Shown in pieces: positions 1 to 64,000 of a DNA stretch of 64,000 nt (its first letter is position 1; every line of letters begins with the position of its first letter). The notes under the pieces are model-generated. The model did no database searches and was not told the DNA's origin. It worked only from the letters and a program-made list of their open reading frames with translations. This stretch comes from Enterovibrio baiacu (GTDB taxonomy: Bacteria > Pseudomonadota > Gammaproteobacteria > Enterobacterales > Vibrionaceae), in the NCBI RefSeq assembly GCF_004120195.1, contig NZ_SCHN01000026.1, positions 125 to 64,124 of the forward strand, in the 5' to 3' direction. Position numbers and translations under genes: made by a program.

Positions 1-2855
1 TCACGGGCGGTGACTTTGAATCTCTGACCTCACCAGACAGCGTCACCGTCTCTGTTGAAGACACCATGGACACCGTGACCGTCAAACTCACTGCGTCTGA
101 CAAGGTCAATGAAGGCGGCCAGATTACTTACACCGCAACCCTCGTGGGCGGTGAAGCCCAAAACGACATTACTGTCAAACTGGCGAATGGCGAGACTATC
201 ACCATCAACGCAGGTCAGACCGAAGGTACTGTCACCACGAACGTGGCCAACGACATTTACGACTCTGCTAACATCTCCAACAGCATTGCGTCAGTACAAG
301 AAGCTAGCAGCAACGCTAAGTTAGAAGACCTTCAAGCAGATGGCGCAACCGTCACCACTGCTGTGGTTGATATCATCGAAAACGGCGATGCGGCCACCCT
401 GACGCTGAACAATGTCACGGTCAAAGAAGGCACAGATAAAGCTACCATCACGGGTTCGCTCGACCACACACCAAAGACTGATGTCACGGTAACCCTAAGT
501 AACGGTGCCACCTTGACCTTCGACACCGACTACACGCCGGGTACCTTGGTGACCTCCACGCCATTTGATATCAACAACGGTGAAGATGTCGTGGTTGATG
601 CGTCTGACACCACCTATGACGTGACCGTCACGGGCGGTGACTTTGAATCTCTGACTTCACCAGACAACGTCACTGTCTCTGTCAAAGACACCATCGACAC
701 CGTGACCGTAAAACTCACTGCGTCTGACAAGGTCAACGAAGGTGGCCAGATTACTTACACCGCAACCCTCGTGGGCGGTGAAGCCCAAAACGACATTACC
801 GTCACACTGGCGAACGGTGAAGAAATCACTATCAAAGCAGGTCAGACCGAAGGCACTGTCACCGCAGATGTTGCCAACGATATTTACCACTCCGATAACA
901 TCACCAACAGCATTGCCAATGTCACCGAGGCGGGTGACAACGCTAAGCTGGAAGACCTGCAAGCAGATGGTGCAACCGTCACCACGACTGTGGAAGATAT
1001 CGTCGAAAACGGTGATGCGGCCACCCTGACCCTGAACAATGTCACCGTAAAAGAAGGCACAGATAAAGCCACCATCACGGGCTCGCTCGACCACACACCA
1101 AAGACTGAAGTCACGGTGACATTAAGCAACGGGGCCACCCTCACCTTCGGCACCGATTACACGCCGGGTACCTTGGTGACCTCCACGCCATTTGATATCA
1201 ACAACGGTGAAGACGTTGTAGTCGATGCGTCTGACACCACCTATGACGTAACCGTCACGGGCGGTGACTTTGAATCTCTGACCTCACCAGACAGCGTCAC
1301 TGTCTCTGTCGATGACACCATGGATACCGTCACTGTCAAGCTCACTGCGTCTGACAAAGTCAACGAAGGTGGCCAGATTACTTACACCGCCACATTAGAA
1401 GGCGGCGTGGCTCAGAACGACATCACAGTGACATTAGCCAACGGTGAAAAAATCACTATCAAAGCAGGTCAAACAGCAGGCTCTGCCTTCACGGATGTTG
1501 CCAACGACATTTACGACTCCGCTAACATCACCAACAGCATTGCAAGCATCACCGAAACGGGTGACAACGCTAAGCTGGAAGATCTGCAAGCAGATGGCGC
1601 CACCGTCACCACTACAGTGGCTGATATCATCGAAAACGGCGATGCGGCCACCCTGACGCTGAACAATGTCACGGTTGAAGAAGGCACAGACAAAGCCACC
1701 ATCACAGGCTCGCTCGACCACACGCCAAAGACTGATGTAACAGTAACCCTAAGCAACGGGGCCACCCTCACTTTCGGCCCCGACTACACGCCAGGCACCT
1801 TGGTGACTTCCACGCCATTCGATATCAACAACGGCGAAGATGTCGTGGTTGATGCGTCTGACACCACCTATGACGTGACTGTCACGGGCGGTGACTTTGA
1901 ATCTCTGACCTCACCAGACAGCGTCACTGTCTCTGTCGATGACACCATGGACACCGTCACCGTCAAACTCACTGCATCTGACAAGGTCAACGAAGGTGGC
2001 CAGATTACTTACACCGCCACATTGGAAGGCGGCGTTGCGAAAAACAACATCACAGTGACCTTGGCGAACGGTGAGACTATCACCATCACCGCAGGTCAAA
2101 CCGAAGGCACTGTCACCACGAACGTGGCCAACGACATTTACAACTCCGATAACATCACCAACAGCATTGCCAATGTCACCGAGGCGGGTGACAACGCTAA
2201 GCTGGAAGGCCTGCAAGCAGATGGTGCAACCGTCACCACGACTGTGGCTGATATCATCGAAAACGGCGATGCTGCGACCCTAACACTGAACAATGTCACG
2301 GTTGAAGAAGGCACAGACAAAGCCACCATCACGGGCTCGCTCGACCACACACCAAAGACTGATGTGACGGTCACCCTAAGCAACGGGGCTACCCTCACCT
2401 TCGGCACCGACTACACGCCGGGTACCTTGGTGACCTCCACGCCATTCGATATCAACAACGGCGAAGATGTCGTGGTTGATGCATCTGACACCACCTATGA
2501 CGTGACCGTCACGGGCGGTGAATTTGAATCTCTGACCTCACCAGACAGCGTCACTGTCTCTGTCGATGACACCATGGATACCGTCACTGTCAAACTCACT
2601 GCGTCTGACAAAGTCAACGAAGGTGGCCAGATTACTTACACCGCCACATTAGAAGGCGGCGTGGCTCAGAACGACATCACAGTGACATTAGCCAACGGTG
2701 AAAAAATCACTATCAAAGCAGGTCAAACAGCAGGCTCTGCCTTCACGGATGTTGCCAACGACATTTACGACTCCGCTGACATCACCAACAGCATTGCTTC
2801 GGTACAAGAGACCGGCAACAACGCCAAGCTGGAAAATCTGCAGAAAGGTGGCAAA
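1..2855 (+). repeat. Tandem 627-bp coding repeat, 4 full units plus a partial
   Basis: A shared anchor (cgggcggtga) occurs at 4, 631, 1258, 1885 and 2512 (the last copy has one substitution downstream, giving Glu for Asp), exactly 627 bp (209 codons) apart. The array ends near 2855, where the sequence diverges after the AKLENLQ segment. Each unit comprises two different ~100-residue subdomains, one starting DTVTVKLTASDKV and one starting GDAATLTLNNVTV. Units are near-identical at the DNA level but differ in short blocks. Confidence 0.95.
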
Positions 2856-5800
2856 GATGTAAATACAGACATTACTGATGATGGCGATGTCATTACAGCC
2901 AAGCTATCAGGTTCAAGTTCCGTCTCGGAAGATGGCGGCAAGATTACCTACACCATCGAATTACAAGATGCTGATGGCGATGCGGTTGAAGTGGCTAATG
3001 ATGACAATGTCATCGTAACAATTCAGCTGCCAGACGGCTCATCGAAAGACGTTACGTTCAAAGAAGGTGAGAGCACAAAAGACGTTGAATTTATTGTGAA
3101 TAGGGACGATATCTTTACAGAGTCGGATACTGCCGAGGCATCAATTACTGGCATTTCAGGTGGCACTGAGTTTGAAGACCTCACAACAGATAATTCGACG
3201 GTGACAACACTAGTCGAAGATGACATTGATACCATTTTTGCCATCATCGAAATAAATGGTGATAAGAAAGTTGAAGAATCCGACGGTGAAACAATCACCT
3301 ACACCGTCACACTTGTTGACCAAAACGGAAATGAAGTCAGCGTTCCAAACAATGAATCCGTTACCATCAACTTAAAATGGAAAGGCTCAACCGAGAAGGA
3401 AGACTTTGCCGAAGGCACTGATCTCCCGAAATCGATAATCATTGAGGGCGGTGAAAGTCACGCCTCATTCGACATTGAGATCAAAGATGACAACCTCAAT
3501 GAAGGCACAGAGAAACTCGTCGCCCACATTAAGAACATCAAGCAAGATTCATTCGAAAAGGTCGTTGAAGGCAAGTTAGATAACAATGGCATTCCATCAA
3601 AAGGAAAAGCCAAAGCTGTCGTAACAATTGAAGACGAATCAACGTCTAACGCTGAAGACACCGTCTCCGTGAAAATTTTCGCAGTGGTTAATGGTAAGCT
3701 CGTCAGCACGAATACCATCAATGAAAATGTCGAAGAAGGCACCAATGAGGCGGTTTACAAAGCGGTTCTTGTAGACAGCAATGGCAATATCATCGACGAA
3801 GGAAATCAATCTGAAATCAATGTTTCCTTCTCGGATCTTGGTCTGAATCAAAACGGGTCTGCGGATTTTGATCTCAATGGTCAAACCATCACTGTAAAGT
3901 TAAACGACGCGTTTTCAGCCAAGGCGCTCGATGATCTCTACCGAGAAGTAAAAGAAGAATTCACTGTTAAAGCTGAGCTCACTGATGATCAAATCGCCTC
4001 TTTAGAACAAACCTATGAAAAAGTCGTCAGTAGCGATGACAAGGTCACGACCACCATCCGAGATGAACACCACAGTGACAGAGACACAAATGACACCGTT
4101 TATGTCGTCATCGAAAGTTCTGGCGATGTAACAGAGTCAGATGATGCAACGATCACTTACACAGTCACCTTGGTCGACGTAAATGGAAATCCTGTTAACG
4201 TCCCTGCTGGTGAGTCCGTTGATGTTCGAATTAGCTGGAATGGGTCAAGTGAAGTCTCTGATTTCGCCAACCATAACGGCTTGCCAACGTTCGTCACCAT
4301 CAACGGTGGAGAGAGCAGTACTTCTGAAGGTTTAACTGTTCACGTTAAAGATGACTCTTTGAAAGAGGGGTCTGAAAGCTTAAAAGCGCATGTGACGCAA
4401 ATCAGCCAGTCGAGCTTTGAAATCGTTCGAGAAGGTGAACTAGATAGCAACGGAAAGCCTCAAGAAGCGCAAGCTATCGCAGAAGCAAACATCCTCGATG
4501 AAATCGTTTCTGGCAGTGAGTCAGTCACCGTGAAACTCTTCGTCGCAGATGGTTCTGGCAAGCTTGTTTTAGAGAACGGTTCCCCAGTCGAAGCTGATGG
4601 CAGCCAAATACTGACCGAAGCTGAAAGCGATACCATCCAGTACATCGCGCTCCCTGTTGCGCCTAACGGTGAAATCCTCGCAGACATTGATGATGGCGGG
4701 AACGTGACGCTCTCTGATGCGAATCGCGGAAAAGTGATAGTCACCCTCTCTGAAGGCGTTGATTTGAATCACAGCAACAACAGCGATATCGAAACGTCTG
4801 GCATATCCAAAAATGGTTCCGTTGTTCTGGGCAAACCTTTTGACGTAACGGCGACCAATGACAACTTCAAAGACAGTGGCGAAACTATCTCCATTTCGCT
4901 GGGCGATGTGCAAGGAAAAATCGTCAACAGTTATGAAAATGTCGTTACCTCTGGCGATGTTACGCATGTCATCGAGGATGAAGATGTCTCAAGTTCTACA
5001 GAATCACTCTTCGTTACTTTTACAGCAGCACAAACACAAGTAAACGAAGAAGGAGAGCCCACTCTCGAGTTCACGTTGTCACTGGTTGATGAAAACGGTG
5101 ACAAAGTACAATTGGAAGCGGGACAGACGGTTTCAGTTAACGTTGATTGGTCTTTAGGCCGCGACGGGCAGCTATCGCTCGATGATTTCTCCTCAACCAA
5201 CAACCTCAATAACAGCTACGTATTGGAAGCAGGAACAGAGCTTCAAACGATCTCGCTCACCGTCGAAAATGACGCGCACGTTGAGGGGCTGGAAACCATC
5301 GTTGGTAACATCACCCAAGTAACCAGTGAAAGTTTCGAAAGTGTCGCTCAAGGGATCAAAGACCTATCAGGAAAGATCGTTGAAGGAAGCGCAACAGTAT
5401 CCTCAACAGTCATCGATAACGACAACCCACCAGTCGCAAAAGACGATTACGACGAAGGTAACATTGAAGTGGGCGGCCCTCATCCCTATTGGGTTAACAA
5501 CAGTGATGCTGATGGTATTTTCATTGCTTTCACTGACATCACCAAAAACGACACCGACCCAGATACTGGCGACACAGTCAGTATTTGGAACAAAGATGAT
5601 CTAAGCAGCTTTGTATTAGTGCCAAGCGATGCCGGCTCTTTAGCATTGGGGCAAAACGGCATCACCTTCAAACCAAGCCCTGACTACAATGGCCCCGTTC
5701 AGATTGAATACTTCGCCACCGACGGTACAAATAAATCTCTCGAGTCGGCAAATATTCATATTTACGTTAATGAAGTGAATGCCAATGACGATGGCGGTGA

Positions 5801-7562
5801 CGTGTTGTTCACCACATCCAAAGCGGATGGATGGGCAAACTTGGACGGCAATGGCTTTTTCACCGTCAAAGCATTCAAAAAAGGGGAAGCCTTTAATGCC
5901 GATGGCTCACTAAGCGGGGCTGGGGATACAGTAAGCGAAAATTCCAAGCACCTAGACAACAAATACGGTATGGGTGTGGCTGACAATGCGCGTGATGATG
6001 GCGCGGGAGATGTTCCGTATCAAGTGGAATACGACCATGAGACAGACTCGTCCGAAGCTTTGCGCATTGATTTAACCAATCCTATTAAGGCATTAGCGTT
6101 TGGTGTTTCGCGGTTGTTTGCCGAAGAGAATGGTACAGAAGTCGGTCAATATAAGCTTTACGATGCCGATGGCAATCTCATCAAGACCCAATCATTCTCG
6201 TTAGATTCGGGTGACAAAGGGGCATTTACCATCTTCTCAAACACGCCGTTTTCTTATGTTGTGTTTGAAGCCCTTCCACGAACAAAAGACGGTGAATCAC
6301 AAACCAGTGGCGATGCGTCTGATTTTGTCATTACTGAAATTACCATTCTGAACGACGCCTTCATCGTTGAAGAAGGTTTAACACCCGATAATTCAGATGC
6401 CGATACTATCAGCGGCTCACTATTCGACAATGACTCGGACCCTGAAGGCCATGCCTTCTCGATCACCAAAGTGAATGGCGAAGCATTGACGTTTACTGAC
6501 GATGGCAAAGCGACGGTTGACTTTAACGAAGGTTCGTTGACCATTTGGAAAGACGGCCGATTCACTTTCGAAGCCGCTGATCAAGGTGACAACCTCAAGG
6601 CTGGCGAGCAGCAAGACTTTGACTTCGAATACACCATCCAAGATGAAAAAGGTGACACTGACTCTGCGACAGTTCATATCGATATTGTTGGTAAGGACGC
6701 AGCCCTAAACCCTAATCCTAATCCTAATCCTCAAGATAAAATGGTCGTATTAGGTTTTGGTGGCGATGACGCAATCAATGCGAATATCGTGAAAATTCTG
6801 AAAACCGGAGGATTAGAACAAAAGCACGCTTGGGAAGAGCAGCCCGGCGATTACTACACCAAAGAACAATTTGAAGATGCCGGTTATATTGTCACCAGCG
6901 CTGACGAAAACAACTTGAACCATGCTTCAGGTAAGTACGGCAACTTTGAACTCGAGCTCGAAAACCCGTACGACGCAAATGAAGGAGCCTACCTGTTTGG
7001 TGACTTAGGGAATGACAACATCATTGGTGGCGCAGGCGCTGACACCATTAGAGGTGGCGCCAACGGGCACGGTAGTTCAGGCCTTAGTGCAAATGGAGAA
7101 TCAGGAGACACGCTTGAAGGCGGTGCGGGGGCAGATACATTCCTTTGGATGAAAGAAGACTTAGTCAACCTCGGCACTGTCAACGGATACGACCATATCA
7201 CTGACTTCATTGGTGATTTTAATGTCAATGAAGATAAATTAGATTTATCAGACCTCGTTTCTGTATCAAATGGTGACCTAGATAATTTATCAGTAGGCTA
7301 TGACGAGCATGGCCAGCTTAAGTTATCCATTAACGTCACGGGTGTAGAAAATGACAGTGATGGCAATGTCACTCAACACATTGTTCTACAGAAAAAAAGT
7401 CAATCACAAGTGGACAATGAAGGGCTAGACCCATCCGTTGATGGGGGGATCGTTGTCAATACCATCATTAATGGAGAAGAAGCTAAGCTCACAATTACAG
7501 ACAGCGATGGATATGCAGGGGTCAATGCACCAACTGTAACTATTGATTTTGAAAACGATTAA
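1..7562 (+). CDS. Giant RTX/LapA-like repeat adhesin, C-terminal part (5'-partial)
   Basis: The frame is open from base 3, before the first in-frame ATG, so this is the C-terminal ~2519 residues of a larger surface adhesin. The first ~2855 bp are near-identical 209-residue units rich in Thr/Asp/Val (beta-sandwich type). Diverged Ig-like domains follow to about 5420, with three related copies beginning near 3240, 4100 and 5040. Two VCBS/cadherin-like segments (about 5430-5780 and 6360-6690), an Asn-Pro linker (about 6710-6730) and a C-terminal secretion region come next. The latter has Gly/Asp-rich RTX-type motifs (GGAGADT near 7027 and 7120) and a serralysin-like DHITDF stretch, as expected for type I secretion. 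The protein is acidic and has essentially no cysteine. The downstream ABC/HlyD/TolC genes and LapD-like receptor support a biofilm adhesin role. The N-terminal retention module and any LapG cleavage site lie outside the window. The family assignment is firm; the ligand is unknown. Confidence 0.93.
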   Translation, partial: TGGDFESLTSPDSVTVSVEDTMDTVTVKLTASDKVNEGGQITYTATLVGGEAQNDITVKLANGETITINAGQTEGTVTTNVANDIYDSANISNSIASVQEASSNAKLEDLQADGATVTTAVVDIIENGDAATLTLNNVTVKEGTDKATITGSLDHTPKTDVTVTLSNGATLTFDTDYTPGTLVTSTPFDINNGEDVVVDASDTTYDVTVTGGDFESLTSPDNVTVSVKDTIDTVTVKLTASDKVNEGGQITYTATLVGGEAQNDITVTLANGEEITIKAGQTEGTVTADVANDIYHSDNITNSIANVTEAGDNAKLEDLQADGATVTTTVEDIVENGDAATLTLNNVTVKEGTDKATITGSLDHTPKTEVTVTLSNGATLTFGTDYTPGTLVTSTPFDINNGEDVVVDASDTTYDVTVTGGDFESLTSPDSVTVSVDDTMDTVTVKLTASDKVNEGGQITYTATLEGGVAQNDITVTLANGEKITIKAGQTAGSAFTDVANDIYDSANITNSIASITETGDNAKLEDLQADGATVTTTVADIIENGDAATLTLNNVTVEEGTDKATITGSLDHTPKTDVTVTLSNGATLTFGPDYTPGTLVTSTPFDINNGEDVVVDASDTTYDVTVTGGDFESLTSPDSVTVSVDDTMDTVTVKLTASDKVNEGGQITYTATLEGGVAKNNITVTLANGETITITAGQTEGTVTTNVANDIYNSDNITNSIANVTEAGDNAKLEGLQADGATVTTTVADIIENGDAATLTLNNVTVEEGTDKATITGSLDHTPKTDVTVTLSNGATLTFGTDYTPGTLVTSTPFDINNGEDVVVDASDTTYDVTVTGGEFESLTSPDSVTVSVDDTMDTVTVKLTASDKVNEGGQITYTATLEGGVAQNDITVTLANGEKITIKAGQTAGSAFTDVANDIYDSADITNSIASVQETGNNAKLENLQKGGKDVNTDITDDGDVITAKLSGSSSVSEDGGKITYTIELQDADGDAVEVANDDNVIVTIQLPDGSSKDVTFKEGESTKDVEFIVNRDDIFTESDTAEASITGISGGTEFEDLTTDNSTVTTLVEDDIDTIFAIIEINGDKKVEESDGETITYTVTLVDQNGNEVSVPNNESVTINLKWKGSTEKEDFAEGTDLPKSIIIEGGESHASFDIEIKDDNLNEGTEKLVAHIKNIKQDSFEKVVEGKLDNNGIPSKGKAKAVVTIEDESTSNAEDTVSVKIFAVVNGKLVSTNTINENVEEGTNEAVYKAVLVDSNGNIIDEGNQSEINVSFSDLGLNQNGSADFDLNGQTITVKLNDAFSAKALDDLYREVKEEFTVKAELTDDQIASLEQTYEKVVSSDDKVTTTIRDEHHSDRDTNDTVYVVIESSGDVTESDDATITYTVTLVDVNGNPVNVPAGESVDVRISWNGSSEVSDFANHNGLPTFVTINGGESSTSEGLTVHVKDDSLKEGSESLKAHVTQISQSSFEIVREGELDSNGKPQEAQAIAEANILDEIVSGSESVTVKLFVADGSGKLVLENGSPVEADGSQILTEAESDTIQYIALPVAPNGEILADIDDGGNVTLSDANRGKVIVTLSEGVDLNHSNNSDIETSGISKNGSVVLGKPFDVTATNDNFKDSGETISISLGDVQGKIVNSYENVVTSGDVTHVIEDEDVSSSTESLFVTFTAAQTQVNEEGEPTLEFTLSLVDENGDKVQLEAGQTVSVNVDWSLGRDGQLSLDDFSSTNNLNNSYVLEAGTELQTISLTVENDAHVEGLETIVGNITQVTSESFESVAQGIKDLSGKIVEGSATVSSTVIDNDNPPVAKDDYDEGNIEVGGPHPYWVNNSDADGIFIAFTDITKNDTDPDTGDTVSIWNKDDLSSFVLVPSDAGSLALGQNGITFKPSPDYNGPVQIEYFATDGTNKSLESANIHIYVNEVNANDDGGDVLFTTSKADGWANLDGNGFFTVKAFKKGEAFNADGSLSGAGDTVSENSKHLDNKYGMGVADNARDDGAGDVPYQVEYDHETDSSEALRIDLTNPIKALAFGVSRLFAEENGTEVGQYKLYDADGNLIKTQSFSLDSGDKGAFTIFSNTPFSYVVFEALPRTKDGESQTSGDASDFVITEITILNDAFIVEEGLTPDNSDADTISGSLFDNDSDPEGHAFSITKVNGEALTFTDDGKATVDFNEGSLTIWKDGRFTFEAADQGDNLKAGEQQDFDFEYTIQDEKGDTDSATVHIDIVGKDAALNPNPNPNPQDKMVVLGFGGDDAINANIVKILKTGGLEQKHAWEEQPGDYYTKEQFEDAGYIVTSADENNLNHASGKYGNFELELENPYDANEGAYLFGDLGNDNIIGGAGADTIRGGANGHGSSGLSANGESGDTLEGGAGADTFLWMKEDLVNLGTVNGYDHITDFIGDFNVNEDKLDLSDLVSVSNGDLDNLSVGYDEHGQLKLSINVTGVENDSDGNVTQHIVLQKKSQSQVDNEGLDPSVDGGIVVNTIINGEEAKLTITDSDGYAGVNAPTVTIDFEND
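6705..6731 (+). repeat. Short hexanucleotide (cctaat) repeat encoding an Asn-Pro linker
   Basis: Three to four copies of cctaat or close variants encode alternating Asn-Pro residues between the last VCBS-like domain and the C-terminal secretion region of the adhesin. Any copy-number change would stay in frame and only alter linker length. Confidence 0.8.
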
Positions 7563-7568
7563 CGTCTA

Positions 7569-7604
7569 GGGCACTGGCCATTTGGTCATGCCCTTTTCGT
7601 TTTT
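7569..7604 (+). terminator. Rho-independent terminator after the adhesin gene
   Basis: A hairpin with outer arms GGGCA/TGCCC and inner arms TGGCC/GGTCA is followed by TTTTCGTTTTT, just after the adhesin stop codon. It separates the giant adhesin transcript from the secretion genes, which would need their own promoter in the AT-rich 7605-7642 stretch or read-through. Confidence 0.85.
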
Positions 7605-7642
7605 ATACGTATGTATTTTTAATTATTTATAGAGAGAACTAG

Positions 7643-9823
7643 GTGACCGAAGTCAGTATCGCCGAACGCAAACCGTCGCAGTGGCGCATTAGTGCGTCCA
7701 CAAAGGCGGTTGACGACCCGTTGTTAGATTGTTTGGTATTACTCACCGAACACTATGGTTCACCGTGCTCTGGCGATGCCTTAACGGCTGGTTTACCAAT
7801 GACAGACGCGTTGCTCAAGCCGGATTTATTTCCGCAGGCAGCAGCGCGCGCTGGATTGACCGCAAAGCTATCTCGTCGGCAGTTACATGCTCTTCCTAAG
7901 CTTTTGCTGCCTTGCATACTTCTTTTGAATAACGAAAAAGCCTGCATTCTTCGCCACCTTGATGAGGACAAAGGGCTCGCTCTGATCCAAACGTCTGAAA
8001 CTGGCGGCGAAGAAGAGATATCTTTGGCTGAACTCGAAGCCATGTATGTCGGTTACGCGTTTTTGGTTAAGCGCCAATACCGAGGCGATAACAGTGTCGA
8101 CCTTCATCTTCATGACACCAAAATTCATTGGTTTTGGCAGACGGTAAAAGATGCCTCTCCTATCTACCGTGATGCAATCATTGCGTCGATATTGGTCAAT
8201 CTGTTCGCCCTGGTTTCTCCACTCTTTGTCATGAATGTCTATGACAAAGTCCTGCCTAACTTGGCTTTTGAATCCTTGTGGGTACTCGCATCAGGCGCAC
8301 TTATCGCGTTCAGCTTTGATTTTCTGATGAAGAAAATGCGCTCCTACTTGATTGATGTGGCGGGTAAAAAAGTCGACATCATCGTGTCCTCGAGACTGTT
8401 CGCGCGCTTAATGGGTATACCGCTAGAAAAAAGAGCCAAGAGCGTCGGGGGCATGGCGAAGCAGCTTGGCGAGTTCGATGGCATTCGTGACATGTTGACG
8501 TCTGCCACTATCACGACCTTGGTCGATCTGCCTTTTGCAGCTTTCTTCATTTTTATAATCTACTTGGTTGCAGGCGATCTTGCGGTAGTGCCTGTTGTCG
8601 CAGGTATTGCCATTATCGGGTACGCCTTACTCGTCCAGCCTCGACTTAAAGCGGCCATTGAAGAGTCCAATAAGTACGCAAGTCAAAAACATGGTCATTT
8701 GATCGAAAGCCTCTCGGCGATGGAAAGCATTAAAGCGAACGTGGCTGAAGGTATCGTTCAAAAAAGCTGGCAACAGATGACGGCACACACCGCTAACTGG
8801 AACCTAAAGGTAAAAAAAATCACCAATTCGGTGTCCTACTTTGCCGCATTTATCGTGCAAGTAACCTCGGTGGCCGTCGTCGTGTTTGGTGTTTATCGTG
8901 TTGCTGATGCAGCCATTACCATGGGCGGAATCATCGCGGCAGTGATGCTCTCAAGCCGTGCCGTGTCACCCATGGCGCAACTTGCCGGGTTAATGAGCCG
9001 CTGGAACCAGACACAATCAGGCATGCGTCAACTCAATGCCATGATGGAACAAGAAGACGAGTTCGCGGAAAAAGGGCATTTGATTAGTCGTAAGCGGTTA
9101 AACGGTGACATTTATGCCGACAATGTCAGCTTTCTTTACCCCGACACCGACAAACCTGCCCTTCACGCCACCAGCTTCACCATAAAAGCCGGAGACAAGG
9201 TTGCCATCTTAGGCAAAAACGGGACGGGTAAAAGTACGCTCATTCGAATGCTTGCAGGCCTCTACCAACCATCACAAGGCAGCCTGCGTTTTGATGGCGT
9301 TGATGCAAAGCAAATACACCCAGCAGATCTGCGCCGCAACGTGGGTTATCTAGCGCAAGATGTCACGCTTTTTCACGGTACTATTCGTGAAAATATTATG
9401 TTTGGTACGCGCCAGGTAACAGAGCACCAATTAATCCGAGCAACCCAACTCTCTGGTGTTGGCATCTTCACGTCACAAGACAGTGAAGGCTTAGACAAAC
9501 AAGTTGGCGAGCGCGGCGAGGCCTTATCTCGCGGACAACGACAATCCGTGGCGCTAGCACGAGCACTACTGAACGACCCTCCCCTTTTGATCATGGATGA
9601 GCCCACCGCAAGTTTAGATGCTCACGCGGAAAATCAATTTATTCATTCAATGAAGTTCGCCGCAAAAGAGCGCACTTTGGTGATGATCACACACAAGATG
9701 GCGCTGCTCCAACTCGTGGATCGCGTCATTGTTATGGATAAAGGCCGCATCGTGATGGATGGCCCACGTGACAAGGTTCTCGCGCGTTTAAATAGCAGTA
9801 ACGCTGGAGAGAAAAATGACTAA
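7643..9823 (+). CDS. lapB: Type I secretion ABC transporter, LapB/RtxB type
   Basis: Inner-membrane ATPase of the type I secretion system that should export the upstream adhesin. The 726 residues match the family: an N-terminal C39-like domain (about 1-140) without a recognisable catalytic Cys-His pair (a degenerate substrate-docking domain as in HlyB/LapB), a transmembrane domain (about 165-440) and a C-terminal nucleotide-binding domain. Walker A is GKNGTGKST (about residue 523), the signature is LSRGQRQ, and Walker B reads LLIMDEPTASLD. The start is GTG at 7643, behind an AGAGAG-rich stretch. The stop overlaps the start of the HlyD-type gene by 8 bp, so the two are translationally coupled. 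The symbol follows the Lap system by analogy. Confidence 0.93.
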   Translation: MTEVSIAERKPSQWRISASTKAVDDPLLDCLVLLTEHYGSPCSGDALTAGLPMTDALLKPDLFPQAAARAGLTAKLSRRQLHALPKLLLPCILLLNNEKACILRHLDEDKGLALIQTSETGGEEEISLAELEAMYVGYAFLVKRQYRGDNSVDLHLHDTKIHWFWQTVKDASPIYRDAIIASILVNLFALVSPLFVMNVYDKVLPNLAFESLWVLASGALIAFSFDFLMKKMRSYLIDVAGKKVDIIVSSRLFARLMGIPLEKRAKSVGGMAKQLGEFDGIRDMLTSATITTLVDLPFAAFFIFIIYLVAGDLAVVPVVAGIAIIGYALLVQPRLKAAIEESNKYASQKHGHLIESLSAMESIKANVAEGIVQKSWQQMTAHTANWNLKVKKITNSVSYFAAFIVQVTSVAVVVFGVYRVADAAITMGGIIAAVMLSSRAVSPMAQLAGLMSRWNQTQSGMRQLNAMMEQEDEFAEKGHLISRKRLNGDIYADNVSFLYPDTDKPALHATSFTIKAGDKVAILGKNGTGKSTLIRMLAGLYQPSQGSLRFDGVDAKQIHPADLRRNVGYLAQDVTLFHGTIRENIMFGTRQVTEHQLIRATQLSGVGIFTSQDSEGLDKQVGERGEALSRGQRQSVALARALLNDPPLLIMDEPTASLDAHAENQFIHSMKFAAKERTLVMITHKMALLQLVDRVIVMDKGRIVMDGPRDKVLARLNSSNAGEKND

Positions 9824-11198
9824 TGCGTTAAAACACGATGACCTCGAAATGACTGACGATGTGTATGGCGCGATGCTGACAGATGCACCGCTTCGATATC
9901 GCATGGTTATCTGGGGCGTGTTTGCCTTTTTTGCTGTGATGTTGGTTTGGTCAAACTTTGCTTCACTAGATCGCATGACGCGCGGTGAAGGAAAGGTCAT
10001 CCCCTCCTCGCAAGTACAGCTCATTCAAAGTTTGGATGGCGGCATTCTTCAAGCCATGTATGTCTCTGAAGGTCAGCTTGTTCAGCAAGGTGAACCGCTC
10101 GCCCGTATCGACGATACCCGTTTTCGCTCTGACCTTGCACAACAAGAGGAAGAAGATGCCAGCCTGCGCGCCAATATCATTCGGATGCGTAAAGAACTGC
10201 AAAGCATCACGTTATCGCCAGATGCGCCGAATTGGCACGATAAAGTGCAAATCAACATTCAGCCGTTAGTCTTCCCTGACACCCTCATTGCCGCTGAACC
10301 AGAGTTGGTTGCTCGTCAGGAGTTAGAATACCAAGGTCGCTTGCTGGATGTGAAAAACAAGCTGGAGATCTTGGCGCGTCAAATTTTGCAAAAACAGCAA
10401 GAAAGCCGAGAAATTGAATCAAAGATCCGCACCCTCTCGAACAGTTACGGATTGATAAGCCGCGAGTTGAAAATCACCATCCCTCTGGCAAAACGCGGCA
10501 TCGTCTCTGAAGTTGACCTACTTCGTCTTGAACGACAAGTGAACGACATCAAAGGTGAGCTTGACTCTCTCAAGCTCATGCAGCCGAAATTAAAAGCCAC
10601 AGTGGACGAAGCGATACTCAAGCGCCGAGAAGCGGTTTTGGCGTTTAGTAATGACACGCGCGCGAAAATGAGTGAGTTAGAAACACGCTTATCTCGACTG
10701 ACACAAGCGCAGGTGGGTTCCCAGGATAAAGTCGATAAGGCAGTCATCACCTCCCCTGTCACTGGCACCATTAAAACCATTCATATCAACACACTCGGCG
10801 GCGTCGTTCAGCCGGGCATCGACTTGATCGAGATTGTTCCTGCTGAAGACCAATTGTTGATTGAAGCCAAAATATCACCAAAAGACATCGCCTTCCTCCA
10901 TCCCGGGTTGCCCTCAGTGGTCAAAGTCAGCGCCTATGATTTTACCCGTTATGGCGGACTCAATGGCGAGCTTGAGCATATCAGTGCCGACACCACACAA
11001 GACGAGGAAGGAAACAGCTTCTATCTCGTCAGGATCCGCACTGAAAAATCCAATCTCACGAAAAAAGACGGCGGTGAGCTCCCGATCATTCCGGGCATGT
11101 TGACCTCTGTCGACATTATTACAGGGAAGCGAACAGTACTTGAGTACTTGCTAAACCCAATACTCAGAGCAAAAGAATCAGCGCTCAGAGAACGCTGA
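9816..11198 (+). CDS. lapC: Type I secretion membrane-fusion (HlyD/LapC-type) protein
   Basis: Periplasmic adaptor joining the ABC ATPase to the outer-membrane channel. It has 460 residues, a cytoplasmic N-terminus, one transmembrane helix (about 30-50, MVIWGVFAFFAVMLVW), a biotinyl-lipoyl-like half (ASLDRMTRGEGKVIP), a long coiled-coil region (about 100-310) and a C-terminal beta-barrel segment with the HlyD-type SPVTGTIK motif. Its ATG overlaps the transporter stop by 8 bp and the gene for the outer-membrane channel follows within 25 bp, so the three form one operon. Family assignment is strong; specificity for the adhesin is inferred from position. Confidence 0.93.
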   Translation: MTNALKHDDLEMTDDVYGAMLTDAPLRYRMVIWGVFAFFAVMLVWSNFASLDRMTRGEGKVIPSSQVQLIQSLDGGILQAMYVSEGQLVQQGEPLARIDDTRFRSDLAQQEEEDASLRANIIRMRKELQSITLSPDAPNWHDKVQINIQPLVFPDTLIAAEPELVARQELEYQGRLLDVKNKLEILARQILQKQQESREIESKIRTLSNSYGLISRELKITIPLAKRGIVSEVDLLRLERQVNDIKGELDSLKLMQPKLKATVDEAILKRREAVLAFSNDTRAKMSELETRLSRLTQAQVGSQDKVDKAVITSPVTGTIKTIHINTLGGVVQPGIDLIEIVPAEDQLLIEAKISPKDIAFLHPGLPSVVKVSAYDFTRYGGLNGELEHISADTTQDEEGNSFYLVRIRTEKSNLTKKDGGELPIIPGMLTSVDIITGKRTVLEYLLNPILRAKESALRER

Positions 11199-11221
11199 TG
11201 ATAATAATCAAGGAGAGACCC

Positions 11222-12607
11222 ATGAAGAACAGCGTCAGTCTGTCATTAAAAAGGAGCGTGGCTGCATTGGCAGTAGCGGCCGCACTGATTCCATCGACAT
11301 CCTTTGCACAGTCACTTGAGCAAGCCGTTGCAACGGCGTTGGATACGCATCCCACCATTCGACAAGCCTTTAATCGATTCAAAGCCTCTGAAGAGCAAGT
11401 GAATCAAGCCGAATCGGGATACTACCCAAGCATCGACTTCGATGCTGGGCTCGGCCGAGAATGGACAGACAGCCCATCAACACGTCGTGATGGTGACGAT
11501 AAAGAGCTGACACGCCGAGAGATTGGCTTATCACTTCGCCAAGTCATTTTTAATGGCTTTCAAACGGCTAATGAAATCAACAGAACAGAGTTTGAAGCAA
11601 GCGCAGAACAATGGGCGCTTTTTGCCTCTGCCGAAGACATTGCCTTGGAAGTCTCTCGCGCTTATCTCGAGTATTTACGTGCTGAAAAAATCGTTATTTT
11701 GTCCCAACGTAACCTCGACAGTCACCAGGCCATTTACGATGCAGTGAAACAAAAAACAGATTCAGGACTGGGTTCAACCGCCGATCTTTCTCAAGTTACT
11801 GGCCGCCTTGCCCGCGCCCATTCAAACTTGATTTCTTCAAAGAACAACCTGTCAGATGCGTACATTACGTATAAAAAGCTTGTCAATGTTGCGCCGCAAA
11901 ACACGCGCATTCCTGTACCCGATGCGCTTTTACTGCCAGAAAGCCTAGAGCAAGCGCTTGATATTTCTACGGCTTACCACCCAACCCTAAAAGTGGCCGG
12001 AAATGACATCAACGCCGCGACCGCACAACGCGATTCCGCCCAAGGTAACTACTACCCTGAAGTGACTTTCGACCTCTCGGCAGGTTGGGATGACAACTTA
12101 GACGGTACAGACGGAACCAGCCCGACTGGCGCGGATGTTGGCGGCAACAACGATGAAGTACTCGCGATGGTGCGCGTGAGCTACAACCTGTTCTCAGGCG
12201 GTTCAGATCGCGCTCGAGAGCGTGAGGCGGCTTACAACATCAATGAATCTAAAGCCATTCAACAAGAGGTTTATCGCGACATTGTTGAAGGAACAACGTT
12301 AGCGTGGAATGCACGAGATTTTCTTGCTCAGCAAATGACGTATTTGCGTCAGCACGTTGAATCTGCCATAGAAACGCGCAATGCCTATGAGGATCAATTC
12401 AAACTTGGTCAACGTACCTTGATAGACGTTTTGGATGCTGAAAATGAGCTCTTTCAAGCCCGAAGAGAGTACCTCACCGCAGAATATGACGATCTCATTG
12501 CCCAATATCGATTGCTCAATGCCACAGGGCAACTGCTTCAATCACTTCGCATTACAACCCCAGATGTGTGGTTAGGTGAAGATAGCTACCAAGGAGGCGT
12601 TCAATAA
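11222..12607 (+). CDS. lapE: TolC-family outer-membrane channel, LapE/AggA type
   Basis: Outer-membrane exit duct of the type I system. I place the start at ATG 11222, preceded by AAGGAG at good spacing and followed by a clear signal peptide (basic residues, then an Ala/Leu core ending SFAQS). An upstream ATG at 11198 overlapping the adaptor stop would add eight residues ahead of the signal peptide and is less likely. The mature part shows the two tandem outer-membrane-efflux repeats typical of TolC homologues (about residues 25-230 and 240-440). The 461-residue length fits LapE/AggA proteins. The stop and the next gene's start share one base (TAATG). Confidence 0.92.
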   Translation: MKNSVSLSLKRSVAALAVAAALIPSTSFAQSLEQAVATALDTHPTIRQAFNRFKASEEQVNQAESGYYPSIDFDAGLGREWTDSPSTRRDGDDKELTRREIGLSLRQVIFNGFQTANEINRTEFEASAEQWALFASAEDIALEVSRAYLEYLRAEKIVILSQRNLDSHQAIYDAVKQKTDSGLGSTADLSQVTGRLARAHSNLISSKNNLSDAYITYKKLVNVAPQNTRIPVPDALLLPESLEQALDISTAYHPTLKVAGNDINAATAQRDSAQGNYYPEVTFDLSAGWDDNLDGTDGTSPTGADVGGNNDEVLAMVRVSYNLFSGGSDRAREREAAYNINESKAIQQEVYRDIVEGTTLAWNARDFLAQQMTYLRQHVESAIETRNAYEDQFKLGQRTLIDVLDAENELFQARREYLTAEYDDLIAQYRLLNATGQLLQSLRITTPDVWLGEDSYQGGVQ

Positions 12608-13200
12608 TGAAAATCTATGCGGCCTTACTTCCTCTGATCTTTCTTGCTGGCTGCGCGCCACAAGACGTCATCACCATGCAAGATGTGTCACCTCAAGAAA
12701 ACGACCTGCGCGATCTCGACTTTGATGGTGTCATCAAATCCCGAGAAAAATGCGTTGAAACCATCGCTGGCGCCGCCGTAAACAACGATGGTTGTCCGAA
12801 AGACAAGAGCGTCAAACAAAGTTTCAAACTTGACGTGAAATTCCCGAATAACTCCGCAGAGTTACTTCCGCGCTATTATGCAAAGTTGGAGCAATTGGTG
12901 GCGTTTATGGAAGAACAAAAAGAGGCCACTGTCACCATCGAAGGCCATGCGAGTAAAGTGGGCAATCCTGCCCATAATTTGGTGTTGTCACAGCAGCGCG
13001 CAGATGCCGTTGCCGAGGCATTGGTAAAAGACTTTGGCATCTCAGCCTCCCGTGTTGAAGCGATTGGCCACGGCGATGCAGAACCATTGATTGATGATGA
13101 TTCTGACTTTGCTCATGAAACCAATCGCCGCGTCATGGCAACGCTGAGCGGAAGCTACAGCACCACTGACATGCGATGGACCATTTTCACGTCAGAGTAA
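12607..13200 (+). CDS. OmpA-family lipoprotein of the adhesin operon
   Basis: Predicted outer-membrane lipoprotein: the signal peptide ends in lipobox LAGC (Cys16). After a linker with two cysteines in a thrombospondin-3-like Asp-rich stretch (DLDFDGVI, NNDGCP), residues about 75-185 form an OmpA C-terminal peptidoglycan-binding domain (TIEGHASKVG; LSQQRADAVAEAL; NRRVMATL). OmpA-type genes occupy the same place in Shewanella bpf-type adhesin operons. It probably anchors or stabilises the secretion or adhesin complex at the cell wall; the exact role is unknown. A strong terminator follows. Confidence 0.9.
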   Translation: MKIYAALLPLIFLAGCAPQDVITMQDVSPQENDLRDLDFDGVIKSREKCVETIAGAAVNNDGCPKDKSVKQSFKLDVKFPNNSAELLPRYYAKLEQLVAFMEEQKEATVTIEGHASKVGNPAHNLVLSQQRADAVAEALVKDFGISASRVEAIGHGDAEPLIDDDSDFAHETNRRVMATLSGSYSTTDMRWTIFTSE

Positions 13201-13206
13201 ACGCAA

Positions 13207-13243
13207 AGCCAACCTCATTCACCGATGAGGTTGGCGCTTTTTC
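13207..13243 (+). terminator. Terminator between OmpA-like gene and lapD
   Basis: A hairpin with arms CCAACCTCAT and ATGAGGTTGG is followed by CGCTTTTTC, 10 bp after the OmpA-like stop. It should limit read-through from the secretion operon into the receptor gene. Confidence 0.85.
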
Positions 13244-13270
13244 GTCCATTAGACAGAAACCCTATCAACT

Positions 13271-15205
13271 ATGATTGCGAATCGCTTTTCTCTTTTTTTA
13301 GCATTCACACTGGCTATTCTCGCACTGTTCTTCTCTTTTTCTCTTCAGCTCCATTGGAATGTACAGCAGCAGAGAAATCAGTTAGTACAGTACGCTGACG
13401 ACCTCACGTCTCAGCTTTCAAGTACGCTTCCCGTGTTCATCTCATACAATGACAGAGAAGCCATTGTCCGTATCGTTGAAGCCTCATTGACACCCAACGT
13501 AACGTCCCTTACTTTGGTTGACTTGATCACATCAGAACAAGCGACATGGTCAGGAGAGACAGTCAACACTCCCACATCGTCGCTGCCTTTTGCGCATATT
13601 TCATCCATAGAAAGGCAGGTTGAATTGCAGCATGAAGGCATCCCTATCGCCTCATTAGCCATCACTGTGGCGCCGAATAAAGAAGTACAAATCGCTGGGT
13701 TCAATGCCATCAAAACACTGGGCATACACGCCGCATACTTGTTTATAACCTTATCCATTGCCGCCTTTTTCATTGGTCGACAACGTCGCGCCATTCTCGA
13801 TGCAGCACAAACACTGACCGCAATGTCTAACAATGGATTCCTTCCTCTTGAAACCTCAAAGCGTTCAGGCATTGCAACCCTTGATCATGCGATGGATCAT
13901 TTTGGTCGACACGCCCAACGCTTGCTGCAATCAAGCAACAGTGAATTAAAACGTTTACGTCAGAGTATGATGTTTGATGCTGTGTCAGGGCTGTACAACA
14001 AACAGTATTTTATTCATCAACTCAACAGTTGGATGGATGAAGGCGAGGATGCCCAAGGCGCAGTCTTTATCATCCAGGTCGATTGGCTTGAGCATGTATA
14101 CCGACAATATGGGTACTCCGTCAGAGACGAGACATGGAGACTGCTTTCACATTCATTGCAAGACATCGCAATTCAAGACAGCAATGCGTGCTTAGCCCGC
14201 TTTGGTGAAAAAGAATTGGCCATTTTCCTGCCTGAATATAACGACGAAGAAAGCCGTAAAGTGCTACATGCTGTTATCAGCGCACTGAACAATGAAGCTG
14301 TGATGGCAGGGTTTTGCGCCAATAAGGACGTTCATATTGGGGTTGTGCATGCGCACGGAAAATCCAGCTCGGACATGCTGTCATTTGCCGACAACGCACT
14401 TCAGCACGCCATTGAGAAAAATGAGGTTTTTATTTTTCACCAAGGCACCAATGAGCATGTCATTGCGCGAGAAGCGTGGCGAGAACTGTTGTCTGAGGCC
14501 ATCGACAAACGTTTACTCAGGCTAAAGTCTCAACCCGTCTATACGCTGGGAGAAAGCGCGAGTATTTTCCATCGCGAAGTGTTTACTCAGACTTTGATTG
14601 AGCACACATGGCATTCTGCTGGGCGCATCATGCCTTATGTCAATTTCTTCTCTAAAGGGGCAGAGCTCGACCGCGCCATTATTGAAACCCTGATACAGCA
14701 GCATCACCAGCGTCCAATTCAAGGGAAAATTGCCCTCAACCTATCAACCACAAGCCTTCGTGATGGTACGTTCATTGATTGGCTGTGCAACGTTGTTCGC
14801 AATGAATTGCCTTCAGAGTATCTTCATTTCGAAATCAGTGAAGCAAGTGCGCGTGCAGACCTCAATGCGTGCTTATTGTTTTCGAAGAAAATGAAAGCCT
14901 GTGGGGTTTCAATCGGCATCGATCACTTTGGTCGATACTTGGAGAGCGTCGAGTACCTCGCTGCAATAAAGCCGCATTACGTTAAGCTCGATCAAGCATT
15001 TACCCAAACACAATGCAGCACTAACCAGCTTTTCACCATCACGTTGGCAAACATTGCTGAATCACTCAACATCACGGTGATTGCCACGGGAGTGAAAAAC
15101 ACAGCATTGCTAGAGCGCCTTGATCCTATGCTCATTCATGCTTACCAAGGTTTTATTCATCCACCAACGCTGATCATCGAAGACGAGCTTCAGCCTCAGA
15201 GATAA
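13271..15205 (+). CDS. lapD: LapD-like c-di-GMP receptor (degenerate GGDEF and EAL)
   Basis: Inner-membrane c-di-GMP receptor expected to control proteolytic release of the adhesin. It has 644 residues: an N-terminal helix (about 7-27), a periplasmic domain (about 30-150), a second helix (about 152-168, AYLFITLSIAAFFIG), a HAMP-like linker, then GGDEF (about 235-395) and EAL (about 405-640) domains. Both look catalytically dead: the GGDEF position reads FGEKE, the EAL signature is replaced by FHREVF and the usual DDFG reads DHFG. Degenerate active sites with this topology are the hallmark of LapD, which sequesters the LapG protease when c-di-GMP is bound. No LapG gene is adjacent. Weak ribosome-binding site before ATG 13271. 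Confidence 0.9.
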   Translation: MIANRFSLFLAFTLAILALFFSFSLQLHWNVQQQRNQLVQYADDLTSQLSSTLPVFISYNDREAIVRIVEASLTPNVTSLTLVDLITSEQATWSGETVNTPTSSLPFAHISSIERQVELQHEGIPIASLAITVAPNKEVQIAGFNAIKTLGIHAAYLFITLSIAAFFIGRQRRAILDAAQTLTAMSNNGFLPLETSKRSGIATLDHAMDHFGRHAQRLLQSSNSELKRLRQSMMFDAVSGLYNKQYFIHQLNSWMDEGEDAQGAVFIIQVDWLEHVYRQYGYSVRDETWRLLSHSLQDIAIQDSNACLARFGEKELAIFLPEYNDEESRKVLHAVISALNNEAVMAGFCANKDVHIGVVHAHGKSSSDMLSFADNALQHAIEKNEVFIFHQGTNEHVIAREAWRELLSEAIDKRLLRLKSQPVYTLGESASIFHREVFTQTLIEHTWHSAGRIMPYVNFFSKGAELDRAIIETLIQQHHQRPIQGKIALNLSTTSLRDGTFIDWLCNVVRNELPSEYLHFEISEASARADLNACLLFSKKMKACGVSIGIDHFGRYLESVEYLAAIKPHYVKLDQAFTQTQCSTNQLFTITLANIAESLNITVIATGVKNTALLERLDPMLIHAYQGFIHPPTLIIEDELQPQR

Positions 15206-15211
15206 CGACAC

Positions 15212-15243
15212 AAAAAAGCCCGCACAGCGCGGGCTTCTTTTCA
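15212..15243. terminator. Bidirectional terminator between lapD and rimI
   Basis: The hairpin AAGCCCGC / GCGGGCTT is flanked by AAAAAA on one side and TTCTTTT on the other, so it can serve both convergent genes. Confidence 0.85.
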
Positions 15244-15254
15244 TCAAGTCACGG

Positions 15255-15701
15255 TTACTCAAACCAGTAACTCATGATCAACGCATCCTCTCGTCCACCC
15301 GCTATAGGGTAGTAATCGAAGCGACGATCGAATTCATTAAAACCTTGAGATTCATAAAGCCTGATAGCGTTTACGTTGCTTTCACGCACCTCAAGCCAGG
15401 CTTCTTGAGCTCCTGCAGACTGCATACAATCAATAAACGCCAAGAGAAGTTGCTTCCCATAGCCCTTTCCTTGTTGCGTCGGCGCGACTGCTATGTTCAA
15501 TAACGAGGCTTCACCCGCCACACATTGCCCATAGAAATACCCTACCACATCGCCATCAACGACAAGGACACGGTTACAAGCAAACTTGGTTTCGGCTTGA
15601 GCCAACATCGATTCGGCCCAAGGATGCGTATGTGCAGCGCGCTCAATGCTAATCACAGCGTTAAACCACTGCTCGTCGAGCGTGAGAAGTTCAGCGTTCA
15701 T
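15255..15701 (-). CDS. rimI: Ribosomal protein bS18 (N-terminal alanine) acetyltransferase
   Basis: GNAT-fold N-acetyltransferase that modifies the N-terminus of ribosomal protein S18. The acetyl-CoA loop reads QQGKGYG and the C-terminal family signature ALYESQGF is present as RLYESQGFNEF. With ATG 15701 (MNAELLTLDEQW) the protein has 148 residues, the E. coli length. The open frame extends 12 codons further upstream, but that part lies inside holD. The start overlaps the 3' end of holD by 11 bp, as in the enterobacterial holD-rimI pair, so translation is probably coupled. Confidence 0.93.
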   Translation of the reverse strand: MNAELLTLDEQWFNAVISIERAAHTHPWAESMLAQAETKFACNRVLVVDGDVVGYFYGQCVAGEASLLNIAVAPTQQGKGYGKQLLLAFIDCMQSAGAQEAWLEVRESNVNAIRLYESQGFNEFDRRFDYYPIAGGREDALIMSYWFE

Positions 15702-16086
15702 ATTGTCGGATCTGTACCCACAATGCTTTTTTCGCATCAGGATTATCTTGAAGAAGTGAAAGTGACGGCGACGTAAGTTGCTTTACATCTGCCATCGTGA
15801 TGGCATCGACACCGGCAAACCAACACCATTCCAGAGAATGTGATTTTAGGTTTGAAAGCGCTTCTCTCGGCAAACGCAATGCTTGATCCGGCGTAAGCTT
15901 CATACTGGCTAGGATCTTACCAAACAGCCATGCATCATGTTCATTGGGCGTCACGTCAGACACGAACAGCAGCTTACAGGTGTCCGGTAACGTCAACGTA
16001 TTTAACGCGGCATTGGGGAACAATTCAGGGCGTCGCAATCCCCATACGGGAATGCCCATTTCTTTCAGACGTTGAACATCGTTCAT
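15691..16086 (-). CDS. holD: DNA polymerase III psi subunit
   Basis: Small clamp-loader-associated subunit that links the chi subunit (and so SSB) to the gamma/tau complex. The protein is poorly conserved, but shows family landmarks: GIPVWGLRRPELF near the N-terminus, a central LTPDQALRLP segment and ALWVQIRQYER at the C-terminus, aligning with E. coli HolD. ATG 16086 (MNDVQRLKEMG) gives 131 residues (E. coli 137). The open frame continues up to 16203 but the extra residues have no family counterpart. No clear Shine-Dalgarno is seen, so the start is less certain than the identity. The downstream partner is rimI. Confidence 0.82.
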   Translation of the reverse strand: MNDVQRLKEMGIPVWGLRRPELFPNAALNTLTLPDTCKLLFVSDVTPNEHDAWLFGKILASMKLTPDQALRLPREALSNLKSHSLEWCWFAGVDAITMADVKQLTSPSLSLLQDNPDAKKALWVQIRQYER

Positions 16087-16203
16087 AAAAAGCGAGTGCC
16101 CGTTTAACGAGGTAAGGTTAATGAAAGGCATGCTATCAAAAAACACGTAACGCAGGAATGTCAGCGCACGCCATAACGGTGAAACGCTGACAAGCAGAGT
16201 CAA

Positions 16204-16707
16204 TTATAGCGCGTCAAACTCCGCGCAGTATTCCACCAATCCTTTTGCGTCACTGAATGCACCATCAAGTAACTCGATAGCCATAAAGGCATCGGCAGGT
16301 ACATCCCATTTACAGTTCAAGGAATATTGAGAAGCTGGCACGAAACCCACACGCGAATAATACGCAGGGTCGCCCAGAACAACACAGGCTGGATAACCAA
16401 ACTCATGCAAAATTTCAAAGCCTTCACGGATCATTTCTGACGCCAAGCCTTGATTGCGGTAATCCGGATGCACACAAACGGGTGCTAAACCTTGAATACC
16501 CGTGTCTTGTCCGCCCACAATCACAGGGCTAAACATGATGTGACCAACAACCTTGCCATCATCATTACATGCAACGAGAGACAAGGTGTTATGTCCGTTC
16601 TCACGCAATGTCATGACCAAATTGGCCTCTGCATCAGTCTCGAACGCTTTTTTCACCAATCGATCAATAGGCAGGAGATCAGCTGGAGCTTCAGATCTTA
16701 GGAGCAT
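16204..16707 (-). CDS. yhbS: YhbS-type GNAT acetyltransferase
   Basis: Putative N-acetyltransferase with the GNAT fold (167 residues). The acetyl-CoA binding motif is YRNQGLA (about residue 80), followed by the LGDPAYYSRVGF motif shared with E. coli YhbS. The substrate is unknown. The start at ATG 16707 is supported by GGAAGAAG upstream and by alignment with YhbS (MLLRSEAP versus MLIRVEIP). It lies directly downstream of ubiT and overlaps its 3' end by 17 bp, the same pairing as yhbT-yhbS in E. coli. Confidence 0.88.
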   Translation of the reverse strand: MLLRSEAPADLLPIDRLVKKAFETDAEANLVMTLRENGHNTLSLVACNDDGKVVGHIMFSPVIVGGQDTGIQGLAPVCVHPDYRNQGLASEMIREGFEILHEFGYPACVVLGDPAYYSRVGFVPASQYSLNCKWDVPADAFMAIELLDGAFSDAKGLVEYCAEFDAL

Positions 16708-17227
16708 AGTGTGCTTCTTCCAAAGAGGTTGGGGCTTGTAAGCCTTTCTGAACAAAATCAGCCAAGGAGAACAATGCCTGTCGAAGCATGGAGGGTAACG
16801 AGTCCAGATCCACACTGTCCATCAAATTCTTCACTTCTAAGCCTAATTCTGTATCGCCTTCAATAATCAATCGACGCTGAAAGAACAAGGTATCAGGATC
16901 TTCTTTACGTGCGGCAATTAAAATCAAATCATTCAGATCGCCACTGAAGCGCACATCGGCATTTTCAATGTCACTGCGAACCACCAGCTTTTCATTTTCA
17001 AAGCTGATGTAGCTTTTGAAGCCAACATCGCGAACATGCACTTCCAACCAACGGCTTTCAAGGAACTCAAACTCACCATCATCTAACGCTTCTTGAAATA
17101 CACGTTTCAATGTTTCAAGCATCAATGATTGTTGAACTGATGCTGGAACAAGCTTAACAGGTAAGCGAAGAAAAGCAGGAGCTTGCTGTACTAACTTAGT
17201 GTGAATCTTGTCGAGCAAAATAGCCAT
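16691..17227 (-). CDS. ubiT: UbiT, SCP2-fold factor for anaerobic ubiquinone synthesis
   Basis: Sterol-carrier-protein-2-domain protein (E. coli YhbT/UbiT), needed with UbiU and UbiV to make ubiquinone without oxygen, probably by holding the lipid intermediates. It has 178 residues. Highly conserved blocks include QALDDGEFEFLESRWL, HVRD, and ARKEDPDTLFFQRRL followed by IEGDTELGLEVKNLMD. The start is ATG 17227 (MAILLDKIH). UbiU and UbiV lie 2.4 kb away on the other strand, separated by a GGDEF-EAL gene. I see no convincing FNR palindrome in the 175-bp divergent intergenic region. Confidence 0.92.
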   Translation of the reverse strand: MAILLDKIHTKLVQQAPAFLRLPVKLVPASVQQSLMLETLKRVFQEALDDGEFEFLESRWLEVHVRDVGFKSYISFENEKLVVRSDIENADVRFSGDLNDLILIAARKEDPDTLFFQRRLIIEGDTELGLEVKNLMDSVDLDSLPSMLRQALFSLADFVQKGLQAPTSLEEAHYAPKI

Positions 17228-17402
17228 CCAATTTAAGGTCAGTCGAAATGAACGTGTATTGTATGCCAGTGGATCACCTTACTATTATGCCTTGAGTCAA
17301 AAAAACAGTGCTCATCGCTATAAAGGTTTATCTCTGCTATCTCAACGTTATATAGTGTTGGATTAATTCGGAGTTGTATTTGGAAATACTCCGCCAGTTA
17401 GG

Positions 17403-19478
17403 ATGTGTGGTGCCTTAATGCCAATGAAGCAGTTAACATATTGGTTCTCCCGTCTCACTCATAACAGCCCTTTTCTCTTCGCCGTTCTCGACAAAAACCA
17501 CCAGTACCTATGGGTCAGTCAGCGTTATTGTGAAATCAGTGGATTGAATCAGGATGAGTTAGTTGGAAAACACGATAAGGACATATTGGGTTCGACTTTC
17601 TACGAGGCATTAAAACCCCATTATTTACGTGCCATTAATGGAGAAAACTCCGAAGGCGAAATCGTTCTCAACGATGGCGTGCATGATTCTAGCTTTCATT
17701 TCAGCGTTTCCACGCTTGGCCCTTCTCAGCATGAAGAGTTGCCTGAAGGTGCCATCATTTTCCATGCTGTCGACACCTCTGAGCGTCAAATACTCACCAG
17801 CGCACTTGAATCATCAGAGCACAGATTTAAACACCTAAGCCAACTTGTTAGCGATGGTTGCTGCGTGTTGGATGATGGCATTGTACTGAGCGCGAACGAA
17901 CGCGCCGTGGCCCTGCTTGGCTATGACAGCGTTAATGAAATTCTTGGTGAAGACATCGAAAAGCTACTGATAAGCCCCGTCAAAGGGCGCTCTATTGTGG
18001 CATCGTTAACATCATTAAAACCAGGGCAACAACTTGCTTGCCAAGCGGTTTGTGCTGCAGCCGATAGCAGCCCGATCAATATCGCCTTCAGCGCCATCAA
18101 TGTATTAGGCGGAGAAGGGTCAATCATCACCCTTTCACGCTCCGTTTCAGAACCCGAGAACCACAAGCAAACCATTGAAAAATTGGCACAGTTTGATGCG
18201 TTAACAGGCCTGTATAACCGTCACGGGTTTTCCCGTCGTTTAGAGCAACTCATTGCCAATAAAACGCCATTGGTCATGTTCTACCTAGATGTCGATAACT
18301 TCAAAAACATCAATGACTCTCTAGGCCACCACATTGGCGATCGTGTTCTTCAAGACATCGCTCAACGCCTGAGAAAACAATTACCGCCTGAAACCATCCT
18401 TGGCCACCTTGGCGGTGATGAGTTCGCGGTATTGATGCCAGAACAAAGCGATGAAGCGTTGGCCACAGACCTTGCTAACCGCATTGTGAACGTGATCAGC
18501 CAGCCTTTTGATCTTTACCACTTCAGTAAATTCCTCGCGTGTTCCATTGGATTGGTGAAATACCCTGGCGACGGCAAAGACGCACGCAGCTTGCTGCAAA
18601 ACGCTGATACCGCGATGTACGAAGCCAAAGAGCAAGGCCGCAACCGTGTGGTGAATTACAGCCAACACATGAACAAAGAAGCGCGGATGCGTTTATGGCT
18701 GGAAATAGAACTTCAAAAAGCGCTGCAGAATAATGGGTTGGAAGTGTGGTATCAGCCTAAGGTGAGTGCCAAAGATTACACCATCAATGGTGCAGAGGCG
18801 CTCGTGCGTTGGAAGCACCCGGTTGAAGGCTACATCAGCCCTGCGCGTTTTATTCCTGTGGCTGAGCGTTCCGGCATGATTGAATTGCTGGGCCGTAATG
18901 TCATGCGTGAGGTGTTCCAAACCGTGAGGCGCTGGCAAAACATGCAGGTGTTGCCGGGTCGTGTGGCAATAAACCTCTCGCCCCAGCAGTTCAAAAACCC
19001 GAACCTCACCTCGCACATGAAAAAACTGCAGGTCGCAACGCAAACCGACCCATCACTCATTACCTTTGAGCTAACGGAAAGTGCGGTGATGAATGACGGT
19101 GAACACGCCATCCAAATGCTCAATGCCATAAAAGATCTCGGCTTTTCCTTGTCGATTGACGATTTTGGAACGGGGTATTCCTCACTGTCTTACTTGGCTA
19201 AATTCCCGCTGGATGAATTAAAGATCGACCGCGCATTTATCTGCGACATGGAGACCTTTCCTAAACAGGTCACCTTGATTGAAAACATCATCAATCTTGG
19301 TCGCTCATTAAACATGTCGTTAGTGGCCGAAGGCGTCGAAACCGGCAAGCAGGCCAGCGTGTTAGCCAACCTAAAGTGCGACACCATTCAGGGCTTCCAC
19401 TTCTACAAACCCATGCCTCGTGCAGAGTTTGAAGCCATCTTGGTGAGCAATAGAAAAGTCAAAGCAAAAGCGTCATAA
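17403..19478 (+). CDS. PAS-PAS-GGDEF-EAL c-di-GMP turnover protein
   Basis: Cytoplasmic bifunctional signalling protein (691 residues, no clear membrane segment) with two PAS-type sensory domains (about 18-125 and 135-245), a GGDEF diguanylate cyclase domain with intact GGDEF at about 337-341, and an EAL phosphodiesterase domain with the intact signature EALVRW at about 465 and DDFGTGYSSL further on. No RxxD inhibitory site precedes GGDEF. Both active sites look complete, so either activity is possible; composite proteins of this type are often net phosphodiesterases. The start may be ATG 17403 or the nearby ATGs at 17418 and 17424. Transcribed away from ubiT. The signal sensed by the PAS domains is unknown. 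Confidence 0.9.
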   Translation: MCGALMPMKQLTYWFSRLTHNSPFLFAVLDKNHQYLWVSQRYCEISGLNQDELVGKHDKDILGSTFYEALKPHYLRAINGENSEGEIVLNDGVHDSSFHFSVSTLGPSQHEELPEGAIIFHAVDTSERQILTSALESSEHRFKHLSQLVSDGCCVLDDGIVLSANERAVALLGYDSVNEILGEDIEKLLISPVKGRSIVASLTSLKPGQQLACQAVCAAADSSPINIAFSAINVLGGEGSIITLSRSVSEPENHKQTIEKLAQFDALTGLYNRHGFSRRLEQLIANKTPLVMFYLDVDNFKNINDSLGHHIGDRVLQDIAQRLRKQLPPETILGHLGGDEFAVLMPEQSDEALATDLANRIVNVISQPFDLYHFSKFLACSIGLVKYPGDGKDARSLLQNADTAMYEAKEQGRNRVVNYSQHMNKEARMRLWLEIELQKALQNNGLEVWYQPKVSAKDYTINGAEALVRWKHPVEGYISPARFIPVAERSGMIELLGRNVMREVFQTVRRWQNMQVLPGRVAINLSPQQFKNPNLTSHMKKLQVATQTDPSLITFELTESAVMNDGEHAIQMLNAIKDLGFSLSIDDFGTGYSSLSYLAKFPLDELKIDRAFICDMETFPKQVTLIENIINLGRSLNMSLVAEGVETGKQASVLANLKCDTIQGFHFYKPMPRAEFEAILVSNRKVKAKAS

Positions 19479-19490
19479 GCCACATTGCGT

Positions 19491-19521
19491 CGGGTTGCGA
19501 CACGAAAATGTCACCAACCCG
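19491..19521 (+). terminator. Possible terminator after the GGDEF-EAL gene
   Basis: An inverted repeat (CGGGTTG/CAACCCG with inner GACA/TGTC) lies 12 bp after the stop codon, followed only by accgctttctt. The stem is strong but the T tract is poor. Confidence 0.5.
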
Positions 19522-19670
19522 ACCGCTTTCTTCATGGCTTTCAGAGACGAAACGCGGCGTATGACGCGTAAACCTGCCTTATATCAATGCCCCGTCAGAA
19601 GTGACTCCCTAAAATCGCCTCATTAGGTTCATTAACACAACACGTCATTTTCTTTGACGTGGGGAATTAT

Positions 19671-20666
19671 ATGGAATTACTTTGCCCGGCAGGGAATCTA
19701 CCCGCCCTAAAAACCGCCATCGACAATGGTGCAGACGCCGTTTACATCGGCTTTAAAGATGGCACTAACGCCCGTCATTTCGCTGGATTAAACTTCGACG
19801 GCAAGAAGCTTCAAAAAGCAGCAAGTTATGTGCACGATCGCAATAAAAAACTGCATGTAGCACTCAACACCTTTGCCCACCCTGACGGCTTTCACCGTTG
19901 GACAGATGCGGTTGATGCTGCGATTGATCTGGGCGTTGATGCGCTGATCGTGGCCGATCTCGCCGTGCTGGATTATGCTGCAACCAAGCACCCAGACATG
20001 GAAATTCACCTGTCTGTGCAAGCATCAGCCACGAACAGTGCGGCCATTGATTTCTACCGCGACCATTTCAACGTTAAACGTGTGGTTCTGCCTCGCGTAT
20101 TGTCGATGCATCAAGTAAAGCAGCTTTCTCGCACGACGGATGTCGATCTCGAAGTGTTTGCGTTCGGCAGCCTTTGCATCATGTCAGAGGGGCGTTGTTA
20201 CTTGTCGTCGTACCTCACAGGGGAATCACCGAACACTGTCGGTGCGTGCTCACCTGCAAAATATGTCCGCTGGAAAGAAACCAACGAAGGGCTAGAGTCT
20301 CGCTTGAACGAGATTTTGATCGACCGATACAAAACAGGTGAAAACGCTGGCTACCCTACCCTGTGTAAAGGCCGTTTCATCACCGATGGTGAGGCATACC
20401 ACGCACTGGAAGAGCCAACGAGTCTGAATACCCTGTCTATCCTGCCCGAGCTGTTTGAAGCAAACATTGCTTCCGTCAAGATTGAAGGTCGCCAGCGCAG
20501 CCCGGCGTATGTCGAACAAGTAACACGCACATGGCGACAAGCCATTGATAGTTACAAAGCAAACCCTGAGGACTACCACGTTCTGCCTCAATGGAATCAA
20601 TGCTTAGACAGCGTATCTGAAGGGGCACAAACCACCCTTGGCGCATACCACCGCAAATGGCAGTAG
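19671..20666 (+). CDS. ubiU: UbiU, Fe-S U32-family protein of O2-independent ubiquinone synthesis
   Basis: Peptidase-U32-family protein that forms a heterodimer with UbiV and carries out oxygen-independent ring hydroxylation in ubiquinone synthesis. It has 331 residues, the same as E. coli UbiU (YhbU), and begins [14 protein letters not shown]. Four conserved cysteines expected to hold a 4Fe-4S cluster are seen in [14 protein letters not shown], in VGACSPA and in [10 protein letters not shown] chose ATG 19671, behind GGGGA, over an in-frame GTG at 19659. The ubiV start follows 13 bp after the stop, so they form an operon. Confidence 0.95.
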
Positions 20667-20679
20667 GAGCTCACCACCT

Positions 20680-21546
20680 ATGAAATACTCTCTTGGCCCG
20701 CTACTGTACTTTTGGCCGAAAAACGACGTTGAAGATTTCTATCATCAAGCCGTCACTAGCCAAGCTGACATTGTTTACCTTGGTGAAACCGTGTGCTCCA
20801 AGCGCCGAGAAATGCGCACCAACGATTGGCTTGATGTGGCACGAGAGCTCGCGAACAGCGGCAAGCAAGTGGTGCTTTCCACCATGGCTTTGCTCGAAGC
20901 GCCGTCTGAAGTCAACATCATGAAAACACTGATCGACAATGGCGAGTTCATTGTTGAAGCCAACGATGTGTCAGCCATTCAACTTGCCCACGAAAAAAGT
21001 GTTCCTTTTGTCGCAGGCCCCGCGCTCAACCTGTACAACGCACAAGCGTTAAATGTGATGTTGAAAAAAGGCATGATTCGCTGGTGCATGCCCGTTGAAT
21101 TATCACGCGATTGGCTGCAAAAGGTGCTTACTGAAGCAGAAATTTTAGGTATTCGAGACAAGTTCGATGTTGAAGTCTTCAGCTACGGACATTTGCCTTT
21201 GGCCTATTCGGCGCGCTGTTTCACCGCACGTGCTGAAGATAAACCCAAAGACAAATGCGAAACCTGCTGCATTAGCTACCCACAAGGCATTGAAGTAAAA
21301 AGCCAAGAAGGCCAACCCGTCTTCACGTTGAATGGCATTCAGACACAATCTGGCTATTGCTACGATCTGAGTGGTGACCTTGCGTCAATGGAGGGTGTGG
21401 TGGATGTCGTTCGTATTAGCCCGCAAGGTAAAGATACGCTAGATATCCTTGCTGGCTTTAAATCAGGTCAATCGGATCTCGCGCCGCGTAGCCATCACTG
21501 TAACGGCTACTGGCACAGCATCGAAGGCATGGCGATACACGGTTAA
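20680..21546 (+). CDS. ubiV: UbiV, Fe-S partner of UbiU
   Basis: Second subunit of the UbiUV complex for anaerobic ubiquinone synthesis (288 residues; E. coli YhbV/UbiV 292). Conserved cluster cysteines are visible in VCSKRREM (N-terminal), [10 protein letters not shown], and KCETCC. Other blocks shared with E. coli are [13 protein letters not shown] and [12 protein letters not shown]. The start is ATG 20680 ([14 protein letters not shown]) with GGAG upstream; the frame is open back to 20638 inside ubiU but those residues are not part of the family. A bidirectional terminator follows the gene. Confidence 0.95.
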
Positions 21547-21590
21547 ATGCATCGAGCGCTAGCAGGTTAACGCTGGTGAACAGTAAAAAC

Positions 21591-21617
21591 AAAAAAGCCG
21601 CTTAAGCGGCTTTTTTC
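21591..21617. terminator. Bidirectional terminator between ubiV and nlpI
   Basis: AAAAAAGCCGC followed by a short loop and GCGGCTTTTTT gives a T tract on both strands, serving the convergent ubiV and nlpI genes. Confidence 0.92.
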
Positions 21618-21667
21618 TGCATCCAACCCTGACTAAATCATGAGCTGTCCCAACGTTGAATCCATCA

Positions 21668-22570
21668 TCATGACGATGGCGCTTGTCTCATCTTCTGCGC
21701 GATAAGACCCAGCTCTAACATGGCATAGCGGTGCTCAACAAAGTCGTACACATTGCCTGACATCGCCAGTTTATAAAGGGCCACTGCCGAACGGTAATCA
21801 CCGAGGGTTTGGTAGCGCTTCGCTAAATAGAAATACCCTTCGCACAGTCTTTCTGCCAGTTGCGCATTATCCTGGCTTGTACGCATGATGTTTTCAAAAA
21901 ACGCACTTTCGCTGACATCACGGATATAAAGACGCGCAATCTGCCATCCCCAATCTTGCTTGTCAGATGCCTGATAACGAGACGCTAAACGCTCCCTTGC
22001 AAGCACATCGCCGTCTTTTTCAACTTCGACCAGATACAGCCACAATGCACGATAAGCATCATGAGGGTTGTCTTTGTAATGTTTGAGTAAATCACGCTCT
22101 GCAAGTTCATAGCGACCGCCATAATACAGTGCAATGCCGCGATTGCGCTCAGCAAACTGATGCGCTTCATCTAGCTCTAATGTGGAGTCAAAGGCTTCAT
22201 AAGCCGCATCGTAAAGCCCGCTTTGCGTGAAATACACACCCAGGATGTTAAACACATCCGGTTGAGCAGGATTAAAAGAAAGGGAACGATTGAAGTCGAG
22301 GCGCGCAAGATCGCGTAAGCCCAAACTGTCGTTAATTAAGCCGCGCTCGTAGTATATCTGCGCTCTGTCTTTTTCGCTTAAATCAGAACGCGTGAGGATC
22401 TGATCGATACGTGCCAATTGCACTTCTTGCTGGGTGGTAGGTTGCAGAGGCACAGCCATTGGCAACAAGAGCCAAGGTTGAGTACTACTGACTGACGACG
22501 TCGACGCACACCCTGAAAGCATTAACAACGAGCCCACAAGGGTGAACGTTAGCCATCTATTTTTTCGCAT
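21668..22570 (-). CDS. nlpI: NlpI, TPR lipoprotein
   Basis: Outer-membrane lipoprotein that in E. coli is an adaptor for the protease Prc and for peptidoglycan hydrolase complexes. It has about 300 residues: signal peptide and lipobox LSGC, then tetratricopeptide-type helices (for example DKAQIYYERGLINDSLGLRD-like repeats through about residue 200). The start is uncertain: ATG 22570 (MRKNRW) is chosen, with AGGAGA 10 bp upstream; an in-frame GTG at 22576 is also possible. nlpI follows pnp as in other gammaproteobacteria, but a strong terminator separates them. Confidence 0.92.
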   Translation of the reverse strand: MRKNRWLTFTLVGSLLMLSGCASTSSVSSTQPWLLLPMAVPLQPTTQQEVQLARIDQILTRSDLSEKDRAQIYYERGLINDSLGLRDLARLDFNRSLSFNPAQPDVFNILGVYFTQSGLYDAAYEAFDSTLELDEAHQFAERNRGIALYYGGRYELAERDLLKHYKDNPHDAYRALWLYLVEVEKDGDVLARERLASRYQASDKQDWGWQIARLYIRDVSESAFFENIMRTSQDNAQLAERLCEGYFYLAKRYQTLGDYRSAVALYKLAMSGNVYDFVEHRYAMLELGLIAQKMRQAPSS

Positions 22571-22590
22571 TCGCACCAATCTCCTACCAT

Positions 22591-22613
22591 TAAAAAAGGG
22601 GGCATAGCCCCCT
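22591..22613 (-). terminator. Terminator downstream of pnp
   Basis: On the minus strand AAGGGGGC, a short loop and GCCCCCTT are followed by TTTTT, between pnp and nlpI. Confidence 0.9.
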
Positions 22614-22720
22614 TCTTATACCTTGTTTACGCGTGTGGCGTAAACCTCTATGCCTTACCCAAGTGACGTTGTGTGGGCTAAATGCCGTTCAACACCACCC
22701 AGTGGCAGAGTCAGGTTATC

Positions 22721-24853
22721 TTATGCGTCAGCTTCTGGCTGTGCATCAGACGCTGCAGCTTCGCCTGCTGGCGCTTCTACAGCTTCTTTCATGCTCAGAC
22801 GAATACGGCCTTGACGGTCGATTTCCAGAACCTTAACTTGTACTTCTTGACCTTGCTCTACGTAGTCAGACACTTTCTCGATGCGCTTATCAGCAACTTG
22901 AGAAATGTGTACTAGACCTTCTTTGGTACCGATAACAGACACAAAGCAACCGAAGTCAACGATGCGCGTTACTTTACCTGTGTAGATACGACCAACTTCA
23001 ACTTCAGCAGTCAGCGCTTCGATACGGTCGATAGCTGCTTTTGCTTTGTCGCCGTCAGTTGCAGCGATCTTCACTGTACCGTCATCTTCGATTTCGATGG
23101 TGGTTTCAGTTTCTTCAGTCAGTGCACGGATTACCGCACCGCCTTTACCGATCACATCTTTGATCTTCTCTGGGTTGATCTTGATAGTGTGGATACGTGG
23201 CGCGAACTGAGAAATGTCTTCACGCGCAGAACCAATTGCTTCGTCCATCACGGTAAGGATGTGCAGACGCGCACCTTTCGCTTGGTTCAGAGCAATTTCC
23301 ATGATCTCTTTGGTGATACCTTCGATCTTGATGTCCATCTGCAGTGCAGTAACACCGTCATCAGTACCCGCTACTTTAAAGTCCATGTCACCTAGGTGGT
23401 CTTCGTCACCCAAGATGTCAGAAAGAACAACGAAGTCGTTGTCTTCTTTCACAAGACCCATTGCAATACCCGCAACAGATTTCTTGATTGGAACACCCGC
23501 GTCCATCAGCGCAAGAGAAGTACCACATACAGACGCCATAGAAGACGAACCGTTTGATTCAGTAATTTCTGAAACAACACGGATGGTGTATGGGAATTCA
23601 TCTTGGCTTGGCATTACTGCTGCAATACCACGCTTAGCCAGTTTACCGTGGCCGATTTCACGGCGCTTAGGTGAACCAACAAAACCGGTTTCACCTACAC
23701 AGTATGGAGGGAAGTTGTAGTGCAGTAGGAAGTGGTCAGTACGCTCGCCAGTGATTGAATCAATGATCTGCGCATCACGCTTAGTACCCAATGTTGCAGT
23801 AACCAATGCCTGAGTTTCGCCACGAGTGAACAAAGATGAACCGTGGGTACGTGGAAGTACACCAGTACGCACGTCTAGCGCACGAACCATGTCTTTTTCA
23901 CGACCATCGATACGTGGGTTGCCCGCAATGATGCGACCACGAACAACGTTCTTCTCAAGGCTGCCTAGCATGCCTTGAATTTCACGAACGTTAAGATCTT
24001 CGTTTTCTTCGCTCAGTTGAGCAATAACGCTTTGCTTGATGTCGCCAACTTGTGCGTAACGCGCCATCTTCTCAGTGATTTGGTACGCTTCAACGAAACG
24101 AGACTCAGCCAGTTCAGCAACGCGCGCTTTAAGCTCAGCGTTAACTTCTGGTGCAGTCCAATCCCAAGCTGGTGTTGCAACTTCAGCTGCAAACTCGTTG
24201 ATTGCTTTAATCGCAACTTGTTGTTGGTCGTGACCAAACACAACAGCTTGTAGCATTTGCTCTTCGCTTAGACGGTCAGCTTCTGATTCAACCATCAGAA
24301 CTGCGCCTTCAGTACCTGCAATAACCAGGTCCAAACGGCTGCTTTCAAGTTCAGTGTTGCTTGGGTTCAGCACCAACTGATCGTTGATGAAACCAACACG
24401 TGCAGCACCGATAGGGCCATTGAACGGAAGGCCAGAGATCGCCAATGCTGCAGAGGTTGCAAGCATTGCTACGATATCAGGGTTAACGTCTGGGTTTACA
24501 GAAACCACAGTAGCGATAACTTGAACTTCGTTTTTGAAACCATCTGGGAACAGTGGACGAATTGGACGGTCGATCAGGCGAGACGTTAGCGTTTCACCTT
24601 CAGAAGGACGGCCTTCACGCTTGAAGAAACCACCAGGGATTTTACCTGCAGCGTAAGTACGCTCTTGGTAGTTAACAGTCAACGGGAAGAAATCTTGACC
24701 TTCAACAGCGTCTTTCTTACCAACAACACTTACGAATACGGAAGTGTCGTCCATGCTAGCCATAACAGCAGCAGTCGCTTGGCGAGCCATAACACCGGTT
24801 TCTAGCGTAACGGTGTGGTTGCCATACTGGAATGTTTTTACGATTGGATTCAC
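22721..24853 (-). CDS. pnp: Polynucleotide phosphorylase
   Basis: Phosphorolytic 3'-5' exoribonuclease of the RNA degradosome (710 residues, close to E. coli 711). Two RNase PH domains (about 1-210 and 315-545) flank an alpha-helical linker, followed by a KH domain ([19 protein letters not shown], about 555-610) and an S1 domain (about 620-690). The start codon is GTG ([11 protein letters not shown]), 7 bp after AAGGA; E. coli pnp also uses a non-AUG start. The long upstream leader suits RNase III/PNPase autoregulation as in E. coli, which I infer from family knowledge only. Confidence 0.97.
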
Positions 24854-25224
24854 GAGAAATTCCTTGTTTTATGTGCACTTACTTAGTGCGAGTCACTTTT
24901 TGTTCAAAGGCTTCACCAATCGCGACTAATGACAACACTCTACCTTCTTACCTTATTGATACGTAAGCAATTAGCGGAGTACTCTCAATAGTCGCGACCT
25001 GATGGTCGACTTCGTAGACTGCGAAGCCAATGAAAGCGCCAATATTATATACCCAAACGGGCGTAAGTTGCATGTTTCGGCATGAATAACTGGGGTTATG
25101 CTCAAGGCTTGGGGTTGCAACGCGATAAGACGGAATCAAAAATGACCTCACGTCGATCCTTCACCAGCAATCCTTGACGCTTAAGCCTAGTTAATACGTT
25201 AAATTGGGCGGGAACAAAAACGAG
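24854..25224 (-). promoter_or_regulatory. Long pnp leader/intergenic region
   Basis: About 370 bp between the rpsO terminator and pnp contain no convincing gene. Inverted repeats occur on the minus strand around 25000-25025 (CGACCATCAGGTCG; CTTCGCAGTCTACGAAG), in the part likely to be transcribed as the pnp 5' untranslated region. In E. coli the pnp leader forms an RNase III-cleaved duplex; a similar role here is inference. Confidence 0.45.
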
Positions 25225-25249
25225 AAAAGGAGCCATAAAGGCTCCTTTT
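25225..25249 (-). terminator. Terminator between rpsO and pnp
   Basis: A symmetric hairpin AAAAGGAGCC/GGCTCCTTTT lies 31 bp after the rpsO stop, on the minus strand. In E. coli a terminator at the same place gives partial read-through into pnp. Confidence 0.88.
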
Positions 25250-25280
25250 CGGTATGCGGTACTTATAAGCCAATGGCTTA

Positions 25281-25550
25281 TTAGCGACGCAGACCCAGAC
25301 GCTTGATCAGCTCAAGGTAACGGTCAGCGTTTTTGCCTTTCAAGTAGTCAAGCAGTTTACGACGACGCGAAACCATGCGCAGTAGACCGCGACGGCTGTG
25401 GTGATCACCTTTGTGCTCAGCGAAGTGGCCTTGCAGGTGATTGATAGAAGCAGTCAAAAGCGCTACTTGAACTTCTGGAGAACCAGTGTCGTTAGTGCCT
25501 TGTGCGTATTCAGCAACGATTGCTGCTTTAGTTTCTGCATTCAGAGACAT
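25281..25550 (-). CDS. rpsO: 30S ribosomal protein uS15
   Basis: Primary 16S rRNA-binding protein of the small subunit. 89 residues, the standard length. Conserved blocks: [12 protein letters not shown], the [17 protein letters not shown] helix region, [15 protein letters not shown] and the C-terminal [10 protein letters not shown]. It sits between truB and pnp as in E. coli, with its own promoter upstream. In E. coli S15 represses its own translation through a leader pseudoknot; the sequence of this leader was not folded. Confidence 0.98.
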
Positions 25551-25622
25551 AGTCTTTTCCTAAATGTAAAAGGTTATATTTGTGTCAGCCAATCTCTGAT
25601 TCAGCCAACACCCGAGCGGCGG

Positions 25623-25651
25623 ATTCTACAGCGCTTGCTTCAATAAGGCAA
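25623..25651 (-). promoter_or_regulatory. Predicted sigma70 promoter of rpsO
   Basis: On the minus strand TTGCCT (25646-25651), a 17-bp spacer and TAGAAT (25623-25628) lie about 75 bp before the rpsO start, in the truB-rpsO gap. An independent rpsO promoter at this place is known in E. coli. Confidence 0.6.
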
Positions 25652-25693
25652 TCGATATAGTCCCCGCCGATGACGAATATCCGTCTAAGCAAC

Positions 25694-26641
25694 TTATTGC
25701 TGACGGATCTTCACCAAACGCTTTGGTGCTATCATGCCATCGGCATCAATTTCACCCACACCAATAAAGGTGCGCTCTTCACCCATCGTCATACGTACCT
25801 GACCTTCAGACGGCGCGTTCGCGGCCTGAACAGCCTGGCCTTGCAAGACGTAGCTTGCGACGGCAGGTAGAAGGTTAACTTCTTCAAGATCTTGTACGGC
25901 AGAATCAAGAGGAAGCAACAGTGGATCAAGGAGTTCACGAGGCTGAATGCCTTGTTCACGCGCTTGCTCTAGCAATTCTTCCAGTTGTTCCAGCGTTACC
26001 ATTCTCTCAACAGGGTAGTGAGAAACACCGATACGGCGAAGTGCCGTTACGTGCGCACCACAACCTAGCATTTCGCCAAGGTCATCAACGATCGTACGAA
26101 TGTATGTGCCTTTCGAACAGTGCACTTCCATCTCAATTTCATCGCCTTCAAAGCGCAATAGAGAGATTTCGTAAACCGTGATTTTACGTGCTTCGCGCGG
26201 TACTTCGATACCCGCACGTGCGTATTCGTAAAGTGGCTTACCTTCGTATTTCAATGCTGAAAACATCGAAGGTACTTGCATGGTTTCACCGCGGAAACCC
26301 GCAACAAAACCTTCAAGTTGCTCAAGGTTGACGTTCACGTCACGCGTTTCAACCACTTCACCATCAGAATCTGATGTATTGGTTCGCTCACCCAACTTCG
26401 CCACAACACGGTAGCGTTTGTCAGAATCTAGCAAAAATTGAGAGAACTTCGTCGCTTCACCAAAGCAGATTGGCAGCATGCCAGTTGCTAAAGGATCCAG
26501 TGCGCCAGTGTGACCCGCTTTTTCTGCGAAGAAAATGCGCTTCACTTGCTGCAAAGCACCGTTTGACGTGATGCCACTTGGCTTATCTAGTAGAACAATC
26601 CCGTCAACAGGACGTCCTTGACGACGTGGACGGCGGCCCAT
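25694..26641 (-). CDS. truB: tRNA pseudouridine-55 synthase
   Basis: Makes the universal pseudouridine 55 in the T loop of tRNAs. 315 residues (E. coli 314). The N-terminal [14 protein letters not shown] motif and the catalytic-Asp block [15 protein letters not shown] are both intact, as is a C-terminal PUA-like domain. The start shares one base with the rbfA stop (TAATG), so the genes are coupled. Member of the nusA-infB operon. Confidence 0.97.
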
Positions 26642-27039
26642 TATTCGGCCTCTCCATCTTTGTCATCTTCAACATGGCGTTCTTCATCAGACTTAACCGC
26701 TTGACTGACCAAGTTGGAGATGCGCATGCCTTCGGTCAGTGATTGGTCAAAAATGAAAATCACTTCTGGAGTAATACGAAGACGAATCGCTTTGCCAAGC
26801 AAAGTACGTACGTACCACGCTTGTTCGTTCAATGCTTCTAGGCCTTCTTCTGCGGTTTGATCACCCGTGGTCAGGAAGGTCACGTGAACTTTTGCATAAG
26901 CAAGGTCACGAGAAACATCAACGCCAGATACCGTCACCATGCCGATACGTGGGTCTTTGATTTCGCGTTGCAGGATCAGTGCAATTTCTTTTTGCACTTG
27001 CTGCGATACGCGTTGAGTACGGCTAAATTCTTTTGCCAT
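26641..27039 (-). CDS. rbfA: 30S ribosome-binding factor A
   Basis: KH-like ribosome maturation factor acting on the 5' end of 16S rRNA and in cold adaptation. 132 residues (E. coli 133). Conserved N-terminus [18 protein letters not shown], then [19 protein letters not shown] and [12 protein letters not shown]; acidic C-terminal tail ([10 protein letters not shown]). Lies between infB and truB as in most bacteria. Confidence 0.97.
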
Positions 27040-27060
27040 AACGCTCTTCTCTCATAAGAA

Positions 27061-27092
27061 ATGGGGGGAAAGCGCAAAGCGCTTCCCCCCAT
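27061..27092. terminator. Large inverted repeat between infB and rbfA
   Basis: ATGGGGGGAAGCGC-type arms form a long near-perfect hairpin with loop around TTTG/CAAA. Neither strand has a strong T tract next to it, so it may be an RNA-processing or attenuating structure rather than a full terminator. Confidence 0.5.
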
Positions 27093-27124
27093 GGTGTTTA
27101 TAAACAACCTGTTACAGGCAGCTA

Positions 27125-29809
27125 TTAATCGATGGTGCGTTTCACTTCAACGATTTCGAATACTTCGATTTGGTCGCCTACGCGAACATCGTTGTAGTTC
27201 TTAACGCCGATACCACACTCGTAACCTTTCGCTACTTCGTTCACGTCGTCTTTAAAGCGACGTAGAGACTCAAGCTCACCTTCATAGATAACAACATTGT
27301 CACGCAGTACGCGGATTGGGTTGTTACGCTTGATGGTGCCTTCAGAAACGATACAGCCTGCAATTGCACCAATCTTAGGTGATTTGAAGACTTCACGAAC
27401 TTCAGCCAGACCCATGATTTCTTGTTTGAACTCAGGCGCAAGCATACCGCTCATCGCTTGCTTCACTTCGTCAATCAGGGCGTAGATTACTGAGTAGTAA
27501 CGTAGATCTAGGCTTTCAGCATCAATCGTCTTACGTGCAGACGCATCAGCACGAACGTTAAAGCCAACCAGAATCGCGTTAGAAGCAGCAGCAAGAACCG
27601 CGTCAGTTTCGGTGATAGCACCTACACCTGAACCGATGATCTTCACTTTCACTTCGTCAGTAGACAGTTTAACCAGTGAGTCAGCAATCGCTTCAACAGA
27701 ACCTTGTACGTCAGCTTTCAGTACGATGTTCAGTTCAGACACTTCACCTTCAGCCATGTTAGAGAACATGTTTTCCAGTTTCGCTTTCTGCTGGCGAGCC
27801 AGTTTAACGTCACGGAACTTGCCTTGGCGGTAAAGTGCAACTTCACGCGCTTTACGCTCATCACGAACAACCGTCGCTTCGTCACCCGCTGAAGGCACAC
27901 CTGAAAGACCCAAGATCTCTACAGGGATAGATGGACCTGCTTCTTCAACGTCTTTACCGTTCTCATCACGCATTGCGCGAACACGGCCATATTCCAGACC
28001 ACAAAGAACGATATCGCCACGCTTCAGCGTACCTTCTTGTACAAGAACGGTAGCAACTGGACCACGGCCTTTATCTAGGCGAGATTCGATAACCACACCG
28101 CTTGCCATGCCGTCACGAACAGCATCAAGTTCAAGTACTTCTGATTGAAGAAGAATTGACTCTAGTAGGCTGTCAATATTGATGCCTTGTTTCGCTGAAA
28201 CGTGAACGAAGATGTTCTCACCGCCCCACTCTTCTGGAATAACATCGTATTGAGCCAGTTCGTTTTTAACTTGGTCTGGGTTTGCAGCTTCTTTATCGAT
28301 CTTGTTCACAGCAACAATCAGTGGCACTTCTGCCGCTTTTGCGTGCTGGATAGCTTCGATAGTCTGTGGCATTACGCCATCGTCAGCTGCAACAACCAAA
28401 ACAACGATATCTGTCGCTTTCGCACCACGTGCACGCATAGACGTAAACGCTGCGTGTCCTGGAGTATCCAGGAAGGTGATCATACCGTTGTCAGTTTCAA
28501 CGTGGTAAGCACCGATGTGCTGGGTAATACCACCCGCTTCACCCGATGCAACGTGTGCTTTACGGATGTAGTCAAGTAGCGAGGTTTTACCGTGGTCAAC
28601 GTGACCCATGATAGTAACAACTGGCGCACGTGGTTCACGTGAAGCGCTGTCGTCACGATCCAGCATTACCGCTTCTTCAAGCTCGTTTTCTTTGCGAAGA
28701 ACAACCTTGTGACCCATTTCTTCTGCAACAAGTGCTGCAGTTTCTTGGTCAATCACTTGGTTGATGGTTGCCATAGCACCCATCTTCATCATCACTTTGA
28801 TAACTTCAGTGGCTTTAACGGCCATTTTGTTAGCAAGTTCAGCAACAGTAACGGTCTCACCGATTTCTACGTCACGGTTAACTTTTTGTGCTGGTTTCTG
28901 GAAACCATGCTGCATAGACGTTGGCTTAGCCAAACGGCCTTTACCTTTAGAACGATTACCACGGTTGCGGCTATCGTCTTTATCTTGTGCTGATTTTTTC
29001 TTCTTGCGACGACGTGGCGCAGCTTCTTGGCGACGATCCGCCTCATCTTCTGCTTCACGTGCATACGCAGATGTCACTGTGTGATGGTCTGCAGTTTCCA
29101 TCACATTTGGCACTGCTTCTTGTTGACTCCAGCGCTCTTCGTTTAATTCTGCCATTTTGCGTGCCTCTTCTAGCTGGCGCTGACTTTCTTCTTCAGCTTT
29201 ACGCTTGGCTTCCTCTTCCTGGCGACGCTTGAGTTCATCAGCTTCATTCTTCGCTTGCGCTTCTGCAGCTTCACGAGCAGATGTTTCTTCTGCTGTTTCT
29301 TGTGATTGCTGCGCTTTCTCAGCGGCAATGCGTGCTTTTTCTTCGGCGTCACGTTGGGCTTTTTCTTGTGCCTCACGTTTCGCTTTTTCTTGAGCTTCAC
29401 GCTTCGCTGCTTCTTCAGCTTCACGGCGGGCTTTTTCCTCAGCCTCGCGTTGTGCTGCTTCTTCAGCTTCACGCTGCGCGGCTTCTTGAGCCACGCGTTG
29501 TTCTTCTAGTTCGCTGCGCTTCACGTAGGTGCGCTTTTTGCGCACTTCTACTTGAACATCCTTACTCTTTCCGCCAGCACCAGAAACACTTAGGGTGCTG
29601 CGTTTTTTGCGCTGTAACGTCAGTCGAGTTGGAGCGCTACCATCGTCACCGTGCTCACGTTTTAAGTGAGACAGTAAGGTTTGTTTCTCATCCTGGCTTA
29701 CGCTGTCGTCTGCCGACTTTTGAATGCCTGCATCCTGAAATTGCTTCAGCAAACGTTCTACCGGCGTATCAATCTCGCTCGCCAGTGCTTTAACTGTAAC
29801 CTCTGACAT
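27125..29809 (-). CDS. infB: Translation initiation factor IF-2
   Basis: GTPase that places initiator tRNA on the 30S subunit. 894 residues (E. coli 890). An N-terminal IF2-N domain (about 1-55) is followed by a long charged region (about 105-240) built of Arg/Glu/Ala/Lys repeats predicted to be helical, a second IF2-N-type domain (about 315-365), then the G domain: [12 protein letters not shown] (about residue 401), DTPGHAAF and NKID. Domains II-IV follow to the end. Sits between nusA and rbfA. In E. coli internal starts give shorter isoforms; no internal start is clearly marked here. Confidence 0.97.
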
Positions 29810-29830
29810 TCTGCTCCTCCTTTGCTGCGT

Positions 29831-31318
29831 TTAAGCTTCGTCGCTGAACCAGCAAATATTGCGCGCGGCCATAATAAGCTCACCCGCTTTAACTTCATCC
29901 ATTCCCTCGATATCTAGAAGATCATCAGTGCCTTGGTCAGCAAGATCTTCCAACGTGCAGATGCCTTTTGCTGCAAGGCGGAACGCCATATCGCGATCCA
30001 AACCTTCAAGACCAAGCAGGTCTTCAGCCGGCTCAGCACCGTCAAGGATTTCTTCTTTCGCTAGCGCGATTGTAGTCAGCGCTTCTTTCGCACGGCTACG
30101 CAGTTCTTCAACTGTGTCTTCGTCAAGGCCATCCACTTCTAGAAGTTCAGCTGCTGGTACGTAAGCAACTTCTTCCAGTGTGGTGAAACCTTCTTCAACA
30201 AGCAGTGCGGCAAAATCTTCTTCAATGTCCAAGTGCTTGCTGAACAGCTCAATTGACTGACCAGCTTCTTCTTGGTGTTTCTTCTGTAGATCTTGAACCG
30301 TCATGACGTTCAGTGTCCAACCCGTTAGCTGAGAAGCTAGGCGAACGTTCTGACCGTTACGGCCGATTGCTTGAGCCAGGTTATCGGCTTCAACAGCGAT
30401 ATCCATGGTGTGGGTATCTTCGTCAACGATGATAGAGGCTACATCTGCAGGCGCCATCGCGTTGATAACGAATTGCGCTGGGTTATCGTCCCAAAGCACG
30501 ATATCGATACGCTCACCACCAAGCTCGCCAGAAACCGCTTGTACACGTGCGCCACGCATACCAACACACGCACCTACAGGGTCGATACGTTTGTCGTTTG
30601 TTTTCACAGCAATCTTAGCGCGAGAGCCCGGATCACGAGCCGCACCCATGACTTCAATCATTTCTTCGCCGATTTCTGGCACTTCAATGCGGAACAATTC
30701 GATCAGCATTTCAGGCTTAGAACGGGTCATGAATAATTGGAATCCACGCGCTTCTGGACGCACAGCATACAGCAAACCGCGCACGCGGTCGCCTGGGCGT
30801 AGGTTTTCACGTGGCAATTGATCGTCACGTTGGATTGCCGCTTCCGCGTTGCTACCCAAATCAACGATAACCACTTCACGGTTCACTTTTTTAACAACAC
30901 CAGTGATTAGCTCACCTTCGTTGTCCATGAACTGTTCTACAACTTGTGCACGTTCAGCTTCACGTACTTTTTGTACGATAACTTGTTTTGCAGTTTGCGT
31001 GGTAATACGGTCAAACGTAACAGACTCGATATCGTCTTCTACGTAGCTACCAATTACCATTGATTCATCTTCAAACTGTGCAGCTTCAAGCGTGATTTCA
31101 CGCGTTGGTTGCGTCACTTCTTCAACAACTTCCCAACGACGGAACGTTTCGAATTCGCCCGTTTTACGGTCGATTTCTACGCGTACTTCAATTTCAGCTT
31201 CGTATTTTTTCTTTGTTGCCGTCGCCAGCGCTGTTTCCAACGCTTCAAAAATGCGCTCACGTGGAACGGCTTTTTCGTTCGACACCGCTTCTACGACAGC
31301 CAAGATTTCTTTGTTCAT
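29831..31318 (-). CDS. nusA: Transcription termination/antitermination factor NusA
   Basis: RNA-polymerase-associated factor for pausing, termination and rRNA antitermination. 495 residues, the same length as E. coli NusA. N-terminal polymerase-binding domain (1-125), S1 domain (about 135-200), two KH domains ([13 protein letters not shown] and [13 protein letters not shown]) and two C-terminal acidic helix-hairpin-helix repeats (about 365-425 and 440-495). Gaps of about 20 bp separate it from rimP upstream and infB downstream. Confidence 0.97.
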
Positions 31319-31339
31319 GAACTAATGCCTCATTTAAAT

Positions 31340-31795
31340 TTAAAATGAAGGAACCAGGTTAGCCTTGGCGATATTGCTCAGGGCGAACGCTTCTTCGTTT
31401 CCATCCACGTTGATGGTGACGGTCTCGCCGTCAACAGAAAGAATCAGCCCTTTCCATTTGCGACGGTTTTGCATCGCCATTTTCAGCACTACGTTCACTT
31501 CGTGACCGATGAATTGCTGATAATGCGCTGCTTTAAATAATGGTCTTTCCAACCCAGGAGATGACACCTCCAAATTGTAAGCAACAGTGATTGGGTCTTC
31601 GACGTCCATCACTGCACTGACTTGGCGGCTCACTTCGGCACAAGCGTCAACTGTGATACCGTTTTCGTGATCGATAAAGATCCGCAGGGTTGAATGTTGT
31701 CCTGCGCGCACAAACTCAAGCCCTACAAGCTCGTAGTCAAGTGCTTCAACAGGCGCTTCTAGCAAAGCTACAAGCTGTTTTTCTAGTCCGGTCAT
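31340..31795 (-). CDS. rimP: Ribosome maturation factor RimP
   Basis: Assists assembly of the 30S subunit. 151 residues (E. coli 150). Conserved blocks include [31 protein letters not shown] and the [14 protein letters not shown] signature. First protein gene after the tRNA pair, as in the E. coli metY-rimP-nusA operon; two hairpin terminators stand between the tRNA genes and rimP. Confidence 0.97.
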
Positions 31796-31807
31796 ACAAA
31801 CCCCAGA

Positions 31808-31832
31808 AATAAAAAAAGGGCCTAAAAGCCCA
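31808..31832 (-). terminator. Terminator 2 between tRNA-fMet and rimP
   Basis: On the minus strand GGGC-loop-GCCC is followed by TTTTTTT. Lies about 13 bp before the rimP start, so read-through or antitermination must allow rimP-nusA expression unless a promoter lies between. Confidence 0.8.
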
Positions 31833-31864
31833 GTTATCCATCCGAATGGTCATCTTCAGATAAC

Positions 31865-31888
31865 AAAAAACCCCGAATTTCGGGGTTT
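31865..31888 (-). terminator. Terminator 1 after tRNA-fMet
   Basis: On the minus strand AAACCCCGAA/TTCGGGGTTTTTT forms a strong hairpin with T run about 76 bp after the tRNA 3' end. Tandem terminators at this place are also known in the E. coli metY-nusA operon. Confidence 0.9.
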
Positions 31889-31964
31889 AATGCAACTGGA
31901 CCCTGATGCCATGGTTTCCCATGACCAGCAACTGTTTTGGTCTCTCTAAACAATTACCGATAAG

Positions 31965-32041
<77 letters not shown>

Positions 32042-32118
32042 TCCGAATGGCGATTATTATATCGTCGCCTCACGCCCTTTTTCAAGTGCCGTGACCTTAC
32101 TAAGTAAGGATTTTAAAA

Positions 32119-32205
<87 letters not shown>

Positions 32206-32226
32206 AAGCATTACTGCTTAAATCTT

Positions 32227-32562
32227 TTACTGAGGAATGTCGCTATTGCTTTCAGCAGGGACATCACTCGCCGGAGTTACTTGCTCACTGGCAGGTAGAC
32301 TCAGGTCTTCGTACTCGCTACCAACGGTTGCGTTGTGAGTACTCATGTTACCCAGCACTAGGCTAAGAACAAAAAATATTGTCGCGAAAATCGCGGTCAT
32401 TCGGGTCAGAAAGTTTCCAGAGCCGCCAGAGCCAAATACTGTATTTGATGCCCCAGCCCCGAAAGAGGCTCCCATATCTGCGCCTTTACCTTGTTGAACC
32501 AGAACTAGGCCAATTACACCAAGCGCGGCCAACAGATAAATCACAAGTAGAATTTCGTACAT
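32227..32562 (-). CDS. secG: Protein translocase subunit SecG
   Basis: Accessory membrane subunit of the SecYEG channel. 111 residues with two hydrophobic helices (about 1-22 and 50-72) and the conserved loop [15 protein letters not shown] followed by an FGS-type motif ([12 protein letters not shown]). Start ATG 32562 ([11 protein letters not shown]) follows GGTGG at good spacing; an in-frame GTG at 32571 is within that site. The C-terminal tail is polar and rich in Ser/Glu/Pro. Upstream of the two tRNA genes. Confidence 0.95.
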
Positions 32563-32760
32563 GGGTTCCACCTATGTTCCAAATTGTTGAGCCAGCTGAC
32601 TATTCAGTTCACTAGCGCAACTCCCATCATTGGGAGCGGAAGAATACTAACGAAAGCCGGCAGGCGAAACAAGAGAAAAATACAAAAAAGCGGTACTTTT
32701 CATCCCGTTTGCGCATCTTATAACCAAACAGCCTCGCGACCCTTCCGCTTTCCTTGTTTA

Positions 32761-34098
32761 TTAGCAGTTTGCTTTTACAGCATCTGCAATTTCAAGCGCA
32801 TATGCTTGCACTTCGTCAGCGTTTTCACCTTCAACCATGACACGGATAAGCGGCTCAGTGCCAGACTTACGTAACAATACACGACCTGTGTCACCCAGTT
32901 TGGCTTCAACCGCTGCGGTCGCGGTCATCACAGCGTCTGATTGCAGTGGGTCACTATCACCACTAAAACGCACATTCTCTAGCACTTGTGGGAACATGCT
33001 CATGCCATCACACAGTTCTTTGAGCGTCAACCCAGTACCAACAACACTGGCCAGCACTTGCAGTGCTGCAACGATGGCATCACCCGTGGTCACTTTATCA
33101 AGAAGGATCACATGACCTGAGTTTTCTGCGCCGATTTTCCAATCGTTCTCAAGCAGTTTTTCCATCACGTAACGGTCGCCAACTTTTGCACGAGTAAACG
33201 GAATGCCGAGTTTTTTAAGTGCGACTTCCATGCCCATATTGGTCATTAACGTACCTACCACGCCACCTTTTAGTTCGCCGCGACGCAGCGACTCACGGGC
33301 GATGATGTAAGCGATTTGGTCGCCGTCTACTTTGTTGCCTTCATGGTCAACCATGATGATACGGTCACCATCACCATCAAAAGCAATACCCAATACGGCG
33401 TCTTCTTCAACAACACGCTTTTGCAGTGCACGAACGTCTGTCGCCCCCACTTCTGCATTGATGTTTGTGCCGTTTGGTTCAACACCCATAGCAATCACAT
33501 CAGCGCCCAGTTCAGAGAACACGGAAGGTGCAATGTGGTACGTTGCTCCATGCGCACAATCGATAACGATTTTAAGGCCTTTCAGGTTCATTTCTGATGG
33601 GAAAGTGCCTTTACAAAACTCGATGTAACGACCAGCTGCATCAACGATACGTTTTGCTTTACCAAGCTCTGCAGACTCAACACACGTCAATGGCTTTTCA
33701 AGTTCGGCTTCAATCGCAAGCTCAACTGCATCAGGCAGTTTCGTGCCTTCCGATGAGAAGAATTTGATGCCGTTGTCATAATAAGGGTTGTGTGAAGCAG
33801 AGATCACGATCCCCGCCTCTGCACGGAAGGTTTGCGTTAAATACGCAATGGCAGGTGTTGGCATAGGACCCGTAAATGCAGCTTGAAGACCTGCTGCAGA
33901 TAGGCCTGCTTCCAACGCAGATTCAAGCATATAGCCAGAGATACGCGTATCTTTTCCTATCAATACTTTTTTCGTGCCTTGTTGGCTTAGGACGCGACCT
34001 GCCGCCCACCCCAGTTTCAACATAAAATCAGGAGTGATTGGGAATTGGCCAACTTTACCGCGTACACCATCGGTGCCGAAGTATTTACGTTCTGTCAT
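32761..34098 (-). CDS. glmM: Phosphoglucosamine mutase
   Basis: Converts glucosamine-6-phosphate to glucosamine-1-phosphate for UDP-GlcNAc synthesis. 445 residues (E. coli 445). N-terminal YFGTDGVRG, active-site phosphoserine loop [16 protein letters not shown], metal loop DGDGDR and C-terminal phosphate-binding [12 protein letters not shown] are all intact. The start overlaps the folP stop by 4 bp (ATGA). Confidence 0.98.
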
Positions 34099-34946
34099 TG
34101 TGTATCTCCAAGTAGATCTGCTGCTTCCTGCATCATGCTGACAACGCGAACCACGTCTGCGGTTTCTTTTACGTCATGCACGCGAATGAGCTGAGCCCCT
34201 TTCGAAGCAGCAATGGTGGCGCAAGCTAAACTCCCCCCTAAAACATCGGCGGGGGATTTATCCAATAATTTAAAAATCATAGACTTCCGAGACATACCCG
34301 CAAGTATTGGCAGCCCATGACGGTGAAACGATTCCAGTTTTGCAAGCAACTGGTAGTTATGTGTTAGTGTCTTACCGAACCCAAACCCCGGGTCTAAAAT
34401 CAGTTTTTCCTTGGCAATCCCCATTGCCGCACACGCCGCTATTCTTTCATCGAAGAAACCGTGGATATCTTCGATGATATCGTCATAGGTTGGATCAACC
34501 TGCATCGAGCGAGGCTGTCCTTGCATGTGCATAATGCATACTGGCACATCCGCCTTGGCTGCTGCGTTAAGCGCGCCAGGTTCTTGAAGTGCACGCACAT
34601 CATTGATCAGATTAGCACCTGCATTCACTGCTGCCGTCATGACCGCCGCTTTACTGGTATCAATTGAGATCCAGCAATCAAACCTTTCTCGAATTGCTTC
34701 TATTGCAGGAATAACCCTAGAAAGCTCTTCATCCAACGACACATCTGCCGCACCAGGCCTCGTAGATTCTCCGCCTATATCCAATACAGACGCACCTGTG
34801 CTGAGCATGTTTTCCGCATGATAAAGCGCCGTATCGAGGTGATTGAACTTACCGCCATCGGAAAAAGAATCAGGCGTGACGTTGAGGATACCCATAACTT
34901 TCGGGGATGATAGATCGAGAACGAATTCTTTGCTGGTCAGTATCAT
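34095..34946 (-). CDS. folP: Dihydropteroate synthase
   Basis: Joins para-aminobenzoate to dihydropterin pyrophosphate in folate synthesis; the target of sulfonamides. With ATG 34946 (MILTSKEF) it has 283 residues, near the E. coli 282. Motifs: [25 protein letters not shown], and a C-terminal [11 protein letters not shown] block. The frame extends 13 codons further upstream without family support. A terminator separates it from ftsH; it is coupled to glmM by a 4-bp overlap. Confidence 0.96.
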
Positions 34947-34986
34947 AGTTGGACTTTGTTTTAGGCGAGAATTTATCACTAGCAAA

Positions 34987-35014
34987 AGAAAAACCCCGAG
35001 TAATCCCGGGGTTT
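34987..35014 (-). terminator. Terminator between ftsH and folP
   Basis: On the minus strand ACCCCGGGATTACTCGGGGT forms a hairpin followed by TTTTC. Confidence 0.85.
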
Positions 35015-35032
35015 GTAATAGTGACGAGGCGA

Positions 35033-36970
35033 TTACGCTTCTGGTTGGTTGTCAGGGTCGACGGGTTTAGATCCCGTATCGTCCGAAGAAGATTCTGATT
35101 TCGCTTCTGCGTCAGGTTTCTTCGGCGTGTTATCTGAACTGTCTGAATCTGTTGTCCAACCTGCAGGTTCGCGCACAGGGCGGCGTTCCATCAAGTCATC
35201 AATCTGCGCTGCATCGATAGTCTCATATTTCATCAATGCATCTTTCATTGCATGCATGATGTCCATGTTGTCTTCGATTAACGTGCGAGCACGCTTGTAG
35301 TTGCGATCGATGATTTCGCGGATCTCGCTGTCGATAAGGCGCGCTGTTTCATCGGAAACATGCTTGGTTTTGGTCACTGAACGCCCCAAGAACACTTCGC
35401 CCTCATCGTCGGCATACAATAGTGGTCCCAGTTTTTCCGAGAAGCCCCATTGCGTCACCATCTTACGTGCGATATCTGTTGCACGCTCGATGTCGTTCGA
35501 TGCGCCTGTAGACACGTTTTCTACACCGTAAACAATCTCTTCCGCCAAACGGCCACCGTAGAGACTCGAAATCATCGACTCAAGGTGTAGGCGAGACATG
35601 CTCACGCGATCTTGTTCTGGTAAGTACATGGTCACACCCAATGCGCGTCCACGCGGGATGATTGACACTTTGTAAACAGGATCATGCTCAGGCACTAGGC
35701 GACCAACAACGGCATGGCCAGCTTCGTGGTATGCAGTTGATGCTTTGATGTCTTCAGACATAACCATGGATTTGCGCTCAGCACCCATCATGATTTTGTC
35801 TTTCGCCAGCTCAAATTCAACCATAGACACTACGCGCTTGTTACCACGAGCCGCAAACAGTGCCGCTTCGTTTACCAAGTTTGCGAGGTCTGCACCAGAG
35901 AAACCTGGCGTACCACGTGCGATAAGAGACGCTTCAACGTCACCGCCCAAAGGCACTTTACGCATGTGAACTTTAAGGATTTGCTCACGACCACGTACGT
36001 CAGGCAAGCCAACAACGACTTGACGGTCAAAACGACCAGGACGCAACAGTGCAGGGTCTAGAACGTCAGGACGGTTTGTCGCTGCAATAACGATGATACC
36101 TTCGTTACCTTCAAAGCCATCCATTTCAACCAGCATTTGGTTCAATGTTTGTTCACGTTCGTCGTGGCCACCGCCAAGACCTGCGCCACGTTGGCGACCT
36201 ACGGCATCGATCTCATCGATGAAGATGATACAAGGCGAAGCTTTCTTGGCTTGTTCAAACATATCACGGACACGAGATGCACCCACACCCACGAACATTT
36301 CAACGAAGTCAGAACCAGAAATCGTAAAGAACGGTACTTTCGCTTCACCCGCGATGGCTTTCGCCAGCAAGGTTTTACCTGTACCAGGAGGACCCACCAT
36401 CAAAACACCCGTTGGGATTTTACCACCGAGTTTTTGGAAGCGACTTGGGTCGCGTAGGTAATCAACCAGCTCTTTAACGTCTTCTTTCGCTTCGTCACAA
36501 CCTGCGACATCTGCGAACGTGGTTTTGATTTGCTCTTCACTCATCATGCGCGCTTTCGATTTACCGAAAGACATCGCACCTTTGCCACCGCCGCCTTGCA
36601 TCTGACGCATGAAGAAAATCCATACACCGATAAGCAGAAGCATTGGGAACCAAGAGATGAAGATAGATGCAAGGATGCTTGGCTCTTCAGGAGGCGTGCC
36701 ACGCACTTGCACTTTGTGATTAATCAGATCGTCCAGCAACTTAGGGTCTTGAAGAACAGGCATGTACGAGACGTAGCTCGTGCCATCACGACGCGTGACT
36801 TTCAGCTCGCGATTGTCGAACTGTACTTCCTGTAATTTATCTTGCCCTATTTCTTGGACAAACGTTGTGTAGTCGACTTGACGGCCAGCACTATCGCCTG
36901 GTCCAAAGCTTTGGAACACAGACATCAGCACAACAGCGATGACCAGCCATAAAATCAAGTTTTTTGCCAT
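35033..36970 (-). CDS. ftsH: ATP-dependent zinc metalloprotease FtsH
   Basis: Membrane-anchored AAA+ protease for quality control of membrane and regulatory proteins (for example LpxC and sigma32 in E. coli). 645 residues. Two transmembrane helices (about 5-24 and 98-120) flank a periplasmic domain; the AAA domain has Walker A GPPGTGKT and Walker B FIDEID, and the zinc site HEAGH is present. Start ATG 36970 (MAKNLILWL), identical to E. coli; an in-frame TTG three codons upstream is less likely. Acidic Ser/Asp-rich C-terminal tail. Follows rlmE as in E. coli. Confidence 0.98.
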
Positions 36971-37020
36971 GTCACTCAAGGTGTTAGCCCCGCGAAAACT
37001 ATAATGATAAAGGTAGAGTA

Positions 37021-37650
37021 CTACAGTTTATAGCCTGTAGCCACAATGTAGACCTCACGTGAGCGAGCACGAGAGGAATCGGGTTTACGAATTTTTACTG
37101 CTTTGAACATTTTACGCACTTCAGCCAAATATTGATCAAACCCTTCCCCTTGGAAAACTTTAACAATAAATGCGCCATTTGGTGCAAGAACTTCTCGACA
37201 CATTTCCATAGCAAGTTCAACTAAGTACATTGCTTTGGGTTGATCTGATGCCAAATTACCGCTCATATTTGGCGCCATGTCCGACATCACCACATCAACC
37301 ATGTCTGGTTGAATGCGGTCCAACAATGCGTTCAATACAGCTTCTTCACGGAAATCACCTTGCAAGAAACTTACACCCGGCAAGGAATCCATAGGAAGGA
37401 TGTCACACGCAATAACTTGACCGTTGTCACCAACTTGTTCTGCAGCGTATTGAGACCAACCACCAGGGGCAGCACCCAAATCGACCACAGTCATGCCAGG
37501 TTTTAGCAGTTTGTCCTTACCTTGAATTTCATCCAGCTTGAAAATTGCACGTGAACGAAAGCCTTTTTTCTGGGCCTCTTGAACATATTTATCATCAAAA
37601 TGCTCTTTCAACCAGCGGCCAGAACTCGCTGAGTGTTTCTTTTTGCTCAT
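37021..37650 (-). CDS. rlmE: 23S rRNA 2'-O-methyltransferase E
   Basis: Methylates U2552 in the A loop of 23S rRNA (RrmJ/FtsJ). 209 residues, same as E. coli. SAM-binding motif [15 protein letters not shown], catalytic Lys-Asp-Lys-Glu tetrad residues seen in FKLDE, MSDMAPN, and [10 protein letters not shown]. First gene of the minus-strand run to ftsH; divergent from yhbY. Confidence 0.97.
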
Positions 37651-37711
37651 GTTTTACCTAGCCCACATTTCCGGCCGTTAAATGTTAACGGACTGCTTAG
37701 GGGGATATTTG

Positions 37712-37740
37712 TTCAGTTTGGATAGATATGGCGGTAGAAT
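37712..37740 (+). promoter_or_regulatory. Weak predicted promoter of yhbY
   Basis: TTCAGT (37712-37717), 17-bp spacer and TAGAAT (37735-37740) end 41 bp before the yhbY start. The -10 is good, the -35 poor. Confidence 0.4.
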
Positions 37741-37781
37741 GTCACGTTTTCAACCCCGATAAAACAACAAATCGAGTCAAC

Positions 37782-38078
37782 ATGAATCTAAGCACAAAAC
37801 AAAAGCAGCATCTAAAAGGTCTGGCACACTCACTTAAACCTGTCGTTTTGATGGGCGCCAATGGTCTTACAGAAGCCGTGCTTGCTGAGATTGAAATCGC
37901 TCTCGATCACCACGAACTGATCAAGGTAAAAGTTGCGTCTGAAGATCGCGACACTAAGAACCTGATTGTTGAAGCAATTGTTCGTGAAACCAAGGCAGAA
38001 AAAGTGCAAGTCATCGGCAAAGTGCTTGTGCTGTACCGCCAGAGCGAAGAGCGCAAGATTGAAATCCCGCGCAAATAA
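37782..38078 (+). CDS. yhbY: YhbY, CRM-domain ribosome assembly RNA-binding protein
   Basis: Small KH-like CRM-domain protein that associates with pre-50S particles in E. coli. 98 residues (E. coli 97) from ATG 37782 (MNLSTKQKQHLKGLAH). The conserved GxxG-type loop is VLMGANGLTEAV, and the C-terminal half IGKVLVLYRQSEE is typical. The frame is open 18 codons further upstream over the probable promoter, so the internal ATG is preferred. Divergent from rlmE. Confidence 0.95.
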   Translation: MNLSTKQKQHLKGLAHSLKPVVLMGANGLTEAVLAEIEIALDHHELIKVKVASEDRDTKNLIVEAIVRETKAEKVQVIGKVLVLYRQSEERKIEIPRK

Positions 38079-38079
38079 G

Positions 38080-38105
38080 AAAAGGCCGCTTAGCGGCCTT
38101 TTTTG
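38080..38105 (+). terminator. Terminator after yhbY
   Basis: AAAAGGCCGCTTAGCGGCCTTTTTT hairpin with T run directly after the yhbY stop; its A tract may also serve greA on the other strand. Confidence 0.92.
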
Positions 38106-38142
38106 TATCTGCGATAGTAACAACCGCTAACATTTTTTTCGT

Positions 38143-38625
38143 TCAAACGTATTCAACGCTATCGATTTCGAATTCTTTCACGCCGCCAGGCGTAGTGATT
38201 GACACTTCATCGCCAGCTTCTTTACCGATTAACCCACGTGCAATCGGTGAGTTGATGGAAATCAGGTTCTTCTTAATATCAGACTCGTCATCACCAACGA
38301 TTTGGTAAGACAACTCTTCATCGGTATTGATATCAATCAAGCCAACCGTTGAACCAAAGATCACTTTGCCATTGTTTGGCATCTTTGCAATGTCGATAAC
38401 TTGAGCAACAGAAAGCTTGTATTCAATATCACGAATCTGCGCTTCACAAATGCCTTGCTCTTCACGCGCTGCGTGGTATTCAGCATTTTCTTTAAGATCG
38501 CCCAACTCACGAGCTTCACCGATCGCCTGAGTAATAATTGGACGACGTTTCAGCAGGCGGTCTAACTCTACACGAAGCTGCTGTTCGCCACGAACAGTCA
38601 TGGGTACTTTATCCATAAATGACAT
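38143..38625 (-). CDS. greA: Transcription elongation factor GreA
   Basis: Reactivates backtracked RNA polymerase by stimulating transcript cleavage. 160 residues from ATG 38625 ([10 protein letters not shown]), which has GGAG nine bp upstream; ATG 38616 would give 157 residues. The coiled-coil tip carries the essential acidic pair in [12 protein letters not shown]; the C-terminal domain has [11 protein letters not shown]. The frame extends further upstream over the leader hairpin and is not coding there. Convergent with yhbY. Confidence 0.95.
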
Positions 38626-38636
38626 TACCTCTGTCT

Positions 38637-38655
38637 CCAAAACCCTTGGTTTTGG
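38637..38655 (-). promoter_or_regulatory. Hairpin in the greA leader overlapping the ribosome-binding site
   Basis: A perfect 8-bp stem CCAAAACC/GGTTTTGG with a 3-nt loop lies 12 bp before greA ATG 38625; the last two G of the stem are the first two bases of the GGAG ribosome-binding site. It could limit initiation. There is no T run after it. Confidence 0.5.
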
Positions 38656-39105
38656 GAATAACAAAGCCACGCCCATAAACAATGATGAGCGCAGCAAACG
38701 AATATCTGTGTTTTCAGTGTAAACAACTTATCCCTGAAGGTCACCAATCATTTTTCGCCTCCTCAGAGCACACCGAGTTACCACTCCACAAGCTAGAAAC
38801 AGATGCACAAATCGAACCCAAAAAACCAATCAAAGTTCACATAAACAGATACTTAACAAGAGATTTAGCTCGCACAAAAAGATAAAAAAACATAAATGCG
38901 ACGAATGTAACGGAACTTTAATGAAAAAATGCAAACCACTGTTTTTATTGATCAAAAACAAAAATAGCAACATAAAAAACAGTGTTTTAAATGTGTTTTT
39001 TGATTGTTTTACTAGCGGTTGCAAATCGTCAGCGGGTACAAACAAGTCATCGAGATGGTTTGAGATGCCATCAAGAAACTCAAAACCTTATAAAAGGACA
39101 ACGTA
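38656..39105. other. greA-porin intergenic region
   Basis: About 450 bp between two divergent genes. The greA-proximal part holds two overlapping small open frames of doubtful status: a 67-codon plus-strand frame (38682-38885) with a CxxC pair, and a 7-codon minus-strand frame (38728-38751) behind GGAGG. The porin-proximal part (38870-39010) is rich in A and T tracts, suggesting curved DNA typical of osmo- or ToxR-regulated porin promoters. No exact ToxR, OmpR or sigma70 site could be defined by eye. The porin has a good AAGGAC ribosome-binding site. Confidence 0.45.
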
Positions 39106-40068
39106 ATGAATAAAACGTTTATCGCACTTGCTGTAGCTGCTCTAGCGTCTACCTCTGTTTCTGCTGCTGAAATTTTCAATGACGGTACTTCTTCTATGGC
39201 TATCGGCGGTCGTGCAGAAGCACGTGCGTCTATCAAAGATGGCGACATGGCAGATAAAAGCCGCGTACGTATCAATGTTCTGGGTACCACTCAAATCTCA
39301 GAAGAAGCATACGGTGTAGGTTTCTTCGAACGTGAATTCACTGCGGGTTCAGACACTGTAATCAACGATGAAGGTAAAGCAGAGAGCGCTAACCAAAACC
39401 GTTACATCTACGCTGGTATCGGTACTGAGTTTGGCCTAGTAACTTACGGTCTAAACGATGGTTCTCTGGGCATGATCACTGACTTCACTGATATCATGTC
39501 TTTCCACGGCGCTGCTGCAAGCGCAAAAATCGACGTTGCAGACCGCACAAGTAACAACATCGCGTACAAAGGCGAGTTCGGTGGCCTAACGGTTAAAGCT
39601 AACTACGTTGGTAACAACGAAACTATCGACAAAGGTTACTCTCTAGGTGCGGTTTACGCGATGGAGAACGGTCTTGCAATGGGTCTAGGTTACGCTGACC
39701 AAGACAACCTAACCAAAACCACTGAAAGCCAAATCGAAGCAGCTGTTTCTTACACCATGGGCGACATCTACGTTGCTGCACTTTACAAAGACGGCGAGAG
39801 CAACGTATCTGGTTCTGACAAAGACCTAACTGGCTACGAATTGGCAGCGGCTTACACCATGGGCCAAACCAAATTCACAACCACTTACGGTAAAGCTGAA
39901 ACTGAGTCAGACGACACAGCAGACTCTATCGCAATCGACGCGACTCACTACTTCAACAGCAACTTCCGCACTTACGCGTCTTACAACTTCAACCTGCTTG
40001 ATGCAGACAAAGTTGGCAAAGAAAAAGCAGAAGACGAGCTAGTATTCGGTCTACGCTACGATTTCTAA
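39106..40068 (+). CDS. OmpU-like outer-membrane porin
   Basis: General diffusion porin of the gram-negative (Porin_4/OmpU) family. 320 residues with a clean signal peptide (MNKTFIALAVAALASTSVSA, mature AEIF), alternating beta-strand pattern typical of a 16-strand trimeric barrel, and the C-terminal aromatic (LRYDF) needed for BAM assembly. Acidic, Gly/Asn-rich loops. Codon choice is strongly biased, suggesting high expression. ATG 39106 has AAGGAC upstream and a terminator follows. OmpU in Vibrio is ToxR-regulated; whether that holds here cannot be told from the promoter alone. Confidence 0.92.
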   Translation: MNKTFIALAVAALASTSVSAAEIFNDGTSSMAIGGRAEARASIKDGDMADKSRVRINVLGTTQISEEAYGVGFFEREFTAGSDTVINDEGKAESANQNRYIYAGIGTEFGLVTYGLNDGSLGMITDFTDIMSFHGAAASAKIDVADRTSNNIAYKGEFGGLTVKANYVGNNETIDKGYSLGAVYAMENGLAMGLGYADQDNLTKTTESQIEAAVSYTMGDIYVAALYKDGESNVSGSDKDLTGYELAAAYTMGQTKFTTTYGKAETESDDTADSIAIDATHYFNSNFRTYASYNFNLLDADKVGKEKAEDELVFGLRYDF

Positions 40069-40100
40069 TCTGATTTCAGCTAAACACTGAATACAGAGAC

Positions 40101-40130
40101 AAACGCCTACCTCCATGTAGGCGTTTTTTG
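40101..40130 (+). terminator. Terminator after the porin gene
   Basis: AAACGCCTAC/GTAGGCGTTTTTT hairpin with T run, 33 bp after the porin stop. Confidence 0.93.
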
Positions 40131-40167
40131 TACCATACTGGATCTGCCGTCTACGCTGGAGCCTAAT

Positions 40168-41589
40168 ATGGTGCGTTATTGCCTTCTCATTCTTTCTCTT
40201 TGTTTCTCTTTTCGTGCATCAGCGGTGCCCGTGAATACGCTTGAAGCCATGCTTCCTGCGGGCAGCCAACTCGCCCTCTCGGTTTACAACATCGACAGTA
40301 AACAGCAGATGGTTGCGCTGGATGATCAGATTCTACTTCCCCCTGCCAGCACTCAAAAAGTCGTCACCGCACTCGCCTCTGCGCTTTATCTACCTAAAGA
40401 CTTCACCTTCACTACACGCGCATATCGCTCCGGTAAAGACGTTATTTTTTCATTCTCTGGCGACCCAACATTAACGCGTAAAAACATCCAATCCTTACTG
40501 AAAGACATCAAGGCAGCAGGGGTTACCCGTATCAATGGTGATGTGTGGCTGGATGGCAGCATTTTTACAGGCTATGAACGCGCAGTCGGCTGGCCATGGG
40601 ATATCCTAGGGGTATGTTATAGCGCTCCCTCAACCTCTATTGCCCTAGAGCGAAACTGTGTTCAGGGTTCGATTTACAGCGAAAAAGGAAAAACAACGAC
40701 GCGCATTTTTGTTCCCGAACATCAGCCTGTTTCTGTCACCACCGACGCACTCGCTGTGACGAAAGACGAAATGAAAGCCAAGCATTGCGACCTAGAACTG
40801 CACTACGAAAACAACAACAGTTACCGACTGAGTGGCTGCTTGCCACACAGAAGCAAGCCATTACCGCTTAAGTTTGCAGTGCAAAACCCAGAGAAATACA
40901 TGCAAGATGTGCTTTCAGCTGAACTCAAAAAAGTAGGGATACGTCTCGCAGGACAAATCCGCATTGGCAACCCTATCAGCAATGCACCAAAGCAACTCAT
41001 CGCCACGCACTTATCTGCACCTCGCGATGCACTGCTTAAAAAAATGCTCAAACGTTCAGACAACCTGATCGCTGATAACTTACTAAAAACACTGGGGCAC
41101 CAGTACTACGGCCAACCAGGGTCGTTCTCTAACGGCGCAGCAGCCATCAAAGCCATCATGCAAGAACGTGCAGACATTGATTTAACCCAAGCGGTTATTG
41201 TGGATGGCTCTGGGCTTTCAAGAAACAATCGCATGTCCGCAAAGCAACTGATGGACATCATCCACTACACCTATTCCCATCAAGACTTGGGCGTATTGGC
41301 AATGCTGCCAATCTCTGGGGTAGATGGCACGTTAAAGTATCGCAGTAGCGTAAGACACGCGCCTTTAAAGCAGAAACTGAAAGCCAAGTCTGGTTCGCTC
41401 TATGGCAGTTATAACTTAGCTGGCGTGATAAGAAATGATAAAGGACAGGATGTGCTAGTGGTGCAATTGGTCACCAACTACCACATCCCTAGAACGGATG
41501 AGCGCCCGACGAACCTCGCCAGCCCCATTACGCAATTTGAGCGCGAATTGTATCAGGCCTTGCTTACATCAAGTCTAACCACGCGTTAA
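40168..41589 (+). CDS. dacB: D-alanyl-D-alanine carboxypeptidase/endopeptidase PBP4
   Basis: Periplasmic class C low-molecular-weight penicillin-binding protein (S13 family) that trims peptidoglycan peptides. 473 residues (E. coli 477) with signal peptide ending RASA. The three catalytic motifs are present: STQK (about residue 71), SRN within GSGLSRNN, and KSG (KAKSGSLYGS) in the KTG position. ATG 40168 starts right after the porin terminator; its promoter must lie within about 40 bp. The 3' end overlaps that of the convergent mgtE by 26 bp, and I see no terminator between them. Confidence 0.95.
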   Translation: MVRYCLLILSLCFSFRASAVPVNTLEAMLPAGSQLALSVYNIDSKQQMVALDDQILLPPASTQKVVTALASALYLPKDFTFTTRAYRSGKDVIFSFSGDPTLTRKNIQSLLKDIKAAGVTRINGDVWLDGSIFTGYERAVGWPWDILGVCYSAPSTSIALERNCVQGSIYSEKGKTTTRIFVPEHQPVSVTTDALAVTKDEMKAKHCDLELHYENNNSYRLSGCLPHRSKPLPLKFAVQNPEKYMQDVLSAELKKVGIRLAGQIRIGNPISNAPKQLIATHLSAPRDALLKKMLKRSDNLIADNLLKTLGHQYYGQPGSFSNGAAAIKAIMQERADIDLTQAVIVDGSGLSRNNRMSAKQLMDIIHYTYSHQDLGVLAMLPISGVDGTLKYRSSVRHAPLKQKLKAKSGSLYGSYNLAGVIRNDKGQDVLVVQLVTNYHIPRTDERPTNLASPITQFERELYQALLTSSLTTR

Positions 41590-42415
41590 CTGTCATGAAA
41601 TAAATCGCCATCCCGCTGATGTCGACAACGGAAGCCAAAACGGGACTCACGAGCACAGCAGGGTCGAGGCGAAACGTTGTCGCCACAAGCGGGAGAACGC
41701 CGCCTATTGTGGTAGACAACAGCACTTGAATGATCAGCGCCATACCAATCGCTACAGCAATGTCATCTAATGAAAAACCCAACGGGAGTGCTGCGCTATC
41801 ACTGAAGAGCATCACCCTCGCCATGATGACGGCAGCCAGTGCAAACGCGATGACCACCGCCACGCGTACTTCCTTCCACATGACGCGTAGCCAGTGAGAC
41901 GGGCGCACTTCGTTCATTGCCATGGCGCGAACAACTAGCGTGGCTGCTTGTGAGCCAGCATTCCCCCCCGCCGCCGCAACCACGGGCATATAAATCGCCA
42001 ATAAAATCAGCTGGCTGATCGACGCCTCGTAATGCGAAATGATCAGCCCAGAGACAACGCCCAGTAACGCAAGACCAATGATCCAACCAATGCGTTGCCG
42101 AACATGTGACATGACTGAATTCGACAAATAATCCCCATCAGGCTCAACTTCAGAATTGATAAGACCCAGCCCTGTCGCAATTTGCCTCACTCTTACCGTG
42201 TCTCCTGTTTCCGCAAGATCATCAAGTAGTTTTCTGACCAACCCTAATGGGCAGCAATTTAGTACGCCAATGACTTCCGGAACAGGCATGACAGACAACA
42301 ACCGAATTCGGTCTTCTCCACCGTGAACAAGAAACGCATTTTTTGCTGCTTCAATTTCATGCGCAGCGACATGATGGTGCTGGTTTTCCAGCAAGGTGGC
42401 ATTCATTACCGCCAT
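41564..42415 (-). CDS. mgtE: Compact MgtE-family Mg2+ transporter lacking CBS domains
   Basis: Five-helix divalent cation channel/transporter of the MgtE/SLC41 family. The 283 residues consist of a short N-terminal helical region (about 15-105, part of the MgtE N domain) joined directly to the transmembrane domain (about 130-283) with the signature PVVAAAGGNAGSQA. The usual CBS pair between these parts, which senses Mg2+ and gates the pore in canonical ~450-residue MgtE proteins, is absent. Start ATG 42415 behind GGGAGG. The transcript probably has a leader of over 260 nt containing a small ORF and hairpins. Mg2+ is the likeliest substrate, but Co2+ or other divalent ions cannot be excluded. 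Confidence 0.88.
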   Translation of the reverse strand: MAVMNATLLENQHHHVAAHEIEAAKNAFLVHGGEDRIRLLSVMPVPEVIGVLNCCPLGLVRKLLDDLAETGDTVRVRQIATGLGLINSEVEPDGDYLSNSVMSHVRQRIGWIIGLALLGVVSGLIISHYEASISQLILLAIYMPVVAAAGGNAGSQAATLVVRAMAMNEVRPSHWLRVMWKEVRVAVVIAFALAAVIMARVMLFSDSAALPLGFSLDDIAVAIGMALIIQVLLSTTIGGVLPLVATTFRLDPAVLVSPVLASVVDISGMAIYFMTVNAWLDLM

Positions 42416-42614
42416 AGCGAACCTCCCGATTGGCTAGTCCCAGAGATCATCTGGTGATGGGTAACGACCATGAAAATACGCAATCCAGCAGGATTTTGTT
42501 TTTATAACAAAACAACGATTATTCGCGCGAAGCGAGTACTCACCATGCGAAAGTGAAACATAAAAGTTTCTTTGCGTATGTTTACTCAGAGTGTTGGGGA
42601 AGCGCAGGGAATAG

Positions 42615-42651
42615 AAAAACGAGGGAGCATTCCGACCTGGCAGTCGAAATG
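42615..42651 (-). terminator. Terminator-like hairpin in the mgtE leader (candidate attenuator)
   Basis: On the minus strand CATTTCGAC and GTCGGAATG form a 9-bp stem (one G-T) with a 6-nt loop, followed by CTCCCTCG and TTTTTC. It begins 29 nt after the stop codon of the leader ORF and lies about 200 nt before mgtE. The CTCCC after the stem can instead pair with GGGAG within the leader ORF. Confidence 0.5.
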
Positions 42652-42679
42652 TGAAGACACACTTAGGTTACCGCCGGGT

Positions 42680-42724
42680 TTACTGGCCTCCCTGACAACT
42701 CGGAGGATGGTCGATAACGTTCAT
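42680..42724 (-). CDS. Candidate 14-codon leader peptide upstream of mgtE
   Basis: The frame ATG 42724 to TAA 42680 encodes MNVIDHPPSCQGGQ. It is preceded by GGAG six bases before the ATG, a better ribosome-binding site than many genes here. A 5-bp stem (CCTCC/GGAGG) lies inside the ORF. Asp and consecutive prolines near the start recall MgtL-type Mg2+ leader peptides, whose Pro/acidic codons stall or destabilise ribosomes at low Mg2+. That link is inference; no homologue was searched. It ends 264 nt before mgtE. Confidence 0.5.
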   Translation of the reverse strand: MNVIDHPPSCQGGQ

Positions 42725-42896
42725 GGTTTTCTCCAAAAGTGCCGCAGTATTGCGACGGGGCAATATTACGCTTCTTTTGTCTGAGAGAAAACACTCCGTA
42801 GGCGTTAGATCATGAAGATTTAATGACACACCACATGCTGATTAATTCGAACAATAACGCACGAACCTTACATTGCCCTAGCCAATAAAAAGGCAC
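42725..42896 (-). promoter_or_regulatory. mgtE promoter and early leader region
   Basis: About 170 bp between the carB terminator and the leader ORF. It must hold the mgtE promoter, but no strong sigma70 match is visible. A small stem (ATTGC/GCAAT) lies around 42750-42765 just before the leader ORF. I compared it by eye with the M-box (ykoK) Mg2+ riboswitch and could not see its conserved core. Confidence 0.4.
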
Positions 42897-42921
42897 AAAA
42901 AAGCCCGCCATAAAGGCGGGC
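42897..42921 (-). terminator. Terminator after carB
   Basis: On the minus strand GCCCGCC-loop-GGCGGGC is followed by TTTTTT. A second hairpin (GTCGGC/GCCGAC, about 42938-42957) precedes it. Confidence 0.92.
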
Positions 42922-42988
42922 AAGGAGGTTGTTATCTAGGTCGGCTTCCTGCCGACTCATTGATTATGTTTTTGCCTTTCTTGAGAAA

Positions 42989-45900
42989 TTACGCTTTACT
43001 GTATTTCTCTGCAACGCGTGCGTGAAGCTCTTGTACTGAGTTCACTTTCGACATATCTACTGCGGCATGCGCCATACAGGTAGCAAACGCCGCGTTCAGC
43101 GTTGTGGTGTAACTTACTTTCTCAGCCAGTGCGCCACGACGAAGGACTTTCGAATCTTCAATCGCTTGGCGGCCTTCAGTGGTGTTAACAATGTAGCTGT
43201 ATTCGCCATTCTTGATACGGTCAAGGATGTGAGGACGACCTTCATGTACCTTGTTCACTAGACGAGGGTTAATGCCCGCTTCGCCAAGAACAACTGCAGT
43301 ACCGTGTGTCGCATCCAGCTCGAAACCAAGCTTGATGAGCTTCGCTGCAAGGTCTACAACACGCTGTTTGTCGTTGTTACGAACAGACAGAAGTGCACGG
43401 CCTTTCTCGCTGTATTGCTTACCGCAACCAAGATCCGCTTTCGCAAACGCTTCAGCAAATGTATCACCCACACCCATGACTTCACCGGTAGAGCGCATTT
43501 CTGGGCCCAACAATGGGTCAACACCTGGGAACTTGTTGAACGGCAATACCACTTCTTTCACCGAATAGTACGGTGGAATGATTTCTTGTGTGAAACCTTG
43601 TGATTCAAGCGATTGTCCAGCCATAACACGCGCAGCAATCTTCGCGAGCGGTGCACCGGTGGCTTTAGACACAAATGGCACCGTACGTGCAGCACGCGGG
43701 TTAACCTCAATCAGGTAAACTTCGCCATCTTTTACTGCAAACTGCGTATTCATCAAACCGCGAACACCCAGCTCAAACGCCAGCTTTTCAACTTGGCGAC
43801 GCATTTCATCCTGAATGTCTTGGCTCAAGGTGTAAGCAGGCAATGAACATGCAGAGTCACCCGAGTGAACACCCGCTTGTTCGATGTGCTCCATGATACC
43901 GCCAATCACGACGCGCTCGCCGTCACAGATAGCATCCACATCCACTTCGGTCGCATCATCAAGGAAGCGGTCAAGCAGTACTGGCGATTCGTTAGACACG
44001 CTTACCGCTTCAGTAAAGTAACGGCGTAGGTCGCTTTCGTCGTAAACGATTTCCATTGCACGGCCACCAAGAACGTACGATGGGCGAACAACCAATGGGT
44101 AGCCAATATCACGCGCTTTTTCTACCGCTTGCTCTAGTGCAGTCACGGTGGCGTTTTCTGGCTGCTTAAGGCCAAGGCGGTCAACGGCCGCTTGGAAACG
44201 CTCGCGGTCTTCCGCACGGTCAATCGCATCAGGACTGGTACCAATGATTGGCACACCTGCCGCTTCTAGCGCACGCGCCAATTTCAATGGTGTTTGACCA
44301 CCGTATTGCACGATAACGCCTTTAGGCTTCTCTACACGCGCAATCGCTAGCACGTCTTCAAGCGTGACAGGTTCGAAGTACAGACGGTCAGAGGTGTCGT
44401 AATCGGTAGAAACAGTTTCAGGGTTACAGTTAACCATGATGGTTTCATAGCCATCTTCACGAAGCGCTAATGATGCGTGTACACAACAGTAGTCAAACTC
44501 AATGCCTTGGCCGATACGGTTTGGACCACCGCCCAATACCATGATCTTGTCTTTGTCTGTTGGGTTCGCTTCACACTCTTCATCGTAAGAGCTGTACATG
44601 TACGCGGTATCAGAAGAGAACTCTGCCGCACAGGTATCAACACGCTTGTAAACAGGGTGGATGTCGTACTGGTCGCGAAGCTTGCGGATTTCACTTTCGC
44701 TCACGCCCAATAGCTTGCTCAAACGTGCATCAGCAAAACCTTTGCGTTTCAGCTTACGAAGCATGTCTTTGCTCAATCCTGCAAAGCCATTTTCTTTCAC
44801 TTCAGCTTCTAGATTGACGATATCTTCAATCTGAACAAGGAACCAACGGTCAACGTTTGTCAGCTTGAAAACGCCTTCCACTGACATACCCGCACGGAAA
44901 GCATCGGCGATGTACCAAATGCGCTCTGCACCTGCGTCTTTCAACTCATGGCGAATTTTGGTCAGTGCATCGGGCGCATCCAAGTCAACCATCTCGTCGA
45001 AACCTGTCGCGCCAACTTCTAGGCCGCGCAGTGCTTTATGTAGCGATTCTTGTTGGTTACGACCAATTGCCATCACTTCACCCACAGACTTCATCTGTGT
45101 GGTTAGACGGTCATTTGCACCGGCAAATTTTTCGAAGTTGAAGCGAGGGATCTTAGTCACAACGTAGTCGATGGTTGGTTCGAACGATGCTGGTGTCGCA
45201 CCGCCAGTGATGTCATTCATCAACTCATCAAGGGTGAAGCCAACCGCCAGTTTCGCTGCCACTTTTGCAATCGGGAAGCCCGTTGCTTTCGACGCCAACG
45301 CAGACGAACGAGAGACACGAGGGTTCATCTCAATGATAACCATACGGCCATCTTTCGGGTTGATACCAAACTGTACGTTTGAACCGCCCGTTTCAACGCC
45401 GATTTCACGCAAAACCGCTAGCGATGCATTACGCATCAATTGGTATTCTTTGTCGGTCAGTGTTTGTGCTGGTGCAACCGTGATGGAGTCACCCGTGTGG
45501 ATGCCCATTGCGTCGAAGTTTTCAATGGCACATACGATGATACAGTTGTCGTTTTTGTCACGAACAACTTCCATTTCGTATTCTTTCCAGCCGATAAGAG
45601 ATTCATCAATCAACAGCTCGTTGGTTGGCGACAAGTCCAAACCGCGACGACAAATTTCTTCAAACTCTTCTTTGTTGTACGCAATACCGCCACCGGTACC
45701 ACCCATGGTGAAAGAAGGACGAATGATACAAGGGAAACCCACCATATCGAGAACGCCGTATGCTTCTTCCATGGTTTTCGCCGTGTCTGCACGTGGGCAT
45801 TCAAGGCCGATAGATTTCATTGCTTTGTCGAAGCGTGAACGGTCTTCTGCTTTATCAATCGCATCCGCCGTTGCACCAATCATTTCTACGCCAAATTCAG

Positions 45901-46225
45901 CCAGTACGCCATGCTTTTCAAGCTCAAGCGCACAGTTCAACGCTGTTTGACCACCCATGGTCGGTAGAACCGCATCAGGGCGCTCTTTCTCAATGATGTT
46001 GCGCACAACCTCCCACTGTATTGGCTCGATGTACGTTGCATCCGCCATTTCTGGGTCAGTCATGATGGTGGCTGGGTTGGAGTTAACCAAAATAACGCGG
46101 TAACCCTCTTCACGCAGCGCTTTACAAGCTTGCGCACCTGAATAGTCGAACTCACACGCCTGTCCAATAACAATTGGGCCTGCGCCTAGAATAAGAATAC
46201 TTTTTATGTCTGTACGTTTTGGCAT
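42989..46225 (-). CDS. carB: Carbamoyl-phosphate synthase large chain
   Basis: Synthetase subunit making carbamoyl phosphate for arginine and pyrimidines. 1078 residues (E. coli 1073). Two homologous ATP-grasp halves (about 1-400 and 555-935) each with the [11 protein letters not shown] / [10 protein letters not shown]-type ATP loop and IEMNPR / IEVNPR motif; a central oligomerisation region; and a C-terminal allosteric MGS-like domain (about 940-1078) that in E. coli binds UMP and ornithine. Starts 16 bp after carA. Confidence 0.98.
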
Positions 46226-46241
46226 TCTCTGCTACTCCGGA

Positions 46242-47381
46242 TTACGCGCTGTGTTGCTTAATAAGTTCAATGAAGTGGTCGAAAAGTGGTGCCGCATCGT
46301 GCGGACCAGGGCTCGCTTCAGGGTGCCCTTGGAAGCTAAAGGCTGGCTTGTCTGTGCGGTGGATACCTTGCAAAGAGCCATCAAATAGCGATACGTGAGT
46401 AGCACGTAAGTTTTCAGGAAGCGTGGCTTCGTCAGCAGCAAAACCGTGGTTTTGCGATGTAATCATCACAACGCTGCGATCCAAATCTTTTACTGGGTGG
46501 TTTGCACCGTGGTGACCAAACTTCATTTTTACCGTTTGAGCGCCAGATGCCAGAGCCAGAATTTGGTGACCAAGACAGATACCAAAAATAGGCAAGCCTT
46601 TGTCTAGGAATACTTTTGTTGCTTCAATCGCGTAAGTACATGGCTCTGGGTCACCTGGGCCATTCGACAGGAATACACCATCAGGGTTAAGCGCCAATAC
46701 CTCTTCAGCAGACGTTTGTGCAGGCACAACAGTCAAACGACAACCGCGGTCCACCAGCATACGCAGGATGTTGCGCTTCGCGCCAAAGTCGTACGCGACA
46801 ACGTGATACGGCAGTTCGCTGCTGTCTTTTGCTTCTGGCAGGCCACCTTCAAGCGTCCAAGAGCCTTGCTTCCACTCGTAAGCTTCTGCTGTGGTCACTT
46901 CTTTCGCCAAATCCATACCTTTCAGACCTGGGAATGCTTTCGCTTTCGCAAGTGCCAAGGCTTCGTCAAGGTTGTCACCTGCAACGATACAACCGTTTTG
47001 TGCGCCTTTTTCACGCAAGAGGCGTGTCAGCTTACGGGTGTCGATGTCGGCGATACCAACGATGTTTTGAGATTTGAGGTAATCGGAAAGTGTTTGTTGA
47101 CTGCGGAAGTTTGAAGCAATAAGGGGAAGGTCACGAATTACCAAGCCTTGCGCGTGGATTCTTGAGGATTCTTCGTCTTCGGTATTAGTACCGGTGTTGC
47201 CAATGTGGGGATAAGTAAGAGTAACAATTTGCTGAGAGTAGGAAGGGTCAGTGAGAATTTCTTGGTACCCCGTCATCGAGGTATTAAAAACAACTTCACC
47301 AACAGCGGAACCATCAGCACCAATGGACACACCGTGGAATACAGTCCCATCTTCTAGGACTAAGAGCGCAGACTTGCTCAA
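46242..47381 (-). CDS. carA: Carbamoyl-phosphate synthase small chain (UUG start)
   Basis: Glutamine amidotransferase subunit supplying ammonia to CarB. 379 residues (E. coli 382). The N-terminal half has [16 protein letters not shown]; the glutaminase half carries the catalytic Cys in GICLGHQ and His in [12 protein letters not shown]. There is no suitable ATG: the best start is TTG 47381 ([11 protein letters not shown] follows), five bases after GGAGG, matching the UUG start of E. coli carA. An upstream in-frame TTG (47393) overlaps the ribosome-binding site. Two promoters and an ARG-box-like site lie upstream. Confidence 0.96.
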
Positions 47382-47392
47382 GACAACCTCCA

Positions 47393-47410
47393 AATCAATA
47401 AAAATGCAAA
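47393..47410 (-). promoter_or_regulatory. Candidate ArgR box upstream of carA
   Basis: On the minus strand TTTGCATTTTTATTGATT matches the 18-bp ARG-box palindrome except for two symmetric core changes. A much weaker second box would lie 3 bp upstream (47414-47431), the canonical spacing. The pair sits just downstream of the second predicted promoter, comparable to the arginine-regulated carAB P2 of E. coli. Confidence 0.5.
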
Positions 47411-47436
47411 ATAAATAGATAAATTCGCATTAAGTC

Positions 47437-47465
47437 ATTCCATACAATTGCCAGTTCGACGTCAA
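47437..47465 (-). promoter_or_regulatory. Predicted proximal promoter (P2-like) of carAB
   Basis: TTGACG (47460-47465), a 17-bp spacer and TGGAAT (47437-47442) on the minus strand; a shifted -10 TATGGA would give 15 bp. Next to the ARG-box-like site. Confidence 0.5.
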
Positions 47466-47489
47466 GCCGAAATTTGACAAATTGCGCGC

Positions 47490-47518
47490 ATTCTAGAGAT
47501 CGGCGCGGAAAGTGTCAA
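47490..47518 (-). promoter_or_regulatory. Predicted distal promoter (P1-like) of carAB
   Basis: Consensus TTGACA (47513-47518), exactly 17 bp, and TAGAAT (47490-47495) on the minus strand, 109 bp before the carA start. Position corresponds to the pyrimidine-regulated P1 of E. coli carAB. Confidence 0.75.
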
Positions 47519-47874
47519 CAGGACAGGTGAAAAAGAATATAACTTTTAGCCAGCCTATATAATTTTCATCATCAAGCGCATAAAAACCCCACTAAACCTA
47601 GGCGCTAGCCGCAATTTTAGGCATAAGACAAATCATTCTGCGGCAAGAAGAGAAGAAAGCCACACAAAAACAATCAGCGCAATACGCAACCGTTTCCCAA
47701 TGCGCAGTTATGGCAACATTTAAGGCCCATGAGATCAATTAGCCCCACTAAGCCTTGAAAGCACACGTTAACTCAGGTCGAGATTGCAATATTTATGCAG
47801 AAGTGTGAGAGAGATTGAAGGAGGGAAGACCATGCAATTGGCAAGCGCCAATTGCATAGTTAATCGGTTTTCAT
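47519..47874. other. dapB-carA intergenic region
   Basis: About 350 bp upstream of the carAB promoters. No open frame of note. A perfect 11-bp inverted repeat with 4-nt loop (ATGCAATTGGC, 47832-47857) lies 17 bp after the dapB stop without a T run, so it is a 3'-end stabilising or rho-type element rather than a classical terminator. The rest shows no recognisable site, although in E. coli this stretch upstream of carAB P1 binds IHF, PepA and PurR. Confidence 0.5.
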
Positions 47875-48753
<879 letters not shown>

Positions 48754-48842
48754 CTACCTTTTTCAAACAGTGATGTATATCCGAGCAATACTTGGAATGA
48801 CGCTCTGTATCGTCGACGAAATACTTCTCGCGCTATAACGCC

Positions 48843-48866
48843 AAAAGGAGCCATAGGCTCCTTTTA
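48843..48866 (-). terminator. Terminator after ispH
   Basis: AAAAGGAGCC/GGCTCCTTTT hairpin 43 bp after the ispH stop. The stem is the same as the one after rpsO. Confidence 0.88.
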
Positions 48867-48908
48867 TACAATCAGACATCGTCGCGTTTTTGTTATGTTT
48901 TGATGCCC

Positions 48909-49853
48909 CTAGTCGATATGCTTCACTTGAAGCTCACGTGGCACTTCAAAGAACATGTTTTCTTCACGTCCTTTAAGCTCTTCTACCGCCGTGCCGCCAT
49001 ATGCTTCAATCTGTGCAATGATAAGGTTCACGAGCTCTTCAGGTGCAGACGCGCCCGCTGTAACGCCGACTTTTACTTTGCTTTCAAACCACTCTGCTTT
49101 CACGTCTTCTGCGCAATCTGTCAGGTACGCTGGCGTACCTAACTTTTCACTCAATTCACGCAAACGATTCGAATTTGAACTGTTCTTCGAACCCACCACC
49201 ACCATCACATCACATTGCGTCGCAAGTTCACGCACTGCATCTTGGCGGTTTTGGGTTGCGTAGCAAATGTCATCTTTACGCGGACCTTGGATCTCAGGAA
49301 ACACTTCACGCAATTTGTCGATCACGTCTGCCGTTTCATCCACAGACAAGGTGGTTTGACTAACGTAATGCAAGTTAGATGGATCTTTCACGTCAATGGT
49401 ATGAACATCTGCCGGTGTTTCCACCAAGTACATACCACCGGTTTCGCTAGCATATTGTCCCATGGTGCCTTCCACTTCTGGATGTCCGGCATGGCCAATC
49501 AGCACCACTTCCATATTTTTGCGACTCGCACGCGCAACTTCCATGTGAACTTTAGTCACCAATGGACACGTTGCATCGAACACGGTCAAACTGCGAGATT
49601 TTGCTTCATTACGCACCGCTTGTGACACGCCGTGGGCTGAAAAAATAACAATGCTGTCATCAGGCACCTCACTGAGTTCTTCAACGAACACGGCGCCACG
49701 TGACTTTAAGCCTTCCACGACAAAGCGGTTGTGCACGACTTCATGACGCACATAGATGGGAGGCTGATACATTTCTAGTGCACGCTCAACAATGCTGATA
49801 GCACGATCGACACCGGCACAAAACCCACGAGGGTTAGCTAGCAAAATCTTCAT
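48909..49853 (-). CDS. ispH: 4-hydroxy-3-methylbut-2-enyl diphosphate reductase
   Basis: Last enzyme of the MEP isoprenoid pathway (LytB), a 3Fe-4S/4Fe-4S protein. 314 residues (E. coli 316). The three cluster cysteines are in [11 protein letters not shown] (Cys12), [11 protein letters not shown] and [11 protein letters not shown]; His motifs HGVSQ and [10 protein letters not shown] are present. Start ATG 49853, 11 bp after fkpB. Last gene of the ribF-ileS-lspA-fkpB-ispH operon. Confidence 0.98.
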
Positions 49854-49864
49854 TACAACGCCTT

Positions 49865-50296
49865 TTAACCGACACTCACTATTTCTACATCAAAGATGAC
49901 ATTTTGGCCGGCGAGTGGGTGGTTAAAGTCCACAGTAACAGACTCGCCCGACACTTCCGTAATGACACCTGGAATTTCCTGACCACCGGGACCTGCAAAC
50001 GCGACGATTGTCCCTTCTTCTAAAGGAATATCACCAGCAAATTGACTGCGATCCATATGTTGGATGTTGTCAGGGTTAGATTGGCCAAACGCATCATCAG
50101 GCCCCAATGTAAAACTGGCTTTTTCACCTTCGGACAATCCTAACAAACACTTTTCAAAGTTATCCGTCAAACTGCCGTCGCCCATCACAAGCTTCGCAGG
50201 TTTACCTGATGTCTGGGTGCTGTCTGCGACAGAACCGTCTTCCAGTTTAATGGTGAAGTGCATCACCACTTCACTGTTAGCGCTAACGTTTGCCAT
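49865..50296 (-). CDS. fkpB: FKBP-type peptidyl-prolyl isomerase (SlpA/FkpB)
   Basis: Cytoplasmic SlyD-like prolyl cis-trans isomerase and chaperone. 143 residues (E. coli 149). FKBP core split by an IF insertion: [33 protein letters not shown], then [20 protein letters not shown], the family's C-terminal signature. No metal-binding tail, unlike SlyD. Sits between lspA and ispH. Confidence 0.95.
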
Positions 50297-50340
50297 TCAA
50301 CCATCCTTGAATTCGATGAAGACGTAAACCGTCTAATAGT

Positions 50341-50444
50341 ACCCAGCAACATCTTCATGTTGGGTATAAACCCCAATTCTCATTGGGTTATGTATTTTTG
50401 AATACAATACGGCGCTGCCCGTAAAACGACCAGCGCCATAGTGT
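50341..50444 (-). other. Cluster of three hairpins between lspA and fkpB
   Basis: Within the 175-bp gap lie three inverted repeats: ACCCA-ACAT/ATGT-TGGGT (50341-50365), AACCCAAT-type/ATTGGGTT (about 50369-50390) and GGCGCTG/CAGCGCC (50411-50437). None has a clear T run. They may process or attenuate the polycistronic message. Confidence 0.5.
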
Positions 50445-50471
50445 TATTTCTTATGTCTCACCACAAACCGT

Positions 50472-50984
50472 TTACTCAGTTTCAGCGGCCTGTTTTTTTG
50501 ACGACAAAATACTTTCCAGCACAATCAAACCTGCACCGATACAAATTGCTGTATCCGCCAAGTTAAAGGCTGGCCAGTGACTCTTTCCAATAAAGAAATC
50601 GAGGAAATCGATCACGTAGCCATGAACGAGACGATCAAACAAGTTACCAATCGCACCGCCAATGACCAAGGCATAGGCAATGTTCAAGATCTTGTTGCTC
50701 GCAGGTGTTTGGCGCATCCAGTACGCCAACATGCCTGATACGGTCAGCGCAATGGCAGCAAAGAACCATCGCTGCCAGCCACCCGCATCGCTCAAGAAAC
50801 TGAACGCAGCGCCGTAGTTGTGAACATACAAAAGGTTAAAGAAAGGCAGCACTTCAATGCGGTTTGCCCAACCATACCCCATGGTATCCATAACAAGCAG
50901 TTTACTGCCAATATCCAACACGAACACCAGCAACGCTAACCACAGCCAGCGCACACCCGATTGTTTTGCTGTCAGATCTTTCAT
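50472..50984 (-). CDS. lspA: Prolipoprotein signal peptidase II
   Basis: Inner-membrane aspartyl protease that cleaves lipoprotein signal peptides after Lgt has lipidated them. 170 residues, four transmembrane helices. Catalytic Asp pair in [22 protein letters not shown] and in FNLADTAI. Lies 34 bp after ileS. Its partner lgt is also in this window. Confidence 0.97.
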
Positions 50985-51018
50985 CCAGCCTTCCTACTCT
51001 CTTTATGCGTGGCGACGA

Positions 51019-53847
51019 TTACGCGAATTGACGCGTTTCGCCTTCACCATCAATGTTACTTACACAACGACCACAAAGGGTTGGATGTGCGTCGATTGTG
51101 CCTACATCTGCAACATGGTGCCAGCAACGCTCACACTTCTCTGCATCTGATTTTGCAACAACGACAGACAAACCTTCGATTTCCGTTGCAACTGCAGCTT
51201 CAGGCGCTGCGTCTGTCGCAACAACCTCTGCTTTAGACGTCAGCAACACAAAACGTAGCTCATTGCCCATCGCTTCTAGCTTGGCAGCAAACTCAGGTTT
51301 CGCATATAGAGTGATTTCAGCTTCGAGTGAACCACCGATTTTCTTATCGTTACGTGCTTGTTCTAGAACCTTGTTAACGGCACCACGAACACGCAGCAAT
51401 TCAGACCAGAATGCGTTGTTCAGCGTCTCGTCGTCATTCAGGCCAAACAAACCGTCGTACCACACTTCAGTGAATACGTATTTGTTACGTGAACCCGGCA
51501 TTTCGTTCCAGATTTCATCTGCAGTAAACGACATGATCGGCGCCATCCAACGCACCAACGCTTCCATGATATGGAACAGAGCCGTTTGACAGCTGCGGTG
51601 CGCAAGGCCACCGGCTTTCGCGGTGTATTGGCGGTCTTTGATGATGTCCAAGTAGAATGAACCCATCTCAACAGAACAGAACTGCATCAAACGCTGAGTC
51701 ACTTGGTGAAAGTTACACTCTTCGAACGCCTTCAGAATTTCTTCTTGTGCTTCAAGTGCTTTGCCCACCGCCCAACGGTCTGCAATCACCATGTCTTGAG
51801 CTGCAACCATGTCAGTTTCAGGGTTGAAGCCATTCAAGTTAGCAAGCAAGAAGCGCGCGGTGTTACGAATGCGGCGATACGCATCAGCACTGCGGTTCAG
51901 AATTTGATCAGACACGGTCATTTCACCCGTGTAATCAGTCGATGCCACCCACAAACGCAGGATGTCGCCACCCAGCTTGTTCATTACGTCTTGTGGAGAC
52001 ACAACGTTACCAATCGACTTAGACATCTTACGGCCTTGACCATCAACGGTGAAACCGTGGGTCAACACTTGCTTGTAAGGTGCGGCATTCTTGATTGCAA
52101 CAGATGTCATTAGCGATGACTGGAACCAGCCACGGTGTTGATCCGAGCCTTCCAAGTACATGTCAGCTTCATTGCCGTTGAATTCCGCGCGTTGATTTAC
52201 AACTGCATAGTGCGTAGCACCTGAGTCAAACCATACGTCTAGGGTATCCAGCACTTTTTCGTAGTTTTCAGCATCGTCACCAAGCAACTCAGCGGTGTCG
52301 AGATCCCACCACGCTTGAATGCCTGATTGTTCAACTTTCTGCGCCACTTGTTCGATCAGTTCAACCGTGTTCGGGTGAAGATCTGAGGTTTCTTTGTGAA
52401 CGAACAACGCAATTGGCACGCCCCACGTACGTTGACGGGAGATACACCAATCAGGGCGACCTTCAACCATCGACTCGATGCGGTTTTGACCCCACTCAGG
52501 GATCCATTGTACGTTTTTGATCTCTTCCAGTGCTTTCGCACGCAGGCCAGCTTTCTCCATAGAGATAAACCACTGTGGCGTTGCACGGAAAATGATCGGC
52601 GTTTTATGACGCCAGCAATGCGGGTAGCTGTGCTCATACGCGTGGTGGTGCAATAAAGAACCGTGTTCTTTCAGCACGTCAATCACGTTGTCGTTTGCTT
52701 TCAATACATGTTGACCGGCAAACAGTTCAGTATCAGGCAAGTAAACGCCGTTGCTACCCACTGGGTTTGCCACTTCTAGGCCGTACTTTTGACCCACCAC
52801 GAAGTCTTCTTGACCATGGCCCGGTGCCGTGTGAACAACACCTGTACCTGATTCAGTCGTGACGTGATCGCCACAGATTACTGGCACATCGAAGCTGTAA
52901 AACGGATGGTTGAAGCGCAATAGCTCCAACGCGTCACCTTGGCAGAAACCAAGGTTATGGAAGTGTTCAATACCCGCGCGATCCATCACTTGCTTCGCAA
53001 GCTCTGATGCCATAATCAAACGACGAGGGGTTTCGCCTTCCACTTGAACAAGTACATATTCCAGTGCATCAGAAACAGCCACTGCACGGTTTGCAGGCAA
53101 TGTCCAAGGCGTGGTGGTCCAGATAACGATAGACACGTCACCGTGACCTTCATGGCCTTCCGCCAAACCGAATTTGGCCAGAACGGCCGCTTCGTCTGTC
53201 GCGCGGAACATCACATCAATAGAAGGCGATACTTTGTTCTCGTACTCTACTTCTGCTTCGGCCAGTGCTGAACCACAGTCAGTACACCAGTGAACAGGCT
53301 TAAAGCCTTTGTGAAGGTGACCGTTGTCTGCAATTTTGCCTAGCGCACGGATGATGTTCGCTTCGGTGTTGAAGTCCATGGTCAGGTATGGCTTATCCCA
53401 CTCACCCAACACACCAAGACGTTTGAAATCCGCCTTTTGGCCTTCAACTTGTTTTGCTGCGTACTCACGACACTTCTGACGGAATTCAGCAGCAGACACT
53501 TTTTTGCCTGGCTTGCCGACTTTCTTCTCAACCATCAGTTCGATTGGCAGACCATGACAGTCCCAACCAGGTACGTAAGGTGCGTCAAAGTCCGACAATG
53601 TTTTGGACTTAATAATAATGTCTTTAAGAATCTTGTTTACTGAGTGACCAATATGGATGTTGCCGTTTGCATACGGAGGGCCGTCATGCAGGATGAAAGA
53701 TTTCTTGCCTTTTTTCGCTTTACGGATCTCGCCGTAAAGATCTTCATCGTACCAACGCTTGAGCATTTGCGGCTCACGTTGTGCAAGATTACCTCGCATC
53801 GGAAACGCGGTTTCCGGCAGGTTTAAGGTATCTTTAAAGTCACTCAT
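51019..53847 (-). CDS. ileS: Isoleucyl-tRNA synthetase
   Basis: Class I synthetase. 942 residues (E. coli 938) from ATG 53847 ([15 protein letters not shown]). HIGH motif in [18 protein letters not shown] nearby, KMSKS in [11 protein letters not shown]1 editing domain between, and a C-terminal zinc site of four cysteines (CERCWHH ... CGRCVSN). The frame is open 27 codons further upstream, overlapping ribF. Starts 7 bp after ribF. Confidence 0.98.
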
Positions 53848-53854
53848 TGATTGT

Positions 53855-54814
53855 TCATTCCGTATGGACGTTTTCGACATTATCTTGACCAGCCAGCCAC
53901 GCACGCGCTGTCTGGGCATCAAGTTCAATTTGGGCTTTTAGTTCGTCTAGCGAACCAAATTTTTTCTCATCTCGCAGCTTATGAAGAAGCTGCACTTCAA
54001 CATGCCGACCATAAAGATCGCCAGCGAAGTCAAAAAGGTGCACTTCCAATTGTTGGCGTACACCGTTAACAGTTGGTCGCGTGCCTACATTAGCAACACC
54101 ACCTAACCAAGTGTTCTCATCAATACCGCCGACCTTAACGACATACACACCAGACACAGGCGTAACACGTCGTTTTAACGGGACGTTTGCGGTAGGGAAT
54201 CCGATGGTACGACCTAGCTTCTTACCGTGGGAAACACGCCCACTGATGCTATAAGGTCGCCCTAGCATCTGCTCCACTGCGTCTTGCTCGCCTCGCGACA
54301 ATTCATCACGAATGGCAGTACTGCTAACACGCTGCTCGGAGACACAAAAACTTTGCGTACTCACCACATCAAAATGTGCAGATTTTGCTTCTTGCTGCAG
54401 ATAGACAAAATCGCCCTGACGCTTAGCGCCAAAGCGGAAGTCATCGCCGACCACGAGAAACTTAACACCCAATTGTTCAGCCAACAAGCGATGAACAAAG
54501 TCATAGGGAGTAATGGCAGCGAATTTTGCATTAAAATTCACCACAAGTAATCGCTCAACACCTAATTTCGCCAACTGCGTGTATTTATCACGCAAGCGAG
54601 TCAAGCGTGCAGGCGCGCGATCGGCAGCAAACAATTCTCTTGGCTGGGGTTCAAACAGCATGACCGTGGACGGAACGCCCAACTCACGGGCCTTCTTTAC
54701 CACTTGAATAAGCACTTGTTGGTGGCCTAAATGCACACCATCAAAGTTACCGATCGTCAGTACGCACCCTCGGTGTCTGTCTCGGATGTTATGAATGCCT
54801 CGGATCAATTCCAT
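53855..54814 (-). CDS. ribF: Bifunctional riboflavin kinase/FAD synthetase
   Basis: Makes FMN and then FAD. 319 residues (E. coli 313). N-terminal adenylyltransferase domain with [12 protein letters not shown]-terminal flavokinase domain with [13 protein letters not shown]. First gene of the ileS operon, separated from murJ by 61 bp. Confidence 0.97.
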
Positions 54815-54875
54815 AATGGTAAAACTGCTTTCCCCTAAAAAAACCGACGGATTATATACTAGTTATGCGTAGCAA

Positions 54876-56435
54876 TCAGCTTTCTGCTCGAAGTTGACGC
54901 GGTCTCACACCAGAAACGGCCAAAGACACAAGGTAAGTCACTGCACCTAAAGCAATTAAGCCAAATAGAATGTAGATACGTTCCCAAAGCCCCATCGCGA
55001 GCCAGTCAGTATTTTCTGGCATCAGCCAAAACACCAAGCCGCCCATCAGTGACGCACCAATCACGAGGCGCAACGTAAAAAAGAGTGTTTCCCGACTCAC
55101 GCGATACACACCTTGCTTATGAAGGCCTCTGTACAGCAAGCCCGCATTGACCAACGCTGACAACGCCGTTGCCATAGCCAGACCAACATAACCATAAAAT
55201 GACGCGAAGATAAGGTTGAACACCATATTGCTAACCATAGCAATGATGCCATAGCGCACAGGGGTTTTCGTGTCTTGGCGGGCGTAATAGCCTGGCGCAA
55301 GCACTTTAATAAGCATGAAGTTCAGCAAGCCTGACGCGTAAGCCATTAGCGACAGCGCCGCAGCATCCACGTCTGACGGACTAAACTCGCCACGCATGAA
55401 GAGCACCATCAGCATAGGTTTCGCTAATACCATCATGCCCACCATCGCGGGTAATCCCAGTAACAGCACCATGCGAATACCCCAATCCATCGTACTGGCG
55501 AATTGACCGGATGATTGCTCAACGTGCTTTTTCGACAACGCAGGCAATATCACAGTGGCAATCGCAATGCCAAACAAACCCAGCGGGAACTCTAAGAGGC
55601 GGTCAGAGTAATACAACCAACTGATGGACCCCGTCGCAAGGAAGCTCGCGATAAAGGTATCAAGCAACAAGTTAATTTGGCTGACGGACACACCAAACAG
55701 TGCGGGAATCATCAATGTGCGAATTTTCACCACACCAGGGTGAGACCAACCCCATTTGGGTTTAACCAACATGCCTTCGCGATAGAGAAAAGGAAGCTGG
55801 AACGCAAACTGGATCAAACCACCGAGGAAGACACCAATACCGAGCCCAATTTCTGGCTGCTCTAAATTAGGGGCTATCCAAATGGCCGCCGAAATCATCG
55901 CAATATTGAGAAATACCGGCGTAAAAGAAGAAACCGCAAATCGCCCGAGCGTGTTCAGGATGGATCCTGCCAACGCCACAAAGGAAATAAACCAAAGATA
56001 AGGAAACGTGATTTTCAATATCAACGAGGCTAATTCAAACTTGTGCGCAGACGGGCCATCGTTGACCCAATCTAAAAACCAGCCAGCACCAAATAATGCT
56101 GTGATCACAGGCGAAGCAATCACCCCCACCAAGGTCACAATGGTCACTAACACTCCCAAGGTGCCTGATACGTAAGCAATTAGCTCACGGGTTTTGTTTT
56201 TATCATCACTGGCTTGGTATTCGGCTAAAACAGGCACAAACGCCTGTGAAAACGCACCTTCTGCAAACAGACGACGTAAAAAGTTAGGGATTTTATTGGC
56301 GAAAAAGAAAACGTCAGCGGCGGCGCCCGCCCCCATTAGATTTGCGATAACCACATCGCGCATCAGCCCCATCACGCGAGACACCATCGTCATAAAGCTG
56401 ACAATCATTCCCGAGCGAAGCAATCGCTTTGACAC
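54876..56435 (-). CDS. murJ: Lipid II flippase MurJ
   Basis: Inner-membrane MOP-superfamily flippase that moves lipid II for peptidoglycan synthesis (MviN). 519 residues (E. coli 511), about 14 membrane helices. N-terminal block SRVMGLMRDVVIAN and ANKIPNFLRRLFAEGAFSQAF contain the conserved Arg residues of the cavity. Divergent from rpsT. Confidence 0.96.
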   Translation of the reverse strand: MSKRLLRSGMIVSFMTMVSRVMGLMRDVVIANLMGAGAAADVFFFANKIPNFLRRLFAEGAFSQAFVPVLAEYQASDDKNKTRELIAYVSGTLGVLVTIVTLVGVIASPVITALFGAGWFLDWVNDGPSAHKFELASLILKITFPYLWFISFVALAGSILNTLGRFAVSSFTPVFLNIAMISAAIWIAPNLEQPEIGLGIGVFLGGLIQFAFQLPFLYREGMLVKPKWGWSHPGVVKIRTLMIPALFGVSVSQINLLLDTFIASFLATGSISWLYYSDRLLEFPLGLFGIAIATVILPALSKKHVEQSSGQFASTMDWGIRMVLLLGLPAMVGMMVLAKPMLMVLFMRGEFSPSDVDAAALSLMAYASGLLNFMLIKVLAPGYYARQDTKTPVRYGIIAMVSNMVFNLIFASFYGYVGLAMATALSALVNAGLLYRGLHKQGVYRVSRETLFFTLRLVIGASLMGGLVFWLMPENTDWLAMGLWERIYILFGLIALGAVTYLVSLAVSGVRPRQLRAES

Positions 56436-56662
56436 GTATATCCCCTTAAAAATCTCGCTCTGTAAACGGTTTAGCCATGCTTTGCAGCAAAACCGGCAAT
56501 AATCTGCGAGCGAAAAACGCTAGCCCTGTGATTATCGCGCATAAAGTGCTTACTTAACGATAAGAATGCTGATAGAATTTTCCGCCATATTAACCGCGAA
56601 GTTCGCAACACGCCAACCCTAGCGAGTCTAGTGTTAGTGCGGCGGATATTTGCACAAATGAA

Positions 56663-56691
56663 TTGACAACTCCGGTAAAACGAGGCATATT
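56663..56691 (+). promoter_or_regulatory. Predicted sigma70 promoter of rpsT
   Basis: TTGACA (56663-56668), exactly 17 bp, CATATT (56686-56691); the -10 ends 47 bp before the rpsT start. Confidence 0.7.
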
Positions 56692-56738
56692 CCTCGGCCT
56701 TAAATTGTCACCGAATATAAGATTTGGGAGTTAGACCC

Positions 56739-56999
56739 TTGGCGAATATCAAATCTGCTAAGAAGCGTGCAATCCAATCTGAGAAGCGCCGCCAGCACAA
56801 TGCAAGCCGTCGCTCAATGATGCGCACTTACATGAAAAAAACTATCGCAGCTATCGTAGCTGGTGATAAAGAAGCCGCTACTAAAGCGTTTGGCGAAATG
56901 CAACCTATCTTGGATCGCATGGCTACTAAAGGCCTGATCCACAAGAACAAGGCTGCTCGTCATAAAGCGAACCTAGTTGCTCAAATCAAAGCTCTTTAA
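56739..56999 (+). CDS. rpsT: 30S ribosomal protein bS20 (UUG start)
   Basis: Small-subunit protein binding 16S rRNA. 86 residues (E. coli 87). Sequence [17 protein letters not shown] follows a TTG start at 56739, eight bases after GGGAG. E. coli rpsT also uses UUG, which takes part in S20 autoregulation there. No ATG is available before the conserved N-terminus. Confidence 0.97.
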
Positions 57000-57017
57000 T
57001 AGCGCTTCGATTTGAAA

Positions 57018-57047
57018 TAAAAAAACCGGCTTAAGGCCGGTTTTTTT
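57018..57047 (+). terminator. Terminator after rpsT
   Basis: AAAAACCGGC-loop-GCCGGTTTTTTT hairpin with T run, 22 bp after the stop. Confidence 0.95.
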
Positions 57048-57246
57048 ATGCGTGTTATTTAGACATGAGAGCTAACTAAACGAATCTCCACACCTCATCA
57101 CTCATCAGCGCCAACTTATCTTCGCACCACAACTCGCTCATGATTCCCATTGATTAATTCAATAAGAAGACAGTCACGAATGACTGAGCATCGTGTTCAC
57201 GCAATGACTGATCAGGTATAGATACTTTGCTTTGTTCTACGAGTGG

Positions 57247-57540
57247 CTATTTGCAATATAGTTGATGAAGCGTTGACATAATCGTTTGAACTTCAACACT
57301 TTTCAGTGAGTAGTACACGGTTTGCGCCTCTTTGCGTGTTGCAACGAGCCCGTCACGACGAAGCCAAGCAAGGTGTTGCGACAACGCTGATTGACTGAGT
57401 TGTAATTTGTCACTGAGCATCCCCACTGACAACTCACCTTCCAACAAATAGCATAGAATGAAAAGTCGACGCTCATTGGCCATTGCTTTTAACAACTGTA
57501 CCGCTTTTGGCCCCTGTTCTTGCATCTGTTTCAAATCCAT
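57247..57540 (-). CDS. hlyU: HlyU-type ArsR-family transcription regulator
   Basis: Winged-helix dimer related to Vibrio HlyU, which derepresses haemolysin and RTX toxin genes by countering H-NS. 97 residues; recognition helix region QLSQSALSQHLAWLRRDGLV and RKEAQTVYYSL are typical HlyU. Cys30 and Cys96 have the same 66-residue separation as the two cysteines (38 and 104, as I recall) of V. cholerae HlyU, one of which is a redox switch. Lacks an ArsR metal-site CxC. Downstream of nhaR (105-bp gap). Targets here are unknown; the adhesin secretion genes are a possibility but not shown. Confidence 0.88.
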   Translation of the reverse strand: MDLKQMQEQGPKAVQLLKAMANERRLFILCYLLEGELSVGMLSDKLQLSQSALSQHLAWLRRDGLVATRKEAQTVYYSLKSVEVQTIMSTLHQLYCK

Positions 57541-57645
57541 ACTTACTGCCTACTATCTTCCATCTAACGGGTTGTTTGATTTCGCTTAAGTTTAACACTG
57601 ATCATTTTGTTAACAATGCCTAGCGTTTAAGAAAGGCGTTAAAAA

Positions 57646-58533
57646 CTAATGAAACAACTTGCTAAAATCTGCTTCACATATTCTTTTTACTGCAGGATGC
57701 TGGATCATGCGCTCTGCAAAAATAACGTAATACTCCTCCTTCAACTCTTTCACTTTTGCAACTTCTTGCACATTTGGCAGCTCAAGTACATCTGCAGAGT
57801 AAAAAGTCGGGGCCACAAACATGGCGCGATGATTCGATCCAAACGCCTTCATCAGCGCTGCATCGTCGAACTCACCCAAAATGTTTGGTGTGATGCCTTG
57901 GCTATCAAACCAATGCATCAGTTTGCGTCCCATGGCTGTTCTCGTGCCCGGGATTAACAATTTGTACTCTTCGATGACAGCTGGAAATGTCGCGTCAATC
58001 AGTGAATCAGAACAGAAGAAACTCATCACACTTTCACCCAACTTCACACTAAACAACCCCGGACTCTGGGTGGAGTCCACAGGACAGTCTGACAAAATCA
58101 TGTCGAGTTTGTGCTGGCTGAGTTGTTCAAGCAGAAGCTCGTGGGTGGATTCAAAACAACGTAAGTGAATGCTGTTGTCCTCAGGAACGGCCTTCAACAG
58201 CACCCTACTGACAAGACTCTTCGATAGCGCGTCAGCGACACCTACATCGAACAAAACGTTCTCTTGCTGGCTATAGTTCACGATATCCAGCATCTCGTAG
58301 CTCAGGCCGAACATCTTGTCGGCGTATTTGTAAACTAACTGCCCAAGCTCTGTGGGCTCGACATTGCGTCCAACCCGCTTGGTGAGTCGCCCTTTCAGGC
58401 GTTCTTCTAACGCGCGAATTTGGCCAGTCACGGTTTGAGGCGTAAGAAACAAGGCTTCAGCAGCTTTAGTGACAGAGCCTTGCTTGCAGACCATCCAGAA
58501 ATAGTACAAATGGTTATAGTTTAAATGTGACAT
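57646..58533 (-). CDS. nhaR: NhaR, LysR-type activator of Na+/H+ antiport
   Basis: Na+-responsive LysR-family regulator that activates nhaA in E. coli. 295 residues (E. coli 301). N-terminal winged helix ([38 protein letters not shown]), C-terminal substrate-binding domain. It is in the same direction as nhaA with a small gene and a terminator between, so it probably has its own promoter. Confidence 0.93.
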
Positions 58534-58544
58534 ATGACTTCAAC

Positions 58545-58587
58545 GAAAAAGACGCCAGAGTTGCCCCAAGGTGGGATTCTGACGTCT
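58545..58587 (-). terminator. Terminator upstream of nhaR
   Basis: On the minus strand AGACGTCAGA/TCTGGCGTCT arms (one G-T pair) with inner CCC/GGG pairing, followed by TTTTTC, end the nhaA/small-gene transcript. Confidence 0.8.
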
Positions 58588-58609
58588 TTGAATGTAATGA
58601 GTGGAAAAT

Positions 58610-58882
58610 TTAGCCTTTCTCGAGAGAAATAGGTGTGCGGTAACGCCCACCGGCTCTTTGTTCTAGCGCTCGACTAAACCAGCTGTCTTTGTCAGCACTG
58701 CGTTCAACAAATACTGCCTTCTCTGTCTCACTGCTTTCGAGGTATCCACTTTCCATGCCTGCGATAAACGCTTGGCAAACATCGGTTGTGTTATCGTCAA
58801 AGCAATGCGAATAGTCTTCAGACGCTAACGCTGGTATGGCGAGTAGCGCACCACTAATAATCAATACCCACTTTCTTTTCAT
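58610..58882 (-). CDS. Small secreted protein of unknown function, coupled to nhaA
   Basis: 90 residues from ATG 58882 ([14 protein letters not shown]), preceded by AGGAAG inside nhaA and overlapping the nhaA 3' end by 29 bp. A clear signal peptide (cleavage likely after ALA at about 20) is followed by a ~70-residue polar mature part with two cysteines ([12 protein letters not shown]) that could form a disulfide. I do not recognise the family. Translational coupling to nhaA suggests a role linked to ion homeostasis or the envelope, but that is inference. Confidence 0.7.
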
Positions 58883-60044
58883 CGCTTTCTTCCTCCACCT
58901 GACTCGATTTCGGCAATACAGCATTCAATAAGGCATAACCTGCTACGGCCGAGAGCGTTGAACCAATCAAAATACCCAGTCGAGAGAACGTAATGTAGCT
59001 TTGATCGACGCCAACAAACGCCAACGACGAGATAAATATCGACATCGTAAAGCCAATCCCGCACAGCAGGGACACAGCAAAAATCTGTTTGAAATTCACG
59101 CTTTCAGGAAGACGCGCAACTCCCATTTTCACCGACAACCAACTGAAGGTGAAAATACCCAGTGGTTTACCAACAAGCAGACCCAGTGCAATACCCAATG
59201 GCAATGTGTTCGTTAAGCTCTCAAAAGAGACGCCTTCAAGCGACACACCTGCATTTGCAAAAGCAAATAGCGGCAGGATAAGAAACGCGGCATACGGGTG
59301 AATCGCATGTTCAAGCGTCTTAAGCGGTGATTTGCCGTCCTTGCCCCCTTCGAGTGGGATAGCAAAGCCAAGTACCACACCTGCAAGGGTGGCATGCACG
59401 CCAGATTTCAACACGCTGAACCACAAGATTGCGCCCACCAGCATGTACCATTTCACCCCTGACACATTTTTACTGTTCATTAAGAACAGTGCCATGGTTG
59501 ATAGGAAGGCGACGGTCAAGGCAGTAACAGAAAGGTCACTGCTATAGAACAATGCAATGATCACGATGACGCCTAAGTCATCAATGATGGCCAGAGCCAG
59601 CAAGAACACTTTCAGAGAAAGAGGGACACGCTTGCCAAGCAGCGCCATCACACCTAGCGCAAAAGCGATATCGGTAGCAGCAGGAATAGCCCAACCACTT
59701 GCGGTAACTGGGTCGTTAGCATTGAACGCAAGGTAAACCAGAGCAGGTGCAACCATACCACCAACAGCGGCAATGGCAGGGAAGATCGCTTTCTCTTTAG
59801 TATTAAGTGCGCCCTCGATAAGCTCTCGTTTGACTTCCAGTCCTATTAAAAGGAAGAAGATAGCCATCAAGCCATCATTGACCCAATGCTCGACAGACAG
59901 ACCTGCGACGTAGCTGTGAAGCACGCTTTCGTATACAGGTTGCAGCGGTGAGTTCGCGATGATGATTGCTAAAATAGCAGCAATGATCAGCACTAAACCA
60001 CCGGCTGATTCCATCTTCATAAACTGACGAATGGCATCAGTCAT
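58854..60044 (-). CDS. nhaA: Na+/H+ antiporter NhaA
   Basis: Inner-membrane antiporter exchanging 2 H+ for 1 Na+ or Li+, for pH and salt tolerance. 396 residues (E. coli 388), 12 helices. The ion-binding Asp pair is in [14 protein letters not shown] and the TDIAFALG unwound-helix motif (Asp133 of E. coli) is present. Start ATG 60044 after GGAG. In the V. cholerae arrangement I recall, nhaA lies elsewhere, so nhaA next to nhaR may be genus-specific. Confidence 0.96.
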
Positions 60045-60425
60045 TTAAAGCACTCCATAAAATAGTTATTCGATACTAGTCTAGGCGCCGACCAGCAAAT
60101 ATGAAAAATCGGTTCTTCGGAGATTAAACCTCGGAATTCCCGAGCAATTCAATAATTATTGATGATTTTTTCGCAATATGATTTTACCTATTGTCATAAA
60201 CGCTGATTTTTTTGTTGTGATGTGAGCCTAATTTAGCGCGAATGCGCGAAAAATAACCGATCTAACACCCTATCCGAAAACACATTTAAACCGCTGTTTA
60301 TAAAAGCATAAATGCACTTCCCACCCCTACCTCACCCCCTATGAGAATGATTGATTATGGGTAAGGCGCGAAACTGTAATATTAGTGAAATATTTCATGC
60401 CTACTATCGCCCTCAGATTCTTTCA
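60045..60425. promoter_or_regulatory. nhaA-nptA divergent intergenic region
   Basis: About 380 bp of AT-rich DNA between divergent genes. Perfect or near-perfect palindromes: CTCGGAATTCCCGAG (60130-60144), TCAATAATTATTGA (60149-60162) and TGAAATATTTCA (60386-60397). The first two lie about 85-120 bp before the nhaA start and could be operators, for example for NhaR. No coding frame and no consensus sigma70 promoter could be fixed by eye. Confidence 0.45.
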
Positions 60426-60454
60426 TTGACATAAATCTGACATACAACTGTCAC
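60426..60454 (+). promoter_or_regulatory. Pho-box-like direct repeats upstream of nptA
   Basis: Three 7-mers TTGACAT, CTGACAT and CTGTCAC, each separated by 4 bp (11-bp period), resemble the PhoB-binding unit CTGTCAT-N4. They end immediately before the GGAG ribosome-binding site of the phosphate carrier gene. Confidence 0.5.
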
Positions 60455-60466
60455 GGAGATTTCTTT

Positions 60467-61612
60467 ATGACCTCCCAAGCTTCTACTGCTGCACCGATTA
60501 ACAGCTCTAAGAATTGGGTACGTTGGGCTAACCTGGCGCTAATGCTTTATGTTCTGCTTTTAGCAGTGTCTATGGTTGGTAGTGGTTTCAAGTGGGCTGC
60601 AGGCGAAGAGGCTAAAACCTTATTCGCATTCGCGTCTCACCCTGTTGCTGGTTTGATGATTGGTATCGTTGCGACTGCACTGATTCAATCTTCAAGTACA
60701 GTAACGTCTATTATCGTTGGTCTGGTAGCTGGTGGCTTACCTGTAGAGACCGCAATCCCTATGGTTATGGGTGCTAATATTGGTACCACTGTTACCAACA
60801 CCTTGGTAAGCCTAGGGCACGCACGTTGCAAAGACGAATTCCGTCGTGCATTTACCTGTGCAACCGTTCATGACTTCTTTAACTTAATGGCCGTTTCTAT
60901 CTTCCTTCCTTTGGAAATGATGTTTGGCCTTCTTGATAAAATTTCTAGCTGGCTTGTTGCTCCATTGATGTTCGATGGCAGCCTAAGCATGAAAGGCATG
61001 GACTTCATGGGTCCATTGACGAAGCCTCTTGTTGCCAGCACCAAAGACGCACTATCAATTCTGCCAGGCAACTGGGGTGGCGTTGCATTGATTATCTTGG
61101 GTATCGCACTGATTTTTGCTTCTATCACTATGATGGGCAAACTAATGCGTAAACTGATGGTTGGTCGTGCAAAAGAGCTTCTACACAATGCAATCGGTCG
61201 TGGCCCAATCCATGGTATTGCATCAGGTACTTTGGTAACGATTCTGGTTCAGTCTTCTTCTACGACAACAAGCCTGATGGTTCCACTGGTAGGTACAAAC
61301 GTATTGAAAGTACGCGATGTTTACCCGTTCACACTTGGCGCAAACATCGGTACCTGTATCACTGCACTGCTTGCAGCGACAGCGGTAACAGGTCCAAACG
61401 CAGTATTTGCTCTGCAAATTGCATTGGTTCACCTAACGTTCAACGTTCTAGCGACACTGCTCATCTTTGGTACGCCGTTCCTGCGCGAAATTCCATTGAA
61501 GTGTGCAGAGATGCTGGGTGAAGCTGCAGCGAAGACGAAGCTTGCTGTGGTTGCATACCTTGGTCTTGTGTTCATTGCGATTCCATCTGTTGTGATGCTA
61601 GCAACACAATAA
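60467..61612 (+). CDS. nptA: Na+/phosphate cotransporter NptA
   Basis: Na+-coupled phosphate carrier of the NaPi-II (SLC34/PF02690) family, as in V. cholerae NptA. 381 residues with about 8-9 membrane helices. The inverted-repeat family motif QSSS occurs twice, at about residues 74 (ALIQSSSTVTS) and 262 (ILVQSSSTTTS), the hallmark of the two Na_Pi_cotrans repeats. ATG 60467 after GGAG. Adjacent to a Na+/H+ antiporter gene, which would maintain the Na+ gradient it uses. Confidence 0.94.
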   Translation: MTSQASTAAPINSSKNWVRWANLALMLYVLLLAVSMVGSGFKWAAGEEAKTLFAFASHPVAGLMIGIVATALIQSSSTVTSIIVGLVAGGLPVETAIPMVMGANIGTTVTNTLVSLGHARCKDEFRRAFTCATVHDFFNLMAVSIFLPLEMMFGLLDKISSWLVAPLMFDGSLSMKGMDFMGPLTKPLVASTKDALSILPGNWGGVALIILGIALIFASITMMGKLMRKLMVGRAKELLHNAIGRGPIHGIASGTLVTILVQSSSTTTSLMVPLVGTNVLKVRDVYPFTLGANIGTCITALLAATAVTGPNAVFALQIALVHLTFNVLATLLIFGTPFLREIPLKCAEMLGEAAAKTKLAVVAYLGLVFIAIPSVVMLATQ

Positions 61613-61628
61613 GCACTCAGACAGATAT

Positions 61629-61659
61629 GAAAAACGCCCGCATTTAGCGGGCGTTTTTG
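61629..61659. terminator. Terminator after nptA
   Basis: AAAAACGCCCGC/GCGGGCGTTTTT hairpin with T run on the plus strand and A run for the other strand. Confidence 0.92.
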
Positions 61660-61763
61660 TTTCTAGCGGAACGCTTTCGCGTTGCGTTCTCAACTCTCTC
61701 GTCTCCAAGCATCTCACCAAACAGAGCCCGCTTTCCTAACTCGCCTTGATTATCTTTGCCCAT

Positions 61764-61788
61764 AAAAAAACCGGGGAAAATCCCGGCT
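61764..61788 (-). terminator. Terminator after thyA
   Basis: On the minus strand GCCGGGATTTTCCCCGGT forms a hairpin (CCGGG/CCCGG) followed by TTTTTT. Confidence 0.88.
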
Positions 61789-61816
61789 TCTATATCACTG
61801 CTATCACACGCAACAA

Positions 61817-62656
61817 TTAAATCGCGATAGGTGCTCTGATAGCCGCTTGCGCGTCATAACCATCAATCTCAAAGTCTTCCAGTTTGTAATCGAAGATAGA
61901 GTCAGGCTTGCGCTTGATGGTCAATGTTGGAATCGTCCCTGGCGTACGCTTAAGCTGCTCGTAGACGATATCATCCGTTAGATGGTTACCGTAAAGGTGA
62001 ACGTCACCAAAGGTGTGTACGAAGTCACCCACGTCCAAATCACACTGCTGCGCGATCATGTGCGTGAGCAGCGCGTAGCTTGCAATGTTAAACGGCACAC
62101 CAAGGAAGTAATCCGCACTGCGCTGGTAAAGCTGACAAGAAAGCTTTCCATCAGCAACATAGAATTGGAACAAACAGTGGCAAGGTGCCAATGCCATGCG
62201 GCCTTGCTCGACGTTTGCTTGCGGCGCGATGCTTTCATCAGGCAAGTCAGCAGGGTTCCAAGCCGTAATGATGTGCCTACGAGAGTTTGGTTTGGTTTTG
62301 ATTTGCTCGATAAGCTCAGCGATTTGATCAACCGTAGAGCCATCTGGGCATGCCCATGAACGCCATTGCGCACCGTATACAGGACCAAGATCGCCGGCTT
62401 CTGTTGCCCATTCATCCCAAATCGAAACCTTGTTGTCTTGCAGGTATTTGATATTGGTTTCGCCATTCAAAAACCAAAGCAGTTCATGAATGATGGCGCG
62501 GGTATACAGTTTCTTTGTCGTAAGAAGCGGAAAACCTTCACTAAGGTCAAAGCGCAATTGACGACCAAATACAGAACGCGTTCCCACACCCGTGCGATCG
62601 CCTCTATCACTCCCGTTGTCGATGATATCCTGCATTAAATCAAGATATTGCTTCAT
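61817..62656 (-). CDS. thyA: Thymidylate synthase
   Basis: Folate-dependent methylation of dUMP to dTMP. 279 residues from ATG 62656 ([12 protein letters not shown]), behind AAGGAAA. Catalytic Cys in ALAPCHC, plus [18 protein letters not shown] and [12 protein letters not shown]. Compared with the 264-residue E. coli enzyme it has a ~15-residue insertion before the catalytic loop (between AWNP and ALAPC). Downstream of lgt as in E. coli, although a terminator lies between. Confidence 0.97.
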
Positions 62657-62678
62657 GGAATTTCCTTTCGTTACCCCG

Positions 62679-62694
62679 CACGCCTTCCGGCGTG
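62679..62694. promoter_or_regulatory. Small hairpin in the thyA leader
   Basis: CACGCC-TTCC-GGCGTG, a perfect 6-bp stem (GGAA tetraloop on the minus strand), ends about 12 bp before the thyA ribosome-binding site. Function unknown. Confidence 0.4.
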
Positions 62695-62712
62695 ACAATT
62701 ATGATTTATAAA

Positions 62713-62742
62713 ATAAAGAAAACCGCAGACAGGGCTGCGGCT
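62713..62742 (-). terminator. Terminator after lgt
   Basis: On the minus strand GCCGCAG-loop-CTGCGGT is followed by TTTCTTTATTTT, 13 bp after the lgt stop. Confidence 0.8.
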
Positions 62743-62754
62743 TAAATTTTGACA

Positions 62755-63552
62755 TTATGCAGACTGAGAAACGCTCTGACGACGGTACGCCCACAGTATC
62801 ATTAGCGCACCAAGGATGATCATTGGCGACGACAAAATCTGCCCCATGCTGATCCAATCTCCGAACAGCCCTAGGTGTGCATCTGGCTCACGATAGAATT
62901 CCACGATGAAACGGAATATTCCGTACCCCATCAGGAACAAGCCAGATACCGCTCCCGCAGGACGTGGCTTCTTGATGAACCAGTTAAGAATAAAGAAGAG
63001 CACAACGCCCTCAAGGGCAAATTCATAAAGCTGAGAAGGGTGACGAGCCAGTGGCCCGCCAGTTGGGAACACCATGCCCCATGCAACATCCGTCGAACGT
63101 CCCCACAGCTCACCATTCATGAAGTTACCGAGGCGACCGGCACCAAGGCCAAACGGCACAAGCGGCGCGATGAAATCGGAAACAGTAAAGAAGGTGCGCT
63201 TAGTGCGGTATGCATACCACGCCATCGCCGTGATCACGCCCAACAAGCCGCCATGGAAAGACATGCCACCTGTCCACACTTTAAATAGGAAGAGTGGATC
63301 AGCCAAGAAGGTATCAAACTGGTAGAACAAAACGTAGCCAATGCGGCCGCCAAGTATTACGCCAAGAAAGCCTGCGAAAAGTAAGTCACTCACTTCATCG
63401 CGCGTCCAACCACTTCCCGGCTTATCGGCGCGACGGTTTGCTAGCCATAATGCAAACGCAAAGCCCGCGAGGTACATCAAACCATACCAGCGCACGGCAA
63501 CAGGGCCGATTTCAATCAAAACAGGATCTATTTGGGGAAATGTCAGTGACAT
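62755..63552 (-). CDS. lgt: Prolipoprotein diacylglyceryl transferase
   Basis: Inner-membrane enzyme adding diacylglycerol to lipobox cysteines, the step before LspA. 265 residues, seven membrane helices. Conserved [11 protein letters not shown] (essential His), the Lgt signature [18 protein letters not shown] and RHPSQLYE. Start ATG 63552, 13 bp after the upstream transporter gene. It will act on NlpI and the OmpA-like lipoprotein in this window. Confidence 0.97.
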
Positions 63553-63565
63553 TAGCTTGTCTTCC

Positions 63566-64000
63566 TTAGCTTAAAAACATACTCGCCCCAACAAGGAGCA
63601 AAAATACTGCAAATACGCGCTTTATGATCGGTGTGGGTAACCGCGATACTAACTTGGCACCATAACGTGTTGTGAACACAGAGGTGCTTACGATACCAAT
63701 CAATGCAGGTAAGTAAACATATCCGACACTGTATTCTGGCAAAGATTCCGGTTGCGATAGACCAAAAAAGATAAAACCCGTCATCCCTGACAGCGCTAAA
63801 AACACACCACATAAGGATGCCGTACCGATGGCTTTGCGCATTTCAACGCCATGATAATTCAAATACGGCACGGTTAGCGACCCCCCACCAATACCGGCAA
63901 GGCTTGATGTCACACCAATAAGACCGCCGCTCAACACATTCTTGCCCACAGAAGGTAAGGGTTTTTCAGCCCTAACGCGCAACGAAAACACCATTTGCAG
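63566..64000 (-). CDS. TSUP (TauE/SafE) family permease, C-terminal part (partial at window end)
   Basis: The frame runs open to the window edge upstream of its first visible Met, so only about the last 145 residues are seen. It contains the second TSUP repeat with motif [18 protein letters not shown] and four hydrophobic helices. TSUP proteins export sulfite, sulfoacetate or related organic anions; the substrate cannot be assigned. Immediately upstream of lgt, same direction. Confidence 0.88.

Follow-up and report, generated by a model that had tools for sequence, protein, structure and literature searches.

A conserved Asp-x-Pro-Pro-Ser leader peptide and a probable start-site RNA switch ahead of mgtE in Vibrionaceae

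The Mg2+-linked leader peptides in the papers cited here are, as far as the available portions of those papers go, enterobacterial, and they precede mgtA, corA, or mgtB. On mgtL, which lies before mgtA, ribosomes drop off at an EPDP motif in low Mg2+; the drop-off alters the RNA fold and turns the gene on, with Rho-dependent termination as the output (portions of PMC11282234). In mgtQ, an 8-codon ORF located between mgtC and mgtB of Salmonella, a ribosome destabilized at acidic residues (Asp2 and Glu5) raises translation of the transporter; the ORF overlaps stem region 1, its single Pro is of indifferent identity, and alternative stems (1:2 plus 3:4 versus 2:3) lock or free the start site (excerpts of PMC8092293). 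For corL, ahead of corA, the accessible text of PMC11552253 describes uORF translation that is inverse to transporter expression, two exclusive folds, and Rho dependence, with fewer Pro or acidic residues. A structured RNA that includes the Shine-Dalgarno (SD) and AUG of mgtE has been described as a riboswitch candidate with 32 representatives, in Thioalkalivibrio only (extracts of PMC11109978). Among the matches listed in the open-licence PMC literature, none deals with a leader peptide of mgtE in Vibrio or Shewanella.

The locus analyzed here belongs to Enterovibrio baiacu, in an assembly of 52 contigs, and the window (the whole stretch of DNA that was analyzed, 64,000 nucleotides) comes from contig NZ_SCHN01000026.1. 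On its - strand there follow one another a 1078-amino-acid ORF, which we take to be CarB, a terminator-like site (42921-42903), a 16-nucleotide hairpin, a GGAG site, a 14-codon leader ORF, a 9-bp hairpin, about 210 nucleotides, and mgtE, whose closest named relatives are in three Enterovibrio genomes (95, 92, and 90% protein identity). On the same strand of the window, Rfam marks an S15 leader, a rimP leader, and two tRNAs, at 25494-25612, 31811-31922, 31968-32041, and 32122-32205. We think that the mgtE leader probably holds a conserved leader-peptide switch of the mgtL/mgtQ kind, in which the start-site switch is backed by pair counts. The more specific reading that we prefer, and to which we give about an even chance (roughly 0.5), is a translated leader peptide combined with a two-state RNA switch that governs the start of mgtE translation, ribosome drop-off at Asp-x-Pro-Pro being the event that would free the leader.

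The likenesses to the described systems are several. As in MgtL-type leaders, a short, putatively translated ORF with its own SD stands upstream of the gene for a putative Mg2+ transporter, and the encoded peptide has acidic and Pro residues near its N terminus; as in mgtQ, alternative stems, one of which would lock the downstream start, are indicated by pair counts and an energy model; as in corL, two folds are exclusive and translation of the leader is predicted to run opposite to expression of the transporter; and as in the Thioalkalivibrio motif, the RNA before mgtE is structured up to its SD and AUG. The differences are equally clear. Unlike mgtL, the core carries one Asp in place of the two acidic residues of EPDP. 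Unlike mgtQ, the ORF follows the 1078-amino-acid ORF, its peptide has Asp at position 5 (followed by His-Pro-Pro-Ser) and no Glu, it holds both a local stem strand and the partner of a long-range pairing, and the gene is mgtE. The Thioalkalivibrio candidate differs in being listed as a riboswitch and in its confinement to that genus. What the present leader offers is its spread: it occurs ahead of mgtE, with an invariant motif of its own, in most of the Vibrionaceae genomes that were searched and also in some of their relatives.

An earlier note on this DNA, made from its letters alone, had pointed to a 14-codon ORF with a strong GGAG site in the mgtE leader, and both are where it placed them (Table 1). 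By the comparisons below this ORF is real and conserved, and the finding is larger than first noted: the feature stretches past 42615 and reaches into the mgtE start (42403). No other short ORF of the form x(2-6)-D-x-P-P-S exists on either strand of the 64-kb window, and none turned up when both strands of 39 control loci (138 kb in all) were scanned; the controls include two leaderless loci of a third long-form family, and one control (L289) begins at a contig edge with no upstream DNA. A chance ORF was rejected on this empty scan together with the conservation across genomes and the 136 leader ORFs that were read.

Table 1. Positions of the leader elements and of mgtE in the window
Feature	Position	Strand	Remarks
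Leader ORF MNVIDHPPSCQGGQ and stop	42680..42724	-	14 codons; ATG at 42724, TAA ends at 42680; D, PP, and S invariant in 136 leader ORFs
Shine-Dalgarno GGAG of leader ORF	42731..42734	-	GGAG in 133/136, 6-nt spacing in 132
mgtE, 283 aa, CBS-less	41564..42415	-	PF01769 only; alignment to T. thermophilus MgtE chain limited to residues 296-468
5' hairpin GTCGC/GCGGC near presumed transcript start	42741..42756	-	Homologous hairpin: 4/5 pairs changed on both sides
Stem 1, 5' side GTTATCG, leader codons 3-5	42712..42718	-	Counts are for the homologous stem; window pairing read from sequence
Stem 1, 3' side CGGTAAC, just past stop codon	42667..42673	-	As for the 5' side of stem 1
Hairpin C (9 bp) CATTTCGAC/GTCGGAATG	42628..42651	-	Homologous hairpin: 6/7 pairs changed on both sides; no U-tract directly after, in window
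Helix 3, leader side GGGAGGC, codons 11-13	42686..42692	-	Single folds, pair counts, partner swaps
Helix 3, distal side GCTTCCCC	42596..42603	-	Alignment, single folds, pair counts, partner swaps
Helix 2, leader side CGACCAT, codons 4-6	42707..42713	-	Homologous helix paired in 99.3% of cells, almost invariant
Helix 2, distal side ATGGTCG	42465..42471	-	Overlaps closing stem of mgtE start site
Start-site stem, 5' side TCGTTACC	42460..42467	-	5-bp core paired in 99.3% of cells; two pairs, one double change each
Start-site stem, 3' side GGTAATGA, within first mgtE codons	42403..42410	-	Pair counts
SD hairpin AATC-GGGA-GGTT, loop holds part of mgtE Shine-Dalgarno	42420..42431	-	Near-invariant homologous hairpin, paired in 100% of cells

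From 21 loci we built a covariance model of the leader (R1; 92 positions), which matched 221 of 329 Vibrionaceae genomes, in 7 of 13 genera; one match (G202, E 0.006) lacks the leader motif and was judged false. MgtE of the window type was found at E <= 1e-40 in 210 of the 329 genomes, and when the two tables were compared by hand, leader and gene occurred together in 207 genomes, the gene alone in 3 (G061, G258, and G321), and a leader match alone in 14. In an order-wide sample of 394 genomes the leader model matched 26, of which one (G588, E 0.007) was judged false; the remaining 25 are exactly the 25 that carry the CBS-less gene, which is broken in G260, while 12 further genomes have a long-form MgtE only (E <= 1e-40). 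The earlier note had suggested looking among relatives for a conserved small ORF and stems, and the ORF was present at all 97 mgtE loci fetched by gene position (drawn from the mgtE matches listed in Vibrionaceae, by gene place and diversity), the stems being borne out by the pair counts given below.

The 136 leader ORFs, from 131 distinct contexts, are 14 to 19 codons long and begin with ATG (132) or GTG (4). The conserved peptide with Asp and Pro-Pro that had been anticipated holds throughout: in the core M-x-x-x-D-x-P-P-S, Asp5, Pro7, Pro8, and Ser9 are unchanged in 136/136, codon 6 reads His in 124, Gln in 7, Tyr in 4, and Asn in 1, and codon 3 reads Asn, Asp, Thr, or Val. The Pro codons do vary, Pro7 between CCT (93) and CCC (43) and Pro8 among all four (CCT 74, CCG 49, CCC 11, and CCA 2), so that at the sequence level both positions vary without nonsynonymous change, as in a protein. 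Asp5 is GAC in 134 of the 136 and Ser9 is always AGT, which indicates that a nucleotide-level constraint also acts inside the core. Among the 1,191 Ser codons of the window's long ORFs, 152 are AGT, the codon that Ser9 uses in the window (42700-42698) and in 136/136 leaders. D-x-P-P is also retained in three diverged leaders that were not counted: L116 (MINADHPPY...), L117, in which CTG takes the place of the start and to which the pattern could not be fitted, and L118, which has no in-frame ATG, GTG, or TTG; the last two may be decaying. Upstream, a TAnnnT box at -44 to -47 from the leader ATG in 117/136 is a candidate promoter.

Folded over 485 nucleotides, the window leader is more stable than 100/100 shuffles (z -4.5), and many of 25 leaders folded singly share one long-range architecture. 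We counted pairs in 60 distinct, mostly Vibrio-type sequences from Vibrio and genus g9 groups, chosen for length and diversity, for a structure composed of the 5' hairpin, helix 2, helix 3, hairpin C, the start-site stem, and the SD hairpin. In Vibrio-type sequences, helix 2 joins GACCATC in the leader to GATGGTC before mgtE, and helix 3 joins GGAGAAAAAT to ATTTTTCTCC. The full structure is paired in 95.6% of cells, compared with 92.3% when shuffled and at most 56% when slid, and 15 pairs are changed on both sides, against a shuffled mean of 8.3; none of 500 shuffles reached 15. These double changes fall in hairpin C (6), the 5' hairpin (4), helix 3 (2), the start-site stem (2), and helix 2 (1, at a degenerate sequence). 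In stem 1, which pairs leader codons 2 to 5 with the segment past the stop and is exclusive with the long-range fold, 93.7% of cells are paired, a share that falls to 43% or less on sliding, and 3 pairs are changed on both sides, a number that 7 of 500 shuffles reach. About 30 nucleotides around the mgtE SD and first codons (42403-42431 in the window, and homologous sites) are almost invariant in the 60 sequences, beyond what pairing needs.

The strands of helix 3 change together between genera: GGGAGGC/GCTTCCC in the window, GGGAAGC/GCTTCCC, GGAGAAAAAT/ATTTTTCTCC, and GGGAGAAAAA/TTTTTTCTCCC in Shewanella. When partners were swapped, own pairing was 1.7 to 5.1 kcal/mol better than other-group pairing in 9 of 10 comparisons and not better in the tenth, and same-group partners paired as well as own ones, so that the pairing signal lies between genera only. 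Duplex energies between leader and downstream segments differ weakly from shuffles (mean z -1.3; in 25 of 124 the true duplex outdid each of the 20 shuffles, with 12 of the 136 leaders left out because the start-site pattern could not place them), and helix 2 hardly varies, so covariation is unable to prove it. Taken together, the pair counts support a fold that links the leader over a long range with segments ahead of mgtE, a local stem exclusive with that fold, and an mgtE start that is closed. The pairing scheme of the earlier note, in which GGGAG of the ORF met either CCTCC inside it or CTCCC downstream, survives in part: all three strings are present, but the conserved partner of GGGAGGC is the distal side of helix 3 in Table 1, not the CTCCC at 42627-42623, which by eye is not generally kept in a 25-locus alignment and was set aside.

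Energy models point to a direction for the switch, and with the pair counts they support the idea, also raised earlier, of alternative folds that a ribosome on the ORF would change. Masking a ribosome footprint on the leader made the mgtE start costlier to open, on average by 2.0 to 3.3 kcal/mol in five groups (n = 76, 13, 29, 3, and 8); control masks added 0.0 to 1.8 kcal/mol in four groups and could not be placed in the fifth; part of this effect is built in, since helix 2 and the lock share TCG, and the model is one without coaxial stacking or pseudoknots. Over 60 sequences the mean opening cost was 10.9 kcal/mol for the unconstrained RNA and 10.0 in fold B, and it came to 14.2 both in fold A and with the leader masked; fold A cost more than 0.5 above fold B in 59/60. 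The two folds are close in energy (B is better in 38 and A in 19 of the 60), so fold B is not the assured outcome once the leader has been vacated. With the P site moved along the leader, the opening cost for 64 Vibrio-type sequences was 13.5 to 14.2 at codons 1 to 13, 12.3 at the stop, 10.6 when free, and 12.3 for control windows; for 8 sequences of genus g9 it was 13.1 to 13.9 at codons 1 to 7, 11.4 to 13.1 later, 10.8 free, and 10.6 for controls. For 10 sequences of the window's own group it was 14.9 to 15.8 at codons 1 to 6, no costlier than the control windows (15.6), 17.2 to 17.8 from codon 7, and 15.0 free, and in ten leaders from other contexts masking had no consistent sign. The model thus predicts that mgtE is closed with a ribosome on the leader and open once the ribosome has gone after opening stem 1. 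This predicted sign matches that of the drop-off leaders mgtL and mgtQ, as these are presented in the available parts of PMC11282234 and PMC8092293.

The comparison supports the ORF with its SD, the invariant core, and the stems; the steps of locking and opening we infer. The mgtE start would be locked by TCGTTACC:GGTAATGA around the SD hairpin for as long as the leader is either occupied by a ribosome or tied up in stem 1. A ribosome that opens stem 1 and then drops off at Asp-x-Pro-Pro would leave the leader free to pair with ATGGTCG (helix 2) and with GCTTCCCC (helix 3), and these two helices would take part of the lock, since TCGTTACC overlaps ATGGTCG, making mgtE easier to translate. Consecutive Pro residues in short nascent chains make ribosomes prone to drop-off, according to the portions available of PMC8934632; the single acidic residue of the core counts against the drop-off model. 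Sensing of Mg2+ is plausible, and the likely signal would be low Mg2+, which weakens ribosomes. The mostly marine genera involved live in Mg2+-rich water, which raises the question of why they keep such a sensor. The leader family also offers many natural variants with which ribosome stalling or fall-off at Asp-x-Pro-Pro could be tested.

Other outputs and other signals have to be weighed against this reading. The same leader and drop-off logic might act through Rho-dependent transcription termination in the long leader, leaving the start-site structure secondary. mgtL (PMC11282234) and corL (PMC11552253) operate by Rho, as far as the accessible text of each goes, and the leader is long (about 208 to 391 nucleotides from its ATG to mgtE in the 97 loci); the mgtE start site is among the most conserved parts, however, a conservation that a pure Rho switch would not require, and we regard Rho as the output as unlikely, if still a serious contender. 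That a ribosome parks at Pro-Pro, in response to EF-P supply, prolyl-tRNA, or Mg2+, and sets the fold by its presence instead of its loss, has in its favor that HPPS is an XPPX motif and that all 136 leaders have CCC or CCU as their first Pro codon, the two codons by which diproline synthesis in E. coli is delayed most (extracts of PMC8129111). Yet such stalling strikes us as distinctly improbable: with a ribosome parked on the leader, mgtE is predicted to stay closed, which is the opposite of what an importer required under shortage calls for, and Asp is left without a role. CCT is in any case the commonest Pro codon in the window's long ORFs (234/639), which contain only 11 Pro-Pro pairs, and slow Pro codons were dropped as proof of pausing.

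The near-invariance of the start-site RNA, more than its pairing demands, could also mean that this RNA is itself the sensor, of a ligand, a protein, or an sRNA, with the leader ORF merely tuning it. We hold this to be very improbable, as the peptide core persists where the start-site element is missing (in G258, G321, and the long forms, discussed below) and the leader has no match at gathering score in Rfam 15, Mg2+ riboswitches included, so that a known Rfam family was dropped as its identity; five sub-threshold matches (42894-42979) fall on the terminator that precedes the leader. The earlier note had favored a terminator-type attenuator, in which ribosome position would switch the 9-bp hairpin and TTTTTC. 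Its hairpin stands, 28 nucleotides past the stop and conserved as hairpin C, but the TTTTTC (42619-42614) begins 8 nucleotides beyond the stem, so that in the window a GC-rich hairpin is not directly followed by a U-tract. A terminator scan of the - strand of the window found sites at 42921, 43695, and 42313 and none at this hairpin, and the pairing that is conserved runs to the start site of mgtE; we give an intrinsic terminator almost no credence.

The same peptide core recurs where the RNA and the transporter differ. G258 and G321, which have a CBS-less mgtE and no R1 match, carry MQNVDFPPSLNGIGNN 125 nucleotides ahead of the gene, with the start-site element absent. Long-form MgtE proteins (about 420 to 435 amino acids) of the same clade are preceded by leaders such as MEIDIPPS..., MKKDIPPS..., and MLNDIPPS..., and three Shewanella loci have MKTTDYPPSRKGEK. 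By group, a D-x-P-P-S leader precedes 7/7 loci of a first long-form family, 3/3 of a second, 0/2 of a third, and neither of two Vibrionaceae loci (G061 and G246), or 10/14 in all. One long form aligns to residues 134-470 of the T. thermophilus channel chain, a stretch that includes the CBS pair, and Pfam reported no CBS domain on that aligned long form. The window's transporter does lack the pair, as the note had said, its sole Pfam match being the MgtE transport domain; its further suggestion, that control may have moved to the RNA with the CBS pair lacking, was abandoned in view of the long forms that have the leader, one of them aligned across the CBS region. That the D-x-P-P-S core is found in different RNA contexts ahead of longer MgtEs speaks for selection acting on the peptide. 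Somewhat speculatively, D-x-P-P-S may be a portable translation-abort sensor, kept by nascent-chain selection through changes in the RNA switch, in the CBS region, and even in the protein under control; it would then form a separate class of leader peptide, one that reads out the ribosome's state, and we put this forward as a tentative idea. In eight D-I-P-P-S leaders of long forms (L251-L253, L256, L257, L280, L282, and L283), the CCTCC of the Pro-Pro codons is the complement of GGAGG in the SD of mgtE.

In 14 Vibrionaceae genomes (seven of g9, plus G185, G203, G246, G287, G289, G318, and G325; loci L098, L099, L101, L102, L104-L110, L116, L118, and L247) the leader precedes an ORF of 93 to 141 amino acids that matches the N-terminal part of window-type MgtE only and mostly has one hydrophobic stretch near its C terminus. 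That the controlled protein lacks the transporter domain in these genomes counts against the leader-switch model. Some of the short ORFs look like decay, with in-frame stops in G287 and G318. Six g9 copies gave dN/dS values of 0.15 to 0.33 in 14 of 15 pairs, one pair not being computable, and by this measure the short MgtE N-terminal protein of genus g9 is under purifying selection.
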